From Campylobacter showae CSUNSWCD (GTDB lineage: Bacteria; Campylobacterota; Campylobacteria; Campylobacterales; Campylobacteraceae), in NCBI RefSeq assembly GCF_000313615.1, contig NZ_AMZQ01000010.1:58727-122726 (forward strand): a stretch of 64,000 nt of DNA, written 5' to 3'. The translations under genes were made by a program, and so were the position numbers. The notes below the pieces were generated by a model. The model did no database searches. It saw only the letters and a list, made by a program, of their open reading frames with translations, and was not told the origin of the DNA. Numbering within the stretch: the first letter of the stretch is position 1; every line of letters begins with the position of its first letter. Positions 1 through 64,000 of the stretch are shown piece by piece.

Positions 1-390
1 CTAACAAACGACATTTACTTCCAGATCGGACTACTGCTTCTCATCGGTCTGTCTGCCAAAAACGCGATCCTCATCGTCGAATTTGCGATGCAAGAAAGAC
101 TAGCGGGCAAGAGCGTATTTGACGCTGCCGTTAATGCAGCCAGACTTCGCTTCCGCCCGATCGTCATGACCTCGCTCGCATTTACCTTGGGCGTTTTCCC
201 GATGGTTATCAGTACGGGTGCTGGCGCTGCGTCTCGCCACTCGCTGGGCACGGGCGTGATCGGCGGTATGATAGCGGCCACTACGATAGCGATATTTTTC
301 ATACCGATGTTTTACTATCTGCTAGAAAAGCTAAACAACAAAGTCTGGGATAAAAAACCAAGCGGAGCACAGGAGGTCAAAAATGTATAA
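1..390 (+). CDS. cmeB: RND multidrug efflux inner-membrane pump, C-terminal fragment (CmeB/AcrB type)
   Basis: The gene enters from the left edge, so only the last 129 codons are present, in frame from base 1. The fragment shows the end of an RND pump: a membrane segment with [14 protein letters not shown], then [12 protein letters not shown] and [13 protein letters not shown], typical of the last transmembrane helices of AcrB/CmeB proteins, and a short charged cytoplasmic tail. The pump would use proton flux to drive drugs and bile salts through a CmeC-type channel. Its stop codon overlaps the start of the channel gene (ATGTATAA), so the two are co-translated. The periplasmic adaptor gene is not in the window. 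The family call is firm; the substrate is unknown. Confidence 0.9.
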
Positions 391-1759
391 AATTTTAACT
401 TTAGCCGCGGCGCTATTTTTAGCCGGTTGCTCGTTTCGACCCGAGATCCCCGAGGTTGATACGAAATTTGAATCTACGTATAAATTTGAAACTAGCGACA
501 TCAGAGACGAGTGGTGGAAGGAGTTTGGCGACGAAAATCTAAACGCCCTCGTAGCTAGCGCGCTAGAGAAAAACACCGACCTTCGCACGGCTTATTTAAA
601 TTTACAAAAAGCGGCCGCAAGCCTAGGCATCTCTGAGGCCGATCTTTTTCCTAGCGTAAATTTAAACGTCGGCTACACCAAAGCAAAAAGCAGCGGCGAG
701 ACCTACACCAAACAGCCCCAAACGCGCTACCGAAACTCTGAAATAAATTTAGGCCTTAGCTACGAGATAGATCTGTGGGGCAGAGTGCGAAACAGCGTCG
801 AGTCGGCTAAAGCCAGTCTAAACGCGACCAAGCTCGACTACGCCACCGCGCGCCTTAGCATAAGCTCTAGTGTGGCTAAAAGCTACTTCGCGCTCGTGGC
901 TCTAAATATGCGCGAAGCCGTGCTAAAAGACACGCTAAAAACCTACGAGGAGACGCTGGCGCTTCGCAAAACACAGCTTGATCTAGGCGGCATAAACGAA
1001 ACGACCTATCTACAAAGCAAAGCGGCCGTCGAAAGCGCCAAAGTAAGCCTGCTAGAGGTGCAAACCTCGCTGTCTCAGGCTCTAACGTCATTAGCGATAC
1101 TAACGGGTAAATCAAACGACGAGATCCTAAAAGGTTCCGTGCAGAGCGCTAAAATGCTACCTAAAGAGCCCGAAGTGAGTGCGGGCGTGAGCGCAGATAT
1201 ACTACTGCGAAGGAGCGACGTAGCTAAAGCCTACGCCGATCTAAACGCGACTAACGCGCTAATCGGCGTCGCAAAGGCCGATTATCTACCGTCCATCTCG
1301 CTAACGGGACTTTTTGGATTTTCCAGCGTGGATTTTGAAAATATATTTATCAGCAACGCAAACACGTGGAGCATAGGCGGATCTTTGGTGCAGAAAATTT
1401 TCGACTACGGCAGAACCAAAAACAACGTCCGCATAGCCGAAACTAACGAGCAAATCGCAGCCGTAGCCTACGAAGCGGCGGTCAAAAAGGCTCTGGGCGA
1501 GGTTAGAGACGCGCTAAACAACCGTAAAAACGCCAAACTAACGCTAAATCAAGTCAAAGAGCTCCTGCACTCGCAAGAAAAAATCTATAAGCTAGCCAAG
1601 GATCAGTTTGAAGAAGGCTACACGGGGCACCTGGAGCTACTCGACGCACAACGCAACCTACTCTCGGTTAGACTCCAAGACATCGCGGCAAATTTAAACC
1701 TCATCGACTCGGTCGTGGACGTATATAAGGCATTTGGTGGCGGATTTAGGGCCGAATAA
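383..1759 (+). CDS. cmeC: Outer-membrane efflux lipoprotein (CmeC/NodT family)
   Basis: A 458-residue TolC-like channel subunit for the RND pump encoded just upstream. The N-terminus is a lipoprotein signal with lipobox LAGC (Cys16). The mature part has two repeated outer-membrane-efflux halves rich in alternating Ala, Leu and Lys, as in coiled-coil periplasmic tunnels, including the NodT-type stretch [12 protein letters not shown]. Length fits the family (about 450-490). The ATG at 383 lies inside the last codons of the pump gene and has AGGAGG at 371-376 as ribosome binding site. A strong terminator follows the stop, so this closes the efflux operon. Confidence 0.9.
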
Positions 1760-1770
1760 TTTTACTTTTG

Positions 1771-1798
1771 GGCGGAGATTCTCCGCCTCTTTCTTTTT
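1771..1798 (+). terminator. Rho-independent terminator after cmeC
   Basis: GGCGGAG, a three-base loop and CTCCGCC form a 7-bp GC-rich stem directly followed by a T-rich run (TCTTTCTTTTT). It lies 11 bases after the cmeC stop. The remaining gap to 2186 is AT-rich with many AAATTTG words and shows no gene that I can support. Confidence 0.8.
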
Positions 1799-2186
1799 GA
1801 ATTTCTTTTTGCTTTTCGGTTTTAAATTTGACGCGGCCTTGGGTGCAAATTTAGATATTTAACCTGTTTATTGTCGTAACTTATTTTGCTTTTCGACTTT
1901 AAATTTTCAGATATTACTAAGAGATAAATTTGTATTTAAAGACGTAAATTTGTTTCAAATTTGAGCTATAGGCAAAGCTGTCAAATTCGCATCGCACTAT
2001 CCAGTATGTACATTTTGCCAAATTTGCAAATTTACCGCTTCAAATTTAGCTCGGTCATACAATTTTGGCAAGTGGTGCCATGAATCATATTGCCGCAAAT
2101 TTACGTTTTAAACTTTTAAATTTGCAACCCAGAAATTAGCGAAATTTGGAAAGAAACGACAACGCTACTCTAGATTTCGTTAAATT

Positions 2187-2768
2187 TTACTCTTTGTCCG
2201 TCAAAATTTGCACGATAGTTTCGGGCAAAACTTCATGCTCTATTGCGTGGATTTTTGCTTCAAATTCCTCAAGGCTCATCCCCGCGCTCTTTTCAAACGC
2301 GCGCTGAGCGATGATTTTGCCGCCGTCTAGCTCCTCGCTCACCCAGTGCACGCTCACGCCGCCCACCTTCATATCGCTCTCAAAGCTCTCTTTTATCGCG
2401 TGCGCGCCCTTAAAAAGCGGCAGTAGCGACGGGTGTAAATTTATCGCGCGAACTTGGCTTGTAAAAACGGGCGTGAGGATACGCATAAAGCCTGCAAGCA
2501 CCGTTAAATCGACGTTTGCGTGCTTGATTTCCTCTACGACCGCGGCGTCAAATTCCTCTCTCGAGGTAAAATTAACGTGCTCGATGACGACGCTTTTTAG
2601 GCCGTATTTCGCGGCTTTTGCGATGCCGCCTGCGTTAGCTTTATTTGTTAGCGTTAGCGCGACTTCGATCCTAGTTTCGCCAAAAACTTTGCCGTGCAGC
2701 CCCTCTAAAATCGCCTCTAAATTCGAGCCGCCGCCGCTAAATAAAACCGCTATTTTTTTCGTAAGCAT
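2187..2768 (-). CDS. purN: Phosphoribosylglycinamide formyltransferase 1
   Basis: PurN transfers the formyl group of 10-formyl-tetrahydrofolate to GAR, the third step of purine synthesis, in the cytosol. The 193-residue protein has the N-terminal FSGGGSN phosphate loop (residues 10-16), the catalytic N110 and H112 in INLHPSLLP, and D148 in ELDGGKI, matching the E. coli triad. It is the last gene of the tig-clpP-GGDEF-def-comM-nnr-purN operon, and its start overlaps the 3' end of nnr by 19 bases, so translational coupling is likely. The functional call is secure. Confidence 0.95.
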   Translation of the reverse strand: MLTKKIAVLFSGGGSNLEAILEGLHGKVFGETRIEVALTLTNKANAGGIAKAAKYGLKSVVIEHVNFTSREEFDAAVVEEIKHANVDLTVLAGFMRILTPVFTSQVRAINLHPSLLPLFKGAHAIKESFESDMKVGGVSVHWVSEELDGGKIIAQRAFEKSAGMSLEEFEAKIHAIEHEVLPETIVQILTDKE

Positions 2769-4171
2769 TTGAGTCCTTTGATGACGTCCGCGGCCGTGAG
2801 CGCGTAGTCGTTGATTTTGATTTTGCGAGCGGCTAGAGCGTGAGCTAGCGTACCCGAGATCGCGGCATTTAGCGGGCTATAACCCTGCGCGAGTAGCCCC
2901 GCAACGATACCGCTTAGCGCGTCTCCGCTACCGCCTTTTGCGAGCGCAGCGCTACCCTGCGTCATGACGTAGACCTCGCCGCCTTGTGCGATTAGGGTGT
3001 TTGCACCTTTTAACACAAGCACGCATTTAAAATTTCTACTAAAAACTTGAGCGAGTTTGAAGCGATTTTTTTGCACTTCGCCGGCATCAAATTTGCCCAG
3101 ATTAGCAAGCCCTAGCAAGCTCGCAAACTCTTTTGGATGTGGCGTTATCACGACTTTTTCGCTGTTTAAAAGCCCAAGCGTGCGCGGCTCGTAGCAAAGA
3201 TCGGCGTCGATAACGAGCGCATCTTTTGTTTTTAGCTCGCTAAAAAGCTCGTCTTTTTGCGCCTTACTAAGCTCGCCAAGCCCCATGCCGACGGCACCGA
3301 CTCGCATTTTTGACGTTATGCGCGCGCTTTGCATCAAAACGGGCTCGAGGTCTAAATTTTCGCCCACGACGCTAACGAGTCCCGCACCGATAGTTAGTGC
3401 GGCAAGTCCCGCTATACGCGCCGCTCCGACCTTTTCGCCGCTAACGATAAACACGTGGCCAAAGTCGCCCTTGTTAGCGTTTTGCTTTACGCGAAACGGT
3501 AAATTTAAATCGCTCTTGCCAAGCTTATAAAAGCTCGTCTGCGTCTCGTAAAGCTCACGCGAGAAGCCTAAATTTGCGACTTTTACGCACCCGACGAAAT
3601 CCTTTGCAAAATCGCTATAAAGCGCGAGTTTTAGCGCGCCCATCGTCACGGTCGTATCCGCCTTAAAGACCGCGCCTTGCGATAAACCGTTTTTATCGAG
3701 TCCGCTCGGGATGTCGCAGGCGAGCTTGTAGCCGGGTTTTGCGTTTAGTAGATTTATCAAATTTATCGTTCGCTCGTCTAGCTCGCGGCTAAGCCCCGTA
3801 CCAAAAATCCCATCGATGATGCAGTCAAATTCGCCGCTTTCCGTCAAATTTGAGATCAAATTTACGCCGCATTTTAGCGCCCTAGTTAGCTCGGTTTTTG
3901 AGGTTTCGTTTTGTTTGTCGCTGGCTAAAAATGCGAAACAATCAAATTTGCCGCCCAAAAGTCTAAGCGCGGCGAGCACGTCTGCACCGTTGTTTCCGCT
4001 GCCGACTACGCCTAAAATTTTACCGCGCTTGGTCGATGATTTTTTAAACCTAGTTCGCACGACATTAGCTAACGCGTTAGCGGCGTTTTGCATCAAAACT
4101 TCGGTGCTAAGCCCAAACTCGCTCACGGCTCTAGCGTCAAGCTCCGCCGTATCCCAAAATAGCTTTTTCAT
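2750..4171 (-). CDS. nnr: Bifunctional NAD(P)HX epimerase / ADP-dependent dehydratase
   Basis: A 473-residue metabolite-repair enzyme that restores hydrated NADH and NADPH. The N-terminal half is the YjeF_N epimerase domain (GSGNNG at residues 57-62). The C-terminal half is the carbohydrate-kinase-like dehydratase with GGSGDALSGI from residue 413, which binds ADP/ATP and carries the catalytic Asp. The ATG overlaps the comM stop (ATGA) and is preceded by GGAGG, so coupling to comM is clear. Both halves look complete. The family is well known; no Campylobacter-specific role is implied. Confidence 0.93.
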   Translation of the reverse strand: MKKLFWDTAELDARAVSEFGLSTEVLMQNAANALANVVRTRFKKSSTKRGKILGVVGSGNNGADVLAALRLLGGKFDCFAFLASDKQNETSKTELTRALKCGVNLISNLTESGEFDCIIDGIFGTGLSRELDERTINLINLLNAKPGYKLACDIPSGLDKNGLSQGAVFKADTTVTMGALKLALYSDFAKDFVGCVKVANLGFSRELYETQTSFYKLGKSDLNLPFRVKQNANKGDFGHVFIVSGEKVGAARIAGLAALTIGAGLVSVVGENLDLEPVLMQSARITSKMRVGAVGMGLGELSKAQKDELFSELKTKDALVIDADLCYEPRTLGLLNSEKVVITPHPKEFASLLGLANLGKFDAGEVQKNRFKLAQVFSRNFKCVLVLKGANTLIAQGGEVYVMTQGSAALAKGGSGDALSGIVAGLLAQGYSPLNAAISGTLAHALAARKIKINDYALTAADVIKGLKCLRKK

Positions 4172-5688
4172 GCGCCCTCCTGCTTCACTCGGTAGCTCAA
4201 AGCCTCCAAAATATGCGGCTTTTTGATTATGCGCGAGCCCTCGATGTCAGCGATCGTGCGGGCGACTTTTAGGGTTTTATTAATAGCGCGGCGGCTGAGT
4301 GAAAATCTCTGCGTCGCATTATCTAGCACGCCGCTCGCCTCGTCGTCGCAAATGCAAAATTTGGCTATCTCTTCGTCGTCAAGCTTGCCGTTTAGCTCGC
4401 TTTGAGAGCGCGAGATTTGCGCCTCAAATACGCGCAGCACGGTCTGCCACATCGATTCGCTCGTGACATCGCTCTTGTCGCTCGCGGCCACCTCATCCAT
4501 CTGTACGTGAAGGTCGATGCGGTCTAGTATGGGTGCCGAAATACGCGATTTATAGCGCTTGATCTCGAGCTCCGAGCATTTGCACTCTAGATTTTTTGAG
4601 AGTAGATTACCGCATGGGCACGGGTTCATCGCGGCTACGAACATAAATTTGGTCTCATACGTGATTTTTGAGTTTACCCGCGAAATGTTGATTTTATAGT
4701 CCTCCAGCGGCTCGCGCAGGCTCTCTAAAATTTGCGGCGCAAAGTGCGGAAGCTCGTCGAAAAAAAGTATCCCGCCGTTGGCCAGCCCAACCTCGCCGAT
4801 CCTAGCTGCGCTCGATCCGCCGCCAAATATCGAGCTGCGCGTGCTCGTATGATGGGGCGAACGAAAGGCGCGGAGTGCAGAAAATTCGCTCTCCTGTTGA
4901 TTTAGCGAACTATAGGCGCAGCTGAGCAAAATTTCATCTAAGCTTTGCGGTGGCAAAATGTATCGCAGGCGCTTGGCGCTCATGCTTTTGCCGCATCCCG
5001 GGCTTCCCTCAAAGATAATATTATGCATACCGCAAGCGGCCACCAGGCAGGCTCTTTTTGCCCTACTCTGGCCTTTAACGTCGCTAAAATTTAGCTCGAA
5101 ATTTTGATTTTTTACGAAGCTTTTTTCGCCGATTTTGATTAAATTTGAAAAAAGCGGATGAATGGCGCCGACTTTGCGCGAGGCGGCGAATTCGGGCTCG
5201 AGGAAAAATTTGATCGCCTCGGCCAAATTTGAAACGGCGTAAATTTCTAAATTCGGTATGGCGCCCGCTTTTTGCGCTATCTCTTGCGGGATCAGCACGC
5301 GAGAACTCGGCGCCTTCGCGCTCAAAAAAAGCAAGATAGAAAAAAGGCTCGCTGTACTTTTGACGCCGCCGTCTAGCCCCAGCTCGCCGAACACAAAAAT
5401 CGGCTCAAAGTCGCGCTCTTTTTGCAAAGCAATTAAAAGCGCGATGGGTAGGTCGAAGTGGCTACCGGATTTTGGCATGTCGGATGGGGATAAATTTATG
5501 ATGATTTTTTGCGCTGGAAAGGAGAAATTTAACGATAAAAGCGCTGATTTTACGCGCTCGGCACTCTCTTTTATCGAGGCTCCCGCAAGACCAACGATAT
5601 TAAGTGCGGGCAAACCGCGATTAAAGCTGGACTCGACGTCCACAAGCCGCAATTCGTCATTATAAGTGGCGCATTTTAGGGCTTTCAT
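4168..5688 (-). CDS. comM: YifB/ComM family Mg-chelatase-like AAA+ ATPase
   Basis: A 506-residue ComM-type helicase. In naturally competent bacteria ComM promotes branch migration during integration of donor DNA. Order: N-terminal ChlI/Lon-like domain (1-170), AAA+ core with Walker A GSPGCGKS (218-225) and Walker B FFDELPHF (299-306), then the Mg-chelatase C-terminal helical domain. A Cys cluster (C347, C349, C359, C361) near NPCPCG is typical of the family and probably binds zinc. It overlaps def upstream and nnr downstream by four bases each (ATGA). Campylobacters are often transformable, so a role in transformation is plausible but inferred. Confidence 0.92.
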   Translation of the reverse strand: MKALKCATYNDELRLVDVESSFNRGLPALNIVGLAGASIKESAERVKSALLSLNFSFPAQKIIINLSPSDMPKSGSHFDLPIALLIALQKERDFEPIFVFGELGLDGGVKSTASLFSILLFLSAKAPSSRVLIPQEIAQKAGAIPNLEIYAVSNLAEAIKFFLEPEFAASRKVGAIHPLFSNLIKIGEKSFVKNQNFELNFSDVKGQSRAKRACLVAACGMHNIIFEGSPGCGKSMSAKRLRYILPPQSLDEILLSCAYSSLNQQESEFSALRAFRSPHHTSTRSSIFGGGSSAARIGEVGLANGGILFFDELPHFAPQILESLREPLEDYKINISRVNSKITYETKFMFVAAMNPCPCGNLLSKNLECKCSELEIKRYKSRISAPILDRIDLHVQMDEVAASDKSDVTSESMWQTVLRVFEAQISRSQSELNGKLDDEEIAKFCICDDEASGVLDNATQRFSLSRRAINKTLKVARTIADIEGSRIIKKPHILEALSYRVKQEGA

Positions 5689-6197
5689 GCGTTTTTTTGC
5701 TTTTTATACTCTTTGTCGAATTTTTTGCGTTTGTTGTAGCCGATACGCTCGATAAAAAGATGTCCGTCGAGATGATCCATCTCGTGCTGGATCGCGACCG
5801 ACAAAAGCCCGTCCGCCTCGAGCTCTTGGCGCTTGCCGAAGCGGTCTTGATACTCAAGCGTTATAAACTCGGCTCTTTTTACGTCCTCGTAGTATCCAGG
5901 TACGCTTAGGCAGCCTTCTTGGTAGATTATCTCGCCCTCTTTGCGCAAAATTTTAGGATTTATGATTTCTAGCAGATCCTCTTTGCGCTGCTCTTTGCTC
6001 TCTTCGTCGACTAAATTTACGATCAAAATTCGCTTAGCCTCGCCCGTCTGGATAGCAGCTAGTCCGATGCCGTTTTTAGCGATCATAGTCTCATACATAT
6101 CGTCTAAAAATTTATGCAAATTTTCGTCAAAAACTTTAACTTCAAGCGATTTGACGAAAAGTTTTTTGTTCGGATAGGTTAGGATTTCTAGTATCAT
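5685..6197 (-). CDS. def: Peptide deformylase
   Basis: Removes the N-formyl group from nascent proteins. All three hallmark motifs are present in 170 residues: GIGLAAIQ (43-50), EGCLS with metal ligand C96, and QHEMDH with ligands H138 and H142 and catalytic E139. It sits with tig and clpP in one minus-strand operon, grouping factors that act on new polypeptides. The start overlaps the preceding GGDEF-like gene by four bases (ATGA). An intact, essential housekeeping gene. Confidence 0.97.
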   Translation of the reverse strand: MILEILTYPNKKLFVKSLEVKVFDENLHKFLDDMYETMIAKNGIGLAAIQTGEAKRILIVNLVDEESKEQRKEDLLEIINPKILRKEGEIIYQEGCLSVPGYYEDVKRAEFITLEYQDRFGKRQELEADGLLSVAIQHEMDHLDGHLFIERIGYNKRKKFDKEYKKQKNA

Positions 6198-7231
6198 TTT
6201 TCAGTCTTGTCCTCTAGTACCAAAAAGTGTTCGCCGTCTCTGCCGGTGTTTACAAGCGAATCAAGCGCCAAAGATAGCATCTCTTCGATAGTTTTTGTCA
6301 TGTTTAGATCAAAAGTAACGACCTCCATATCAAACTCGTATTTCTCGCCGTTTAGCATAAAAGAAGTGTCGTAAAACATATCGGTTATACGTTTGCAGGC
6401 TTTTTGCGCGCCGCTTATGTCGGTATGTTTCATCAGCATAGCAAAACATCCTCCGCCGTAGTGCGACAAGATATCGCTGCGCCTCGATGTACGAAGCAAC
6501 ATGCGAGATATATTTTTTAAAACGGCCAACTTGCCTTTTGATCCGATACCGTCCAGCGCGCTATCCTTTGGTTTTAGTAGCATCACAGAGGATTTATAGT
6601 CGTATTTTTTTATATTTTCAGACTCGATACCGAGCGTCTTGAGGAAAAATTTTCTGTTATACACGTCAAATTTTTCATCATATATAGACTGCTCTTCAAC
6701 TAGTTTGAAAACTTTTCCAATCTCCTCATAACTAGTTTTTATCACCTCAACGTGTTTATCCATTAGCGAATTTAGTCTATTTAGGTCTTCGTTAAAAGAG
6801 TTAAAGACGCTTTGTATCGTGATCAAATTTACATTTGGATCTAGGCTTTCCGAGCGTTTTTTGATGATAGTTTTTAAAACTCCCAAATTTTTATATATGA
6901 GAGCGACAGCTTGTAACATGCTTTTTATTTGCATAAAGCTATTTTTTACTTCGCGCTCTATATTTATTTGTCTATCGTCCTCGAGTCTGCCGACCTCGTC
7001 CTCGATCTTTATGATCTCGCCTACTTTTTTCTTAAACTCATCGGACTGTTTTTCGAGCATCTTTTCAAAAAAAACGGTGTAGTTTTTAGGGATTGACGGA
7101 ATATTTTCCTCGGCTAACTCCCTAATGATAGCCTCAGAAAAGCTATAGATATTAAAACTACTATCTACAGCTTTTTCATCATCTTTTTTTACTACTTCGG
7201 TCTCGTTTTTTTTGTTATCCAACTTTATCAA
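6194..7231 (-). CDS. Degenerate GGDEF-domain protein, probably catalytically inactive
   Basis: A 345-residue soluble protein without signal peptide or membrane segment. Residues 1-180 are charged and helical, probably coiled coil in part (repeated E/K/R with Leu or Ile at heptad spacing). From about 183 the sequence follows a GGDEF domain: YDEKFDVYNRKFF matches the usual D-x-L-T-x-L-x-N-R start, but the signature loop reads GGGCF at 259-263, so the metal- and GTP-binding D/E residues are gone. Diguanylate cyclase activity is therefore unlikely; GTP or c-di-GMP sensing, or a structural role, is possible. Its place between clpP and def, with a four-base overlap to def, suggests a conserved housekeeping link. 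Confidence 0.8.
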   Translation of the reverse strand: MIKLDNKKNETEVVKKDDEKAVDSSFNIYSFSEAIIRELAEENIPSIPKNYTVFFEKMLEKQSDEFKKKVGEIIKIEDEVGRLEDDRQINIEREVKNSFMQIKSMLQAVALIYKNLGVLKTIIKKRSESLDPNVNLITIQSVFNSFNEDLNRLNSLMDKHVEVIKTSYEEIGKVFKLVEEQSIYDEKFDVYNRKFFLKTLGIESENIKKYDYKSSVMLLKPKDSALDGIGSKGKLAVLKNISRMLLRTSRRSDILSHYGGGCFAMLMKHTDISGAQKACKRITDMFYDTSFMLNGEKYEFDMEVVTFDLNMTKTIEEMLSLALDSLVNTGRDGEHFLVLEDKTEK

Positions 7232-7241
7232 AATCTACTCT

Positions 7242-7832
7242 TTACTTAAAGCTCTTCTCTAAAACTTTATCTATAAGCCCGTATTCTTTGGCTTCGGCAG
7301 AACTCATGAAAAAGTCCCTGTCGGTATCTTTTTGGATTTTGGCTAGTTTTTGACCCGTATTTTTAGCTAGGATAGCGTTTAAAATTTCTTTCATACGCAA
7401 GATTTCCTTCGCCTGGATCTCTATATCCGTCGCCTGTCCGCGCGCGCCGCCTAAAGGCTGGTGGATCATGATGCGCGAATTTGGCAACGCATAACGCTTG
7501 CCCTGCGCGCCGCAGCTAAGTAAAAACGCGCCCATAGACGCCGCCTGACCTATACAGATCGTGCAGACGTCGGGCTTGATGTAGTTCATCGTATCGTAAA
7601 TGCTAAATCCGCTCGTTATCACGCCGCCAGGACTGTTTATATATAGATATATGTCTTTGTCCGGATCTTCAGCCTCTAAAAACAGCATCTGAGCCACGAT
7701 CGCAGAGGCCATGCCGTCCTCGATCTCGCCGCTAAGCATTATTATGCGGTCTTTTAGCAGGCGCGAGTAGATGTCGTAGCTTCTCTCGCCCTTACTCGTA
7801 CGCTCGATGACGTAGGGGATGTAGTAGCTCAT
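7242..7832 (-). CDS. clpP: ATP-dependent Clp protease proteolytic subunit
   Basis: A 196-residue serine protease that forms the tetradecameric chamber degrading substrates unfolded by ClpA/ClpX. The catalytic triad is visible: S99 in GQAASMG, H124 in IMIHQP, and D173 in DTDRDFF. The start codon overlaps the tig stop by one base (TAATG on the minus strand), as in the widespread tig-clpP pairing. Ten bases separate it from the GGDEF-like gene downstream. Complete, no oddities. Confidence 0.97.
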
Positions 7833-9148
7833 TACTCCGCCTTTTTCTCTTTCTTATCGCTCTTTAGCGTAAACATCTCGTTAAATAGCTTCTCCTCGAT
7901 CATCGACATTTTGATCGCAGGCAAAATTCCTTGGTTTTTGTAGTTTTCAAGGTGCTGCTTAGGATCTACGCCCGAGCGATACGCCTCGAAATACACCGCT
8001 TGGATCAGCTCTTGGTCGCTTACTTTGATATCTCTGCGGCGCGCTAGTTCGTCTATTATAAACGTTAGCTTCACACTTTTTACGGCGTCGTCGCGGTATG
8101 TCTCGCGCTGCTTAGTTAGAGCGTCTTTATCCTCTCTAAATTTGGCCATCTGCTCAGGCGTAAAGCTACTCCAAGCGCTGCGGAATTGCATATCCATCTC
8201 TTGCTCTACGATGTTTTTTGGCACATCGAAGTTAAATTTAGCCACGATCGCGTCGGCAAATTTAGGCTTTAGCTCCTCGTTTACGTTTTTAGCGTGCTTC
8301 TCGGCTTTAATCTGCTCTTTTAGTCTCTCTTCAAACAGCTCGACGCTTACCTTTTCCTCGCCCGGCATGATGCGTTTTAGCGTCTCTTCGTCGATCTCTT
8401 CAGGCACTTTTTTACCTTGGATTTCGTGTAGTTTTACTTTAAACGTCGCGTCTTTGCCCGCAAGGTGCGCGGCGCCGTACTCGGCCGGAAATTTAACCTT
8501 CACATCACGCTCTTCGCCAACTTTTAGCCCGATCATACCGTCCTCAAAGCCTGGTATAAACTGACCTGAGCCGATTTCTAGTAGGTAGTTTTCAGCTTTG
8601 CCGCCCTCAAAGGCAACGCCGTCTACGAAGCCCTCGAAGTCAAATTTAGCAAAATCGCCCTTTTCAAGTGCGGCTTTTTCTATTTTTTCTAGCGGAGCCA
8701 TCATTTTCAAAATTTCATTTTTTCTCTCGTCGATCTCTTTTTTAGTTACGCGCGGAGTGGTGACGCTTTCTATCAGCTCCTCGTAGCCGTCGATGTTTAT
8801 AACGGGTTTAAACGAAAGCTCGATCTCAGCGTCTATCTCGTTCTCGCTTCTATCAAATTTAGTCACGATCGGCTCGCCGATAACCTCTTCAAATTTTCTA
8901 TTTAGCTCTTTTAGTCCAGCGTCTATCACGTCTTTTAGCGCGTCTTGCTCGGCATCGGCTGTTAGTTCTTTTTCGTAACGTTTTAGAACTACGTTCACGG
9001 GCACTTTGCCCGCTCTAAATCCGTCTATTTTCATATTTTTCGCAGCTTTTTTAGCAGCGTTTTCGAGTTTGGATTTTACGTCCGCGCTCGGTATTTTCGC
9101 ACTTAGCGAAGCGTTTACGGCGTCGATCGCCTTGGTTTTGATTTGCAT
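7832..9148 (-). CDS. tig: Trigger factor (ribosome-associated chaperone, peptidyl-prolyl isomerase)
   Basis: A 438-residue protein with the three trigger-factor parts: ribosome-binding tail (1-115) with the loop GFRAGKVP, the FKBP-like isomerase domain (about 150-245, [21 protein letters not shown]), and the long helical chaperone arms to the C-terminus. It binds nascent chains at the exit tunnel. It is the first gene of the seven-gene minus-strand operon; the promoter should lie in the 140-base divergent gap shared with folE. Length matches the family. Confidence 0.96.
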
Positions 9149-9288
9149 TAAATTCCTTTAAAAAATAAAAATTTCCTAGAGTGTAGCAAAATTTTCCTTA
9201 TTCATAGTATAAATTTAAGCGCGCGAAAGGCGAATTTAAGTAAAATCGTTTATCAAAATTTAAATAGCGAAATGAATCAGGAACGCAA

Positions 9289-9891
9289 ATGCAAGAAAAT
9301 TTAAAAAATGAGAATTTAAAAAAAGAAAAGTTTGAAAGCTGCGTCGAGCAGATGCTAAATTTAGTCGGCGAAGACCCACACAGAGAGGGGCTGGTTAAAA
9401 CTCCCGAGCGCGTTTTTAAAGCTTATGAGTTTTTAACGAGCGGCTACTCGCAAAACCCAAAAGTCGTACTAAACGACGCGCTATTTGACAGCTCGAATAA
9501 CGAAATGGTGCTCGTGCGCGATATCGAATTTTACAGCCTTTGCGAGCATCATTTGTTGCCGTTTTTCGGGCGCGTGCACGTAGCCTACATCCCAAATCAC
9601 AAGGTCGTGGGCCTTAGCAAAATCCCACGCATGGTAAATATATTTGCTCGCCGCCTGCAGATCCAAGAGCAGCTCACCGAGCAAATCGCCGAAGCTGTGC
9701 AAGACGTCATCAAGCCAAAAGGCGTGGGTGTCGTCATCGAGGCGCGCCACATGTGCGTGGAGATGCGAGGCGTGGGCAAGATCAACTCGACCACTACTAC
9801 GTCGGCTCTGCGGGGCTGCTTTTTAAAGAGTAGCGAGACTAGACGCGAGTTTTTCTCCCTCATAAATTCGCACAAAGAAGTGAGATTTTAG
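9289..9891 (+). CDS. folE: GTP cyclohydrolase I
   Basis: Converts GTP to dihydroneopterin triphosphate, the first step of folate synthesis. The 200-residue protein has the zinc ligands C85 and H88 in [11 protein letters not shown] and C156 in RHMCVEMRG, plus [12 protein letters not shown] near the N-terminus. The first 15 residues are unusually Lys/Asn/Glu-rich (three NLK repeats). The stop TAG shares a base with the GTG start of fliI (TAGTG), so the two genes are coupled. Divergent from tig. Confidence 0.96.
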
Positions 9892-11195
9892 TGAATTTAG
9901 ATAGCTTAAAATCAAAGCTGGGGGCAAATTTATCTCTCTCTAGCGTCTTTGGCGTGATAGAACGAATTTCTGCTACGACGATAGAGATCTCTGGCCTTCG
10001 CCCCAGTATCGGCGACATCGTGCAAATTTGCGCTAAAGACAAGAGTAAAAGCGGGCTGGCGATGGTGACCGAGGTGCGGCAAAATACCGCGCTCATCTCG
10101 CCCTTTGGCTTTGTAGAAGGCTATAAGATCGGCGACTTCGTCTATCAAAGCGACCAAGGTATGAAAATCCCCGTCGGCGACGCTCTTTTGGGGCGCGTAG
10201 TGGATCCTTTTATGAATCCAAAAGACGGCAAAGGCGCGATCGCCGCGACCGAGTACGCTCCGATAATGCGCGCTCCGATCGATGCGATGAAGCGCGGACT
10301 AATAGATGAAATTTTTAGCGTCGGGGTTAAAAGCATAGACGGACTGCTAACCTGCGGTAAAGGCCAAAAACTTGGCATTTTCGCGGGCTCTGGCGTGGGT
10401 AAAAGTACACTTATGGGCATGATCGTCAAAAACTCGCAAGCTCCGATCAAGGTAGTCGCCCTAATCGGCGAGCGCGGCCGCGAGGTGCCGGAGTTTATCG
10501 AGAAAAATTTGCACGGCGATCTAAGCGGCACCGTCGTCATCGTAGCCACTAGCGACGATAGCCCGCTGATGCGAAAATACGGCGCCTTTTGCGCTATGAG
10601 CGTGGCAGAATACTTCAAAAACCAAGGCAAAGACGTGCTTTTCATCATGGATAGCGTGACGAGATTTGCCATGGCGCAACGAGAGATCGGGCTGGCGCTG
10701 GGCGAACCGCCGACGTCCAAGGGCTACCCGCCATCCGTACTCACCCTACTGCCTCAACTGATGGAGCGCGCGGGCAAAGAGGAAGGCAAGGGCAGCATAA
10801 CGGCCTTTTTTACCGTGCTAGTCGACGGCGACGATATGAGCGATCCGATAGCCGACCAGAGCCGCTCGATCCTAGACGGCCACATCGTGCTTAGCCGCGA
10901 GATGACAGACTTTGGCATCTACCCGCCTATAAACATCCTAAACTCCGCCTCGCGCGTGATGAGCGACATCGCGAGCAAAGAGCACAGAGCAAACGCCGCC
11001 AAGCTAAAGCGCCTCTACTCGCTTCTAAAAGAAAACGAAGTCCTGCTACGCATCGGCGCGTATCAAAAGGGCAGCGACAAAGAGCTAGACCTCGCGATCT
11101 CGAAAAAAGAATTTATAGATAACTTCCTAAAACAAGACGCCGAAGAGGGCTTTAGCTTCGAGCAGACGCAGGAGCTGCTAAGCGGGATAAACTAG
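9891..11195 (+). CDS. fliI: Flagellar type III export ATPase FliI
   Basis: A 434-residue F1-beta-like ATPase that powers export of flagellar subunits through the type III apparatus. Walker A is GSGVGKST at 166-173, and GERGREVPEF follows near 193, both typical of FliI/SctN. It starts at GTG 9891, overlapping the folE stop, so folE and fliI form a coupled pair, an arrangement also known from C. jejuni. The cell is thus expected to be flagellated although no other flagellar gene is in the window. Confidence 0.95.
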   Translation: MNLDSLKSKLGANLSLSSVFGVIERISATTIEISGLRPSIGDIVQICAKDKSKSGLAMVTEVRQNTALISPFGFVEGYKIGDFVYQSDQGMKIPVGDALLGRVVDPFMNPKDGKGAIAATEYAPIMRAPIDAMKRGLIDEIFSVGVKSIDGLLTCGKGQKLGIFAGSGVGKSTLMGMIVKNSQAPIKVVALIGERGREVPEFIEKNLHGDLSGTVVIVATSDDSPLMRKYGAFCAMSVAEYFKNQGKDVLFIMDSVTRFAMAQREIGLALGEPPTSKGYPPSVLTLLPQLMERAGKEEGKGSITAFFTVLVDGDDMSDPIADQSRSILDGHIVLSREMTDFGIYPPINILNSASRVMSDIASKEHRANAAKLKRLYSLLKENEVLLRIGAYQKGSDKELDLAISKKEFIDNFLKQDAEEGFSFEQTQELLSGIN

Positions 11196-11310
11196 TCAAA
11201 TTTAGGCTTTTCGGGCAAATTTGGTGCACGATTTATCCTGCCGGTTCTTAAATTTGACGAGTTAAATTTAAGCCAAATATTTTTATCGCGCGGCGCACAA
11301 AGGATCAAAT

Positions 11311-11991
11311 TTGAGCAGAAACTACGACGAAAATCCGCTGATTTTACAGGACGATTTTTACCGCATCGCGGCCGGCTGCGCCTTCTTATTTAGCATCAAT
11401 CTTCTTATGACGTTTTTTATATTTTTTAGCGGCATGGTAGATTGGCAAAGCGGCTCATTTTGGGAAGTTTTTAGGGCAGAGGCAATGCGAGACCCTAGGT
11501 TTGCTTCGATGTTTGGTAGCGGTATTCTTATGAATATTTTAGCCGCCGCCGACCTAATCAAAAAACTCAAAAATCCCTCGCTCGTTTACCTTTACGAAGA
11601 TAAAATTTTCCAAACCAAAAAGGGAGTAACGATAAATTTGACGGATGTCCGCGAAATGCGAAAATCGCCCTATCAAATTTTAGGAACGATACCGAAAAAT
11701 CCGCTTTCCTCGATAGTGATCCCGTTTATGTTCGTCTTGGCCGCATTTGTTTTTTATGCACTGATTTTTTTCGCCAAATGCGTGCTCAGAGCCTTTGACA
11801 AAGACGTAAATTTAAGCTACTTTTGCAACCTTGCCCTGTTTAGCCAAACGAGCGTTATAAATATTTATTTCATCTCAAAATCAGACTACGCCGCGGTGCG
11901 GGAGTATTTTAGGGCGAAACTGGGCTCCGATATCGCGGACGCGCATTGGACGATCAAATTTTACGATGCCAGAAACATTCAACAGATTTAA
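11311..11991 (+). CDS. Unrecognised integral membrane protein
   Basis: 226 residues, starting at TTG 11311 with AAAGGA at 11299-11304 as ribosome binding site. I do not recognise the family. Four hydrophobic stretches can be seen: about 22-46 (CAFLFSINLLMTFFIFF), 67-82, 128-155 (FMFVLAAFVFYALIFF) and 172-190. A soluble middle part (90-125) resembles the membrane-proximal loop of small PH-like or YcxB-like proteins, but this is only an impression. It stands alone between fliI and nifS, with AT-rich gaps on both sides. Confidence 0.7.
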   Translation: MSRNYDENPLILQDDFYRIAAGCAFLFSINLLMTFFIFFSGMVDWQSGSFWEVFRAEAMRDPRFASMFGSGILMNILAAADLIKKLKNPSLVYLYEDKIFQTKKGVTINLTDVREMRKSPYQILGTIPKNPLSSIVIPFMFVLAAFVFYALIFFAKCVLRAFDKDVNLSYFCNLALFSQTSVINIYFISKSDYAAVREYFRAKLGSDIADAHWTIKFYDARNIQQI

Positions 11992-12203
11992 ATTTGACGC
12001 CTGCTCTCGTCTTTATCACGCGTCAAATTTAACTGAGCAAAGATACAAATTTATCCCGAGTCGGTGCAAAATTTGGATTATTTTCGCCAAATTTTCACTC
12101 AAGATGCGAAAATTTTAATTTTTAAATTTTCTAAAACCTTAAGAAATCAAACTAAATTTAGGATATATTTTATCTTTTTATCTCAAATTTGACCGAAAGG
12201 ACG

Positions 12204-12281
12204 ATGTTTTGCTTATTTGATAAGGAAATTCAATATATAAACTCTATCAAAAACCGCTTAAATTTGAAAAAACTAAGCTAA
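12204..12281 (+). CDS. Possible 25-residue small protein upstream of nifS
   Basis: A short frame beginning ATG TTT TGC, with AAAGG at 12196-12200 at good spacing. It encodes MFCLFDKEIQYINS followed by a basic C-terminus ending LKKLS. It lies in the 378-base gap between 11991 and nifS, 88 bases before the nifS start. No known family is recognised, and AT-rich intergenic DNA can give such frames by chance. It could be a leader peptide or an amphipathic small protein. The rest of the gap holds only a candidate nifS promoter. Confidence 0.3.
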   Translation: MFCLFDKEIQYINSIKNRLNLKKLS

Positions 12282-12310
12282 AATTTTAATCAAAAATTTA
12301 TAAAATTTGT

Positions 12311-12316
12311 TATATT
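12311..12316 (+). promoter_or_regulatory. Candidate -10 element for nifS
   Basis: TATATT preceded by TG and a T-rich stretch, about 54 bases before the GTG start of nifS, fits the Campylobacter sigma-70 pattern, in which an extended -10 box matters more than a -35. No Fe-S regulator operator could be recognised. Confidence 0.35.
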
Positions 12317-12360
12317 ATCGTCGCGAAAATAAAAGGGATAAAATATATCCTAATTGATAA

Positions 12361-13546
<1,186 letters not shown>

Positions 13547-13561
<15 letters not shown>

Positions 13562-13720
13562 GAGCGCCTTTGAATGAGTTTAAAATTTTCGCCCTGTGGC
13601 AGACTATATGTCTAGCCTTGGGACGGAAATTTCAGCACAACATTCAAATTCATCTCAAAACAAGCGTAGCGTTTTTGCGAAGCAAAATGTTTCTACAAAA
13701 TACTTCGCCTTAATGTTTTG
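13547..13720 (-). repeat. Structured intergenic repeat, copy R1 (type II)
   Basis: Read on the minus strand it runs from AAAACATTAAGGCGAAGT to AAAAGGCAAGCCG and ends exactly at the nifS stop. It folds on itself: TTTTGAG (13558-13564) pairs with CTCAAAA (13654-13660), TTTGAATG (13569-13576) with CATTCAAA (13641-13648), AAATTTTCG with CGGAAATTT nearly, and the tip is AGAC/GTCT (13601-13604, 13610-13613) around a five-base ATATA loop (minus strand). Closely related to R4 in opposite orientation. Confidence 0.75.
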
Positions 13721-13797
13721 CGGTCAAATTTGAAGTTAAATTTAATTGAAATTTGAGCCTAAAAAGTCCAAATTTGAGTTAAATTTAAAAGGAAGCA

Positions 13798-13920
13798 GGC
13801 GGCAGTATTTTTGGTTTAGACGAGGCAAAATCGACCGAAGCAAGGGCGCGGACTAGTCGTCCGTAACCGCAGCTGAGCGAGATTTTAACGAAGTATAAAG
13901 CAAAAAGACAACGCCTCTAA
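13798..13920 (+). repeat. Structured intergenic repeat, copy R2 (type I)
   Basis: Runs from GGCGGCAGTATTTTTGG to AAAAAGACAACGCC and ends 12 bases before the nifU start. Outer arms TTTTTGGTTTA (13808-13818) and TAAAGCAAAAA (13896-13906) pair with one mismatch. The tip stem CGGAC/GTCCG (13849-13853, 13859-13863) encloses TAGTC, the only copy without an ATATA loop. TAGACGAGGC and CGAAGTAT are shared with R3 and R6. Confidence 0.75.
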
Positions 13921-13932
13921 AAAGGAAATAAA

Positions 13933-14925
13933 ATGGCAAAAAATAATTTAATAGGCGGCTCCATCTGGGACGAATACTCCCAAAACGTCCAAGACCGCAT
14001 GAACAACCCCAAATTTATGGGCGAGATCACCGAGGACGAGGCAAAAGCAAGAGGCGGTAAGCTCATCGTGGCGGACTTTGGCGCAGAGAGCTGCGGCGAC
14101 GCAGTGAGGCTATATTGGCTCGTAGACGAGAAAACCGACCGCATTATGGACGCTAAATTTAAAAGCTTTGGCTGCGGCACGGCAGTGGCGAGCTCTGATA
14201 CGATGGCTGAGCTTTGCGTCGGCAAGACCGTGGACGAAGCGGTCAAAATCACCAACATCGACGTGGAAAAAGCCATGCGCGATACCCCGGACGTCCCTGC
14301 CGTCCCGCCGCAAAAGATGCACTGCTCGGTCATGGCCTACGACGTCATCAAGGCCGCCGCAGCGCAGTACAAGGGCGTGGATCCTGAGCATTTCGAAGAC
14401 GAGATCATCGTGTGCGAGTGCGCGCGCGTGAGCCTAGGCACGATCAAAGAGGTCATCCGCCTAAACGACCTACACACGGTCGAGGAGATCACGCAATACA
14501 CCAAAGCAGGCGCCTTTTGCAAGTCCTGCGTGCGCCCGGGCGGACACGAAAAGCGCGAGTATTATCTCGTGGACATCCTCGCAGACACCAGAGCCGAGAT
14601 GGAGCAGGAGAAAAAGCAGGCCGTCATCGACGCGCAGGTTTCTGGCAAATTTGACGACGTGAGCTTTGAGAGCATGACTGTCGTGGGCCAGCTAAAGGCC
14701 ATCGAAAGCGTCATCGATAGAGAGATCCGCCCAATGCTGATGATGGACGGCGGCGACATGGAGATCCTCGATCTACAAAAAGACGCCGAGGGTAAATTTG
14801 ACGTCTATATCCGCTATATGGGTGCTTGTAGCGGCTGCGCTAGCGGTGCGACCGGCACGCTATACGCGATCGAAAACGTGCTTCAAGAAAACCTCAGCCC
14901 AAATATCCGCGTCCTACCTATCTGA
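13933..14925 (+). CDS. nifU: NifU-type modular Fe-S scaffold protein
   Basis: A 330-residue three-module scaffold. Residues 1-140 are the IscU-like domain with C54, C81 (FGCGT) and C131 as cluster ligands. A Bfd-like [2Fe-2S] domain follows with C161, C163, C196 and C199. The C-terminal Nfu domain carries C299 and C302 (GACSGCASG). It receives sulfur from NifS and delivers clusters to apoproteins. AAAGGAAA precedes the ATG, and repeat R2 ends just upstream, so nifU may have its own transcript or be read through the hairpins from nifS. Confidence 0.95.
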   Translation: MAKNNLIGGSIWDEYSQNVQDRMNNPKFMGEITEDEAKARGGKLIVADFGAESCGDAVRLYWLVDEKTDRIMDAKFKSFGCGTAVASSDTMAELCVGKTVDEAVKITNIDVEKAMRDTPDVPAVPPQKMHCSVMAYDVIKAAAAQYKGVDPEHFEDEIIVCECARVSLGTIKEVIRLNDLHTVEEITQYTKAGAFCKSCVRPGGHEKREYYLVDILADTRAEMEQEKKQAVIDAQVSGKFDDVSFESMTVVGQLKAIESVIDREIRPMLMMDGGDMEILDLQKDAEGKFDVYIRYMGACSGCASGATGTLYAIENVLQENLSPNIRVLPI

Positions 14926-14979
14926 TTTGCTTTAGACGGCAAATTTGACGCGACTTAGGGCTCAAATTTGATTAAATTC

Positions 14980-15011
14980 GGGCGGTTAATTTAGCCGCCC
15001 TGCTCTATTTT
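14980..15011 (+). terminator. Hairpin after nifU
   Basis: GGGCGG (14980-14985) and CCGCCC (14995-15000) form a stem with a nine-base AT-rich loop, followed by TGCTCTATTTTC. The T-tract is weak. The rest of the gap to the mop start is AT-rich leader and promoter DNA, with no gene seen. Confidence 0.55.
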
Positions 15012-15241
15012 CACTCAAATTTAACCCAAAAAATGTTTGTCCCGAATTTCAACTTACGAAATTAAATTTTTCTACTTCATTTATCAAAATACCTAAAATT
15101 CCGATAATCGTTAATGTATGCGTTTTTAGTAATAAAGTTAAATTTTTGCATATTCGTTTTTTAAGTTTTATAAAAGTTTAAGTTGTTAATATTCGTCCAG
15201 ATTTTAATACAAAATCAAATTTAATCACAAAGGAAAACGCA

Positions 15242-15661
15242 ATGTTTAGCGCAAGAAATCAACTAGCCGCACAAATCACAGAGGTAAGAGAGGGAGCGGT
15301 AAACTCTCTAATCGTAGCAAAATTGCAAGGCGGAGAGACCGTAAAAGCAACCGTAACCGTAGATAGCCAAAAGGCTCTAGATCTAGTAGCGGGTAAAAAG
15401 GTGGTTTATCTATTTAAGGCTTCTTCTATCATAGTAGCTAAAGGCGATAACGGTCTAAAGCTAAGCGCTACTAACCAACTAAAAGGTAAGGTAGTAAAAG
15501 TAGTAGAGGGCGCAGTAAACGCTGAAGTAGATATCGAGATAGCAGGTGGCGATAAGCTAAGCGCTATCATCACTAACGAATCTGCTAAAAATCTAGCTCT
15601 AAAAGCGGGCGATGAAGTAACTGCTATAATCAAAGCTAGCCACATCATCATAGGTGCTTAA
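15242..15661 (+). CDS. mop: Di-Mop molybdate-binding protein (molbindin, TOBE family)
   Basis: 139 residues made of two homologous Mop/TOBE domains (about 3-68 and 73-138). Each has the pattern ISARNQL..G or LSATNQLKG, then a V-x-E/G-A-V-N stretch and an ending K-A-S-x-I-I. Such proteins bind and store molybdate or tungstate in the cytosol, where it serves molybdopterin enzymes. AAAGGAAA precedes the ATG. It stands alone with its own terminator. Codon use favours CTA/GTA and the protein is probably abundant (inference). Confidence 0.9.
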   Translation: MFSARNQLAAQITEVREGAVNSLIVAKLQGGETVKATVTVDSQKALDLVAGKKVVYLFKASSIIVAKGDNGLKLSATNQLKGKVVKVVEGAVNAEVDIEIAGGDKLSAIITNESAKNLALKAGDEVTAIIKASHIIIGA

Positions 15662-15672
15662 TTCTTTTACAT

Positions 15673-15708
15673 AGCGAGCGCTTTATGGCGCTCGCTGAAT
15701 TTTAAATT
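15673..15708 (+). terminator. Terminator after mop
   Basis: A perfect 9-bp stem AGCGAGCGC / GCGCTCGCT (15673-15681 and 15688-15696) with a six-base loop, followed by GAATTTTAAATTT, 11 bases after the stop. Confidence 0.75.
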
Positions 15709-15848
15709 TGATCCGAATTCACCTTCGCTTTTTATTCAAATTTCACTTAAAATACCAAATCTATCCGCTCAAATTTAACCCCTGATTTTTCTTATTTAGT
15801 GCTTGTTTGTTCTTTATTTTTTCTTAAATATTTTGAAATATAATTCGC

Positions 15849-15866
15849 CTAATCATTATCAATATT
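15849..15866 (+). promoter_or_regulatory. Candidate Fur box upstream of the TonB receptor
   Basis: TAATCATTATCAATATT matches the core of the Fur consensus (ATAATGATTATC arrangement when read on the other strand, TTGATAATGATTA). It lies just before the AAGGAG ribosome site and TTG start, so bound Fur would block expression when iron is replete. Confidence 0.6.
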
Positions 15867-15878
15867 AAGGAGAAAATT

Positions 15879-18092
15879 TTGAACGCTCACTGCAAATTTA
15901 TAGGCTTATCTATGTGCCTTGCTTGCTCGCTCTACGCAGTCGATGCAAACCTCGGCGAGGTCACCGCATACGGTAAAGCCGACCTATCGACGACCGAGGG
16001 TACGGGCTCGTATACGACGGGAAATATGAGCACCGCCACGGGTCTAAATCTCAGTATCCGCGAGACTCCGCAATCAGTCTCCGTTGTCTCAAATCAGCTC
16101 ATCAAAGACCTAAATTTAAAAGACGTCGATACGGCGATGAACTACGCGAGCGGCATCACGCTTTATCGCGACAGCGGGCGCGACCGCATCGTCTCTAGAG
16201 GATTTAACATCGACAACATCCAAGAAGACGGCGTCGCATCCTCAGTATCTATCACGGCTCAAGGTACACTTGGATTTTCAAAAGAATTTACGGATCTCGA
16301 GTTTTACGACCGCGTCGAGGTACTACGCGGCGTAGCGGGACTTACGCAGAGTAACGGCGAACCTGGTGGCACGGTAAATCTAGTCCGCAAGCGCCCCGGC
16401 GACGAGCTTGGAATAAATCTAGGGCTAAGTATGGGCAGCTGGAACAACTACAGAGGCTCGTTTGACGTAACCAACGCGCTAAACACAGACGGCACGATCC
16501 GCGGTAGACTAATCGGAATCCTAAACAAAACAGGCTCGTTTAAAAACCACAAAAACGGTCACCGAGAGGCGCTGGGCAGTACGCTTGAGTTTGATCTCAC
16601 TGATAAAACGATGCTAACTACCGGCCTCATCTGGCAAAGAACGATCGGCGTCTACGATATCTACGGCGTACCGGCTAGCGATGCTGGCGGCAATCTTTTA
16701 AATTTGAGCCGCAAAAGCTATTTCGGTTCGAGCTGGGATAAAAGCGAATACGAGAAATTTAACGCCTTTACTGAGCTTTCGCATCAACTTAGCGACGATA
16801 CGAAAATCTACGCCAAACTAAACTACACTAAAAGCGAAGGTATGTTTAAATTTGGCGCGATGGGCGGCACGAACCCATATAACGTCGCGATCGCAAGACC
16901 GACGCACAACTTGAGATTTAGAAAATACGACAATGAATCGGACGAGGTAAATTTGCAAATCGGCGCGGACGGCAAATACGAGCTTTTTGGGCGTAAGCAC
17001 GAGTTTTTCGTAAACGGCTCGCTCTCTCGCGAGAAATTTACACGCCACGACAAATGGGCGCCAAACGCCAGCCTAAGCTCGCTTGGTATCGGGCTATATA
17101 ACTGGAACGGCGCCGCGATAGCCGAGCCAAACTGGGACGGTAGCACGATAACGGATGACGACCTATACACGACTAAAATTTACCAGCGAGCATTTGGTAT
17201 CGGCACGAGATATAACTTCACGGATGATTGGCACTTGCTAGTAGGCGGCAGATTTACCAGCGTAAAATACGACAAAAAATGGGACGACCTCAAAAACCAC
17301 ACGAGTAAAAAGACGCTAGATCTCACCAAAAATCATTTCGCGCCTTATGCGGGTCTTACTTGGGATTTTGCTAAAAATCACAGCTGGTATGTTAGCTACG
17401 CAGAGATCTTTAAGCCTCAAAGCGCGACGGACGCGAACAAAAACATCCTAAAACCGATCGTAGGCTACAACGTAGAAACCGGCGTAAAATCAGAGTACTT
17501 TGATGGCGCGCTAAACACAGCAGTCGCGCTATTTCAGGTAGTACAAGAAAACAGAGCCATCCAAGATCCGCTAAATACCGCCAACAGCATCGCCGAGGGC
17601 AAGGTGCGAAGCCGCGGCCTAGATCTTGAAATTTCAGGCGCGCTAACGGATAGGTGGAACCTCTTTGCTGGCTATACGTTTAACAAAAGCGTCTATATGA
17701 AAAGCGAGAAAAAGACCTCTACAAACGTAAACTACGACAAAGGCGCGAACGCAAAATCCTACGTACCTAAGCACTTGTTTAAAATTTACACCAGCTACGA
17801 GATACCGTTTTCTAGCAGCCAAAAGCTAAGCTTTGGCACCGGAGTTAGATGGCAGAGCGCGACTTCGGGCTTTTATCAAAACGTAGCCTACGTAGCGCCT
17901 ACGCAAAAAGCATACGCGCTTTGGGATGCGAACGTAAACTACTTTTTCAACAAAAATTTCAGCCTCGGACTCGCGGTCAAAAACATAACCGACAAAAAGT
18001 ATTTTATGAATACGCAAAACAGAACCGCCGGCATGAACAACTTCTACGGCGATCCGCGAAATTTCACGCTGACGTTTAACTATACGTATTAA
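15879..18092 (+). CDS. TonB-dependent siderophore receptor
   Basis: A 737-residue outer-membrane receptor, starting at TTG 15879 with AAGGAG six bases upstream. It has a signal peptide (about 1-22), a plug domain (about 45-165, with RETPQSVSVVS, RGF and GGTVNLVRKRPG) and a 22-strand barrel ending in aromatic FNYTY. The closest known types are FhuE/FoxA/FpvA-like receptors for hydroxamate siderophores, which the cell probably takes from other microbes. The Fur box upstream indicates iron repression. A strong terminator follows, yet the next gene is a YddA-type ABC protein, a frequent partner in iron loci. The exact ligand cannot be read from sequence. Confidence 0.9.
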   Translation: MNAHCKFIGLSMCLACSLYAVDANLGEVTAYGKADLSTTEGTGSYTTGNMSTATGLNLSIRETPQSVSVVSNQLIKDLNLKDVDTAMNYASGITLYRDSGRDRIVSRGFNIDNIQEDGVASSVSITAQGTLGFSKEFTDLEFYDRVEVLRGVAGLTQSNGEPGGTVNLVRKRPGDELGINLGLSMGSWNNYRGSFDVTNALNTDGTIRGRLIGILNKTGSFKNHKNGHREALGSTLEFDLTDKTMLTTGLIWQRTIGVYDIYGVPASDAGGNLLNLSRKSYFGSSWDKSEYEKFNAFTELSHQLSDDTKIYAKLNYTKSEGMFKFGAMGGTNPYNVAIARPTHNLRFRKYDNESDEVNLQIGADGKYELFGRKHEFFVNGSLSREKFTRHDKWAPNASLSSLGIGLYNWNGAAIAEPNWDGSTITDDDLYTTKIYQRAFGIGTRYNFTDDWHLLVGGRFTSVKYDKKWDDLKNHTSKKTLDLTKNHFAPYAGLTWDFAKNHSWYVSYAEIFKPQSATDANKNILKPIVGYNVETGVKSEYFDGALNTAVALFQVVQENRAIQDPLNTANSIAEGKVRSRGLDLEISGALTDRWNLFAGYTFNKSVYMKSEKKTSTNVNYDKGANAKSYVPKHLFKIYTSYEIPFSSSQKLSFGTGVRWQSATSGFYQNVAYVAPTQKAYALWDANVNYFFNKNFSLGLAVKNITDKKYFMNTQNRTAGMNNFYGDPRNFTLTFNYTY

Positions 18093-18133
18093 AGAACTTT
18101 GCGGGATCAAATTTGCGTAAATTTCAGCTTTTT

Positions 18134-18168
18134 CGAAGCGGTAAATAAACATACCGCTTCGCGTTTTA
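18134..18168 (+). terminator. Terminator after the TonB receptor
   Basis: CGAAGCGGTA (18134-18143) and TACCGCTTCG (18152-18161) form a perfect 10-bp stem with an eight-base loop, followed by CGTTTTAAA. Confidence 0.8.
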
Positions 18169-18277
18169 AATTTGAACAAAGCAGGCCAAATTTAGGCTAA
18201 TTTGCGCCGCATAAAAATCTCTGAACGTAAATTTATCGCTCGTAGCAGAGCGCAAAAACCAAACAAAAAGGCTAAAT

Positions 18278-20050
18278 TTGCAGATTTTAAAGAAATTTTT
18301 CATCATCGCGAGCTGGTTTTGGACGGGTAAGCGCTCGCTAGTGGCGTGGGCGATGCTGGCCGTGACACTGGGGGCTAGCCTAGCCATCGTCAAGGTCGCG
18401 ACGCTAATGAACGCTTGGGATAAAAAATTTTACGACGCGATCGAGAAATTTGAAAAAGATCTCATGCTCCCGCTTGTGGGCGAATTTCTCGCCTATACCG
18501 CCGTTATCGTGCTTTTTATCGTGATAGGAAACTGGTTTAAAAAGCTGCTCGTGATCTCGTGGCGCGAGAACCTAAGCGAAGAGATGGAAAATCTATGGCT
18601 AAAAAACGCAAATTTCTACCGATTGTCCGGCGCCGCTGGCTTTGATAACCCGGACCAGCGTATCGCCGAGGACAGCCTCCTGCTCGCCGACAAAAGCGTA
18701 AATCTCATAAAATCCATGGTTTATAACCTCTCCAAGCTTTTTGCTTTCACATTTATTCTTTGGGAAGCATCGAAGGTACTGCACTTTAGCGCGTTTGGCC
18801 GCGAGTTTGCGATAGAAGGCTTTTTGGTCTACGTCGCGCTCGTTTATACGCTTTTTAGCTCGCTAATAACCCACCTCATCGGCCGTAGCTTAAAGCGCCT
18901 AAACTACAAAAAACAGCAGGTTGAGGCCGACTACCGTGTAAATCTACTAATCACCCGCGAAAACGCTGAAGCCGTCGCGCTAATGAATGGTGCCGGCGCT
19001 GAAAAATCGCGCTTTAGAGCGAGTTTTAGCGAGGTCGTGCGCAACTGGCGTGTCATCATGAACGCCGAGTTTCGCCTAGAGTGCTTTTCGGCTAGCTACT
19101 TAAAAATCACGAATCTAATCCCCATTTTCGCCTGTTTGCCGCTTTATTTCGCGCGGGCGATGACGTTTGGCGACATGATGCGGGCGCGCTCGGCGTTTTA
19201 TAGCGTGCAGGACGGCTTTGCGTGGTTTATGGACTACTATAAGCAGATCATGGAGTGGGCCGCGAGCGTGGAGCGCGTGTATAAATTCGTCGAGATCGCG
19301 CAGGCAGCGGACTCCAAGGTCAAATTTGGCGCTAAATTTAGCGGACAAAACAGCAACCTTGACGGAGTGAGCGAATCCGCCCAGGTAACGGCGGCAAATT
19401 TGGCGCAGGATAAATTTAAGAGCGTTAAATTTGACGAGAGTGGCGAACAAAACGAGCTAAAGTGCTCAAATTTGCAAATTTTTACCCCAAGCGGCGAAAA
19501 GCTGGTATGCGGGCTAAATTTAAACGTAAAAAGCGGCGAATGGACGCTACTGCGCGGAGCTAGCGGAACGGGCAAAAGCAGCGTGTTTAGGTATATCGCG
19601 GGCATCTGGGATCACGGCTCGGGTGAGGTTTGCGTGCCGTGCGGGACTATGGTCGTGCCGCAAAAGCCGTTTTTAGCGTGCATGAGCCTAAGGCGGCTTA
19701 TCGCGTATCCTAGCGACTTACAAAGCGCAGACGCCGATTTTGAGGGGATCTTACGACGAGTGCGGCTAGAGAAATTTACCCCCGAGCTAGACGAAATCAA
19801 AGACTGGGGCAAGACTTTAAGCGGAGGCGAGGCGCAAAGGCTTGCATTTGCGAGGGTTTATTTTATGCAGCCTGTGTTTTTGCTGCTTGACGAGGCAACC
19901 TCGGCGCTTGATAGCGCACTGGCAAAAGAGCTTTTAACCGCCCTGAAGCGCGACTTTCCGCACCTTGGCGTACTCATGATCACGCACCAAGAGGAGCTTA
20001 AATTTATTTTTGACAAGGTTATCAATATCGGTCCTGTCAAGCAAATATAA
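18278..20050 (+). CDS. YddA/SbmA-type ABC transporter, fused permease and ATPase
   Basis: A 590-residue half-transporter: about six membrane segments in residues 1-300, then an ATPase domain with Walker A GASGTGKSS, signature LSGGEAQRLAFAR, Walker B FLLLDEATSALDS and an H-loop in ITHQEE. The membrane part (DNPDQRIAEDS, NWFKKLLVISWRE) belongs to the ABC_membrane_2 group with YddA and relatives of SbmA/BacA. These move peptides, vitamin B12 or siderophore-like compounds. It starts at TTG 18278 with AAAAAGG upstream. A 60-residue low-complexity linker (about 345-395) joins the halves and seems made of AAATTTGG-rich DNA. Neighbourhood suggests iron or metallophore transport. Confidence 0.85.
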   Translation: MQILKKFFIIASWFWTGKRSLVAWAMLAVTLGASLAIVKVATLMNAWDKKFYDAIEKFEKDLMLPLVGEFLAYTAVIVLFIVIGNWFKKLLVISWRENLSEEMENLWLKNANFYRLSGAAGFDNPDQRIAEDSLLLADKSVNLIKSMVYNLSKLFAFTFILWEASKVLHFSAFGREFAIEGFLVYVALVYTLFSSLITHLIGRSLKRLNYKKQQVEADYRVNLLITRENAEAVALMNGAGAEKSRFRASFSEVVRNWRVIMNAEFRLECFSASYLKITNLIPIFACLPLYFARAMTFGDMMRARSAFYSVQDGFAWFMDYYKQIMEWAASVERVYKFVEIAQAADSKVKFGAKFSGQNSNLDGVSESAQVTAANLAQDKFKSVKFDESGEQNELKCSNLQIFTPSGEKLVCGLNLNVKSGEWTLLRGASGTGKSSVFRYIAGIWDHGSGEVCVPCGTMVVPQKPFLACMSLRRLIAYPSDLQSADADFEGILRRVRLEKFTPELDEIKDWGKTLSGGEAQRLAFARVYFMQPVFLLLDEATSALDSALAKELLTALKRDFPHLGVLMITHQEELKFIFDKVINIGPVKQI

Positions 20051-20131
20051 CCATCTACAGTTCAAATGAAGCAAGCTTGGCTTTACAAAAAAACGATAAA
20101 ATTTTATACAAATTTATTAACAGAAGAAAAA

Positions 20132-20503
20132 ATGAAAAAGATTTTATTTTCATTGGCTTTGGGTGCATTCGTGCTGGTCGGTTGCGGAAGCGACGAGGCA
20201 AAAACGCCTGAGGAATTAGGTGAAAAAGTCGTTAAAACCTTCAAAAATAATCCAGTCGATATGGCGTTTTTAGTTAAAACTGATAGCAAAGACGAGCAAG
20301 ATAAAATAGCCAAAAAAATAGAAAAAGAGCTAGAAAATATTAAATCAGATAAGATACTTGATGCCTCTGTTTATAAAATAAACATGATAGACCATAAGCA
20401 TGCCGAGCTTGTAATTGAAATAAAATTTGCAAGCGGAGAGAGAGCTCGTAAATATGCGATTGAAAAATTTGACGAGATTTGGTATTTAAAAAATCCACTT
20501 TAA
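20132..20503 (+). CDS. Small lipoprotein, DUF4878-like
   Basis: A 123-residue protein beginning MKKILFSLALGAF, with lipobox VLVGC and the mature part starting CGSDEAKTPEELGEK. The start at 20132 is chosen because it gives a correct lipoprotein signal; an upstream in-frame ATG at 20066 would place 22 residues before it. The mature protein is helical then beta-rich and ends EIWYLKNPL, as in small NTF2-like DUF4878 lipoproteins. Codon use is more AT-rich than its neighbours. Function unknown. Confidence 0.75.
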   Translation: MKKILFSLALGAFVLVGCGSDEAKTPEELGEKVVKTFKNNPVDMAFLVKTDSKDEQDKIAKKIEKELENIKSDKILDASVYKINMIDHKHAELVIEIKFASGERARKYAIEKFDEIWYLKNPL

Positions 20504-20514
20504 AAAATTAATTC

Positions 20515-20546
20515 GGGAGCCAAATTGCTCCCAAAAATTATTTTAA
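20515..20546 (+). terminator. Hairpin after the lipoprotein gene
   Basis: GGGAGC (20515-20520) and GCTCCC (20527-20532) with loop CAAATT, followed by AAAAATTATTTT. The stem is good; the T-run is delayed. Confidence 0.5.
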
Positions 20547-20591
20547 AGCAACCTTTGCTTTTTAAGTCGTACGATAAAGCGTGAATAGCTA

Positions 20592-20732
20592 ATGTTGTTT
20601 AGGCAGTATGCAACATTTATGGGCACTATCTGCAAGTGCGGCGGAAGTCGCTTTTATTGCGACGAGTTGACGTCGGCTGAGCTTGCTAGGATTGCGCCAA
20701 AATATAGTCCAAATAATCCCGCCAAAAAGTAA
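20592..20732 (+). CDS. Possible 46-residue Cys-containing small protein or gene remnant
   Basis: An ATG frame encoding MLFRQYATFMGTICKCGG, then SRFYCDELTSAELARIAPK and ending PNNPAKK. The CxC...C spacing resembles a small zinc-ribbon end. There is no clear ribosome binding site, and the GC content is higher than in the surrounding gap, so it may be the remnant of a larger gene. Not recognised. The rest of the 322-base gap holds only the hairpin at 20515 and AT-rich DNA. Confidence 0.3.
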   Translation: MLFRQYATFMGTICKCGGSRFYCDELTSAELARIAPKYSPNNPAKK

Positions 20733-20825
20733 AACGTTAAAAGTTATGATTAAAATTGCGGTTATTTTTGAAATTTGAGCCCTTTCAAAAATATAAATTT
20801 AGCCGCCGTCTCGCTCGCGCCGAGC

Positions 20826-21356
20826 TCACGCTGCTTTTATGCCGCCGTTAAATTTAGCGCCTTTAAATTTTAGTTCGCCGCAAAATCTCTTGCCAAATTT
20901 CGCCTCGACGATGAGAACCAGCACGAAAAATATCTTTTCGTCATTTAAAAAAGCGATTTGGCGAAGGGTTTGATCGGCACTGTTAAATTTAACGCCGTTT
21001 TCGCGCAAGGTGCGGCAAAACTCGGCCTCGTCAAAGCCTAGTTTTTGCGAGATCTCAGCGATCGTGTATGGCTCGAGCGATGCGATGATGCGGTCCATGT
21101 TGCACATGCTCGGGTTTTTGCGGCGCGTGAGGATGTCTATGAATTCGTTTGCGAGCTTGATGAGCTTTTTCTTGCGATTTATCACATGCAAAACGGCTGC
21201 AAGCGCAACCAAAAAGCCCGCAAATTTATGCGCGCTCATCCAAAATTCGCCGTACCTTCCGAGCGCAAAATTTAGCCCCGAAAATGCGAGCAAACTAAGC
21301 CCCAAGATCAGCGCGCAAACCAGGCAAAATTTATAAACGATCTCAAATTTGAGCAT
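20826..21356 (-). CDS. Membrane protein with DUF4405-like N-terminus and soluble C-terminus
   Basis: 176 residues. Two hydrophobic helices (about 10-32 and 42-60, with HKFAGFLVALAAVLHVIN) resemble the cytochrome b561-like DUF4405 core, including a His in each helix region that could bind haem. Residues 85-130 (YTIAEISQKLGFDEAEFCRTLRENG) look like a small helix-turn-helix. It is divergent from the nitric oxide reductase gene, with palindromic DNA between them, so it may respond to or assist respiration. Assignment is tentative. Confidence 0.6.
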   Translation of the reverse strand: MLKFEIVYKFCLVCALILGLSLLAFSGLNFALGRYGEFWMSAHKFAGFLVALAAVLHVINRKKKLIKLANEFIDILTRRKNPSMCNMDRIIASLEPYTIAEISQKLGFDEAEFCRTLRENGVKFNSADQTLRQIAFLNDEKIFFVLVLIVEAKFGKRFCGELKFKGAKFNGGIKAA

Positions 21357-21413
21357 AAAATCTCCTAAAATATATTTTTGAAATTATACATTTTTTAATA
21401 TAAGGCATATTTT

Positions 21414-21432
21414 AAGGACAAATTTAGTCCTT
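21414..21432. promoter_or_regulatory. Inverted repeat between divergent genes, candidate operator
   Basis: AAGGAC and GTCCTT are perfect inverted arms around AAATTTA, in the divergent region between the 20826 gene and norB. This position suits a shared regulator site. It does not match the TTAAC-N4-GTTAA pattern of NssR-type regulators. Confidence 0.35.
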
Positions 21433-21507
21433 TTATTGATATACATCATTTTTGCGCAAATTTATTTTGGATAAACTTTGTCCGAATTTTTCAAAAGGAG
21501 ACAAAGT

Positions 21508-23754
21508 ATGCGTGAATACAAGAAGTATTGGTGGGCGCTGGTGGCTGTCGTCACCATCGCTTTCGGGATACTGGGCTACTACGGCGTAGAGGTTTACCGC
21601 GAAGCGCCGCCCGTGGTGAGTTTTGCCGATAAAAACGGCAAAATCGTAATCGAGCAAGAGCAAATTTACAAAGGCCAGGAAGCCTGGCAAAGCATCGGCG
21701 GTATGCAGGTGGGCTCGGTGTGGGGACACGGAGCGTATCAGGCGCCTGACTGGACGGCTGATTGGCTACATAAAGAGCTAGTCGCGTTTATGGATATCAA
21801 GGCCGCTCAGCTTTACGGAGCCAAATTTGACGCTCTAAGCACCGAACAGCAAGCTAACATCAAAGCTCTAACAAAAAGCGAATACCGCACGAATACGCTA
21901 AAAAACGGCGTTATAACGATCAGCGACGAGAGGATCGCCGCGGCAAAGGTAGTACGTGACGAGTATAACGGACTTTTTGGTAACGACCCAAAATACCAAA
22001 AGCTACGCGAAAACTACGCGATGAAAAACAACACGCTGGCCAAAGAGGAAAACCGCGAGCAGCTAAATGATTTCTTCTTCTGGGCGACCTGGGCTACGGC
22101 GACAAATCGCCCAAATAGCGAGGCTACATACACGAACAACTGGCCGCACGAACCGCTCATAGATAACATCCCGACGCAAGAAAACGTATTTTGGACGATT
22201 ATTAGCGTTACGATTTTGGTTGCGGGCGTTGGCCTCTTAGTTTGGTTTTCAAATTTCTACGGAGAAAAAGATCACGAAAGGCTCGCTCCTATCGATGCCG
22301 ATCCGCTCTCAAGGCTAAATTTGACTCCGTCTCAAAAGGCGCTTGGCAAGTACCTTTTTGTAGCGCTCGCGCTTTTTGTTTTCCAGATCATGATAGGCGG
22401 CTTTGTAGCGCACTACACGGTCGAGGGGCAGGAGTTTTACGGTATAAATTTATCCGAGCATATCCCGTACTCTTTAGCGCGCACTTGGCACATCCAGGCG
22501 AGCATTTTCTGGATCGCGACGGGCTTTTTGGCGGCTGGACTTTTCCTGGCGCCTATCATCAACGGCGGCAAGGATCCTAAATTTCAAAAACTAGGCGTGG
22601 ATCTGCTATTTTACGCGCTACTTTTCCTAGTCGTGGGTAGCTTTATCGGCGAATACATGGCGATAGCGGGCAAGATGGACGCTAGCCTGAGCTTTTGGCT
22701 GGGACACCAAGGATACGAGTATATCGAGCTTGGCAGGGTTTGGCAGCTTATTTTGTTTGTCGGTCTTGTTATCTGGATGGCGCTCGTGCTTCGCGGCTTT
22801 GTGGGCGGATTTAAGGCTGATGGCGATAAAAACCTGCTAGCTATATTTACGGCTTCTGCTATCGCGGTGGGACTTTTCTACGGCGCGGGACTATTTTACG
22901 GACAAAGAAGCCCGCTACCGGTGATGGAGTACTGGCGCTGGTGGGTCGTTCACCTTTGGGTCGAGGGCTTTTTCGAGGTATTTGCGACCGCGTCGCTTGC
23001 ATTCGTGTTTGCATCTTTGGGTCTAGTGGGCAAAAAATTTGCGACTTACTCAACCTTGGCAAGTGCTAGCTTGTTTTTGATCGGCGGTATCCCAGGCACC
23101 TTCCACCACCTTTATTTTGCGGGAACAACCACTCCGATCATGGCTGTGGGCGCTAGCTTTTCCGCGCTTGAGGTCGTACCTTTGGTGCTTCTTGGAGCAG
23201 AGGCGTTTCATCAGTATTCGCTTCAGTTTGCGCAAAGCTGGGCGAAAAATCTCAAATGGCCGCTTTACTGCTTTATTGCGGTGGCATTTTGGAATATGCT
23301 AGGAGCCGGCGTGTTTGGCTTCCTTATCAACCCGCCGCTATTTTTGTTCTACATCCAGGGACTAAACACCACTTCGGTGCACGGACACGCAGCGCTGTTT
23401 GGCGTTTACGGCTTTTTGGCGCTAGGTTTTGTTTGGCTCGTCGCGCTTTATCTTTTCAAAGGGCAAGAATTTAACGACAAGCTGATGAAAGTAGGCTTTT
23501 GGTCGCTAAACGCGGGACTAATGCTGATGATCGTAGCATCGCTGCTTCCGATCGGTCTTTATCAAGCGGTCGCTGCGATAGATGTGGGCATGTGGTACGC
23601 TAGAAGCGCGGAGTTCCTGCAAATGGATCACTTGCAAAATTTACGCTGGCTAAGGATGATCGGCGATACGATCTTTATCATCGGCGGCGTTTGCTTCTTT
23701 ATCCAGATTCTTAAATTTATCGCGGGAAGCTGCGGCTGCAAGGCTAAAGCCTAA
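21508..23754 (+). CDS. norB: Quinol-dependent nitric oxide reductase (qNor type)
   Basis: A 748-residue membrane enzyme reducing NO to N2O with quinol electrons. The start at ATG 21508 is chosen for the AAAAGGAG seven bases upstream; an earlier in-frame TTG at 21478 lacks one. The first 220 residues contain one helix and a periplasmic domain fused as in single-subunit qNor, followed by about 12 helices of the haem-copper oxidase fold with His ligands in RTWHIQAS, WWVVHLWVEGFFEVF and GTFHHLYF. The active-site Glu replacing the copper-oxidase Tyr is within HLWVEGFFE. It would detoxify or respire NO. A strong terminator follows. Confidence 0.93.
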   Translation: MREYKKYWWALVAVVTIAFGILGYYGVEVYREAPPVVSFADKNGKIVIEQEQIYKGQEAWQSIGGMQVGSVWGHGAYQAPDWTADWLHKELVAFMDIKAAQLYGAKFDALSTEQQANIKALTKSEYRTNTLKNGVITISDERIAAAKVVRDEYNGLFGNDPKYQKLRENYAMKNNTLAKEENREQLNDFFFWATWATATNRPNSEATYTNNWPHEPLIDNIPTQENVFWTIISVTILVAGVGLLVWFSNFYGEKDHERLAPIDADPLSRLNLTPSQKALGKYLFVALALFVFQIMIGGFVAHYTVEGQEFYGINLSEHIPYSLARTWHIQASIFWIATGFLAAGLFLAPIINGGKDPKFQKLGVDLLFYALLFLVVGSFIGEYMAIAGKMDASLSFWLGHQGYEYIELGRVWQLILFVGLVIWMALVLRGFVGGFKADGDKNLLAIFTASAIAVGLFYGAGLFYGQRSPLPVMEYWRWWVVHLWVEGFFEVFATASLAFVFASLGLVGKKFATYSTLASASLFLIGGIPGTFHHLYFAGTTTPIMAVGASFSALEVVPLVLLGAEAFHQYSLQFAQSWAKNLKWPLYCFIAVAFWNMLGAGVFGFLINPPLFLFYIQGLNTTSVHGHAALFGVYGFLALGFVWLVALYLFKGQEFNDKLMKVGFWSLNAGLMLMIVASLLPIGLYQAVAAIDVGMWYARSAEFLQMDHLQNLRWLRMIGDTIFIIGGVCFFIQILKFIAGSCGCKAKA

Positions 23755-23758
23755 CCGC

Positions 23759-23792
23759 CTAAGCCCCTACTTTAGGGGCTTAGCTTCTTCTA
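23759..23792 (+). terminator. Terminator after norB
   Basis: A perfect 10-bp stem CTAAGCCCCT / AGGGGCTTAG (23759-23768, 23774-23783) with a five-base loop, then CTTCTTCT. Close after the stop codon. Confidence 0.85.
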
Positions 23793-23830
23793 AACTTCTA
23801 TCTTGTACAATTCGCCCCAAAAGGACGAAA

Positions 23831-24376
23831 ATGCAAAAATTCAAAAAATACTTTCAAATTTCCATCATTACCTTTCTGTTTGCCCTGCACGCCTTAGCGT
23901 TTGCGGCGATAAACTACGCTTTTCCGCACTACGACGAGGTGATCATCACGGGCGGCGAGGTCAAGCGCATGGACAAAGACGGCTTTATCGACGCGCAAAA
24001 TCCCGCCGACGGCCCGACGCGCGACGTGTATTTTATCTACACGCGGGAGTTAAACGGCACGAAGGTGATGCCGTATCGCAACGAGGATACGGGCTGGGGC
24101 TTGCCGCTTTATTTTAAATTTAACTCCGCCGACGTCCAAGCTGCCGCGCAAAGTCTAGTGGGCGAAGGCAGGGCGCAGATCAAATACTACGGCTGGCGCA
24201 TCGCGATGTTTGATATGTTTAGAAACGCCGTTTCCGTTAAAAAGCTAAAAGAGGGCGAGACCCGTGCAAATCCTATTTTTAGCTATATATTTTACGCTTT
24301 GACTGCGGTTTCGTTTGTGGTTTGCGCCGCTTTTGTTAGAAGAAAATTTAAAGACGAGCCAAGCTCAAATTTATAA
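23831..24376 (+). CDS. DUF1523 family membrane protein
   Basis: 181 residues with a helix at each end (about 12-32 and 148-168) and a periplasmic-like middle containing YDEVIITGGEVKRMD, a DGPTRDVYFIYT segment and an NEDTGWGLPLYFKF segment, a pattern known from the uncharacterised DUF1523 family of proteobacteria. AAAGGACG precedes the ATG. Function unknown. It stands alone after norB. Confidence 0.75.
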   Translation: MQKFKKYFQISIITFLFALHALAFAAINYAFPHYDEVIITGGEVKRMDKDGFIDAQNPADGPTRDVYFIYTRELNGTKVMPYRNEDTGWGLPLYFKFNSADVQAAAQSLVGEGRAQIKYYGWRIAMFDMFRNAVSVKKLKEGETRANPIFSYIFYALTAVSFVVCAAFVRRKFKDEPSSNL

Positions 24377-24457
24377 TCCAAGCTAAATTTGAGCGGCTTT
24401 TCGTCGCCTCGCTCAAATTTGACTAGGCAGTAGCGGTAAATTTGACGTAAAATTTGA

Positions 24458-24583
24458 GGCCAAAGAAGATACGAGCTTTGTGCTCTAATAAACGAAAATT
24501 TAAAAAAGAATTTTTATTTTCAGGCGGGATTATTTTTGGTTATCGTTTTGCTCGGATTTTTGGTAGTTTGGATGCAGGAGTAG
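24458..24583 (+). other. Start-less open frame with a C-terminal membrane helix, possible remnant
   Basis: An open frame runs from the stop at 24455-24457 to TAG at 24581-24583. Its last 20 codons read like a transmembrane helix (GLFLVIVLLGFLVVWMQE), but no ATG, GTG or TTG lies suitably upstream. It may be the tail of a lost small membrane protein, or chance in a T-rich stretch. The rest of the 273-base gap is AAATTTG-rich. Confidence 0.2.
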
Positions 24584-24649
24584 TCAAATTTGAGCGGGCA
24601 AATTTGACTAAGACGAGCTAAATTTAACGACACAAAGCCGCCGCGCGTT

Positions 24650-27085
24650 TTACTCCTCGATATTGCTCGGCGAGATCGGCTTACCCAGCAAAAACCCTTG
24701 CGCGTATTTGATGCCAAATTTCTTTATCTCGGCGAGGATTTCCTCTGAGCTTACAAACTCTGCCACGACGTTATAGCCTTGTCTTCCGGCAAAGTCGATG
24801 ATAGTTTGCAGTAGATACCTAGCGTTTTTGTCGTACGGCAGCTTTTTGATGATCGAGCCATCGATCTTGATCGTGTCGATATCAAGCTCCAAGATACGGT
24901 AGTAGTTAGAGTAGCCGCTACCGAAATCATCGATCGAGATTTTGCAGTCGTAAGTGCGGATCTTGTTGATGAAGTCATTTACGATCTTGTAATCATCCAC
25001 GCCCTCGCTCTCTAATATCTCAAAATACACGTGCTCAGGCCTTGAGCAGACACGTAGCTTTTTCTCTATAAGATCCCTTATGCTCTCGTTTGCGATATCG
25101 CTGCTAGAAAGGTTCATAGAAAAGCTCGTGTTTGTAAATTTCTCCACGAGTCTAAATACGTGCTCGACGACCTTTTTGGTGATATCGTTATAAAGCGAAA
25201 TTTTCTTTGCTATGTCCAAAAACTCGCCCGGATAGCGGATCTTGCCGTTTTCGTCGATAAGGCGCACGAGCACTTCGTAGTATTTGACTCGAGCCGTTTC
25301 GCCAGATACGTCGTAGATCGGCTGGCACTCGACGATCACGGTATCGTTATATAGCGCGTTTTCGATGGTGCGCGACATGACTTGGTTGTGATAATACTGC
25401 TGTTCGATGTGACTATTTTCAGTATAAAACTGCGCCGTTTCGCCATTTTGTTTAGCTTCATGGTGAGCTAACATAGCCTGTGTTAGGCGGTTTGTTTGGG
25501 GCGTATCTTGAGGCATGCTAACGCCTATGGTTATTTTGATATTAGGGATAAATTCCTTTGCGCCTTCAACTGTAATATAAAGGTTATTAGCCTTAAAATA
25601 ATCAATAAATCTGCGCACCGCCAAATACGCATCATCGCCGCAATACCAAATACAAAACTCGTCAAACTGTACCCTGTAAATATCTGCGTCCATTTTATAA
25701 GTATCGATGCAAAGCTGAAGCGTCGCCGCAAATGAAGCAATGATGGCGTCCACGGTCTTTGTTTTGTAAAAAAATCGAAAATCCATAAAGTTGTTGATGT
25801 TTATGTAGATGATCATGCCGCCCGAGCCCTGCTCCATCCTTTGCGTTAGAGCAAAGTAGCTGCCAAGCCCCGTTAACTTGTCTTTTAACGCTTCGTTTTG
25901 TAGCTCTTTGTTTTTGTTTTCGAGCTCTTTTGTCATCGCGATCTCTTTGGTTTTATCAAATTTGATCGACATATAGCCGTCTTTGTCGCCACTTTCGTTA
26001 AAGAGCGGAGAAAAAATTACCTGTTCATAGATTAGCTCGCCGCTTTTTGTTTTACTGACTAGTTCGTCGGCTCGCCAAATTTGATCCGCTTCTATGGTTT
26101 TTAGCATATCTTGATAAAATTCATCGGGGTGCAGGCGAGACTTTATAATGTTTATGTTTTTATCTTTTAACTCTTCAAATTTATATCCGAAATTTTGCTC
26201 GAAAATTTTATTTACGTATTTTACTTTTCTATTGAGATCGGTAAAAGTTATGGCATTAAAGCTATTATCTACGGCTTGCTCGAAACGATTTAGTAGCCTA
26301 ATATTGTTTCTAGCTCTGACGTAAGATACATAGATAAAAACTGACGCCAGCGCAAATAACGCAAACACCAATACTATCGTCTCGCGCAAATTTGACAATA
26401 CGTTTTGTATATAGCGTTCATTGCCTTTTTTTAGATTATATAGTTTTTTATTGATTTCAAGAGAATTTATACGGCTATAAATTTCTTGTACTTGTTCGTA
26501 ACAACTGAGTAATTTTTGTACGTCGGCTAAAAATCCAGCGTCGCTTTTGCTCAACTTCGGCTCTTTTAAATACTCGTTTAAAAGCTTCCTAGGTCCTTTT
26601 AGGTCAATGTTTAAATCGTACCTAAACATCAAAATTTGCGGCATAAGTTTGTTAAAATAAAGTCCGTCTAGAGCTTCAAATTTCAAAATTATCTCGTCGT
26701 AAATAAGTTTCGCCATTGTCGTCGCGGAGTTAAATTTATCCGTTAGATCGACTCTCTTTTCAACCGCGTTTTCCAATTCGCTAAAAGTTTTTTCGTTTAG
26801 CGCAAGTTTTTCAAATGATATTAGATTACTCCCGTCAAGCTTACTAAGACCATCTTTCAACTCCGCCGTATAGCGCGCCACTGCATCATAGTCGGCTTCC
26901 AGGAGGCTTTTATCAAATAAAAAATTTACCTCGCTATTGGCATCCATCATATTCTCGATAGTACCCTTCCATTCATACGCCGTTACCAAATCCTTGGTAG
27001 CCTTATATGTCATAATCGTACCGAAAAATGCGATACAAACGATGATAAAAAACAAAATTTTATGGAAGATTATCTTGTGTTTCAT
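24650..27085 (-). CDS. PAS-GGDEF-EAL c-di-GMP protein, likely phosphodiesterase
   Basis: 811 residues. A helix at 7-27 and another near 235-255 enclose a periplasmic helical sensor. A PAS domain follows (about 265-385), then GGDEF and EAL. The GGDEF signature reads QFDEF (YRVQFDEFCIW), so cyclase activity is doubtful. The EAL domain keeps YEVLVRL, FEILESE and SIDDFGSGYSNYY with the two metal Asp residues, then TIKIDGSII, so hydrolysis of c-di-GMP is likely. It overlaps by four bases (ATGA) the peroxidase gene that precedes it on the minus strand, suggesting co-expression and perhaps redox or oxygen sensing. Confidence 0.87.
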   Translation of the reverse strand: MKHKIIFHKILFFIIVCIAFFGTIMTYKATKDLVTAYEWKGTIENMMDANSEVNFLFDKSLLEADYDAVARYTAELKDGLSKLDGSNLISFEKLALNEKTFSELENAVEKRVDLTDKFNSATTMAKLIYDEIILKFEALDGLYFNKLMPQILMFRYDLNIDLKGPRKLLNEYLKEPKLSKSDAGFLADVQKLLSCYEQVQEIYSRINSLEINKKLYNLKKGNERYIQNVLSNLRETIVLVFALFALASVFIYVSYVRARNNIRLLNRFEQAVDNSFNAITFTDLNRKVKYVNKIFEQNFGYKFEELKDKNINIIKSRLHPDEFYQDMLKTIEADQIWRADELVSKTKSGELIYEQVIFSPLFNESGDKDGYMSIKFDKTKEIAMTKELENKNKELQNEALKDKLTGLGSYFALTQRMEQGSGGMIIYININNFMDFRFFYKTKTVDAIIASFAATLQLCIDTYKMDADIYRVQFDEFCIWYCGDDAYLAVRRFIDYFKANNLYITVEGAKEFIPNIKITIGVSMPQDTPQTNRLTQAMLAHHEAKQNGETAQFYTENSHIEQQYYHNQVMSRTIENALYNDTVIVECQPIYDVSGETARVKYYEVLVRLIDENGKIRYPGEFLDIAKKISLYNDITKKVVEHVFRLVEKFTNTSFSMNLSSSDIANESIRDLIEKKLRVCSRPEHVYFEILESEGVDDYKIVNDFINKIRTYDCKISIDDFGSGYSNYYRILELDIDTIKIDGSIIKKLPYDKNARYLLQTIIDFAGRQGYNVVAEFVSSEEILAEIKKFGIKYAQGFLLGKPISPSNIEE

Positions 27086-27963
27086 TTTAAAATTTCCGGT
27101 TTTTCGCCGCTTAAAGTCAGCAAAAATTTATAAAGTAAAAGCGTCTGATCGTCGCTTAAATCGTAGTTTATATACTTTTTAGCAATAAATTTAATCGAAT
27201 CCTTGAGGCTCGCTATCTCTCCACTATAAAGATAAGGCGCAGTTTTTTCGATATTTCGTAAGCTAGGCACTTTGTAGCGCGCCGTCTTATTGTCTTCGTT
27301 AAATTTTGGATCATAGTAGATGTTGGCGCCTAAATTTACGCCGCTGTGGCAGTTTATGCAACCGATGGTTTTAAATAGTTCAAATCCGCGTTTTTCCTCG
27401 TCATTAAAAACGCTCTCGTTGCCGCTGATAAATTTATCAAATTTGGCGTTTGGCGTGATGAGGGCTTTTTCAAAATTTACCAGCGCATCGATGATACCCT
27501 CAAAGCTTACCCCATCCTCATAAAGCTCTTCAAATTTATTCCTATAAACGGAGTTTTGATTTACCTTTTGGACTAGAAATTTCGGCTCGCTAGCAAGCTC
27601 GTTTTCACTAATCAGACTTCGCTCTACTTGTGCCGCTAAGTCTTTTATCTCTCCGTTCTTAAAAAAGATAAAATTTAACGCCGAATTTAGCGCGGTAGGC
27701 GGGCTAATTTCCTCGTCGGCGGAGATTTTTACGTTTTTTTTACTCGTGCCGCTTAAGTCCCAGTAAAGATTATGGCATTTCTCGCAAGATAGCGTTCCGC
27801 TCAGGCTTATCGAGGCATCGAAAAACAGCTCCTTGCCTAGCCTGGCTTTTTGTTCGTCAAATTTTAGTTGAGTGACGGGCGATAAAACGTGCGAAGCGGC
27901 GAAAGCTTGAACGCAAAAGAAGCATAAAACGCACGAAAATATCTGCAAAAACGCTCGCGACAA
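27082..27963 (-). CDS. Di-haem cytochrome c peroxidase (MauG/CCP family)
   Basis: 293 residues with a signal peptide (about 1-22, ending AFA) and two c-type haem sites, CEKCH near residue 59 and CINCH near 200. The layout matches bacterial cytochrome c peroxidases, which reduce periplasmic hydrogen peroxide with electrons from cytochrome c; AELFFDASISLSGTLSCEKCH-like spacing and the KVPSLRNI segment are typical. It is shorter than the usual 320-345 residues. It leads the gene for the c-di-GMP phosphodiesterase in a two-gene operon. Confidence 0.87.
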   Translation of the reverse strand: MSRAFLQIFSCVLCFFCVQAFAASHVLSPVTQLKFDEQKARLGKELFFDASISLSGTLSCEKCHNLYWDLSGTSKKNVKISADEEISPPTALNSALNFIFFKNGEIKDLAAQVERSLISENELASEPKFLVQKVNQNSVYRNKFEELYEDGVSFEGIIDALVNFEKALITPNAKFDKFISGNESVFNDEEKRGFELFKTIGCINCHSGVNLGANIYYDPKFNEDNKTARYKVPSLRNIEKTAPYLYSGEIASLKDSIKFIAKKYINYDLSDDQTLLLYKFLLTLSGEKPEILK

Positions 27964-28006
27964 CTAAAATCCTTTTTAAATTTTAAATAAATAAAGCGAT
28001 TATATC

Positions 28007-28726
28007 TTAAAAAACTAAAAGCTTCATTGAAGAGACGATTTTTTCCGTCACGAAGCCGTCCTGCGCGATGCTTTCTAGCCGCGATCTGACAGCATTTTCA
28101 TCGTGCGTAAAATTTGCTATCTGTAAATGCCAAAGCGCGTTTTGCGTCATCTCTTCAAGCGTGCGTTTTTGCTCGCGAGACTCCTCGAGCACGCAGGAGT
28201 TGAAAGCGATATTTTCTCGGCGCAAGTACTCTTCGAAAAAATTTGCCTTTTCTTTAAAGCACCCTCTGTGCGAGCCTTCGTAAAAAAGCTCTAAAACGCT
28301 TGAATATCGCGGTTTGTTCCACCAAAGATAGACCCTTTTTTCGCCCAAATTTATAAATTTTACAAAATCCTCCTCATCCGCGATCGCAGGGCTCATCGTG
28401 CTAAAAGCCACGTCGTAGACGCGGTTTGGGTTAAAGTTTTTAAAATCGCTTTGTACGGCGGTTAAATTTGAAATATTAAATTTCGCCGCGTCTTCAACCA
28501 TGACTTTTAGCATCTCGCCTGAGATATCCATGCCTGTTATCTCGCGGCAAATTTGCGCCAAAAACAGCGTATGCACGCCCGTGCCGCAGCCTATATCAAC
28601 GACGCTTTTGCCCTCAAATTTGACGCCAAACTCGGCGATCTTAGCGTAAAGCCCTCTATGAAAAACGCTAGGCTCGCCCGTAAATCTCGAATAGCTCGCC
28701 GCCTTTTTGTCCCACATCTCTTTCAT
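28007..28726 (-). CDS. Class I SAM-dependent methyltransferase
   Basis: 239 residues with motif I VVDIGCGTGVHTLFLA (about 40-55) and later MDISGEMLKVM and DVAFSTMSPAI, the normal order in class I methyltransferases. The opening WDKKAASYSRF is common among UbiE/small-molecule methyltransferases. The substrate cannot be told. Divergent from the thioesterase gene with a short 51-base gap. Confidence 0.85.
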   Translation of the reverse strand: MKEMWDKKAASYSRFTGEPSVFHRGLYAKIAEFGVKFEGKSVVDIGCGTGVHTLFLAQICREITGMDISGEMLKVMVEDAAKFNISNLTAVQSDFKNFNPNRVYDVAFSTMSPAIADEEDFVKFINLGEKRVYLWWNKPRYSSVLELFYEGSHRGCFKEKANFFEEYLRRENIAFNSCVLEESREQKRTLEEMTQNALWHLQIANFTHDENAVRSRLESIAQDGFVTEKIVSSMKLLVF

Positions 28727-28777
28727 TTTGTTTGCCTTTAAATTTTTGCTACAATTTTAGCGTTTTTAGGAGCGAAA

Positions 28778-29173
28778 ATGAAAATTTTTTACTACGAATT
28801 TACCGTGGGCGAGGATGCCATCGACGTGAACCATCACGCAAATAACGCTCACTATGTGATTTGGATGCAAGAAGCGGCCAACGCGCACTCAAACGCCGTG
28901 GGCGACCTCATCGAGACCAATCTCGCGCAAAACCGCACGTGGATGGTGCGCAGGCATGAGATAGACTATCTGGGGCAGCTATTTTTGGGCGATAAAGTGA
29001 GCGTGAAAACATGGACGCAGCCCGAAAAAAGAAGCTGCTCCAAGCGTTTTTACGAGTTTAGCAAGGACGGCGTACTGGTCGCTAGCGCGGTGACGACTTA
29101 CGTGTTTTTTGATCTTGCGCGCGGTCGTCCGATCGCGATACCGCCGGAGATCGCAAAGCTTTATGAGGATTAG
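28778..29173 (+). CDS. Acyl-CoA thioesterase, hot-dog fold (YbgC/4HBT family)
   Basis: 131 residues, a single hot-dog domain with DVNHHANNAHYVIWMQEA, in which the Asp/His pair plays the catalytic role of the usual D-x-x-G-H-V-N-N-x-x-Y motif. AGGAGCGAAA precedes the ATG. Such enzymes hydrolyse acyl-CoA or acyl-ACP. In many proteobacteria YbgC works with Tol-Pal, but no tol genes are nearby. Confidence 0.85.
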   Translation: MKIFYYEFTVGEDAIDVNHHANNAHYVIWMQEAANAHSNAVGDLIETNLAQNRTWMVRRHEIDYLGQLFLGDKVSVKTWTQPEKRSCSKRFYEFSKDGVLVASAVTTYVFFDLARGRPIAIPPEIAKLYED

Positions 29174-29300
29174 TTTTGTAGCGCCCGCGTCAAATTTGAG
29201 TTTTAAATTTTGGCGAAACCAATCGCTTTAAATTTGCGGCAAAATTTGCTCGACAAGCGGATTTAAGCTGCAAATTTACCATCAAATTTGAGCGTAAATT

Positions 29301-29675
29301 TTAAAAACACTCGTCGCAAACGCCCTTAACCACGACGCTTTTGACGTGATTTTGTTTTAGGCGCGGCATGTCGATATTGGTCATCTTGTGGCAGACGTCG
29401 CAGACGAAATACGCCTTTGCTCCGCTTTCAAGCTCGTAGAAATTCTTGCGGTTATTTTCGCTTTTTAGCACGATGCCCTTAGTCTCAAAAAGGTCCATAC
29501 AGCGGTAAAACGTGGTTTTGTTTGCATCGATTTGGGCTAAAATTTCATCATAGCTAAGCGGTGCGGCGGCGGCGTGTAAAATGTGTAAGATCTCTAGTCT
29601 AAGCGGAGTGATTTTGATATCATTTTTCGTTAAAAGCTCCTCAAAACCGGCTTTTTCTTCCAAATTTTCGCTCAT
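29301..29675 (-). CDS. zur: Fur-family regulator, probably Zur
   Basis: 124 residues, short for the family. The N-terminal winged helix (TPLRLEILHILH, TTFYRCMDLFETKG) is followed by a dimerisation domain with two CxxC pairs (FVCDVCHKM and GVCDECF) that bind structural zinc. It is transcribed away from znuA in a 112-base intergenic region containing two palindromes, so it probably represses the zinc uptake operon and itself when zinc is plentiful. Zur is inferred from context; PerR or Fur-like specificity is not excluded. Confidence 0.8.
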   Translation of the reverse strand: MSENLEEKAGFEELLTKNDIKITPLRLEILHILHAAAAPLSYDEILAQIDANKTTFYRCMDLFETKGIVLKSENNRKNFYELESGAKAYFVCDVCHKMTNIDMPRLKQNHVKSVVVKGVCDECF

Positions 29676-29700
29676 ATTTTTCCTCCGCGTTAAGAATTTT

Positions 29701-29743
29701 AGGGTATTATACCCTGAGAAAAATTAATTTGCAACTAAGTTGC
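29701..29743. promoter_or_regulatory. Two palindromes between zur and znuA, candidate Zur operators
   Basis: AGGGTAT-T-ATACCCT (29701-29715) lies 26 bases upstream of the zur start. GCAACT-A-AGTTGC (29731-29743) lies just upstream of TATAAT at 29750-29755, the likely znuA -10 box. The second position is right for repression of znuA, the first for autoregulation. Confidence 0.5.
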
Positions 29744-29787
29744 TTTTGATATAATTTCGCCCAAATTTTAACACGGAAAGGATAAAA

Positions 29788-30702
29788 ATGAGAAAAATTT
29801 TCGCGTTTTTATGTTTGGGCTTAGTCGCGCTATACGCCAAAGGACAAGTTAGCGTCAGTATTTTGCCGCAGCAGTATTTCGTCAAGCAAATCGCGGGCGA
29901 CGCGGTCGAGGTAAACGTAATGGTAGGCAAAGGAGCCGATCCGCACACGTACGAACCAAAGCCAAAACAGATGACCGCGCTTGAAAAAAGCGATCTATAT
30001 TTTGCTATAGGGATCGAGTTTGAGGAGGCTTGGCTGCCGAAATTTCAAAAATCTTATCCAAACCTTAAAATCATAAAAACCGATGAGGGCGTAGAAAAGA
30101 TCAAATTTGAAGGTCACCACGAGCATGCGGGCCACGATCATCATGACGCCAAGCACGAACACGCTCATCACGAGCATAAACACGAGCATGCGGGCCACGA
30201 TCACGAGCATCACCACGGCGAATTTGACCCGCACATCTGGCTAGATCCCGTTTCTGTTAAAATCCAAGCTAAAAATATCGCCGCCGCGCTAAGCGAAAAA
30301 TATCCTGAGAACAAGGCGCTTTTTGAAGCGAATTTGGCCAAATTTGAAGCCCAGCTTGACGAGCTTGACGGCTTTATCAAAAGCACTCTAGCAAACGTTA
30401 AAAACCGCGAATTTATCGTATATCACCCGTCTTGGGGTTACTTTGCTAAGCGCTACGACCTAGAGCAAATCGCGATCGAAGTGGATGGCAAAGAACCAAA
30501 ACCGGCCGAGCTAAAAGAGCTTATCGAAGAGGCCAAAGAGCACGGCGTGAAGGTCATTTTCGTCGCTCCGCAGTTTTCTAAAAAAGCCGCTCAAACCATC
30601 GCCAAAGAAAGCGGTGCTAGCGTCGTAGAGATCGATCAACTGCCGCTTGATTGGGACGCCGAGCTACGCAAAACGGCGCAAATTTTTGCAAAGAGCCTGT
30701 AA
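29788..30702 (+). CDS. znuA: High-affinity zinc ABC transporter, periplasmic binding protein
   Basis: 304 residues with a signal peptide (about 1-19) and the cluster A-I fold of ZnuA/TroA. The metal site is visible as GADPHTYEP, HIWLDP, VYHPSWGYFA and a late D/E. Between residues about 109 and 148 there is a very His-rich loop with some 20 His in 40 residues (GHHEHAGHDHHDAKHEH and a second GHDHEHHHGE), typical of zinc ZnuA and thought to gather zinc. The stop is directly followed by the ATG of the ZevAB-like gene. Likely repressed by the divergent Zur. Confidence 0.93.
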   Translation: MRKIFAFLCLGLVALYAKGQVSVSILPQQYFVKQIAGDAVEVNVMVGKGADPHTYEPKPKQMTALEKSDLYFAIGIEFEEAWLPKFQKSYPNLKIIKTDEGVEKIKFEGHHEHAGHDHHDAKHEHAHHEHKHEHAGHDHEHHHGEFDPHIWLDPVSVKIQAKNIAAALSEKYPENKALFEANLAKFEAQLDELDGFIKSTLANVKNREFIVYHPSWGYFAKRYDLEQIAIEVDGKEPKPAELKELIEEAKEHGVKVIFVAPQFSKKAAQTIAKESGASVVEIDQLPLDWDAELRKTAQIFAKSL

Positions 30703-32268
30703 ATGAAATTTGGACGCATACTCGCTATTTTCGCGCTTTTTGCGTCCTTTTTTAGCTTTGCGCACGCTTGCGCTCTGTGTTCGCTTTACACTCCGACCGC
30801 GCACGCCTCGGTCAAATTTGACGTCCAAGGCGATATGATAAAAACAGCCGTCGTAACCTGGACGTTTTCTGAAAATTTCACCGAACTCACGCTGCAAAGC
30901 TACGACGAAAATGCCGACAAAGCGCTTAGCAAAAACGAAGCGTGGAAGGTGCAAAAATCCCTGCTCGACTACATCGTGCCGCGCGGGTATCTAACGAGCG
31001 TAGGCTACTACGACGGCGCCGGCGAGACCGTAAATCTGCACGCCAAAACGCTCTCGCAGCGGGTTTATCTGGATGAGGGCAGGCTAAATTTCGAGTATAT
31101 TTTAGAGCTAAATTTAGCAGTCAAGGACGGCCGCGTCGTCACGGTCGAGGTTTTTGACCACGAGGGATTTTTTAACTTTAAAATAAGCTCGCCCGAGCCA
31201 TACGCGCTCACCGATAAAATTTATCTCGTGCCAAACGTAAATTTGAGCACGGCGTTTTTTGAAATGACTTCAAAAGCGCCCAAAATAGAGCCTGCAAAGC
31301 CCGAGCTTAGCTCGCTAGTTAAGGCGCAAAGTAAGCAAAATTTAGAGCAAATCGACGCCGAGGATAGGGCGAAATTTGACTCCGTTTCAGGGATGAGCCT
31401 TCAGTTTTTAGAGCGATTAAAAGAGCTCATTAAGATAAATAGCGCCGAGCTAAACACGCTAAATTTCGCCCTGCTGGCTGCGGTTAGCTTTTTTTATGGA
31501 TTTTTGCATGCCGCGGGTCCGGGTCATGCTAAGATGCTAACGGCTAGCTACTTCATCGCAAACGGCGGCAGCTACTCGCGCGCGCTGGTTTTTGCGATGA
31601 AGGTCGGGTTCGCGCACGTGGCGGGGGCGTTTTTACTCGTGCTTTTTAGCTACGTTTTTTTAAACGCGTTTTTGACGGACAAGGTCAGCGACATAGCGGG
31701 CGCGATGACGAAAATCTCGGCCGTAGCGATCGTTTGCGTGAGCCTTTATATGATCTACGCTAAGCTTAAAAAAACGGCGCTAAAGCCTAAATTTAGCTTT
31801 GCTAGCGCGTCTGTTTCGGACAAAAAAGGCGCAAATGGAGCGAGTAAAGTTTTTGGCTCAAATTTAAACTCCGCGTCAAATTTAGGCTTAAATTCCGTCA
31901 AATTTAGCCCTGCTGCCCACGAGAGCGAATGTGGCTGCGCAGCCTGTAGGGCTTCTACCGAGGCGCCAAAGACCGCTAGCGAGTGGCTCGTGGTGCTAGC
32001 GGGCTCTCTCGTACCGTGTCCGGGTACGCTGCTAGTTTTCGTGCTAGCATTTAGCCTAAACAGCTACGCGGCCGGGCTTGCTAGTGGCGTGTTTATGGGG
32101 CTTGGCATGGGTGCGGTGATATTTCTAGCGGCCGTTTGCGGCTTTAAGCTAAAAGGCGCGATGAGATTTCGCGCGCTGCGGACTTGCTGCGAGTTTGCCG
32201 CGCTTTTTGTGATGCTGGGGCTTGGCGTTTTTATGTTTTATATTTCGGGTAAGGTGAGCGTTTTATGA
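30703..32268 (+). CDS. Fused DUF1007 - NicO/RcnA-type metal transporter (ZevA-ZevB-like)
   Basis: A 521-residue fusion. After a signal peptide (about 1-22, ending AHA) comes a DUF1007 periplasmic domain (about 23-200, HASVKFDVQGDMIKTAV then LTLQSYDENAD and FDHEGFF). The C-terminal half has about six helices of the NicO/RcnA family with GFLHAAGPGHAKM and SLVPCPGTLLVF. In Haemophilus these are separate proteins, ZevA and ZevB, that help zinc acquisition. Here they lie between znuA and znuC, which supports a zinc role over nickel/cobalt export. A Cys/His-rich loop (HESECGCAACRAS, about 406-418) lies between helices. It overlaps znuC by four bases (ATGA). Confidence 0.85.
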   Translation: MKFGRILAIFALFASFFSFAHACALCSLYTPTAHASVKFDVQGDMIKTAVVTWTFSENFTELTLQSYDENADKALSKNEAWKVQKSLLDYIVPRGYLTSVGYYDGAGETVNLHAKTLSQRVYLDEGRLNFEYILELNLAVKDGRVVTVEVFDHEGFFNFKISSPEPYALTDKIYLVPNVNLSTAFFEMTSKAPKIEPAKPELSSLVKAQSKQNLEQIDAEDRAKFDSVSGMSLQFLERLKELIKINSAELNTLNFALLAAVSFFYGFLHAAGPGHAKMLTASYFIANGGSYSRALVFAMKVGFAHVAGAFLLVLFSYVFLNAFLTDKVSDIAGAMTKISAVAIVCVSLYMIYAKLKKTALKPKFSFASASVSDKKGANGASKVFGSNLNSASNLGLNSVKFSPAAHESECGCAACRASTEAPKTASEWLVVLAGSLVPCPGTLLVFVLAFSLNSYAAGLASGVFMGLGMGAVIFLAAVCGFKLKGAMRFRALRTCCEFAALFVMLGLGVFMFYISGKVSVL

Positions 32269-33020
32269 GCGACATTTCGGTGCGAAATTTGAGCTTTGGT
32301 TACGATGAAAACCTCGTGTTTGACGGTATAAATTTAGAATACGATTGCAAGGATTTCCTAGCTATCATCGGCCCAAACGGCGGCGGCAAAAGTACGCTTT
32401 TAAAGCTGATGCTAGGGCTAAACAAGCCAAGCGGCGGGACGATCGAGGTGTTTGGCCAGGAGCCCGCTAGCGTGAGCAAGGCCGTGGGCTACGTCCCGCA
32501 AAATATCCCGATAAATCAAAGCTTCCCGATGCGCGTGCTCGAGGTTGTTTTGATGGGGCGGATAGATAAAAAGCTGTTTGGATTTTACGGTAAGGACGAT
32601 AAGATAGAGGCCGAGGCGGCGCTGGAGCGCGTCGGGATGGGAGAATTTACACGGCGAAAGATCGGCGATCTAAGCGGCGGCCAGCGCCAACGCGTCTATA
32701 TCGCGCGCGCGCTTTGCGCGAAGGCAAAGATTTTGATGCTAGACGAACCAACCGCCAGCATCGATACGAAAGGCCAGGCGGACGTTTATAAGCTGCTAAA
32801 ACAGATAAACGAGGACGGCACGGGCGTCGTGCTCATCAGCCACGACGTAAATTTGACGCTAAATTTCGCCACCAAAGTCGCCTACGTCAATCACGATCTT
32901 TTCATGCATGAGATCTCGCACGGCTCCAAGCAGGATTTTATCGAGCATTTGGCGAGCGAGCATAGGCATTTTTGCGATGTGGAGGTGGCGCTCAAGGAGT
33001 GCGGCTGCGGAAAACATTAA
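32265..33020 (+). CDS. znuC: Zinc ABC transporter ATP-binding protein
   Basis: 251 residues with Walker A GPNGGGKST, Q-loop VPQN, signature LSGGQRQRVYIAR, Walker B ILMLDEPTAS and H-loop SHD. The C-terminus is rich in His and Cys (EHRHFCDVEVALKECGCGKH), which could bind metal. It pairs with ZnuA and ZnuB. After its stop the operon is interrupted by 450 bases of repeat R3 and a G-rich structured region before znuB, unusual for a transporter operon. Confidence 0.93.
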   Translation: MSDISVRNLSFGYDENLVFDGINLEYDCKDFLAIIGPNGGGKSTLLKLMLGLNKPSGGTIEVFGQEPASVSKAVGYVPQNIPINQSFPMRVLEVVLMGRIDKKLFGFYGKDDKIEAEAALERVGMGEFTRRKIGDLSGGQRQRVYIARALCAKAKILMLDEPTASIDTKGQADVYKLLKQINEDGTGVVLISHDVNLTLNFATKVAYVNHDLFMHEISHGSKQDFIEHLASEHRHFCDVEVALKECGCGKH

Positions 33021-33197
33021 ATTTAGCGGCGGCTTGGCTTGTTCCTTTATACGTCGTTGGAAATTTCACCGAAGCTCAGTTACATACTATATGTATGCGC
33101 CCTCGCTCGGCTCATTTCCGCCTCGTCTAAAGAAAAAATACGGCGCCTTATTGTTTTACGCTCAAATTTGCAAACTTGAGTCGCCGAGACCCACACC
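33021..33197 (-). repeat. Structured intergenic repeat, copy R3 (type I)
   Basis: Read on the minus strand it begins GGTGTGGGTCTCGGCGA, continues through GTAAAACAATAAGGC and TAGACGAGGCGGAAAT, and ends near the znuC stop. The tip stem CATAC/GTATG (33083-33087, 33093-33097) encloses ATATA on the minus strand. GGAAAT (33059-33064) pairs with ATTTCC (33114-33119), and TTCCTTTA (33042-33049) with TAAAGAAA (33128-33135) with one non-Watson-Crick position. Confidence 0.75.
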
Positions 33198-33432
33198 ACA
33201 AAAATGCAAATTTAAAAAACGTGCGGCGCGACAGCGCCAAATAAACCTGCACGCAGTGCAGCAACATCTCACGTGCAGTGGGGCAGGTGGGGGTTTGGGG
33301 GCGGAAGGGGCGACGCTTCGTAAGTAGAAACCCCTTCCGCCTCCCAAGAAAAAAAGAAAAACTAAAAATTTTTAGAGAACGCTAAATTTAACCAAACCAA
33401 ATTTAGAATCTTAAAGGTGCGGGTCTCGGCGA
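33181..33432. repeat. 252-bp segment bounded by 17-bp inverted repeats
   Basis: TCGCCGAGACCCACACC at 33181-33197 is repeated inverted as GGTGCGGGTCTCGGCGA at 33416-33432, 16 of 17 bases matching. The same word, GGCGCGGGTCTCGGCGA, begins copy R5 at 45708-45724, so it belongs to the repeat family. The interior holds the G-rich tract and hairpins and no gene. Confidence 0.65.
33280..33345 (+). other. G-quadruplex-capable tract overlapping a 14-bp hairpin
   Basis: Four runs of at least four G (33280-33283, 33289-33293, 33297-33301, 33307-33310) have short loops of 3-5 bases, the classical G4 form. The last two runs also form the left arm (33297-33310) of a 14-bp stem with 33331-33344 (one G-T pair) around a 20-base loop. 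The two structures exclude each other. Just upstream, CTGCAC/GTGCAG (33248-33262) and GGCGC/GCGCC add small hairpins. Confidence 0.65.
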
Positions 33433-33473
33433 GAAACGCCAAAAACGCCGAAAAAAGTAAAAAAAGGAAACAA

Positions 33474-34271
33474 ATGCTAGAAGCTCTTAGCTTAAATTTT
33501 ATGCAAAACGCCCTGCTGGCGGGCATCCTCGTTAGCATCGCCTGCGGCGTGATCGGCACGCTCACGGTCATAAACCGCATGGTTTTCATCGCGGGCGGCA
33601 TCGCTCACGGCGCATACGGCGGGCTTGGCATCGCGTTTTATTTTTCGCTCGAGCCGCTGCTTGGAGCGAGCCTGTTTTCCGTATTTTTGGCGCTACTCAT
33701 CGCCACGATCACGCTCAAAGATAAAAGCAAGATGGACTCCGTTATCGGTGCGCTGTGGGCGTTTGGCATGGCGTTTGGCATCATCCTCACCGACCTAACG
33801 CCCGGCTACAACGTCGATCTCATGAGCTATCTTTTCGGCTCGATTTTGGCCGTGCCACAGGGCGATCTTCTTTTCATGACGGTCGCAAACTGCGTCATAC
33901 TCGCGTCCGTCGCGCTATTTTACCGCCAGTTTGAGGCGCTTAGCTTTGACGCGGAGTTTGCCAGGCTGCGCGGCGTGAAAACAACGCTGCTCTACTACGC
34001 ACTAACGTGCATGATGGCGCTAAGCGTCGTGATGACGATACGCGCGGTCGGACTCATCCTGGTTATCGCGCTGCTCACGATCCCGCCCTATATCGCAGGC
34101 GTGGTCTCGAGCCGTCTGGGCACGATGATGCTAAACGCCGCGCTCATCTCGGCCGCGTTTTGCGTGAGCGGGCTGTGGCTAAGCTTTGAGGCGAATTTAA
34201 CCAGCGGTGCTAGTATCATCCTCATCGCTTCGGTTTGCTTTTTTATATTTACGGCGGTAAAAAGGCGGTAG
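33474..34271 (+). CDS. znuB: Zinc ABC transporter permease
   Basis: 265 residues, an ABC-3 family permease with about eight or nine helices (GILVSIACGVIGTLTVINRM, then FIAGGIAHGAYGGLG, a feature shared by ZnuB/MntB proteins). The start is placed at ATG 33474, preceded by AAAAAAGGAAA. A GTG at 33417 would extend the frame into the repeat and give an unlikely basic N-terminus. It completes ZnuABC, but repeat-derived structure separates it from znuC, which may change its expression relative to the other subunits. Confidence 0.92.
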   Translation: MLEALSLNFMQNALLAGILVSIACGVIGTLTVINRMVFIAGGIAHGAYGGLGIAFYFSLEPLLGASLFSVFLALLIATITLKDKSKMDSVIGALWAFGMAFGIILTDLTPGYNVDLMSYLFGSILAVPQGDLLFMTVANCVILASVALFYRQFEALSFDAEFARLRGVKTTLLYYALTCMMALSVVMTIRAVGLILVIALLTIPPYIAGVVSSRLGTMMLNAALISAAFCVSGLWLSFEANLTSGASIILIASVCFFIFTAVKRR

Positions 34272-34378
34272 GCTCGGCGTTTTTGGGTTAAATTTGATCA
34301 AATTTAACTCGTAGTCTGCGGCGTAAATTTGACCTCAAATTTACGATGACACAGGCAAATTGACCCCGCAAATCTAAA

Positions 34379-35017
34379 TCAGAAAAATTCCTTCTCCAAA
34401 GGTTGCATCGCGTTGCCGTCTGCGTCGAAAAGCACCCGCCCGCAGACCTCGCAAACCTCGTCTCTTGGCGACGGCTCGTCCGCATCCAGCTGCCACGCGG
34501 ACATCTCGCCGCACTCGCAGTTTATGACGTAAAGGATCTGCCTTTTGCGGCGCTTGCCCCACGGCACGATATCCCAAAATAGCTCCTCGCGCTTTGCCAT
34601 TTTCTTAAAGTCTTTTTCGGCGTCCTTGTGTGCTATGAGTAGGTAATAAGCGTCGTTATGCAGATCCAAAGTAAATAGCCTAAAATCGCTCTTTTTGAGC
34701 GCTTTTTGAAACTCGTTCATCAAAAATAGGCTCGCATCGCCGCGCTCGAAACCCTCTTTTTTTGCTTCTTTTTCGAGCCTTGCGTAAATTTTATCGCAGT
34801 CTAGTGACACGCCACTTTGCAGCGCATCAAGCCTAGAGCTGATAAATTTGCCTACATCGCCCGTCTCGTCCTCGCCGGCCCAGTCAAGTATCCAAATAAG
34901 CCCTTTTCCGATAAGCGCGTTTAAGAACTCGTTATCGTCCATCTCGCCCGTTTTCTCAAAACCGCCCGTTTCGCCCGCCGTCAAATGCTTTAGGACGCAG
35001 CACTGATCTTTCGTCAT
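34379..35017 (-). CDS. Unrecognised cytosolic protein with C-terminal zinc-ribbon-like Cys pairs
   Basis: 212 residues from the ATG at 35017, which has AAGGAGCG upstream; an in-frame ATG at 35044 adds nine residues. Acidic, without signal or membrane segment. The C-terminal 60 residues have INCECGEMSAW and EVCEVCGRVLF, two Cys pairs spaced as in a zinc ribbon. A CC pair lies at the N-terminus (MTKDQCCVLKHL). The neighbouring zinc locus makes a metal link tempting, but it is on the other strand and I do not recognise the family. Confidence 0.65.
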   Translation of the reverse strand: MTKDQCCVLKHLTAGETGGFEKTGEMDDNEFLNALIGKGLIWILDWAGEDETGDVGKFISSRLDALQSGVSLDCDKIYARLEKEAKKEGFERGDASLFLMNEFQKALKKSDFRLFTLDLHNDAYYLLIAHKDAEKDFKKMAKREELFWDIVPWGKRRKRQILYVINCECGEMSAWQLDADEPSPRDEVCEVCGRVLFDADGNAMQPLEKEFF

Positions 35018-35056
35018 TTTCGCTCCTTTGATTAGATTCGTCAAATTTAGCCGCCT

Positions 35057-35950
35057 TTACGAGCCGGCTACTCGCGATTTTTTATTTTTATAGTAGCTGC
35101 CCACCTCGCTAACGACGATACCAAAGAGTATGAGTCCGGCTCCTGCTATCTGCACGCCGCTTAGTATCTCGCCGCCAAAAAAATACCCAACAACCCCAGC
35201 ACTTACCGGCTCAAAGGTAAAGATGAGCGAGGTTTTAACGGGCGTCGTGTAGCGCTGCGCCGCCGTCTGTACGAAAAACGCCAAAACCGTCGCAAACACT
35301 GACGTTACAGCAACTGCGACAAAAAACGCCTCGTCTAAAACGGGTACGACGCCTCTAGGCTCGAAAATCTGCGCCGCAACAAAACAAAGCGCCGCCACGA
35401 CCGCAAACTGCGCGCTCACCATCCAGTATAGCTCGCACCTTCGCACCAAAACGCCCGTGAAAATGATATGTAGCGCAAAACCTAGCGCGCAAACGACACT
35501 AAGCCCCTCCCCCGCGCCAAAACCAAGCTCGCTGCCCGTTAGAAAATAAAGCCCCGCAGCCGATAAAAACGCGCCAATAAAGGCATAAACTACGACCTTT
35601 TGTCCAAAAAACGCGAGCGCGATAAATGGCGTAAAGACGGCGTTTAGCCCCGTGATAAAGGCGACGGTGGAACTTGGGGTGTATTTGAGAGCAAAGGTCT
35701 GAAGCGTAAAGGCCGCAAACAAAAGCGCGCCTAAAAATGCGCCAAATCTTAATGAATTGCGGTCGATTTTTCGCGTAAATTTGAGGCTTATGAGCGCCAT
35801 CAGCGCGGCCGCGATCAAAAACCTCCAAAACAAAAGCGTAAAAACTCCGTTTGTCTTTAGCGTTTGCGCCATCGGCAAAAACGTCACGCCCCAGACCACC
35901 GCGATCACGAACAGCGCGAGGTCGGCCTTAAATTCGGTTGTTTTTTTCAT
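35057..35950 (-). CDS. DMT-superfamily (EamA) transporter 1
   Basis: 297 residues with ten predicted helices in two EamA repeats, beginning ALFVIAVVWGVTFLPMAQTLKTNGVFTLL-like in pattern, with the conserved WGVTF and SSTVAFITGLNAVFTPF. Basic C-terminal tail (YYKNKKSR). Such proteins export amino acids or other metabolites; the substrate is unknown. The neighbouring gene at 36209 is a paralogue with the same motif order, so the pair arose by duplication. Confidence 0.85.
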   Translation of the reverse strand: MKKTTEFKADLALFVIAVVWGVTFLPMAQTLKTNGVFTLLFWRFLIAAALMALISLKFTRKIDRNSLRFGAFLGALLFAAFTLQTFALKYTPSSTVAFITGLNAVFTPFIALAFFGQKVVVYAFIGAFLSAAGLYFLTGSELGFGAGEGLSVVCALGFALHIIFTGVLVRRCELYWMVSAQFAVVAALCFVAAQIFEPRGVVPVLDEAFFVAVAVTSVFATVLAFFVQTAAQRYTTPVKTSLIFTFEPVSAGVVGYFFGGEILSGVQIAGAGLILFGIVVSEVGSYYKNKKSRVAGS

Positions 35951-36208
35951 CTGATTTCTTTAGCTAAATTTAAGGGGCAAATTTAACGCAATTTCTCTAA
36001 ATTCGGGCTTTATCGCGTCAAATTTGAGAGTCGCCGCCCTCTTGCTAGCGGTCGAAATGGCGATAAATTTAAAGCTAAATTTAAGAGGCGATTTTAAAAA
36101 GATTTGCGTCAAAATCGCCGAGAGAGTAAATTTGGCGGCGATTTGATAAATTTGATCTTGCCGCGGATCGGCGCTTTGAGCGAAACGCCAAGCAAAACCC
36201 GCCGAAAT

Positions 36209-37096
36209 TTAGGCTAAATTTTCCTTTTTGGCGCGCAGGTAGCTGCCTATCTCGCTGATCAAAACTCCGACCAAGATAAGCGCCGCACCGCAAAGCCTAT
36301 ACGCGCTGATGTCCTCCGCGCCGATGAAATACCCCATCGCTCCGGCGGTTACGGGCTCTAGAGTGAAAAATATCGCCGTTTTAACGGGCATCGTAAATTT
36401 TTGCATCAAGGCCTGCGCGAAAAACGCAAACGCCGTACCCAGCACGCCCACGACTAGCATTGCTATGATAAACGCCTTGTCCACGACGGGAGCGATTTTA
36501 GCGTCCTCAAAAACCAAAATAGCCGCAAAACAAAGCGCGATTAGGGTCAAAATTTCAAAATAAACCATATTTACGAGGTTGCATTTTTGCACTAGGCGGT
36601 TGGTGAGCACGATATGAAAAGAGTAGGCGCACGCACAAACCAGAGCCAAAATTTCGCCCAGGCCAAAGCCGACCTTCGTATCGCCTATCATATAAAGCCC
36701 CGCCACCGCAAACGCCACGCCCACATACGCGTAGGAGTAAATTTTATGCCTAAAAAGCCCCGCCGCGATAAAAGGCACCAAGGCCACGTTTAGCCCGATG
36801 ATAAAGGCCACGGACGAGGTGTCGGCGTATTTAAACGCAAAAGTCTGACTGACAAATCCCGCGAACAAAAATAGACCCAAGATCACGCCAGATTTTATAT
36901 CAGGCGCGCTCACGTCTTTTAGCTTTTTATAAAATATCGCCCCAGCTATGATCGCCGCTAGCAAAAATCTCCAAAACAAAACGCCAAAAACGCCGTTAGT
37001 AGCAAGCGCTAGCGAGGTAGGCAGATAGCCCAGACCAAAGACTATCGCAACAAAAATCATGCCTACGTCGGCGCGAAATTCCAAACTATTTTTCAC
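36209..37096 (-). CDS. DMT-superfamily (EamA) transporter 2
   Basis: 295 residues, ten helices, paralogue of the gene at 35057: shared pattern SLEF/TEFKADLA-like start, NGVFGVLFWRFLLAA, SSVAFIIGLN and a C-terminal EIGSYLRAKK. The two genes are parallel and 258 bases apart; the gap is AT-rich with repeated AAATTTA words and no gene. It lies 14 bases downstream of the DUF4197 gene, so those two may be co-transcribed. Substrate unknown. Confidence 0.85.
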   Translation of the reverse strand: MKNSLEFRADVGMIFVAIVFGLGYLPTSLALATNGVFGVLFWRFLLAAIIAGAIFYKKLKDVSAPDIKSGVILGLFLFAGFVSQTFAFKYADTSSVAFIIGLNVALVPFIAAGLFRHKIYSYAYVGVAFAVAGLYMIGDTKVGFGLGEILALVCACAYSFHIVLTNRLVQKCNLVNMVYFEILTLIALCFAAILVFEDAKIAPVVDKAFIIAMLVVGVLGTAFAFFAQALMQKFTMPVKTAIFFTLEPVTAGAMGYFIGAEDISAYRLCGAALILVGVLISEIGSYLRAKKENLA

Positions 37097-37110
37097 TATT
37101 CTCCCTTATT

Positions 37111-37857
37111 TTACTTGAAAATTCCCTGCAGGATTTTCGTGCCCTGCTCCACAGCGCCGCCTCGTAGCGAGCTTTCCTTTTCGCTCATCACGTTAAAGAG
37201 CCCGTCTAGCGTCTTGCGCGTGATATAGCCGTTTAGATCCTCGTTTTCTTGCGGTATGTATTCGCCAGCGCCCATGCTAGTTGCGATGCCTTTTAGCTGC
37301 TTTGCGGCGTCTGATTTTGCCAGCGCACTACCCGCGACGAACGAATTTAGCCCGTTGTACGCCGTGGCAAAGGTATTGTCGCTCATCATTTTGGTGATGA
37401 TCGGCTTAAACACGGCTTGCAGTTTCTCGCTCGAATTTTGTTGCAAAAACCTCGTAAAGCTGTCCTTGCCGCCTTCTAGCACCTTTTTCACGTCCGCGTC
37501 GCTCATATTTTTTATCACGCCCGAAAATACGTCCGCAGCCCCCGGCACGGCCGCGCTTGCTGCGTTATTTATCGAGGTTAACATCTCGTTAGCCCACTTT
37601 TCGCCACCCACTTTTTTAGCCAAATTTGCCGCCGTTTCTAGGCTCTTTGGCAGCGGGATTTTAGCCGTAGCGTTTTTTAAAAATCCTCCGTTTGATAGCT
37701 CCTTAACGGCCGCATTTAGAGCCGAGCTGACTGCGCTTTTGTAGTCGCCCGAGTTTGCCGCGCCCAGTATCTGCGCGCCTTGATTTAGCGTCTCTTGCCA
37801 ATTAGCCTGAGCCGAAACGGCGAGCAAAACCGCGCATAAGATCAAACTTTTCTTCAT
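37111..37857 (-). CDS. DUF4197 periplasmic protein
   Basis: 248 residues with a signal peptide (about 1-18, ending AQA). The mature protein is mainly helical with IPLPKSLETAANLAKKVG, MNNA-like ALTSINNAASAAVPG and YITRKTLDGLF, which match the uncharacterised DUF4197 family common in Gram-negative bacteria. The role is unknown. Probable first gene of a unit with the EamA gene at 36209. Confidence 0.85.
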   Translation of the reverse strand: MKKSLILCAVLLAVSAQANWQETLNQGAQILGAANSGDYKSAVSSALNAAVKELSNGGFLKNATAKIPLPKSLETAANLAKKVGGEKWANEMLTSINNAASAAVPGAADVFSGVIKNMSDADVKKVLEGGKDSFTRFLQQNSSEKLQAVFKPIITKMMSDNTFATAYNGLNSFVAGSALAKSDAAKQLKGIATSMGAGEYIPQENEDLNGYITRKTLDGLFNVMSEKESSLRGGAVEQGTKILQGIFK

Positions 37858-38156
37858 CGTTTTTCCTTAAAGTAAAATTCGGCGGTTATGATATTAAATT
37901 TCAGCTTTTAAACGGGTAAATTTGGGCCTTTTTAGAGCGAATTTACCCGCATCTTTACGGCGCGGCGACTTAAATTTTCAAAATTTAAAACGCAAATTTG
38001 AGCCGTGATTTAAGGGTTAAATTTAATCGCAAATTTATACGGCGCGCTTGTCTGTTTGGCTCCAAATTTCAGACATCAAATTTAGACACAAATTTGAGCG
38101 TGATTAACCGCAAGAGGCAAAATTTGAGTTAAAATTAGCCTTTTTGAAAGGGCAAA

Positions 38157-38723
38157 ATGGAGCTTTTACTTCTCTCTATCGCGCTTGCTATGGACGCGGC
38201 GGCGCTTAGCATCGCAAACGGCGCAAAATACCGCAATCTCGCGCTATCAAAGATTTTATTTATCGCATTTGTTTTTGGATTTTTTCAGGCGGCGATGCCG
38301 CTTGCTGGCTATTTTTTGGGCGCAGCGTTTGCTAGATTTATCGCACAGATCGATCACTTTATCGCGTTTGCGATTTTGGGCTTTTTGGGCGCAAAGATGA
38401 TCCGAGAAGCCTGTAGAAACGAGCCTGCACAGGCCGTGAGCCTTGATACGAAGATGCTGCTCTCAGGCGGATTTGCCACCAGCATCGACGCGCTAGCCGT
38501 GGGCGTTACGCTGAGCTTTACGGCCGCGGACATCTACTTTAGCGCCGCTGTTATCGGGATAGTTTGCTTCGCACTTAGCGTTGCGGCGTTTTACGTCGGC
38601 AAATTTGCGGGAGAGTTTTTGGAGCAAAAGGCGCTGATTTTAGGCGGCGCGATCCTCATCGCTCTTGGTTTTAAAATCTTAATCACGCACCTTTTTGATC
38701 ACGGGTTTTTGAGTCAAATTTGA
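38157..38723 (+). CDS. mntP: Manganese efflux pump MntP
   Basis: 188 residues with six helices and two Asp-containing repeats, [14 protein letters not shown] (about 10-23) and [14 protein letters not shown] (about 104-117), the signature of MntP. It exports excess Mn(II). The upstream 299-base gap is AT-rich; I looked for a yybP-ykoY Mn riboswitch and could not recognise one. GAAAGGGCAAA precedes the ATG. Confidence 0.9.
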
Positions 38724-38887
38724 TACGGTGCGCAGAATTTTAGGTTTAAATTTTGCGCCTTACGCGCACTCTGCGTTCAAATTTAGAAATCAAACCTTGC
38801 GCCAAAGCCAAATTTAACCCAAATTTCGATTGCCTCAAAAAGCGTAAATTTAGCTCAAATTTAACCTACGCCGCTAAAAAATCAAAT

Positions 38888-39658
38888 TTAAATAAGCCCG
38901 TCCAAATCAATCTCAATGCCGACGGGGCAGTGATCAGAGCCCATGATATCGCTCAGGATAAACGCGTCTTTTAGGCGGTTTTTGAGGCTTGATGAAATGA
39001 AAAAATAATCAATCCTCCAGCCGACGTTTTTGGCGCGGGCGTTAAAGCGGTAGCTCCACCACGAATACGCGTCCGCCTCGTCACCGCGCACCTGCCGAAA
39101 GGTGTCGATAAAGCCGCGTGCGACGACCTCATCCAACCACGCGCGCTCGATAGGCAAAAAGCCCGAGGTTTTGGCATTTGCCTTTGGATTTTTAAGGTCG
39201 ATCTCGCGGTGCGCGGTGTTTACGTCGCCGCAAAATATCACGTCTTTTCCCTGTTTTACGAGCTCCTGGATGTAGGCTAAAAATTTAGCGTAAAAATCCA
39301 TCTTGTAGGCTAGACGCGCGTCGTCTTTTTGGCCGTTTGGAAAGTAGATGTTAAAAAGTACGACGTTGCCGAATCTATGCTCCAAAACCCGTCCCTCGTC
39401 GTCGTCAAAAAACGCCGCCTTTTGCGTAACGGAGCTAAATTTAGCCAGGCTCATCACGCCAGAATACCCGGCTCTTGCTGCCGAATTTACGCTGATCTCG
39501 TTAAATCCGAGCTTGTAAATCTCGGCAGGCACGTCGCTCTCGCGCACCTTGATCTCCTGAAGGCCCAAAAAATCGGGTCTATGCTGCTCTAGCCAAGCAA
39601 ATCCGTCTTTAGCGGCGACCGCGCGCAGTCCGTTTACGTTCCAGCTGATTAGTTTCAA
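38888..39658 (-). CDS. xth: Exodeoxyribonuclease III (AP endonuclease)
   Basis: 256 residues of the EEP nuclease fold: ISWNVNGLRA at the start, DFLGLQEIKV with the metal Glu, FCGDVNTAHREIDL, and SDHCPVGIEID at the end with the catalytic Asp-His. It acts in base-excision repair on abasic sites and removes 3' blocking groups. Complete. The minus-strand gene stands alone between mntP and an exported protein gene. Confidence 0.95.
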   Translation of the reverse strand: MKLISWNVNGLRAVAAKDGFAWLEQHRPDFLGLQEIKVRESDVPAEIYKLGFNEISVNSAARAGYSGVMSLAKFSSVTQKAAFFDDDEGRVLEHRFGNVVLFNIYFPNGQKDDARLAYKMDFYAKFLAYIQELVKQGKDVIFCGDVNTAHREIDLKNPKANAKTSGFLPIERAWLDEVVARGFIDTFRQVRGDEADAYSWWSYRFNARAKNVGWRIDYFFISSSLKNRLKDAFILSDIMGSDHCPVGIEIDLDGLI

Positions 39659-39752
39659 ATTTGATCCTTTGTTAAATTTGGCGTATTTTATCGCAAGAGC
39701 TGTAAAATAAGCTAAAATTTAGTAAAATTAGGTTCATTTTAAGGAGTAAAAA

Positions 39753-40424
39753 ATGAAAAAAGTCATCGTTTTATCGCTTGCGCTTGCCGCGTTTTTGGGT
39801 GCGAAGGAGGTAGATACTGCCGAGATATTTTTGTCAGACGTCAAGTCTATGCACGCGCTAAAATCGTTTTTAAAAAAGAATAAAAACGATATCGTAAAGC
39901 TAAAACTAAGTTACTGCGCCAATGAAAACAGCATGCAATACGTAGAAGCCGAGGCGACCAAGCGAAAAGAGGGCGAAAACTATAGTTATCTGGGCGAAAG
40001 TTTCGTTATGACCGACGGCAGTAAAATAACCTACGAAGGAAAAAATTACGACTTTGGCGAAGGGTATGACGGAGATGTAAACACCGGCATAGAATACGGC
40101 GAACTAATGCTGGACGAGCCTAACAGCAATCATCTCAAAAATATATTTTTAAAAGTCGGAAATTCAAATTTTGGGCAAATATACAAATGGGAATACGAAT
40201 GGCCTAACGAAGAAAGCGAGAGCAAAAAATGTAAATTCGGACAAGTCGTCCTAGAGGGCGCATTTTACGTATATCATGAAGACGAAAACGAAAATGGTCG
40301 AGAAATGTATAAATACAATATGAGACCGGAACTTATGGGAAATGACCCGGGCGATAAATACGATGCCTTTTTCCTTGATCCGATAGCAAAAAAATATCTA
40401 AAACTCTTAGAATACAAAAAATAA
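39753..40424 (+). CDS. Unrecognised exported protein
   Basis: 223 residues with a signal peptide (about 1-17, ending LGAKE). The mature protein is acidic, Tyr/Asn/Glu-rich and has two Cys (SYCANENS and KKCKFGQ) that could form a disulfide. There are no membrane segments after the signal. AAGGAG precedes the ATG. It is followed closely by a winged-helix gene and a Sel1-like gene, so the three may form a small operon of accessory genes. Family not recognised. Confidence 0.65.
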   Translation: MKKVIVLSLALAAFLGAKEVDTAEIFLSDVKSMHALKSFLKKNKNDIVKLKLSYCANENSMQYVEAEATKRKEGENYSYLGESFVMTDGSKITYEGKNYDFGEGYDGDVNTGIEYGELMLDEPNSNHLKNIFLKVGNSNFGQIYKWEYEWPNEESESKKCKFGQVVLEGAFYVYHEDENENGREMYKYNMRPELMGNDPGDKYDAFFLDPIAKKYLKLLEYKK

Positions 40425-40434
40425 AATTGGCGCT

Positions 40435-40689
40435 ATGACGGAGCTAGAGAGGGAGATTTTCGGTCAAATTTTGGGCGAGAAAAAGATGGAAATCATCTTA
40501 TTTTTGGCCAAAAATGCGGACGAAAACGGCTTCATAACCGTTAAAATTTCAGAGATCTGCGAGCGGACGGACGCTAGCAAGCCCACCGTCACGCAGACCA
40601 TCAAGCTGCTTGAAAATCGCAAAATTTTCGAGCGTGTAAAAAACGGGATATATAGATTTAAAAATTTAAAGGAACTAGAGAAAAAATGA
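40435..40689 (+). CDS. Small winged-helix DNA-binding protein (RepL/MarR-like)
   Basis: 84 residues, almost entirely one winged-helix domain: LFLAKNADENGFITVKISEICERTDASKPTVTQ-type recognition helix (TDASKPTVTQTIKLLENR), then a wing FERVKNGIYRF. It resembles RepL-type plasmid replication/maintenance proteins and short MarR-like regulators. No plasmid genes are nearby, so a regulatory role for the adjoining exported-protein genes is the simpler reading. Overlaps the next gene by four bases (ATGA). Confidence 0.65.
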   Translation: MTELEREIFGQILGEKKMEIILFLAKNADENGFITVKISEICERTDASKPTVTQTIKLLENRKIFERVKNGIYRFKNLKELEKK

Positions 40690-41087
40690 GAAAAATTTGG
40701 ATACTAGCCGCTGCAGTTGTGCTCTCAAATGCCGCGATAGACGAAGCTGGGCTAAATGCCTGCATCAACAAAGGCGACGCCGCAAGCTGCGAAAAAACGC
40801 TCGCCGAGCTAGAAAAAAGCTGCTCGGGCGGCGACGCTCTGGCTTGCTACTTTTCCGCGGAGTTTTTCGCCAAAGGGCTAACTGGCTACAAGGATGGCGC
40901 GAAGGCCTTTGCGATCTACAAAGACGCCTGCGCCGCAGGGAGCGCGGAGAGCTGCTATGAGGAGTCGGTGTTTTATCTAAAGGGCGACGTCGCGCAGCAA
41001 AGCTTTGAGCTATCGGGCGAGCGACTCAAAAAGGCCTGCGATCTGGGCTCCAAACGAGCGTGCAATATACTTGAACTGGCGAAGTGA
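40686..41087 (+). CDS. Sel1-like repeat Cys-rich exported protein (Hcp-like)
   Basis: 133 residues with a short signal-like start (ending NAA). The rest consists of about three Sel1/TPR-like repeats with paired Cys at i, i+7 or similar spacing (CINKGDAASC, CSGGDALACYF, CAAGSAESCY, CDLGSKRAC), as in Helicobacter cysteine-rich Hcp proteins, where each pair is a disulfide across helices. Probably periplasmic. Function unknown; related proteins bind cell-wall or host components. Confidence 0.75.
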   Translation: MRKIWILAAAVVLSNAAIDEAGLNACINKGDAASCEKTLAELEKSCSGGDALACYFSAEFFAKGLTGYKDGAKAFAIYKDACAAGSAESCYEESVFYLKGDVAQQSFELSGERLKKACDLGSKRACNILELAK

Positions 41088-41674
41088 AGCTGTTTTGCTT
41101 GTGAAAAAACGAGCTTTAATATGTGGCAAACATACGAGCGCGGGGTTAAATTTTAGCTTCGTCGTGAAATTTTAAATTATTTCTAGCTATTGAATTTAAA
41201 TAGTTTGTCGCAAAACTTCGCTCAAATTTTTCACAAATCCGCATAAAATTAAATTTAGCACCTTGTATTTGATTGTCAAATTTGAGAATTTTGCGGGTTT
41301 TGCTATTTTTATAGAACCTGATTTCGAACGCTAGATTTGGCTTTGACAGGCGGTTTTTGTTTTGTATATTGACGGTGCGGTAGACTGGAAATTTGATAAA
41401 TTTTAGTTGGATAAATTTGAAATTTTATGTGTTATGGACGACCAAATTTTATCGGTTTACATACTTCAACTTAGTTTTATTTGATATTTTTTAACGCTAA
41501 ATTTTAAAAACAAATCCGAATTTACAACTATTTTTCAGAGATTTTACCTAAAGCACAAAGATAAGTTGTTCTCAAATTTAACTTGCATGACGACCCTGTC
41601 CGTAGCAAAATTTACATCCAAATTTAACGAAAATATCGTATTAAAAATGCCAAAATTTGAGTGAATTTGAAAAT
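41088..41674. other. 587-base gap without a recognised gene
   Basis: AT-rich DNA with many AAATTTG/TAAATTT words, separating the convergent Sel1-like gene and prfA. No tRNA, strong hairpin or convincing coding frame was seen on either strand. It also lacks the structured repeat family found in several other gaps. Confidence 0.6.
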
Positions 41675-42742
41675 TTACAGATCGGCGTCCGAGATCGCTT
41701 CGGCCTGATAATGCGCAATCAGCGGCTCGATAATCTCGTCGAAAAGTCCCGCCGCCATTATCGCATCGAGGCGGTAAAGCGTCAAATTTATGCGGTGGTC
41801 GCTGATGCGATTTTGCGGGAAGTTGTAGGTGCGAATACGGCCCGAGCGGTCGCCCGTACCGACTTGGCTTTTGCGTTCGCTGGTTTCTTTGGCTAGGCGC
41901 TCTTCTTCTTGTATCTCATAAAGGCGCGCTTTTAGCACCTTCATCGCGGCTTCTTTGTTTTTGTGCTGGCTTTTGCCGTCTTGGTTTGTGACGACGATGC
42001 CGGTCGGGATGTGAGTGATGCGTACCGCCGAGTCGGTCGTGTTTACCGACTGTCCGCCGTGACCTGAGCTACGCATAACGTCAATGCGAAGGTCATTTGG
42101 ATTTATCTCGATCTCGCTATCTTCGACTTCTGGCATGATAGCGACCGTGACTGCAGATGTGTGCACGCGGCCCTGACTTTCGGTCTCCGGCACGCGCTGG
42201 ACGCGGTGAGTGCCGCCCTCAAATTTGAGCCTCGAGTACGCCCCCTTGCCCTTTATCAGCAAAATAATCTCTTTAAAGCCGCCGGTGTTGCCCTCGCTTT
42301 GGCTTACGATCTCAAATTTATAACCGCGAAGCTCGGCATATCTCGCATAAGCGTTAAACAAATCGCCCGCAAAAAGCGCCGCTTCGTCTCCGCCCGTACC
42401 CGCGCGGATCTCTAAAAACACGTTTTTATCGTCGTTCGGATCTTTTGGAAGGAGTAAAATTTTAATCTCTTCTTCGAGATTTTCCTTTTGGGCTTCGAGA
42501 TTTTTTAGCTCATCTTTGGCTAGTTCGCCAAGCTCGGCGTCATCTAGCAGAGCCTTGTTCTCCTCGATATCCGCGAGAGTTTGCAGATAGGACTTTGCAG
42601 CCGAGGCGATATCTTCTAAATTTGATTGCTCTTTGGAGAGCTTGGTCATATTTGCGATATCGTTTGTGATGGACGGATCGCTAAGCAGACGAGAGAGCTC
42701 GTCGTAGCGATCCAAAAAAGGCTGCAGTTTGTCGGCTAACAT
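41675..42742 (-). CDS. prfA: Peptide chain release factor 1
   Basis: 355 residues. The GGQ motif that triggers peptide release is in [16 protein letters not shown] (about 224-239). An RF1-type P-x-T anticodon-like stretch appears before it as [10 protein letters not shown]. It terminates at UAA and UAG. Only 11 bases separate it from the upstream rpsT, an arrangement common in Campylobacter. Complete. Confidence 0.96.
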
Positions 42743-42753
42743 TAAAATTTAGA

Positions 42754-43020
42754 TTAAGCAGATAGTTTGTTTACGAGTTTTGCGAGGCGTCCTACGCGGC
42801 GAGAAGCTGTTTGTTTTTTCAAAAAGCCTTTGCTAACGAAGCTGTGGAAATCTTTATTTGCCACTTTAAACGCGTTTAGCGCGGCTTCTTTATCGCCTGC
42901 CTCAACGGCTACGCGCACGGCTTTAGTGATATTTTTAAGCCTAGTGCGGTAAAATCTGTTTCTTTCAGTCCTTTTGATAGTCTGTCTGGCTCTTTTTTCA
43001 GAAGATTTATGGTTTGCCAT
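42754..43020 (-). CDS. rpsT: 30S ribosomal protein S20
   Basis: 88 basic residues beginning [21 protein letters not shown], as in S20, with ending [13 protein letters not shown]. It binds 16S rRNA in the body of the small subunit. Leads the rpsT-prfA operon; a promoter should lie in the AT-rich DNA between 43021 and repeat R4. Confidence 0.96.
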
Positions 43021-43204
43021 AATGTCCCTTTTGTCATAATTTTAGTCCGTGATTATATAAAAATCAGTTTTAAAATCCGCTTAATTTAAGTAAAATTTAA
43101 AGCGAGGAAATTTACAACTTAAATTTGGATATTTTTTGATAAAATAGGTCGAAAATTTAATAAATTTATGGGATTTGCCAAGCAAAAAGCTGTTTGGCAA
43201 ATTC

Positions 43205-43360
43205 TGCAGTGCAGTATTTTGAGATGAATTTGAATGTTGTGCGGAAATTTTCGTTCCAAGGCTAGACCTCTGCTTGCAGTTGCGAGCAAAGCGAAGCAAA
43301 GGTAGTCTGCCGCAAGACGAAAATTTTAAACTCATTCAAAGACGCTCAAAAGACAAGCCG
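43205..43360 (+). repeat. Structured intergenic repeat, copy R4 (type II)
   Basis: Ends AAAAGACAAGCCG 24 bases before the glmM start. Nested pairing: TTTTGAG (43217-43223)/CTCAAAA (43345-43351), TTTGAATG (43229-43236)/CATTCAAA (43333-43340), AAATTTTCG (43245-43253)/CGAAAATTT (43318-43326, perfect). The tip is longer than in R1 and contains at 43267-43302 a sub-hairpin that R5 carries in the opposite orientation. R1 matches along most of the length as its reverse complement. Confidence 0.75.
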
Positions 43361-43384
43361 ATATAAGTCATAAAAGGAAAAATA

Positions 43385-44728
43385 ATGAAACTATTCGGTA
43401 CCGACGGCGTCCGCGGCAAAGCCGGCGAAAAACTCTCAGCCGTCACATCCATGCGCCTTGCTATGGCTGCAGGGATATATTTTAGGCAGTTTGCGTCGCA
43501 TACAAACACCATTTTGCTAGGCAAAGACACGCGCAAAAGCGGCTACATGATCGAAACCGCCATCGTCGCGGGGCTCACGGCCGTGGGCTACAACGTCCGA
43601 CAGATCGGTCCGATGCCTACCCCTGCGATCGCGTTTCTCACCGAGGATATGCGCTGCGACGCTGGCATCATGATCAGCGCCTCGCACAACCCGTACTACG
43701 ATAACGGTATCAAATTTTTCGACAGCGAAGGTAATAAACTAAGCGAAGAGGCCGAAGCGCAAATAGAAAAGATTTACTTCGACGACGCGCTTATCGAGAG
43801 ATCGCAAAAACAGATGCTAGAAATCGGCGCTGCAAAGCGTATCGACGACGTTATCGGCCGCTATATCGTGCAGATCAAAAACTCATTTCCTAAAAACCTC
43901 AGCCTACACGGACTGCGCGTGGTTCTAGACGTCGCAAACGGCGCTGCGTACAAGGTCGCTCCGACTATATTTAGCGAGCTAGGAGCTGAAACCATCGTCA
44001 TAAACGACGAACCAAACGGTAGCAACATAAACCTAAACTGCGGCGCGCTCTATCCGCAAAATTTGGCCTCCGAGGTCGTACGATTACGGGCCGATTTGGG
44101 CTTTGCGCTTGACGGCGACGCCGACAGACTCGTGGTTGTCGATGACCGTGGCGAGGTGGCAAACGGCGATAGTTTGCTAGGCGTCATGGCGGCATTTTTA
44201 CAGGAGAACAAAGCCCTAAAAGGCGGTGCAGTCGTGGCTACAGTGATGAGCAACGCGGCGCTCGAAGACTATCTAAAATCCCACAAAATCAAGCTCCTGC
44301 GCGCAAACGTCGGCGACAAATATGTGCTTGAAAAGATGAAAGAAAACGGTACGAATTTCGGCGGCGAACAGAGCGGCCACATCATATTTAGCGACTACGC
44401 AAAGACCGGCGACGGGCTCGTGGCGGCGCTGCAGTTTGCGGCGCTGGTGCTAAAAAAAGGCAAAAAGGCGAGCGAAATTTTAAGCGAGATAAAACCGTAT
44501 CCGCAAATTTTGCTAAATTTAAAGATAACCGAGAAAAAGCCGCTTGAAAGCATCGCCGGACTAAAAGAGCTTGAGGCAAGCCTTTCAAAAGAGGGCATCC
44601 GCTCGCTATTTCGCTACTCTGGCACCGAAAATCTCATCAGGCTTTTACTCGAGGGCAAGTGCGCCGACGCGCTAAAAATCCGCATGGACGAGGTCGAGAA
44701 ATTTTTCCTAAAAGCGTTAAATGGCTAA
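43385..44728 (+). CDS. glmM: Phosphoglucosamine mutase
   Basis: 447 residues. Converts glucosamine-6-P to glucosamine-1-P for peptidoglycan and LOS precursors. The phosphoserine loop is [13 protein letters not shown] (about 96-108), the metal loop DGDADR (about 240-245), the sugar loop GGEQSGHI and the phosphate loop [19 protein letters not shown] precedes the ATG. Repeat R4 ends just upstream. It overlaps lspA by eight bases, forming an envelope operon glmM-lspA. Confidence 0.96.
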
Positions 44729-45287
44729 AATTTTAGGCGTTTTTTTTGCAGCCTTTTTCGTCATTTTTGCTCTCGATCAGGCGGTCAAGCAGATATTTTT
44801 GGGCGGATTTTCGTGGCAGGGCGAGTACTTTTCGCTAGTGCTTGCATACAACCGAGGCGTGGCATTTTCGATGTTTGCGTTTCTTGGCGAATGGCTCAAA
44901 TTTATCCAGCTAGCGCTGATTGCGGGCGTTTGCGGCTATCTGCTTTGGCGGTTAAAGCGTAAATTTGACGCGCGAGCTGCGGCTCAAACGGAGCCGAATT
45001 CGAGCTCAAATTCGGACTCAAATTTTAGCTCAAGCAACGGTAAAAATATCGAAAAAAAAGAAATTTTAGAGGAGCACGCGCTAGAGGCTGGTATAATCCT
45101 GGGCGCTGGTAGCTCAAATTTACTCGATCGCTTCGTTCACGGCGGCGTCGTAGACTACGTTTATTGGCACAAGTGGTTTGAGTTTGCGATATTTAATCTC
45201 GCCGACGTTATGATCGACGTCGGAGTCGTACTCATACTCTGGCAAAGCTTCGCCGCTGGGCGAAAAGGTGCTAAAAATGGGCGATAA
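44721..45287 (+). CDS. lspA: Lipoprotein signal peptidase with Ser/Asn-rich insertion
   Basis: 188 residues, about 25-30 longer than usual. The four helices and both catalytic Asp are present (SNLLDRF and FNLADVMID). Between helices 2 and 3 (about residues 83-120) lies a low-complexity insertion rich in Ser, Asn and Glu ([15 protein letters not shown]), in a region normally a short loop. The DNA there is a run of AATTCGAGCTCAAATT words, the same words that fill the intergenic DNA. The enzyme cleaves prolipoproteins such as CmeC. The ATG overlaps the end of glmM. Confidence 0.92.
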
Positions 45288-45639
45288 CGTTTATATAGCC
45301 TACGCGCTTTGGTTGCTTACGGGCTGGTTTGGCGGGCACAGATTTTATCTGGGTAAATTCGTGAGCGGTTTTGCGATGATGACGCTGTTTTTCATCGGAT
45401 ATAGCTTAGCTTGGGCGATGGTGGGTTATGTATTTTGGGCGCTTTGGGGCATGTGGTGGCTCTTTGATCTGCGCTTAACCGGCGCGGCCGTCGAGAAAAA
45501 TCAGAAAAAAGAAGCGCTAAAAGACAAACTGCGCGCGCAAGACCTCGAAGAGCGGCTAAGACGCCTCTATGAGCTTTATGAGAGTGGTGCGATAAGTAAA
45601 GAGGAATTTGAAGCGAGGAAGGAAATTTTGCTAGGGTGA
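45277..45639 (+). CDS. TM2-domain protein with C-terminal SHOCT
   Basis: 120 residues. The ATG at 45277 is chosen because AAAAGG lies nine bases upstream; a GTG at 45268 is possible. A TM2 domain (two helices, YIAYALWLLTGWFGGHRFYLGK at the start) is followed by a charged linker and a SHOCT motif (LRRLYELYESGAISKEEFEARK), an oligomerisation motif seen in many small membrane proteins. It overlaps lspA by 11 bases and so belongs to the glmM-lspA operon. Function unknown. Confidence 0.82.
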   Translation: MGDNVYIAYALWLLTGWFGGHRFYLGKFVSGFAMMTLFFIGYSLAWAMVGYVFWALWGMWWLFDLRLTGAAVEKNQKKEALKDKLRAQDLEERLRRLYELYESGAISKEEFEARKEILLG

Positions 45640-45709
45640 GGCTCGGTAAATTTACGAGAATTTGATCGATTTTTTAATCGCGATCGGTCAAATTTAGCAT
45701 TTTCGAGGC

Positions 45710-45910
45710 GCGGGTCTCGGCGAATCAAATTTACAAATTTGAATGTAAAACGATAAGGCAAAGTGTTTTGAGATGATTTTTGGGGTTTTCTGCTTCGCAA
45801 GCTCGCAGCTGCAAGCAGAAGAAGTTAAAATTTGACGAAGATAAGGCATATAGCTTACCCAGTCAAATTTTAATGAAATCCACAAAAAGCGCTCAAAAGA
45901 CAAGCCGCTA
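45710..45910 (+). repeat. Structured intergenic repeat, copy R5 (type II, with the GGTCTCGGCGA end)
   Basis: Starts GCGGGTCTCGGCGA, includes GTAAAACGATAAGGCAAAGT and ends AAAAGACAAGCCGCTA 24 bases before hemJ. TTTTGAG (45766-45772) pairs with CTCAAAA (45892-45898). TTAAAATTTGAC (45825-45836) pairs perfectly with GTCAAATTTTAA (45862-45873). The tip has loop ATATA at 45848-45852. A side hairpin TCTGCTT...AAGCAGA occupies 45789-45819. Confidence 0.75.
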
Positions 45911-45934
45911 AAATAAAAATTAAAAGGAGAAAAA

Positions 45935-46369
45935 ATGGCAGAATATTACAACCTCATCAAGTACTTCCACTACTTGTGTTTCATCTCGTGGATGGCGTTT
46001 TTGTTCTATCAGCCGCGCCTCTACGTCTATCACGCGGAAAATATGGACAAACCCGACTTCGTGCGCGTCGTCGAGGTGCAAGAGTACAAGATGTACCACT
46101 ATATCGGCTGGGTCGCGCTGATCGGCACGTTTTTGACGGGCATTTTGATCATCGTCGCGATGCCTGAGCTTTTGCGTAGCGGCTACGTGCACGTCAAGCT
46201 CACAGTCGTCGTTATCCTCGCGGCGTTTCATCTGGATCTTGGCCGCTATATGGTGCAGCTACGCGAGAAACGCTGTAACAAGAGCGGTATGTTCTTTCGC
46301 GCTTACAACGAAGTGCCGACCATCGCGATGGTCATCATCATCTGGATGATGGTGTATAAGCCGTTTTAA
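45935..46369 (+). CDS. hemJ: Protoporphyrinogen IX oxidase HemJ
   Basis: 144 residues with four helices, beginning YNLIKYFHYLCFISWMAFLFYQPRL-like; HemJ family features are the conserved His in YFHYLCFISW and Lys in VHVKLTVVVI, plus RYFR-like FFRAYNEVPT at the end. It performs the penultimate haem step and serves the many cytochromes here. AAAAGGAG precedes the ATG, itself just after repeat R5. A weak hairpin follows the stop. Confidence 0.93.
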   Translation: MAEYYNLIKYFHYLCFISWMAFLFYQPRLYVYHAENMDKPDFVRVVEVQEYKMYHYIGWVALIGTFLTGILIIVAMPELLRSGYVHVKLTVVVILAAFHLDLGRYMVQLREKRCNKSGMFFRAYNEVPTIAMVIIIWMMVYKPF

Positions 46370-46388
46370 ACTGCGATAAATACGCGTT

Positions 46389-46418
46389 CCGAGGTGCGGC
46401 AAACCTGCTTTGCCTCGG
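46389..46418 (+). terminator. Hairpin after hemJ
   Basis: CCGAGG (46389-46394) and CCTCGG (46413-46418) form a stem with inner CAAA/TTTG pairs; no T-run follows, so termination is uncertain. Confidence 0.35.
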
Positions 46419-46547
46419 GACTGCAAAGTAAACAAATTTAATCTTGCGTTTTTGAGTTAGATTATAAAAATTCGGCGTAAAAATCAATGCCTATTTTTGA
46501 TTTATTCGCCTAAATCTAGAGCCAATCCTTAATCCAAATTCAAATTG

Positions 46548-46802
46548 CTAAAATTTAAAAATCTCTCCGACCTCTACATCTAAAATCTTTGAAATTTTAT
46601 AAATGTGCTCAAGGTTAAAATGCTTATCGTATCGGCAACTCTCGCAGTTTGAGTAAAATGCGACCGATTTTATATCCATACTTAGCGCCATATCGAGCTG
46701 ACTAATACCTTTATTTTCACGCAGCTTGCGGACATTTGTAGAAATTTGCAGATAAAAATTTCGTATCTCATCGGCACCAAAAAAAGCTAAATTTTCGCCC
46801 AT
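46548..46802 (-). CDS. XRE-family HTH regulator of the ter cluster
   Basis: 84 residues, almost all one Cro/C1-type helix-turn-helix (ENKGISQLDMALSMDIKSVAFYSNCE) followed by HIYKISKILDVEVGEIFKF, as in small XRE repressors. It is divergent from terD. A near-palindrome TATCCTATAGGTA covers its own ribosome-site region, and the perfect 14-bp version precedes terD, so it most likely represses both. It is AT-rich compared with its surroundings. Confidence 0.85.
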   Translation of the reverse strand: MGENLAFFGADEIRNFYLQISTNVRKLRENKGISQLDMALSMDIKSVAFYSNCESCRYDKHFNLEHIYKISKILDVEVGEIFKF

Positions 46803-46807
46803 TATTT

Positions 46808-46876
46808 TATCCTATAGGTAAAGTTAAACTTAAACTTTATTTAGATAAAATCTACAAATCTATATCCTATAGGATA
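46808..46876. promoter_or_regulatory. Paired palindromic operators of the ter cluster
   Basis: TATCCTATAGGATA at 46863-46876 is a perfect 14-bp palindrome 23 bases before terD. TATCCTATAGGTA at 46808-46820 is a near copy just upstream of the XRE start. Between them TAAAGTT/AACTTTA (46818-46838) forms a third inverted repeat. Spacing and symmetry indicate binding by the divergently encoded XRE protein. Confidence 0.7.
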
Positions 46877-46898
46877 AATAATTTTCAAGGAGGCTAAA

Positions 46899-47477
46899 AT
46901 GGCGGTAAATTTATCAAAGGGCGGTAGAGTTAGTTTAAGTAAAGAAGCTCCAGGGCTCAGCAAAATTTTAGTAGGACTTGGCTGGGATACGAATACTAGC
47001 GATACGGGAGCGGAATTTGACCTAGATGCGAGCGCGTTTTTAGTAGGAGCTTCGGGCAAAGTAGAAAACGAGAAAAATTTCGTCTTTTACAACAACCTAA
47101 CTAGCGCGGACGGCTCGGTAGTTCACACCGGCGATAACCGCACTGGAGAGGGCGACGGCGATGATGAATCCATAAAAATCGACCTAGCTAAAATTTCGCC
47201 AAAAGTCAAAGAGATCGACATAGTCGTCACCATCCACGAAGCAGCCGCAAGAAGGCAAAATTTCGGTATGGTAAGAAACTCGTTTATGCGAATCGTCGAT
47301 GAAAGAAGCGGCAAAGAGATAGCCAGATACGATTTAGAAGAGGATTTTTCTACCGAAACCGCAGTATCGTTCGGTAAAATTTACTTTAAAGATAACGAGT
47401 GGCGCTTTGCAGCTAACGGAAGCGGCTTTAAAGACGGACTGGCTGGATTTTGTAGGCAGTTTGGACTAGACGTTTAG
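46899..47477 (+). CDS. terD: TerD-family calcium-binding stress protein
   Basis: 192 residues with the TerD fold: [34 protein letters not shown] and [15 protein letters not shown], whose acidic residues bind Ca(II). Such proteins give resistance to tellurite, phages or envelope stress in ter operons. AAGGAGG precedes the ATG. Starts the + strand cluster terD - TerD-like - exported protein - terC. Confidence 0.93.
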
Positions 47478-47487
47478 GGGGCAAGCC

Positions 47488-48090
47488 ATGGCGATAAATT
47501 TGGTCAAAGGACAAAAAATATCGCTCGCCAAAGATGGCGGCGGGCATCTGCACAGCTTTTGCGTAGGAGCAAACTGGGGCGCCATAACCGAAAAAGGCTT
47601 TTTTAGAGATAAGATAAAGCCTGTGGATTTGGATCTAAGCGCTGCGATGTTTGACTCAAACAAGCAGTTTTGCGACGTAGTATATTTTGGCAAAAAATCG
47701 GCTCCTGGGGTATTTCACAGCGGCGATGACTTGGTCGGAGACGTAGGGGGCGACGACGGGCTGGATAACGAAATAATCAGCGTCGATCTTAGCCGATTAA
47801 GCCCAAACGTAGAGCAGATATTTTTCGTGCTAAATTCCTACAATCAAATAGATTTTGATAAAATTCCGTTTGCTAGCATTAGACTTTACGAAGGCACGCC
47901 CACGCGCGTAAATAAAGTATTCGCATCATATAATATCGTACGAGATAGCGCGTTTGCTTACAAAGTAGCGATGATTTTGGGCAAGCTGTATAAGCGAAAC
48001 GGCGAGTGGAAATTTTCGGCTATCGGTGAACCTACGAGCGATAGGAAGCTTGATGAGCTGATTTTAAATTCCGTAGTGAAGTACTTATGA
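47488..48090 (+). CDS. Second TerD-family protein (TerX/TerZ-like)
   Basis: 200 residues, 10 bases after terD. It keeps the family opening INLVKGQKISLAKDGGG and the acidic loop HSGDDLVGDVGGDDG, though GWD-type residues are replaced (GANWGAI), as in TerZ/TerX-like members. It overlaps the next gene by four bases (ATGA), so it is translationally coupled. A distinct partner rather than a recent duplicate of terD. Confidence 0.88.
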   Translation: MAINLVKGQKISLAKDGGGHLHSFCVGANWGAITEKGFFRDKIKPVDLDLSAAMFDSNKQFCDVVYFGKKSAPGVFHSGDDLVGDVGGDDGLDNEIISVDLSRLSPNVEQIFFVLNSYNQIDFDKIPFASIRLYEGTPTRVNKVFASYNIVRDSAFAYKVAMILGKLYKRNGEWKFSAIGEPTSDRKLDELILNSVVKYL

Positions 48091-48455
48091 AAATTTTATT
48101 TTTCTTAGCGGCTACGATTGCGATTTTAGGCGCATTTGAGATAGAGGGCGGTTACGAGATCCCGCCCTCGGCACAAACTTACGGCAATGCACCGGTAATA
48201 AGCGATGAAATGATGAAAGAGTGCGTAAAAATTTACAACAAAGCGCTTGCAATAGAAAGAGCGTTAAATTCTACTTTCGTAAATCGGTATTCAAGCGAAG
48301 AGGTAAATTTATACAATCAAAACGTCCGTATGCATTCGCAGCTCATAGACTGGTTTAATGCAAATTGCGCCGGCAAGCAATCATACTCGGCGTGCAAGGC
48401 GGCTCAAGAACTAAACCGTCAAAGAGGGCTTCCCGAGCAAAGTTGCGGGTATTAA
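48087..48455 (+). CDS. Small exported protein inside the ter cluster
   Basis: 122 residues with a signal peptide (about 1-16). The mature part is polar and helical with four Cys (KECVKIY, NANCAGK, SACKAAQ, EQSCGY) that could form two disulfides. Not a known Ter subunit. Its place between a TerD-like gene and terC, with tight spacing on both sides, suggests a periplasmic partner of the system. Family not recognised. Confidence 0.65.
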   Translation: MKILFFLAATIAILGAFEIEGGYEIPPSAQTYGNAPVISDEMMKECVKIYNKALAIERALNSTFVNRYSSEEVNLYNQNVRMHSQLIDWFNANCAGKQSYSACKAAQELNRQRGLPEQSCGY

Positions 48456-48464
48456 GGAGAATTT

Positions 48465-49469
48465 TTGGATAATTTAGAATTTCAAACAATGATCGTTTTT
48501 ATCGTATTTGCCGTGGCAGCATTTGCGGTAGATTTTTTTGCGCACAAAAAAGACGAAAAAATCTCGCTCAAACAAGCCGCACTTTGGTCTATTTTTTGGA
48601 TAGCCGTTTCCGTAGCCTTTGGCGGATATTTGTATTTTGCGCGCGGAAGCGAAACGATGAGTCTATATTTTGCAGGGTATATTTTAGAAAAATCGTTATC
48701 CGTGGATAATTTATTTGTTATGATGGCAATATTTTCATGGTTCAAGATTCCTGAAATTTACCGTCATAGAGTGCTGTATTTTGGCATTATAGGCGCGGTT
48801 ATATTTAGACTCGTCTTTGTAGCCGTCGGAACGAGTCTGCTCGGGTTTTCGCCGTGGATGGAGTTTGTTTTTGCTGCCATGGTAGCTTATAGCGCGGTAA
48901 TGATGATAAAAAAGGACGATGATGAAGAGGAGATAGAGGACTACTCAAACCACCTGGCTTACAGGGCGGTTTATAGATTTTTCCCTGTTTTTCCGCGTCT
49001 TCTAGGGCATAGCTTTTTCGTAAAAAATAGCGAGATTTCAACTCAAATTTCAGTAGAAGAAAAGACGAAACTGCAAAATCAAATTTCCAAACTAAACGCA
49101 AAATGGATAGCTACGCCGCTATTTTTGTGTCTTTGCGTTATAGAGCTTAGCGATGTTATGTTTGCTTTTGATAGCGTTCCGGCCGTTATCGCAGTTAGCC
49201 GTGAGCCGCTTATAGTTTATTCGGCGATGATTTTTGCGATTTTGGGACTTAGGACGCTTTACTTCGTGCTAGAAGCGCTAAAAGACTATTTGGTATATTT
49301 AGAAAAAGCCGTTATAGCGCTTTTGTTTTTTATCGCAGCAAAGCTCGCCCTAAACGCTTCCGCGCATATCTTTCATCACGGATTTGAGATTTCGGCACAG
49401 GTTAGCTTGTGGATCATTTTGGGGATTTTAAGCATCGGAGTTTTGGCTAGCTTATTTAAAACAAAATAG
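48465..49469 (+). CDS. terC: TerC-family membrane protein
   Basis: 334 residues with about nine helices. It starts at TTG 48465 with AAGGAG five bases upstream. TerC hallmarks are EKSLSVDNLFV with acidic residues in the membrane, RHRVLYFGIIGA and VIELSDVMFAFDSVPAV. TerC proteins transport metal ions, probably Mn, during protein secretion, and partner TerD proteins in tellurite or stress resistance. A symmetrical hairpin lies after the stop. Confidence 0.93.
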   Translation: MDNLEFQTMIVFIVFAVAAFAVDFFAHKKDEKISLKQAALWSIFWIAVSVAFGGYLYFARGSETMSLYFAGYILEKSLSVDNLFVMMAIFSWFKIPEIYRHRVLYFGIIGAVIFRLVFVAVGTSLLGFSPWMEFVFAAMVAYSAVMMIKKDDDEEEIEDYSNHLAYRAVYRFFPVFPRLLGHSFFVKNSEISTQISVEEKTKLQNQISKLNAKWIATPLFLCLCVIELSDVMFAFDSVPAVIAVSREPLIVYSAMIFAILGLRTLYFVLEALKDYLVYLEKAVIALLFFIAAKLALNASAHIFHHGFEISAQVSLWIILGILSIGVLASLFKTK

Positions 49470-49531
49470 TAGAACGATCAAATTTATGCACATGACCGTT
49501 TTGATATGCTCTGTAGCCAAGTTTGAGCAAA

Positions 49532-49560
49532 ACTCGGTACGCCTATTTTGCGCACCGAGT
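49532..49560. terminator. Bidirectional hairpin between terC and the metB-type gene
   Basis: ACTCGGT-A-CGC (49532-49542) pairs with GCG-C-ACCGAGT (49550-49560) around a seven-base loop. It sits between convergent genes and would serve both. Confidence 0.65.
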
Positions 49561-49594
49561 ATAAAGTTAAATTTGTTCGAGATTGCAAGCAAAA

Positions 49595-50731
49595 TTAAAT
49601 TTTAGCTTTATTTATTGCCTGCTCCAAATCCGCGATCAAATCATCCGAATTTTCGATACCGACGGCAAGGCGTAGCAAACCTTGAGTAATGCCGATTTTA
49701 GCTTGTAAATCCTGCGAATAAGATTCATGAGTCATTGAGGCCGGATGGCAGATTAGACTCTCTACGCCGCCAAGGCTCACGGCTAGATCAAAAAGCTCCA
49801 AGCTTTTAGCAAAAATTTTATAGTCGTAGCCATCCTTTAGCTCCAGCGAGATTAGCGCGCCGATACCGCTAGCTTGGGCGTTTTGGATACGTTTTTCCTC
49901 GGCCGAAAATGAACCTGCGTAATACACGGCTTTAACGGCCGAGTTTTTTTCTAAAAATTCTACGATTTTTAGCGTATTTTCGCTTTGTCTATCAAATCTC
50001 ACGCTAAGAGTTTTGAGGCCTCTTATTAGATTATAAGCATCTGCAGGGCTTAGCGTCGCACCCAGAGTATTTTTCATAAAAGCTATACGCTCGGCTAGCG
50101 CATCGTCGTTCGTAGTCACGATTCCCGCAATTACGTCGGCATGTCCGCCGATATATTTCGTCGCACTATAAACGACGATATCGGCACCAAATTTTAGCGC
50201 TTTTTGATAATACGGCGTCAAAAAAGTATTATCGACGACGACAAGCGCGCCGTTTTTACGAGCTAGCTCGGCTAGTCTGGCGATATCCGTTACTCGCAGT
50301 AGCGGATTTGACGGCGTTTCGATAAATATCATCTTAACATCCTCGTCTAGACGAGAGATTTTATTTAGATCTTCGACGAGTTCAAATTTGATCCCGAAAT
50401 TTGCGAAAATACCGTTTGCGTAGCGGTAAGTGCCTCCGTAAACATTGCTGTTTAAAAGCACCTTGTCGCCGCTTTTTAGCAGGTTAAAAACCGCCGAGGT
50501 CGCCGCCATGCCCGAAGCTAGAGCAAATGCGTATTTGCTGTCTTCAAATTTAGCAAAAAGCTCTTCAAATGCATTTCTCGTCGGATTTGCGCTACGAGAA
50601 TAAGCGTACTTTTGAAAGTCGTCTAAACCGTCTTGCGCAAACGTCGTGGCAAGATAAATAGGCGGAACGACCGCGCCGTGAGGGTTGTTTTTGGCTTCGA
50701 GGCCTTTTACGATTAGCGTATCTATTTTCAT
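49595..50731 (-). CDS. metB: Cystathionine gamma-synthase/lyase-type PLP enzyme
   Basis: 378 residues of the Cys/Met-metabolism PLP family: YSRSANPTRNAFEE, ALASGMAA, FIETPSNPLLRV, and the PLP Lys in YSATKYIGGHADV. Sequence alone does not separate gamma-synthase (MetB) from gamma- or beta-lyase (MccB/MetC). It is the last gene of the operon that starts with the Cys-rich leader peptide and a cystine-type ABC transporter, so a lyase recycling imported cystine or cystathionine is as likely as MetB. The symbol is therefore provisional. Confidence 0.85.
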   Translation of the reverse strand: MKIDTLIVKGLEAKNNPHGAVVPPIYLATTFAQDGLDDFQKYAYSRSANPTRNAFEELFAKFEDSKYAFALASGMAATSAVFNLLKSGDKVLLNSNVYGGTYRYANGIFANFGIKFELVEDLNKISRLDEDVKMIFIETPSNPLLRVTDIARLAELARKNGALVVVDNTFLTPYYQKALKFGADIVVYSATKYIGGHADVIAGIVTTNDDALAERIAFMKNTLGATLSPADAYNLIRGLKTLSVRFDRQSENTLKIVEFLEKNSAVKAVYYAGSFSAEEKRIQNAQASGIGALISLELKDGYDYKIFAKSLELFDLAVSLGGVESLICHPASMTHESYSQDLQAKIGITQGLLRLAVGIENSDDLIADLEQAINKAKI

Positions 50732-50746
50732 TTTTTTCCTTTAAAT

Positions 50747-51484
50747 TTAAAAATCCATCGCCGAGATAAATTTGACTATGCGCGGCGAATCGCTGCTGAA
50801 AAATTCCTCCGCCGTACCGTCAAATTCGATATTGCCGCGCTCTAAAAATAAGATTCTATCCGCGACTTTGCGGGCGAAGTTCATATTATGCGTGACGATG
50901 ATGAGCGAGTCGCGCTCCTTGCTAAGGCCGCCGATGACCTTCAAAACCTCGGCCTCAAGCTCCGGATCAAGCGCACTCGTGGGCTCGTCCAAAAGCAAAA
51001 AATACGGCTTCATCGCAAGTGCTCGCGCTATCGCCACCCGCTGCGATTGACCGCCCGAGAGCCTGCTTGGATACTCGTGCTCCTTACCCTTCAGTCCGAC
51101 CTTTTCAAGTAGCGCCAGGGCCTCAATTTCCGCCTGATCTTTCGGGATTTTAAGCACCTGCACGGGGCCTTCGGTTACATTTTGTAGAGCCGTTAGGTGT
51201 GGAAATAGATTAAAGCTCTGAAAGACCATCCCCGTGTGCTCGCGAAACGGTAGCATATCTTTTTTCGAAATTTTACCGGCGAAATTTATCTTATCGCCTC
51301 CAAGCTCAAGCTCGCCGCCGTCCGGGATCTCGAGTAAATTTATGCAACGCAGCAGGGTTGATTTACCCGAGCCCGAGCTTCCTAAAATAACCGTAGTCTC
51401 GCCGTCTTTAAATTCTAAATTTAAGCCGTTTAAAACAACGTTGTCTCCGAATTTCTTAGTCAAATTTTTAAATTTTATCATCAC
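50747..51484 (-). CDS. Polar amino-acid (cystine-type) ABC transporter ATPase
   Basis: 245 residues with Walker A GSSGSGKST, Q-loop VFQSFNLFPH, signature LSGGQSQRVAIAR, Walker B FLLLDEPTSALD and H-loop THN, characteristic of GlnQ/TcyC-type ATPases. It overlaps the permease gene by four bases and lies 15 bases before the PLP enzyme gene. In this context cystine or a related sulfur amino acid is the likely cargo (inference). Confidence 0.9.
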   Translation of the reverse strand: MMIKFKNLTKKFGDNVVLNGLNLEFKDGETTVILGSSGSGKSTLLRCINLLEIPDGGELELGGDKINFAGKISKKDMLPFREHTGMVFQSFNLFPHLTALQNVTEGPVQVLKIPKDQAEIEALALLEKVGLKGKEHEYPSRLSGGQSQRVAIARALAMKPYFLLLDEPTSALDPELEAEVLKVIGGLSKERDSLIIVTHNMNFARKVADRILFLERGNIEFDGTAEEFFSSDSPRIVKFISAMDF

Positions 51485-52149
51485 ACGTACCTTGAAAATC
51501 TCTTCTCGAGCCTAGCTTGCAGAAACGTCAAAAACGTGCAGACTATCAAGTAAAAAAGCGCGGCGAGCACGTAAAGCGTGAGCGGATCGAAGGTGCGCGC
51601 GGCGATGCGCTGAGCAACCATAAACATATCGACCATTGTGATAGAAGCCGCAAGCGAGGTGTCTTTTAGCGTGCTTATAAAGATATTTGAAAGCGGGGGT
51701 AGCGAGATACGCGCGGCTTGCGGAGCGATTATACGGCGTAAAATTTGCGCGTAGCTCATACCAAGCGCCGTAGCGGCTTCCCACTGGCCTTTGGGCACCG
51801 AAAGCACGGCCGCCCTAACGGCTTCGGAAGCGTAAGCGCCGATATTTAGGCTGAAAGTTATGATCGCCGCGCTCCAAACATCGAGCGTAATACCCACGAT
51901 CGGCAGACCGAAATATACGATAAAAAGCTGCACCAAAAGCGGCGTGCCGCGAAATATCCAGATATAAAATTCGCTAAGTTGCTTTAAAATTTTGATATTT
52001 GCTATGCGCGCGATCGCCGTTAGCACCGCGATGAGAAGCCCCAGCGAAAAGGAGATCGCCGTAAGAGGCAGCGTCACCTTTATCATCGCTAGCGCCATAG
52101 GTTGTAGCGAGCTTAGCAAAAGCTCGCTTATACGGTCAAATTCGTTCAT
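51481..52149 (-). CDS. Polar amino-acid (cystine-type) ABC transporter permease
   Basis: 222 residues, about five helices, with the HisM/GlnP family motifs FRGTPLLVQLFIVYFGLP and ALGMSYAQILRRIIAPQAAR (EAA loop contacting the ATPase). Probably works as a homodimer since only one permease gene is present. Six bases after the binding-protein gene, four-base overlap with the ATPase gene. Confidence 0.9.
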   Translation of the reverse strand: MNEFDRISELLLSSLQPMALAMIKVTLPLTAISFSLGLLIAVLTAIARIANIKILKQLSEFYIWIFRGTPLLVQLFIVYFGLPIVGITLDVWSAAIITFSLNIGAYASEAVRAAVLSVPKGQWEAATALGMSYAQILRRIIAPQAARISLPPLSNIFISTLKDTSLAASITMVDMFMVAQRIAARTFDPLTLYVLAALFYLIVCTFLTFLQARLEKRFSRYV

Positions 52150-52155
52150 CGCCCG

Positions 52156-52908
52156 TTACCGCGAGACATCTTTGCCGAAATACCTGATCGAAATTTCAGC
52201 CAGCTTGCCTTCGTTTTTTAGCTCCTCTATCGCCTTGCTGATCTGATCGGCAAGTTCCGTATTGCCCTTTTGCACGATAGGCGCGGTATAGTCGGTATCG
52301 CTTCCCTCGGCGGCTATTTTAACTGGAGCGCCCGGGCGCTGCTTGATGAAGTCGTAAAATACGATATTATCGCGCACGACGGTATCTACACGCTTGCTAA
52401 CGAGAAGCTCCATGCTCTTGCTAAAGCTATCGACCGTGACGTTTTGCGCCCCGTAGCTAGCGGCCACCTTTGCCCAGTTGCTGGTAGCGGAGTCGGCGTT
52501 TTTCTTACCTTTTAGATCATCAAAGCTTTTGATATCGTCGTTATCTTTATGAGTGATGATGGCGCCGTGCACGACGGTGTAGGGCTGTGCGTAATCATAT
52601 TTTTTCTTGCGTTCGTCAGTAACGCTTACTTGATTAAATACCGCATCGGCCTTGCCCGCATCAAATGCCGCGAGCATCGCGTCCCACGGAGCGGTTAGGA
52701 ATTCGATCTTTAAATTTAACTTCTTAGCGACTTCACGAGCGATATCAACGTCGTAGCCCTTTAGCTCGTTTTTATCGTCATAATATGAAAACGGCGCGTA
52801 AGTACCTTCCGTAGCAATCGTTAAAACGCCCTCTTTTATGGTTTTGGCGTTTAAATTTAGCGTCAAAAATGCGCCCAGAGCCAAAATTTTTAGTAGTTTT
52901 GAAACCAT
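52156..52908 (-). CDS. Amino-acid ABC transporter binding protein 2 (cystine-type)
   Basis: 250 residues with a signal peptide (about 1-21, ending LNAKT). SBP_bac_3 fold: TEGTYAPFSYYDDKNELKG, YDVDIAREVAKKL and VFNQVSVTDERKKKYDYAQPY. A paralogue of the gene at 52950, with the same segments and nearly the same length. Differences cluster at VVHGAIITHKDN and SKRVDTVVRDN, close to the ligand pocket, so the two may bind different sulfur amino acids while sharing one permease. Confidence 0.9.
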   Translation of the reverse strand: MVSKLLKILALGAFLTLNLNAKTIKEGVLTIATEGTYAPFSYYDDKNELKGYDVDIAREVAKKLNLKIEFLTAPWDAMLAAFDAGKADAVFNQVSVTDERKKKYDYAQPYTVVHGAIITHKDNDDIKSFDDLKGKKNADSATSNWAKVAASYGAQNVTVDSFSKSMELLVSKRVDTVVRDNIVFYDFIKQRPGAPVKIAAEGSDTDYTAPIVQKGNTELADQISKAIEELKNEGKLAEISIRYFGKDVSR

Positions 52909-52949
52909 CTTTTATCCTTTAAATTTAGCTGCTTTTATGCGAGTAAAAT

Positions 52950-53708
52950 TTACTCCGAGATATCTTTACCGAAGTATTTGACCGAAATCTCTTTTAGCTT
53001 GCCTTCGCTTTTTAGCTCACCAAGAGCTTTGTTTACGTCGTTTACTAGCTCTTCGTTGCCCTTTTTCACGATGGCTGCGGAGTAGATCGGCTCGCTACCG
53101 CTAGCGGCTATTTTTAAAGGGGCGTTTGGACGCTGATTTATGTAATCATAGAAGGTCACGCTGTCGTTTATCGTTGCATCCGCACGGCGGCTGATGATGA
53201 GCTCCACCCCTTTACTAAAGCCGTCTACGGTGACTATCTGCGCGCCGTATTTTTGCGCGATGCCGGCCCAGTTGCTAGTCGCCGAATGCGCGCTTTTTTT
53301 GCCTTTTAGATCCTCGAAGCTTTTGATTTCATTATTGTCTTTATGAGTGACTAGCGCGGCATAGGCGACGGTGTATGGAACGGTGTAATCGTATTTTTTC
53401 TTACGCTCGTCCGTGATGCTTACTTGATTAAACACGATATCGGTCTTGCCCGCATCAAATGCCGCAAGCATCGCATCCCACGGAGCTTCGACGAATTCCG
53501 CTTTTAAATTTAACTTTTTAGCGACTTCGCGTGCCACTTCTACGTCGTAGCCCGTTAGCGCGTCGTTTTTGTCATGGTATGAGTAGGGCGAATACGTGCC
53601 TTCGGTCGCGATTTTCAAAACGCCGTTTTCGAGAGTTTTTGCATTTGCACCGGTTAAAAGAGCGAAGCTCGCCAAAGCAAGCAGAGAAGATTTTAGTAGT
53701 TTTTTCAT
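52950..53708 (-). CDS. Amino-acid ABC transporter binding protein 1 (cystine-type, FliY/TcyA-like)
   Basis: 252 residues with a signal peptide (about 1-23, ending GANA). Same SBP_bac_3 segments as the neighbour: EGTYSPYSYHDKNDALTGYD, FVEAPWDAMLAAFDAGK and FNQVSITDERKKKYDY. It is the first full gene after the Cys-rich leader. AAAGGAC precedes the ATG. Cystine specificity is inferred from family likeness, the PLP enzyme in the operon and the leader. Confidence 0.9.
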   Translation of the reverse strand: MKKLLKSSLLALASFALLTGANAKTLENGVLKIATEGTYSPYSYHDKNDALTGYDVEVAREVAKKLNLKAEFVEAPWDAMLAAFDAGKTDIVFNQVSITDERKKKYDYTVPYTVAYAALVTHKDNNEIKSFEDLKGKKSAHSATSNWAGIAQKYGAQIVTVDGFSKGVELIISRRADATINDSVTFYDYINQRPNAPLKIAASGSEPIYSAAIVKKGNEELVNDVNKALGELKSEGKLKEISVKYFGKDISE

Positions 53709-53835
53709 TTTTTGTCCTTTTTAAATTTATCGTTGGCTATTCATCTAAAAAGGCCCGCGAGTGCGGAGTTGAAAATATCTTTTTAAATGTTTAGCGACTT
53801 GCTAAGCACTTAAAAAGATATTCGTGCCTAGCGCC
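53709..53835 (-). promoter_or_regulatory. Attenuator-like leader between the Cys-rich peptide and the transporter
   Basis: On the minus strand the peptide stop is followed by a 13-bp perfect stem (AATATCTTTTTAA at 53810-53822 with its complement at 53774-53786). It is closed inside by TTAGC/GCTAA (53801-53805, 53791-53795). A GC-rich stem TCCGC-ACTC-GCGGG follows (53763-53767 with 53754-53758), and two bases later comes TTTTT (53747-53751), a terminator form. TTGCGA at the end of the Cys codons can pair with TCGCTAA in the long hairpin with one bulge, giving an alternative fold. Confidence 0.55.
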
Positions 53836-53883
53836 CTAGCTTTTCATTTCGCAACAACACATGTCGCACATATCGTTTTTCAT
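53836..53883 (-). CDS. 15-residue Cys/Met-rich leader peptide of the cystine-transport operon
   Basis: The frame reads MKNDMCDMCCCEMKS and a TAG stop. Four of 15 codons are Cys, three of them consecutive, and four are Met. AAAGG lies seven bases before the ATG. A candidate -10 box is just upstream, and hairpins plus the transporter operon follow. The arrangement matches amino-acid attenuation leaders: a ribosome stalled at Cys codons under cysteine limitation would change folding of the downstream RNA. Poly-Cys attenuating ORFs are known in mycobacteria. I know of no described case in Campylobacter, but cannot search. The peptide could alternatively bind metal. Confidence 0.6.
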   Translation of the reverse strand: MKNDMCDMCCCEMKS

Positions 53884-53913
53884 AGCGTACCTTTCGAGTA
53901 AAATTTGGCGGTA

Positions 53914-53919
53914 ATTTTA
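53914..53919 (-). promoter_or_regulatory. Candidate promoter -10 of the leader-cystine transport operon
   Basis: Minus-strand TTTTTTTGCATAAAAT gives an extended -10 (TAAAAT) preceded by a T-run and TG, the usual Campylobacter vegetative pattern. Transcription would begin about 20-25 bases before the leader ATG. Confidence 0.45.
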
Positions 53920-54180
53920 TGCAAAAAAAGTTTAAGATAAAATAAATTTATATTAAAATTTCGGATTTTATTTTTTAAATGATATAAATTTTGGATACAA
54001 AATCGGCTCTAATATCGATAAAATCGAACTATAAGTTAAATTTTAAATTTTATAAAAATTAAAATTTTGATTAGAATTTTTAAATTTAACTCATAATCTA
54101 GAACAGATTGCGTCTATAAGTAAAAATCCACGCTTTCAAACTCCAAAAATCGTTTTTATGCATCGGCCAAAGCAGTAAAT
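53920..54180. other. AT-rich gap between the leader promoter and proC
   Basis: Repeated AAATTT/TTTAAA words with low GC; no coding frame or structured repeat seen. It separates the divergent start region of the cystine operon from the 3' end of proC. Confidence 0.5.
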
Positions 54181-54969
54181 TTACTTGGCTCTCGCCTTTT
54201 TCACGCACGCGCCCACCGCATCCATCACCGCCGCGCGAAATCCCCCATTTTCCAGCGCTTTGACCGCTTCTATCGTCGTACCGCCGGGCGAGCAAATTTC
54301 GTCTTTTAAGGCTGCAGGATGCTTGCCGCTTTTTAGCATGAGCCGCGCAGAGCCCGCGACGCTAGCAGCGACGGCTTCGTACGCCAGCGCTCTAGGCAGC
54401 CCCTCAAGCACTCCTGCATCGGCCGCCGCCTCGATAAACATAAAAACATAGGCCGGCAGGCTACCCGCGATACCCGTAAATGCGGCAAATTTGGCCTCCT
54501 CCAGCTCATAAACGGCGCCGAAATTTTCAAAAATATCTCGCACCGCCGCCCGCTCGTCTGCGCTTAAATTTTCATTAAAACACAGCGCGCTTACGCCCTC
54601 TGCGATTGCCGCGGGAGTGTTTGGCATCGCGCGCGCGATCTTAGCCTGCGCGCCCAAAATTTGCGAGGCTTGCTCCAGGCTAAAGCTCGGGGCGAGCGTG
54701 ACTATAACCTTACCTCGCGCAGCGTCTTTTATCAAATTTAATATATCCACGTACGCCGCTGGTTTGGTCGCTAACACCGTGATATCGGCCGCCTGCGCGA
54801 CCGCAGCTTCGCTCTCGCAGGCGTTTACGCCGCATTTTTCGCGCAGAGCTGCCGTTTTGCTTCTTGCATAGACAAACACTCTCTCGCCGCCTAGCCTTTG
54901 CGCCAAATTTTCGATCATAGCGCCGCCCATATTTCCGCCGCCGATAAAGCCGATTTTAGGATTTTTCAT
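54181..54969 (-). CDS. proC: Pyrroline-5-carboxylate reductase
   Basis: 262 residues. N-terminal Rossmann start IGFIGGGNMGGAMIENL binds NADPH, and the C-terminal dimer domain has the family signature LPAYVFMFIEAAADAGV and CSPGGTTIEAV. Catalyses the last step of proline synthesis. Together with proA and proB in this window the pathway is complete but dispersed over three loci. The ATG overlaps the end of the upstream lipoprotein gene by four bases. Confidence 0.95.
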   Translation of the reverse strand: MKNPKIGFIGGGNMGGAMIENLAQRLGGERVFVYARSKTAALREKCGVNACESEAAVAQAADITVLATKPAAYVDILNLIKDAARGKVIVTLAPSFSLEQASQILGAQAKIARAMPNTPAAIAEGVSALCFNENLSADERAAVRDIFENFGAVYELEEAKFAAFTGIAGSLPAYVFMFIEAAADAGVLEGLPRALAYEAVAASVAGSARLMLKSGKHPAALKDEICSPGGTTIEAVKALENGGFRAAVMDAVGACVKKARAK

Positions 54970-55596
54970 TTTGCCGCCTTTCTTAGAGTGCCGATTTTGA
55001 CCGCCTTGCCGGCAAGCGCCTCGCGTATCGCGATATTTTCCGCCCAGATAGCGCCCGTAACCTGCCCGGGCGTCAAGGTATAAACGCCGCCCGTCTGCGC
55101 CTCGTCGCTAGCCTTAAAGTCGTTGCCCACAACCAGCTCATAGACGTCCTTCGTGTCGTTTTCAAATTTTATCGCCGCTTTTAGCGTCGGCGCTTCACCC
55201 TGTTTCGCCGCGCCCGCGTACTGCTCGAGTACGTTTTTGCTAAGCCTGCCGTAGACGCCGCCAAATTCGTCCAGATATATCCGCACGGCGCGCTTGTCCG
55301 AGTTTTTGCCGCCTTTTTCGCCCTTGCCGACGCTCACGCTCATCTCGTAGGCGGTTTCTCCCGTCGGAAAATCCTTAAATTTAGCGTCCGGGACGAAAAC
55401 CCGCACGTTGTCCGTTACTACTTTTTCGTCGTGCGTCTGCGGCGTTATGCCAGTTAGCACGATCGTGGATTTCACGTCCGCGCCTTTATCCGAAACAAGC
55501 GCGAAGATCGGCACCCGCGTAAGTAGCGTCGTTTCGTAGCAACCGCCAAAAATAAACGCCGCGGCAAAAGCAAAGATAAATTTTAGTTTTTTTCAT
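54966..55596 (-). pseudogene. Lipoprotein gene with frameshift at an A7 run just after the start codon
   Basis: From 55514 downwards a clean frame of 182 codons encodes a soluble protein. Upstream the same frame continues as KKLKFIFAFAAAFIFGGCYETT, a lipoprotein signal with lipobox FGGC. The only ATG with a ribosome site (AAGGAA, start at 55596) is out of frame by one base, because seven A follow it (T7 at 55587-55593); with six A it reads MKKLKFIFAF. So the gene is off here by slippage, switching or a sequence error. A GTG at 55514 would make only a cytosolic fragment. The mature family is not recognised. It overlaps proC by four bases. Confidence 0.65.
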
Positions 55597-55671
55597 CGGT
55601 TTCCTTTAAATTTACGCCGATTTTAGCATAAATTTCGCCTTTCTACGCCCGAGTGGCGAACCTGCGTCGGG

Positions 55672-56580
55672 TCAAATTTCATCACCGAAAAAGTCACCAT
55701 CGATGTCGCAAATTTCGATGTTTTGCCGCACTTGCACGCCGAGTTTATATTTTATCATCAGCTCCGCCAGCCGCTCTCCGTCGATCAAAACCACCGTGTG
55801 GCTTTGCACGTTTGCCGCATACTCTTTGGCATCCTTGCTAAATTTTGACGTCGTGATAAACACGCCCTTTTTGGTCTGCTTATCTGAGATCGCGCCGACG
55901 AATTTTTGAATTTCAGGACGAGAGACCGCGCCTTGCCAGCTTTTAGCCTGCACGTAAATTTGCGACAATCCAAGCTCATCCTCGTCTATAATGCCGTCTA
56001 TGCCGCCGTCCGCGCCGCTCTTGGTTAGCCTGCCTACTCCGTAGCCCATTTTTTCGAGCAAACGCGCCACCAAATACTCAAAAAAGCTCGGCTTTTTTTG
56101 CGAAATTTCGTCTAAAATTTGAGATTTTAGATTTTGCGCGAGCTCGTTTGCCGTCTCCACGATGATGTCGCTAGGCGTCTTTTCTTGCGTTGCTGTTTGC
56201 GAGATTTCGGCACTCGGCGCGCTTTTGTTTTTATAAATTTCATCGTACCAAGCCTCAAATTTCGCCTGCGCGTCTTTGCTTTTTAGCATCTGTTTGCCAA
56301 AATCCGTTATCTCGTACACGCCTCTGCCGGTTTTTTTGACTGGCTTTTTGGTGCCGGGCAAATTTACGACTTCTTTATTGCCCGCAAAGTACGACAATGC
56401 CCAGCCCGCGCGGTTAACATATAAAAGCATGCCGCTAGGTATCCTTTGCGAGAGTTCGTCGTCGCTAAATTTATAGTACTCCGCGACAAATTTACAAACC
56501 TCTTTTCTATCCACGCTGCCGCGCTCGCCGATAAATTTTAAAATCGGAAACATCATCTCTTTGTAGCTTGGTATCATCAC
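55672..56580 (-). CDS. mrr: Mrr-type restriction endonuclease
   Basis: 302 residues. The N-terminal winged-helix Mrr_N domain (about 1-100, with the basic KKPVKKTGRGVYEITDFGKQ-like wing) is followed by the Mrr_cat nuclease: GADGGIDGIIDED and QIYVQAKSW carry the D...QxK catalytic residues. Mrr enzymes cut methylated foreign DNA (type IV). It is solitary, with no methyltransferase nearby, which fits a modification-dependent enzyme. GC is slightly low. Confidence 0.88.
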   Translation of the reverse strand: MMIPSYKEMMFPILKFIGERGSVDRKEVCKFVAEYYKFSDDELSQRIPSGMLLYVNRAGWALSYFAGNKEVVNLPGTKKPVKKTGRGVYEITDFGKQMLKSKDAQAKFEAWYDEIYKNKSAPSAEISQTATQEKTPSDIIVETANELAQNLKSQILDEISQKKPSFFEYLVARLLEKMGYGVGRLTKSGADGGIDGIIDEDELGLSQIYVQAKSWQGAVSRPEIQKFVGAISDKQTKKGVFITTSKFSKDAKEYAANVQSHTVVLIDGERLAELMIKYKLGVQVRQNIEICDIDGDFFGDEI

Positions 56581-56616
56581 TCTCCTTTATCCATTAAATT
56601 TTATAAATTTGACTCC

Positions 56617-56757
56617 AAATTTGAACGTAAAACGATAAGGCGAAGTATTTTTGTCATAGACGAGGCGGATAAGCAAGGGCAAAGGAGCGTATATATAATA
56701 CGTGACTGCAGCCCGCAGCGAAATCAAACGAAGTATATGACAAAAAGACAAGCCGCT
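56617..56757 (+). repeat. Structured intergenic repeat, copy R6 (type I)
   Basis: Starts AAATTTGAACGTAAAACG, includes TAGACGAGGCGGATAAGC and ends GACAAGCCGCTA, the last bases being the proA stop on the other strand. TTTTTGTCATA (56648-56658) pairs perfectly with TATGACAAAAA (56736-56746). The tip stem CGTAT/ATACG (56688-56692, 56698-56702) encloses ATATA. Confidence 0.8.
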
Positions 56758-58021
56758 AACGCGTTTGATAATCCCCGCGGACGACGTATTTATAGGTCGT
56801 AAGCTCCCTCACCCCCATCGGTCCTCTGGCGTGCAGCTTTTGCGTGCTGATGCCGATCTCGCCGCCAAATCCAAACTCGCTGCCGTCGCTAAAGCGCGTC
56901 GAAGCGTTGGCGTAGACGACTGCGCTGCCGATTTCGTTTAAAAACCGCTCGATGTTTGCGTAATCCGCGCTTAAAATCGCGTCCGAATGTCCGCTGGAAT
57001 GCGCATTTATAAAGCTGATCGCCTCGCTCGTATCTCGTACGGCGCGCACGGCTAGCACGAGATCCAAAAACTCGGCGCCAAAGTCGCTCTCGCCTGCAAG
57101 TTTAACGTTTTTTGCGCCTCGCAGCTCCGACTCGCACTCGCCTAGCAACTGCTTGCTCACGCGAAACTCGACCTCCGGCATCTCGCGCACAAGCTCAGGC
57201 AAAATTTCGCCCGCAATGCGCTCATGCAAAAGCACGCACTCTACGGCGTTGCAAACGCTTGGACGCTGGGTTTTGGCGTTTTTGATTATCTTTGTCGCCT
57301 CGCTTAAATTTGCGCTCTCATCGACGAAGATGTGACATACCCCCGCGCCCGTCATGATGATCGGCACTGTCGCGTTTTGCGCGATAAAATCTTTTAAGCT
57401 CTTACCGCCGCGCGGTATCAAAACGTCGATATACTCGCTCATTTTCGCCATTTGCGCCACGACTTCGCGTTCGGCGCTCTCCACGAGCTGCACCGCGCCT
57501 TTTGGAAGGCCAAATTTTGCCCCCGCTTCGTTAAATAAATTTAGCAAAAAAATGTTTGAATTTAGCGCGCTGGCGCTGCCTCGCAGGATCGCTGCGTTGC
57601 TGCTTTTTAGCGCCAGAGCTGCCGCGTCGATGCTGACGTTTGGGCGGCTCTCGTAGATGATACCCAGCACCCCCAGCGGCACGCGGACGCGGCTGATTTG
57701 CATGCCGTTTGGATGGCTCCAGCCGCCTAAATTTTCGCCTACGACCTCGGCAAAGCCCGCCACCTCGCGCACGCCCTGCGCCATAGCCTCGATGCGGGCG
57801 TCGGTTAGTCGCAGACGATCGAGTAATGCCGCGCTAAGGCCCGATTTCTCGCCGTTTGCAAGGTCTTTGGCGTTTGCTGCTTTTATCGCGTCCTTTTGCG
57901 CGAGCAGCTCGTCCGCCACGGCGTTTAAAATTTCAAATTTAGCCTTGCTGTCAAGCCTCAAAAGCTCGCCGCAAGCGGCTTTTGCACGCTTACAGATCTC
58001 TAAAATTTCATTCATTTTCAC
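56756..58021 (-). CDS. proA: Gamma-glutamyl phosphate reductase
   Basis: 421 residues. The catalytic Cys lies in the segment KTQRPSVCNAVECVLLH (about 245-260), and IPRGGKSL and IYESRPNVSIDAAALALKSSNAAI-like segments are conserved family features. Reduces glutamyl-5-phosphate to the semialdehyde in proline synthesis. Its TAG stop coincides with the terminus of repeat R6. Starts with AAGGAGTG upstream. Confidence 0.95.
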   Translation of the reverse strand: MKMNEILEICKRAKAACGELLRLDSKAKFEILNAVADELLAQKDAIKAANAKDLANGEKSGLSAALLDRLRLTDARIEAMAQGVREVAGFAEVVGENLGGWSHPNGMQISRVRVPLGVLGIIYESRPNVSIDAAALALKSSNAAILRGSASALNSNIFLLNLFNEAGAKFGLPKGAVQLVESAEREVVAQMAKMSEYIDVLIPRGGKSLKDFIAQNATVPIIMTGAGVCHIFVDESANLSEATKIIKNAKTQRPSVCNAVECVLLHERIAGEILPELVREMPEVEFRVSKQLLGECESELRGAKNVKLAGESDFGAEFLDLVLAVRAVRDTSEAISFINAHSSGHSDAILSADYANIERFLNEIGSAVVYANASTRFSDGSEFGFGGEIGISTQKLHARGPMGVRELTTYKYVVRGDYQTR

Positions 58022-58201
58022 TCCTTGATTTATAAAGCGCCCTCTCTTAGGCGCAAAGAGTAGCGCGACAAAGCCAAATTTAGCGATGCGTCTACCAAAT
58101 TTTGCCTTTAAATTTGACCTGATTATAGCTAAATTCGCTCGAATTTCATGCGACCGTAAAAATACGCTATAATCCTTAAAATTTTATGAAAAGGAAGCAA
58201 A

Positions 58202-59383
58202 ATGGGCGGGATAAAAGAGTTTTTAAAACACGAAGCTAGCGGCGGGATTTTGCTGATGATCGCTACGGTCGCGGCACTACTGTGTCAAAACACGTTTTTG
58301 AGCGATTTTTACAACGAGTTTTTAAAGACTAAATTTACCGTAAGCTTCGGCGAATACGGGCTAAGCAAACCCCTGATCTTGTGGGTAAACGACGGGCTTA
58401 TGGCGGTATTTTTCTTTCTCATCGGACTTGAGCTAAAGCGCGAGGTGCTAGAGGGCGAGCTAAAAAATCCGTCGCAAATCGCGCTACCGGCCATCGGCGC
58501 AGCCGGCGGACTCATAGTGCCCGCGGTTATCTTTTATCTTTTTACGAAACACGACTCCTTCGCGCTTGGCGGCTGGGCGATACCGACAGCGACGGATATC
58601 GCATTTGCTCTTGGTATCTTGAGTCTGCTTGGGCCGCGCGTACCGACTAGTTTAAAAATTTTCCTCATGACGCTAGCCATCATCGACGACCTTTGCGCGA
58701 TCGTGATTATCGCGCTATTTTACACGAGCGAGCTTAGCATTCAAATGCTTGCGGTCGCGAGCGTTTGTCTAGGCGCGCTTTTTGCGCTAAACAGACTCGG
58801 CGTAAAAAGCAAGACGGCCTATCTAATCGTAGGCGTGGTGATGTGGGTAGCGGTGCTAAAATCAGGCGTTCACGCCACACTTGCCGGCGTCGTGGCGGCC
58901 TTTTTCATACCGCTTAGCTTTAAAGACGAGCCAGGCAAATCGATGCTAAAAAGCATCGAGCACGACCTGCACGGCTGGGTGGCTTTTGGCGTGCTGCCGA
59001 TATTTGCCTTCGTAAACGCAGGCATCTCGCTGCGAGGCGTCGGACTGGACGAGATTTTATCTCCGGTCGCTCTAGGCACGGCGCTGGGGCTTTTCGTTGG
59101 TAAGCAGATCGGAGTATTTTGCTTTAGCTTTTTAGCGATCAAATTTAAGCTAGCTAAGCTACCGGAGGGGTCAAATTTCATCCAGCTTTACGGCATCGCG
59201 GTGCTTTGCGGCGTAGGCTTTACGATGAGCCTTTTCGTTAACGGCCTAGCCTACAACGACACGGACGCCTTTGCCCACACGGACAAGCTCGCTATCTTGC
59301 TAGGTTCGGTAGTTTCGGGCGCAGTCGGATTTATATTGCTTAAATTTAGCACCGAAAATCCGGGCGCGATAGAAAAACGGTAG
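58202..59383 (+). CDS. nhaA: Na+/H+ antiporter NhaA
   Basis: 393 residues with 12 helices. Ion-binding Asp residues are in ATDIAFALG and IIDDLCAIV, the NhaA signature. Extrudes sodium in exchange for protons and controls internal pH. GAAAAGGAAG precedes the ATG. The stop lies within a hairpin shared with the convergent downstream gene. Confidence 0.95.
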   Translation: MGGIKEFLKHEASGGILLMIATVAALLCQNTFLSDFYNEFLKTKFTVSFGEYGLSKPLILWVNDGLMAVFFFLIGLELKREVLEGELKNPSQIALPAIGAAGGLIVPAVIFYLFTKHDSFALGGWAIPTATDIAFALGILSLLGPRVPTSLKIFLMTLAIIDDLCAIVIIALFYTSELSIQMLAVASVCLGALFALNRLGVKSKTAYLIVGVVMWVAVLKSGVHATLAGVVAAFFIPLSFKDEPGKSMLKSIEHDLHGWVAFGVLPIFAFVNAGISLRGVGLDEILSPVALGTALGLFVGKQIGVFCFSFLAIKFKLAKLPEGSNFIQLYGIAVLCGVGFTMSLFVNGLAYNDTDAFAHTDKLAILLGSVVSGAVGFILLKFSTENPGAIEKR

Positions 59384-59404
59384 TGAGCAAAGCGGCTCAC
59401 TACC
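59379..59404. terminator. Shared hairpin at the convergent ends of nhaA and the 59400 gene
   Basis: GGTAGTGAGC (59379-59388) and GCTCACTACC (59395-59404) form a perfect 10-bp stem with a six-base loop. Both convergent stop codons lie in its arms. No T-run follows. Confidence 0.55.
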
Positions 59405-60007
59405 GCCGGCCACCTCGTAATCCATAAATCAAATCGCACGCCACGTGCGCAAAGCTCGCAAATACAAAGCCGATAGCTAGCGCGACGGCTAGGTTGTAAA
59501 GCGCACTGTCGTTTGCTAGGGCGTAGTTGTCAAATCGCACGTAGACGCCCCACCTGCCGCCCATCCCCTCTCGGGCGCAAAGAGTAGCCCGCTAAGCGTG
59601 AGAAAGCAAAATCCGCCAAGCAGGACAAACGCCGCCGTAAGTTTGACTAAATTTACCCGCCTAAAATCCTCTTTGCCGTAGTTTAGGCAAAAAACGACCG
59701 CAAAAAAACACAGCCAAAAACACGCGGCGCAGGCGTAAAAGGCAAGCACGTTTAGGCTCGCGCCGTTGTTTGCAAAGTCGTCCAAAAACGGCGCAAAAAC
59801 ACGCACGGCGCGGATGAAAGGCAGCCAAAATTTAAGCTCCAAAATCTCATCCGAGCTTAAATTTAACGCCCATATCCCAAGTGCCGCAAAAAATAAGACC
59901 CCGAGCGAAAACGGCGCCCAGCCTGCCAAAATCGCTCTCTTAAACAAGCTTTTACGTGTCGCAGAGTCGCGCCTGGATTTCGCTTTCGCCGCTTCTTTTT
60001 CGTTCAT
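59400..60007 (-). pseudogene. Small membrane protein gene with frameshift at a G4 run
   Basis: The frame from 60007 encodes a protein with at least three helices (AILAGWAPFSLGVLFFAALGIWAL, YACAACFWLCFFAVVFCL and a third near 130) and, as sequenced, ends at 59516 in an unlikely tail. Adding one base at the CCCC run 59565-59568 (GGGG on the coding strand) joins it to a second frame reading MGGRWGVYVRFDNYALAN, then a fourth helix (YNLAVALAIGFVFASFAHVA) and a stop at 59400. The joined protein of about 202 residues looks intact, so this is a single-base loss or sequence error. It lies 61 bases downstream of proB. Family not recognised. Confidence 0.6.
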
Positions 60008-60068
60008 CGTTTTCCTTAAATTTATCCGTATTTTAAAGCGCGCTCAAAAATCAACCGTCAAATTTGAC

Positions 60069-61196
60069 CTAAATCAGCGCGATGTTGTCGATATGCAGCG
60101 CCTCGTCCTCGTATTTGTAGCCTAGAGCCGCCTCGATCTCCTCGCTCTTGCGCCCTTTTATGAGGGCTAGCTCAGCCGATGAGTAGTTTGTTATGCCGCG
60201 AGCCAGCGTCCGGCCGCTTGCGTCTTTGATAGCGAGCGTTTCACCGCGCTCAAACTCGCCCACGACCTCGCGGATGCCGACTGCTAGCAGGCTTTTGCCC
60301 TCTTTTAGTGCCTTTGCCGCGCCCGCGTCGATAGCGACGGAGCCGTTATCTGCGGCTGAGTAAGCAAGCCAGTATTTACGCGAATTTATCCTGTTTTTGC
60401 CCGCCAAAAATAGCGTCCCGACCTCGCTGCCCTGCGCTGCTCGCACGATGTTTCGCGGGTCGGCGCCGTTTGCAATGATGAGGTGCGTGCCGTTTTTGGT
60501 CGACATCTCGGCGGCGGTGATTTTAGTGCGCATGCCGCCGGTGCCAAATTTACTGCCCTCTGCGCCCGCAGCCGCCTTGATGCCGTCATCTAAATTTTCG
60601 ACCAAATTTATAAATTTAGCGTCTGCAAAAACGCTTGGATTTTTGTCATACAGCCCGTCGATATCGGTCAAAATTACTAACAAATCAGCCTCGATTAGTC
60701 CCGCAACCAGCGCGCTTAGCGTGTCGTTGTCGCCCACTTTCACACCCTTGATGCCCTCGCCCACGACGGGATCGTTTTCGTTGATGACGGGGATGATTTT
60801 TTTAGCGAGCAGGGAGCGTAGGACGCTGCGCATATTTAGGTAGCGGCGGCGGTCGCTAAAGTCGTCTTTGGTCAGCAGCAGTTGCGCGATCGTTTTGCCG
60901 TGCGCCCAAAATAAAATTTGATAAAGATGGATGAGCGAAACCTGCCCGATGGCTGCAAGAGCTTGCTTTTCGACGATGGATTTTGGCTTGTGCGCGAGCT
61001 TCATCTGCCCCATGCCCGCACCCACGGCGCCCGAGGTTACGAAGACTACTTCGGCGTTTTCATTTAGCTCGCTTAAATTTGCCACGATTTGCTTGATTTT
61101 ATCCTCATTTAGCGAGCCGTCCGCGTTTGCCAGCGTTGAGGTGCCGACTTTTACGACGATGCGCTTTACGCCGCCTAGAAGCTCTTTTCTGTCCAT
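60069..61196 (-). CDS. proB: Glutamate 5-kinase
   Basis: 375 residues from the ATG at 61196; the frame is open further upstream, but that extension runs into the neighbouring permease remnant and is not conserved in kind. Amino-acid-kinase domain: RIVVKVGTSTLAN, VTSGAVGAGM, INENDPVV and GTGGMRTKI. A C-terminal PUA domain follows (about 275-370). Phosphorylates glutamate in the first step of proline synthesis; normally feedback-inhibited by proline. Complete. Confidence 0.94.
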   Translation of the reverse strand: MDRKELLGGVKRIVVKVGTSTLANADGSLNEDKIKQIVANLSELNENAEVVFVTSGAVGAGMGQMKLAHKPKSIVEKQALAAIGQVSLIHLYQILFWAHGKTIAQLLLTKDDFSDRRRYLNMRSVLRSLLAKKIIPVINENDPVVGEGIKGVKVGDNDTLSALVAGLIEADLLVILTDIDGLYDKNPSVFADAKFINLVENLDDGIKAAAGAEGSKFGTGGMRTKITAAEMSTKNGTHLIIANGADPRNIVRAAQGSEVGTLFLAGKNRINSRKYWLAYSAADNGSVAIDAGAAKALKEGKSLLAVGIREVVGEFERGETLAIKDASGRTLARGITNYSSAELALIKGRKSEEIEAALGYKYEDEALHIDNIALI

Positions 61197-61251
61197 TTTC
61201 TCGCTCCGAAATTTTTGAAAATTATACCCAAAACGGCTTATTTTAAATTTT

Positions 61252-61455
61252 ATGTTTTTACAACTAGGCGGAGAGTTTAGTATCAAAGATATACGCGGCA
61301 CAATGGCCAAGATCGCCTCTGCGCTTGAACGAGTCGACACGCTCGCGCGCACGGTAGCGATGGCGGAGATTCCCGTGGGCATCATAACCTCTTTGGTGGG
61401 CGCGCCCTTTCTCATCGCGCTTTTAAGAAGCAAGGCAAAGGAGCTGCTAAAATGA
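61252..61455 (+). pseudogene. Remnant of a FecCD-type iron ABC permease, C-terminal end only
   Basis: A 67-codon frame whose second half, DTLARTVAMAEIPVGIITSL followed by VGAPFLIALLRS, is the C-terminal signature of FecCD/BtuC permeases, which are normally about 330 residues. The first 28 codons do not look like the expected membrane helix, so a deletion joined unrelated sequence. It overlaps the ATPase gene by four bases (ATGA), preserving the ancestral operon order. The binding-protein gene and the rest of the permease are missing. Confidence 0.75.
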
Positions 61456-62213
61456 TACTACAAACGAAAAATTTATCCTTTAGCTACGGCGGATTTGGGC
61501 TCGAAGACGTAAGCATCGAGATCAAAAGAGGCAGCATATGCGGGCTTTTGGGCACCAACGGTAGCGGCAAGAGCACGTTTTTTAACTGATGTATGAAATT
61601 TCTAAGTATCAAAGGCGGCGAAATTTACGTTGATTCGCAAAACACGAAGCACAAAAGCCCCGCGTGGATGGCCAAAAACATCGCCTACGTCGCGCAGCAC
61701 ACCGAGCTGCATTTTCCGTTTTTCGTAAGGGACATCGTCCTGATGGGGCGCTCTACGCACGTAAAGAGCCTATTTGGTTTCAGTAAAGACGACAAAAGAG
61801 CGGTGAGCGAGGCGATGGAGTTTATCGGTATCTCGCATCTAGCGGATAAAAAGATGAACGAGCTTAGCGGCGGGCAGCGGCAGCTCGTTTTTATCGCTAG
61901 GGCGCTCGCGCAGGATACGCCGCTCATCTTGCTTGACGAGCCGACGTCCGCGCTTGATTTTAAAAACCAGATCACGCTTTGGAAAATTTTAAAAAAGATC
62001 GCTGCTGGCGGCAAGACGATCGTCATCTGCACGCACGAGCCCAACCACATCCTTTGGTTTTGCGACGAAGTGATAGTGTTTAAGGGCGGGCGGATCGTCT
62101 CAAAAGGCAGCGTCGCACAGGTTTTAAACGATGAGCTGCTGGCTAAAATTTACGGCGACGTCTGCACCTTTGAGAGGCTCGCGCAAAAAGAGGTGATCCT
62201 GCCTAAGCTCTAG
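61452..62213 (+). pseudogene. FecE-type iron ABC transporter ATPase interrupted by an in-frame TGA
   Basis: 254 codons with one internal TGA at codon 46 (61587-61589), immediately after Walker A GTNGSGKSTFFN. All later motifs are intact in the same frame: YVAQHTELHF (Q-loop), LSGGQRQ, LILLDEPTSALD and CTHEP. E. coli FecE has Cys at the position of the TGA (STLLNC). The simplest reading is a nonsense mutation in a decaying operon, since the permease is already truncated. Selenocysteine was considered: a stem AAATTTC/GAAATTT follows (61596-61602, 61620-61626), but its 17-base loop is too large for a normal SECIS. Confidence 0.75.
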
Positions 62214-62867
62214 CTACTCCTCCAAACTATACCCGATACTGCGCACGGTTTTGATTAGCTCAAAAGGCAGCTTCGCACGTAGCTGACGCACGAGCGAGCG
62301 CAGGCGATCGGACGAGACGTTTTCGTCTTTATAGATACTCCACTCAAGCTCCTGGATCGTTACTACGTGCGGGGCGTTTTTGGCCAAAATTTCCAAAAAC
62401 AATCCCTCTTTTTTGCCCAGCATTATACTTGTGCCGTTTATGTGCAGAGTGAGGCTGTTTTTGTCGTATATAGCGCCGTTTTTTAGCTCAAATTTGCTCC
62501 CGAGTAAAATTCGGCAGTTTCTAAACACACGAAACAAAAACTCCTCCGGCAAAAAAGGCTTTACCATAAAGTCGTCGTACTTTGCGTAGTAAATTTTCTT
62601 GTAAAGCGCGGGAATGGCCTTATCTACGAGGATCATAACGGGAGTTAGGCTCCCGTTATCTCGCAGAAATTTGACCGACTCAAAATTTGCTAGATCCTTC
62701 GTCTTTACGTCGATGACGTAAAAGATGTAGCGGTTGCCGTTGTAATAATCCTCCCTTAGCTCGCTTAAATTTTCAAAACGAACTATGCGGATGTTAAAGC
62801 GGTAAAGCGCGGCGTTGAGGTTTAGTTGCATCTCCACGTCGTCGCTAACGAGCAAAATTTTCTTCAT
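62214..62867 (-). CDS. OmpR-type response regulator
   Basis: 217 residues. Receiver domain 1-115 with the acidic pair VSDD (8-11), phospho-acceptor Asp in FYVIDVKTKD and Lys in FMVKPF. The C-terminal winged helix (about 125-215) ends SDRLRSLVRQLRAKL and TVRSIGYSLEE. It lies six bases after the NapC-type gene, in one operon with two multihaem cytochromes, and no sensor kinase is next to it in the window. Control of the electron-transport genes is a reasonable inference. Confidence 0.87.
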   Translation of the reverse strand: MKKILLVSDDVEMQLNLNAALYRFNIRIVRFENLSELREDYYNGNRYIFYVIDVKTKDLANFESVKFLRDNGSLTPVMILVDKAIPALYKKIYYAKYDDFMVKPFLPEEFLFRVFRNCRILLGSKFELKNGAIYDKNSLTLHINGTSIMLGKKEGLFLEILAKNAPHVVTIQELEWSIYKDENVSSDRLRSLVRQLRAKLPFELIKTVRSIGYSLEE

Positions 62868-62873
62868 TTTAGC

Positions 62874-63545
62874 CTACTTTTTGGTGGCATTGCCTTCTTT
62901 ATCTTCACCCTTCACCTCTTTGGGTGCTACATAATCCTCCCCAAAATAAGCCTTCTTTATCTCTTCTTTTTTGATTGCGGCTTTCTTTTCGTAGATTTTG
63001 TATTCAGGCTTCCAGTAGTTTAGCATGTTGTTTAGTCCGCTGTGACCTACCTCGGCGTGACAGCTAGCGCAGGTTAGTTGCTTATCGGTATTTAGCAGGC
63101 TTTGATAGTGAGCGTGCATCTTTTGAGCTTGCGGGCTTGTTAGTTTATTATCTACCAAATTCGTATGGCAGCTAACGCAACCGTTATCAAATACGAAGTG
63201 CTCTCTTTTCTCTCTATTTTTATGCCAGTCTATAGCCTCTGGGTCTTTAAAGAAATGAATATATCCCTCCATTAGTCCGTTTTTAGCTTTAATTAGGACG
63301 TATTTGGCTAGGTTATCATGAGGTATGTGGCAGTCCACGCATTTAGCCCTTACTCCGCTTTTACCTTTGCCGCTATGAACGTCGTTACTATAAGCTATAA
63401 CCATAGGATCCATCTCGTGGCATACTACGCAAAACTTCTCTCCGCTAGTTTCTTCTAGGGCGTAATGCACGGGCAGTACGACTAAAAACCCTATAATGCC
63501 GCTTACTAATATAATAAGCGCTAGTACTTTCTTTGAAATTTTCAT
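62874..63545 (-). CDS. NapC/NirT-family tetrahaem quinol dehydrogenase (NrfH-like)
   Basis: 223 residues from ATG 63545; upstream in-frame codons belong to the neighbour's overlap. One N-terminal membrane anchor (about 5-28) and four CxxCH haem sites: CVVCH, CVDCH, CVSCH and CASCH. Such proteins take electrons from menaquinol and pass them to periplasmic reductases. The C-terminal 45 residues are Lys/Glu-rich and extend beyond typical NrfH. Its start overlaps the stop of the tetrahaem cytochrome gene (ATGA), so that protein is the likely partner. Confidence 0.88.
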   Translation of the reverse strand: MKISKKVLALIILVSGIIGFLVVLPVHYALEETSGEKFCVVCHEMDPMVIAYSNDVHSGKGKSGVRAKCVDCHIPHDNLAKYVLIKAKNGLMEGYIHFFKDPEAIDWHKNREKREHFVFDNGCVSCHTNLVDNKLTSPQAQKMHAHYQSLLNTDKQLTCASCHAEVGHSGLNNMLNYWKPEYKIYEKKAAIKKEEIKKAYFGEDYVAPKEVKGEDKEGNATKK

Positions 63546-63982
63546 GGCGTTACCCCCATCCATTGCGGAACTTCGTGTTCGTGGCACTCCGTGCACATAT
63601 TGGTTGATTTTTTATGCTCGTTGTGGCACTCGTCGCAGTATAGCGTAGGGCCGTCGTGAACCGAGTTGTGGGGATTTGCTTTTAGCAGATCCATGTATTC
63701 TAGTCTTTTAGCTATCTTTTTCTTGTCGCCGTGACAGGACATACAGCCTTTATCGCCTATGGATTTAAATTTACTAGCGTCGTTTCCTTGTCCTTCGTGA
63801 CAATCAAGACAGGTGAAGCTTAGTTTCTCGTGATGAGGTTTTAAAGGGTGTTTGGCTCGCAGTTCATCGGTGACGTTAAGATCGGCTAAAGACGTTATCT
63901 TTGCGCTTGGTGCACCTTCGCTAAATGCAAAAGAGCATAATAGCATAGATGCGCACAAGGCGAGAAACGCTTTATGTTTCAT
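63542..63982 (-). CDS. Periplasmic tetrahaem cytochrome c (small, Cct/Fcc3-like)
   Basis: 146 residues with a signal peptide (about 1-21, ending SFAFSEG) and four CxxCH motifs: CLDCH, CMSCH, CDECH and CTECH, with extra His for axial ligation (HPLKPHHEKL). The spacing recalls the haem domain of Shewanella flavocytochrome c3 and small tetrahaem cytochromes. It would shuttle electrons from the NapC-type protein to a terminal reductase, which may be encoded beyond the right edge. A ribosome site AAAGGAATT precedes the ATG. Confidence 0.87.
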   Translation of the reverse strand: MKHKAFLALCASMLLCSFAFSEGAPSAKITSLADLNVTDELRAKHPLKPHHEKLSFTCLDCHEGQGNDASKFKSIGDKGCMSCHGDKKKIAKRLEYMDLLKANPHNSVHDGPTLYCDECHNEHKKSTNMCTECHEHEVPQWMGVTP

Positions 63983-64000
63983 GCGAATTCCTTTCGGATG

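Follow-up and report, generated by a model that had tools for sequence, protein, structure and literature searches.

A Cys- and Met-rich leader frame with alternating RNA arms ahead of a cystine-type uptake operon in Campylobacter: a probable translational attenuator

A short Cys-rich reading frame lies ahead of a putative cystine-uptake operon in the stretch of DNA analysed here (the window; 64,000 nt from Campylobacter showae CSUNSWCD), which raises the question of whether this frame encodes the leader peptide of an attenuator and, if so, which amino acids it would report on and whether its output would be transcription termination or translation initiation. The original prediction, made from the sequence alone, described a promoter-like box, a ribosome site, a 15-codon Cys frame, a stop codon, a 13-bp hairpin with an inner stem, and a GC-rich stem followed by TTTTT; all of these are present, on the minus strand.

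The leader frame and the operon behind it

The leader frame MKNDMCDMCCCEMKS runs from ATG to TAG at 53883-53836 (-) and was assigned from the sequence and from its conservation, codon by codon, among homologues. It is preceded by a Shine-Dalgarno (SD) sequence, GAAAGG, at 53895-53890 (-), and by a -10-like promoter region, TTTTTTTGCATAAAAT, at 53929-53914 (-), which was recognized by eye and is absent from the list of the consensus scan. Its 15 codons include 4 Cys (with the spacing CxxCCC) and 4 Met codons; four codons (E M K S) separate the Cys run from the stop, and 127 nt separate the leader TAG from the ATG of the first binding-protein gene at 53708. As in amino-acid leader-peptide attenuators, the frame is short, SD-led and rich in codons for amino acids of the pathway behind it.

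The genes that had been named as following in the same direction, i.e., two binding proteins, a permease, an ATPase and a cystathionine-type enzyme, were confirmed. Substrate-binding protein (SBP) 1 (SBP_bac_3; 52950..53708), SBP 2 (52156..52908), the ABC permease (51481..52149) and the ABC ATPase (50747..51484), all on the minus strand, had as best NCBIfam matches cystine SBP (for both binding proteins), cystine permease and L-cystine ATPase TcyN, respectively, each below the cutoff; the NCBIfam matches shown for the fifth gene, encoding a Cys/Met-metabolism PLP enzyme of the cystathionine gamma-synthase/lyase type (49595..50731 (-)), were likewise below the cutoff. Pfam was run on SBP 1 and the PLP enzyme. 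Among PDB sequences, 2yln (E 4.7e-63), a Neisseria cystine receptor, matched SBP 1 best. A further SBP homologue (62% identity) in the genome of the window, at G000:C1:155024-155755, has one in-frame TAG in the match and may be decayed.

Among the 16 SD-led ATG frames of 8 to 30 amino acids in the window, at least three Cys were found in the leader frame alone; in 20 mononucleotide shuffles of the window, frames with at least four Cys or a CCC run occurred with a mean of 0.25. The Cys-rich frame by itself is not beyond chance, and the evidence thus lies in its conservation in relatives. The 211-nt region containing the frame folds better than 200 of 200 dinucleotide shuffles (z -3.30).

Distribution of the element among relatives

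We compared the regions upstream of the best SBP match (1500 nt each) for 30 of the 48 genomes of the window's genus (g1) and found the leader in 5; in some of the loci classed as leaderless the match was not first in its cluster, and the operon start may be beyond 1500 nt. The cystine-operon leader encodes the same peptide in the window's genome (G000), G039, G035 and G040, and MKNDMCDMCCKVKV in G016. A candidate in L010, MSNRSKKCC, was set aside by eye, as it is apparently coding sequence of the upstream gene. A DNA search of 153 family genomes found the same element 5' of metQ-type genes across the window's genus; two of the metQ-type proteins were checked and are NlpA lipoproteins (PF03180). 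With a covariance model built from 31 sequences, the element was detected in 54 of the 153 family genomes, i.e., 47 of 48 in g1, 5 of 14 in g3 and 2 of 2 in g6. The 47 g1 genomes each carry a metQ copy, and five of them also carry a cystine-operon copy; the covariance model, too, limited the second copy to those 5 genomes. Among 398 genomes sampled from the order, the same model gave 19 matches at E <= 0.001, all in g1 or g6, under strict filters by which weak matches are lost. A contig scan for the core pattern with Asp or Glu at codon 7, which excludes forms with His or Gln and may omit records near the window's genome, returned 7 stretches, all from Campylobacter.

Leaders were also sought upstream of metQ in 40 further genomes (6 g2, 9 g3, 16 g4, 2 g5, 2 g6, 1 g7, 1 g8, 2 g9 and 1 g11). 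Met- or Met/Cys-rich leader candidates were found in 2 g6, 7 g4 and 2 g5 genomes, using a filter on an SD-like motif and on Met/Cys richness, from which weaker leaders can escape. The MMxQM leader pattern of g4 occurred in 17 of 49 genomes, representing 14 distinct leader regions. Three minor observations concern these further loci. One unrelated-looking frame upstream of metQ in G080 passed the filter. The MMMQMR candidates of g5 (L133, L134) precede an ABC ATPase-like frame rather than metQ. The g4 metQ leaders (L163-L179) share a strongly conserved GCAAGCA-like block, located between arms B' and C', for which three-arm pairing gives no explanation.

For the comparisons that follow, 59 loci had a leader frame from similarity and protein matches, and 57 (56 distinct sequences) were kept; two loci of genus g6, for which the script found no downstream start in its range, were analysed apart. 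L107 and L108 were handled separately. L039, which shares a contig with L090, and the weak matches L087 and L088, which have no Cys frame, were omitted, and L180, a pattern match, failed the leader filter. An AAGG motif lies within 15 nt 5' of the leader ATG in all 56 distinct homologues. The comparison with relatives that had been proposed as a check supported part of the prediction: the leader frame is conserved (Cys6 in 55 of 56), as are the arms, whose pairing survives two-sided changes.

Alternating RNA arms and the predicted output

Five arms follow the leader stop codon on the minus strand. Arm A (GCTAGGCAC; 53824..53832) lies 3 nt past the stop codon; arm B (AATATCTTTTTAAGTGCTTAGC; 53801..53822) can pair through its 3' half with A, or along its entire length with arm C (GCTAAACATTTAAAAAGATATT; 53774..53795); C can pair with B or with arm D (CCTTTTTAGATGAATAGC; 53736..53753), an anti-SD; and D can pair with C or with arm E (TTTAAAAAGG; 53716..53725), which holds the SD of the first structural gene. 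The 13-bp perfect stem and its inner 5-bp stem lie within 53822-53774, and C:D of the window copy has two A-A mismatches. The pairings A:B and C:D are mutually exclusive with B:C and D:E, and the SD is buried by the second set only. The element thus contains, as attenuators do, mutually exclusive RNA arms that are positioned by the location of the ribosome.

Pairing was assessed on the aligned rows (A1, 33 of 56, and A2, 31 of 56 distinct sequences). Among 33 of the 56 distinct sequences, 99.3% of cells were paired for A:B, 96.1% for B:C and 90.8% for C:D, and cells with two-sided changes were more numerous than in shuffles for A:B (19 vs. 4.1; 0/500), B:C (9 vs. 4.2; 0/500) and C:D (21 vs. 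8.5; 0/500), where the shuffles ignore the relatedness of the sequences. The number of pairs with a two-sided change was above shuffles for C:D (11/500) and not above shuffles for A:B (2 vs. 1.6; 311/500) and B:C (3 vs. 2.4; 259/500). Versions of the arm pairings slid out of register were far less paired than the true register, and swapping partners between sequences weakened A:B from -13.4 to -11.0 kcal/mol (33 distinct pairs) and C:D from -12.2 to -8.9 kcal/mol (43 distinct pairs). Between the two copies in the window's genome, bases at paired positions differ without loss of pairing (for A and B, GGCAC with GTGCTT vs. AGCGC with GCGCTT). In L044 (G067), the metQ frame is short (171 aa vs. 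about 257 aa elsewhere) and A:B is interrupted. As the alignment is offset at D:E, this pairing was scored by duplexes for each sequence; in 54 of 56, the sequence's own D gave a better duplex than mononucleotide-shuffled versions of D did on average. Of 34 genes in the window, 3 have an upstream duplex of equal or greater strength; D:E is unexceptional for the genome and, taken alone, weak evidence.

A switch that is read by a terminating as opposed to a stalled ribosome requires a fixed geometry between the stop codon and arm A, and such a geometry was observed. The leader varies from 12 to 21 codons, yet the distance from stop codon to B is 14 to 19 nt in 54 of 56 distinct sequences; in the two exceptions (L045 and L046), a change in the usual stop extends the frame by two codons. 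With the ribosome edge set 15 nt past the first P-site base, a ribosome at the last Cys or Met codon would leave A wholly free in 55 of 56, and one that has reached the leader stop would cover half of A or more in 56 of 56.

We then compared the predicted exposure of the SD under two static, imposed states (A masked vs. A:B held; ViennaRNA). Across the 56 distinct sequences, the mean probability that the SD is unpaired was 0.05 with A masked, 0.71 with A:B held and 0.16 unconstrained; for the window copy these values were 0.25, 0.58 and 0.20, respectively. From the masked to the held state, predicted exposure rose by more than 0.3 in 52 of 56 and fell by more than 0.3 in none; by the printed values, L035, L049, L083 and L086 were below this rise, and L051 and L089 were borderline. 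L035, the other clearly different cystine-operon copy, went from 0.03 to 0.24. In L084 and L086, a second small frame (with FINSVLN) seems to precede metQ, with its SD and ATG in arm C. As in translational attenuators, one imposed state is predicted to bury the SD and the other to leave it accessible. Against this reading, the ribosome-free equilibrium is predicted to be mostly closed (mean 0.16), so the ON state would have to be kinetic.

The same predicted polarity was found in leaders of different build. In g6, a three-arm form (MKSDMSDMYEMCRCLAMRCRKIF or a variant ending in KTF) has the SD inside C and an A:B stem of 13 bp, and the predicted SD unpaired probability rose from 0.00 to 0.70 (2 loci). 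In the C. jejuni-type metQ leaders of g4, whose arms are unrelated in sequence to those of the window family, it rose from a mean of 0.20 to 0.86 (14 distinct), with exposure almost flat in L176 (0.57 to 0.62).

Judged by sequence and predicted structure, the element probably controls the uptake of sulfur amino acids as a leader-peptide translational attenuator. Ribosomes would start on the leader during its transcription. When Cys-tRNA and/or Met-tRNA is plentiful, the ribosome would reach the stop codon and cover arm A, whereupon B:C would form and D, left unpaired, could bind E and so hide the SD of the first binding-protein gene (OFF). When the ribosome stalls at Cys or Met codons, A would be free to pair with B, C would take D, and the SD would be exposed (ON). 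What the DNA shows directly is the five arms, which of their pairings exclude each other, how far the arms are conserved and where they lie with respect to the stop codon; translation of the leader, stalling on uncharged tRNA, the direction of regulation in the cell and Cys specificity are inferred. If true, Campylobacter would sense methionine or cysteine supply genus-wide at the level of translation initiation.

Both halves of this mechanism have counterparts in known attenuators. In translational attenuators of the ermC/cat type, which sense antibiotics, a stalled leader ribosome frees a sequestered SD. The element resembles them in that a stalled ribosome would free the SD, and differs in that the terminating ribosome would cover A and amino acid supply would be the signal. 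The his and trp attenuators use several alternately pairing arms, a ribosome at the stop that covers a key arm, and an intrinsic terminator as output. Alternating arms and a stop-positioned ribosome are shared with the element studied here, whose output would be the SD instead of an intrinsic terminator.

The original prediction had implied a terminator as the output, namely the GC-rich 5-pair stem followed by CCTTTTT (53752..53768 (-), stem at 53767-53754). Under classical trp/leu-type transcription attenuation, this stem and T-run would act as an intrinsic terminator that is antiterminated when the ribosome stalls. The stem and T-run are found in the window copy and in 4 of the 5 cystine-operon copies, those four being near-identical, and termination was proposed in 2013 for C. 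jejuni LeuL, TrpL and MetL (PMC3847290). On the other hand, a terminator-like stem between arm C and the start codon is present in only 5 of 56 distinct sequences (one metQ copy besides the four near-identical copies at cystine operons) and is missing from L035, the only clearly different cystine-operon copy, whose alignment with the window copy shows conservation of blocks A, B, C, D and E and not of the GC-rich stem. The stem of the window copy has 5 pairs only, and its T-run is arm D, which is able to pair with the SD. Moreover, hiding of the SD is predicted throughout the family, as well as in the g4 and g6 forms with their different build. An intrinsic terminator as the family-wide output was rejected on the count of 5 in 56, since the terminator is not conserved as it is in trp-type attenuators. 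The output arm that is conserved is the one pairing with the first gene's SD, and the terminator stem is rare; translational rather than transcription attenuation is thus indicated, and we consider the latter unlikely; in the clade of the window, mixed control that includes its terminator-like stem is possible. Of the attenuator initially proposed for the cystine operon, the conserved Cys leader with switching hairpins was retained, and the terminator did not hold as the output of the family.

Leader codons and the amino acids that may be sensed

Among the leader codons, Met5 and Met8 are present in every one of the 56 distinct sequences and Cys6 in 55; K2, S3 and D4 are found in 54, 49 and 55, respectively, and codon 7 is E, D, H or Q in all 56. 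Codons 2 to 6 show little synonymous variation, so that a constraint at the level of bases is possible. The cystine-operon copies have 4, 4, 4, 4 and 3 Cys per leader, and the 51 distinct metQ copies have 1 (n = 11), 2 (n = 34) or 3 (n = 6). Cysteine sensing, as first suggested, agrees with the Cys codons; since the window leader has as many Met as Cys codons (4 of each), and since the family otherwise stands at metQ-type genes, sensing of cysteine only is too narrow a reading. Codon content and geometry point to sensing of charged tRNA, and the extra Cys codons would tune the window copy to cysteine.

A different use of the same RNA switch would be nascent-peptide arrest, in which the conserved MKSDMC-x-M peptide stalls the ribosome on a ligand (cysteine, methionine, SAM or other). 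The near fixation of residues other than Cys and Met (K2, S3, D4) is in line with such arrest; against it, the C. jejuni-type leaders (MMSQMR etc.) have the same RNA logic and lack the motif, all five cystine-operon copies have Asn at codon 3, and the constraint may be on bases. We regard arrest as having a slim chance of being correct. That the small protein itself is functional, e.g., as a metal- or thiol-binding Cys/Met peptide with the RNA hairpin incidental, is very improbable; the CxxCCC spacing would suit it, but the stop keeps its place at arm A in leaders that differ in length (12 to 21 residues), C-terminus and Cys content (1 to 4). A riboswitch for a metabolite, or a T-box, that overlaps a small ORF is hardly credible despite the strong conserved hairpins, as the anchoring to the stop codon points to the ribosome, and Rfam 15 gave 0 families at gathering score in the window, with matches far below gathering scores only when the region and four relatives were searched at open threshold.

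The proposed charged-tRNA sensing at a translational switch was compared with leaders reported previously. The original prediction knew of no poly-Cys leader in epsilonproteobacteria; in the open-licence literature we found neither a Cys-run leader nor an SD-sequestering metQ leader for Campylobacter, and the context has to be corrected to include C. jejuni LeuL, TrpL, MetL and CJsORF19 (PMC3847290 and PMC11955535). LeuL, TrpL and MetL, predicted in C. jejuni with transcription termination proposed, come from the same bacterial family as the window leader and, like it, carry codons relevant to the amino acid genes behind them; they differ in preceding biosynthetic genes, MetL standing before metBA and not before a transporter, and in the proposed termination (PMC3847290). 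Initiation-site profiling supports all three and suggested CJsORF19 as the leader of Cj0772c (PMC11955535). CJsORF19 (MMYQMR, upstream of Cj0772c) is alike in being a Met-codon leader before a D-methionine-type binding-protein gene, and is described as a potential leader, with no RNA mechanism given in the part of PMC11955535 that was available. Its peptide is encoded in L170 and L172 of the sister group g4, and the polarity predicted there from arms A', B' and C' matches that of the window family; it has no Cys, its arm sequences are unrelated, and it is not at a cystine operon. Rfam searches of two g4 loci (L170 and L175) gave no match above chance. If true, the proposal would provide a concrete RNA mechanism for this orphan C. 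jejuni leader. For metQ, the available part of PMC11774046 covers the operon and predictions of sRNAs, without a leader mechanism.

In actinobacteria, Cys-rich upstream frames have been reported in which runs of Cys codons precede genes of Cys metabolism (PMC1262725 and PMC4633059). As far as the available text of these papers goes, the frames of the 2005 paper have no conserved terminator hairpins and have Cys runs near the stop (PMC1262725), and several frames of the 2015 paper are on leaderless mRNAs (PMC4633059). The window leader, in contrast, has conserved arms and precedes an uptake operon, and neither a position before cys biosynthesis genes nor a Cys run beside the stop was found.

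The five cystine-operon copies group together (FastTree support 0.993, unrooted). The metQ copy of G016 groups with other species and its cystine-operon copy with the C. showae-type copies; its operon (L159, G016:C1:1676000-1688500) has the order leader, SBP, permease, ATPase and PLP enzyme, without SBP 2. Between G016 and G039 the upstream gene differs and the gene beyond the PLP enzyme looks alike; either transfer or common descent may account for this. The higher Cys count at cystine operons reflects few independent events. It is conceivable, though doubtful, that a leader-RNA module for methionine uptake was copied to the cystine operon and re-tuned by Cys codons, with the fixed MKxDMCxM core read as nascent peptide and not as codons only. 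If this copied-module reading were true, changes to a few leader codons could give this translational, amino-acid-sensing switch another ligand. The paired copies in the window's genome, with 1 Cys in the metQ leader (L061) and 4 Cys in the cystine-operon leader, would be a natural experiment on a change of attenuator specificity. The two kinds of copy also differ at the 3' end of the leader, where metQ copies with an SSKD or LSKD tail (e.g., L061) have a conserved GTCGAAAGAC-type segment before the stop that could form a small stem and that is missing from the cystine-operon copies.
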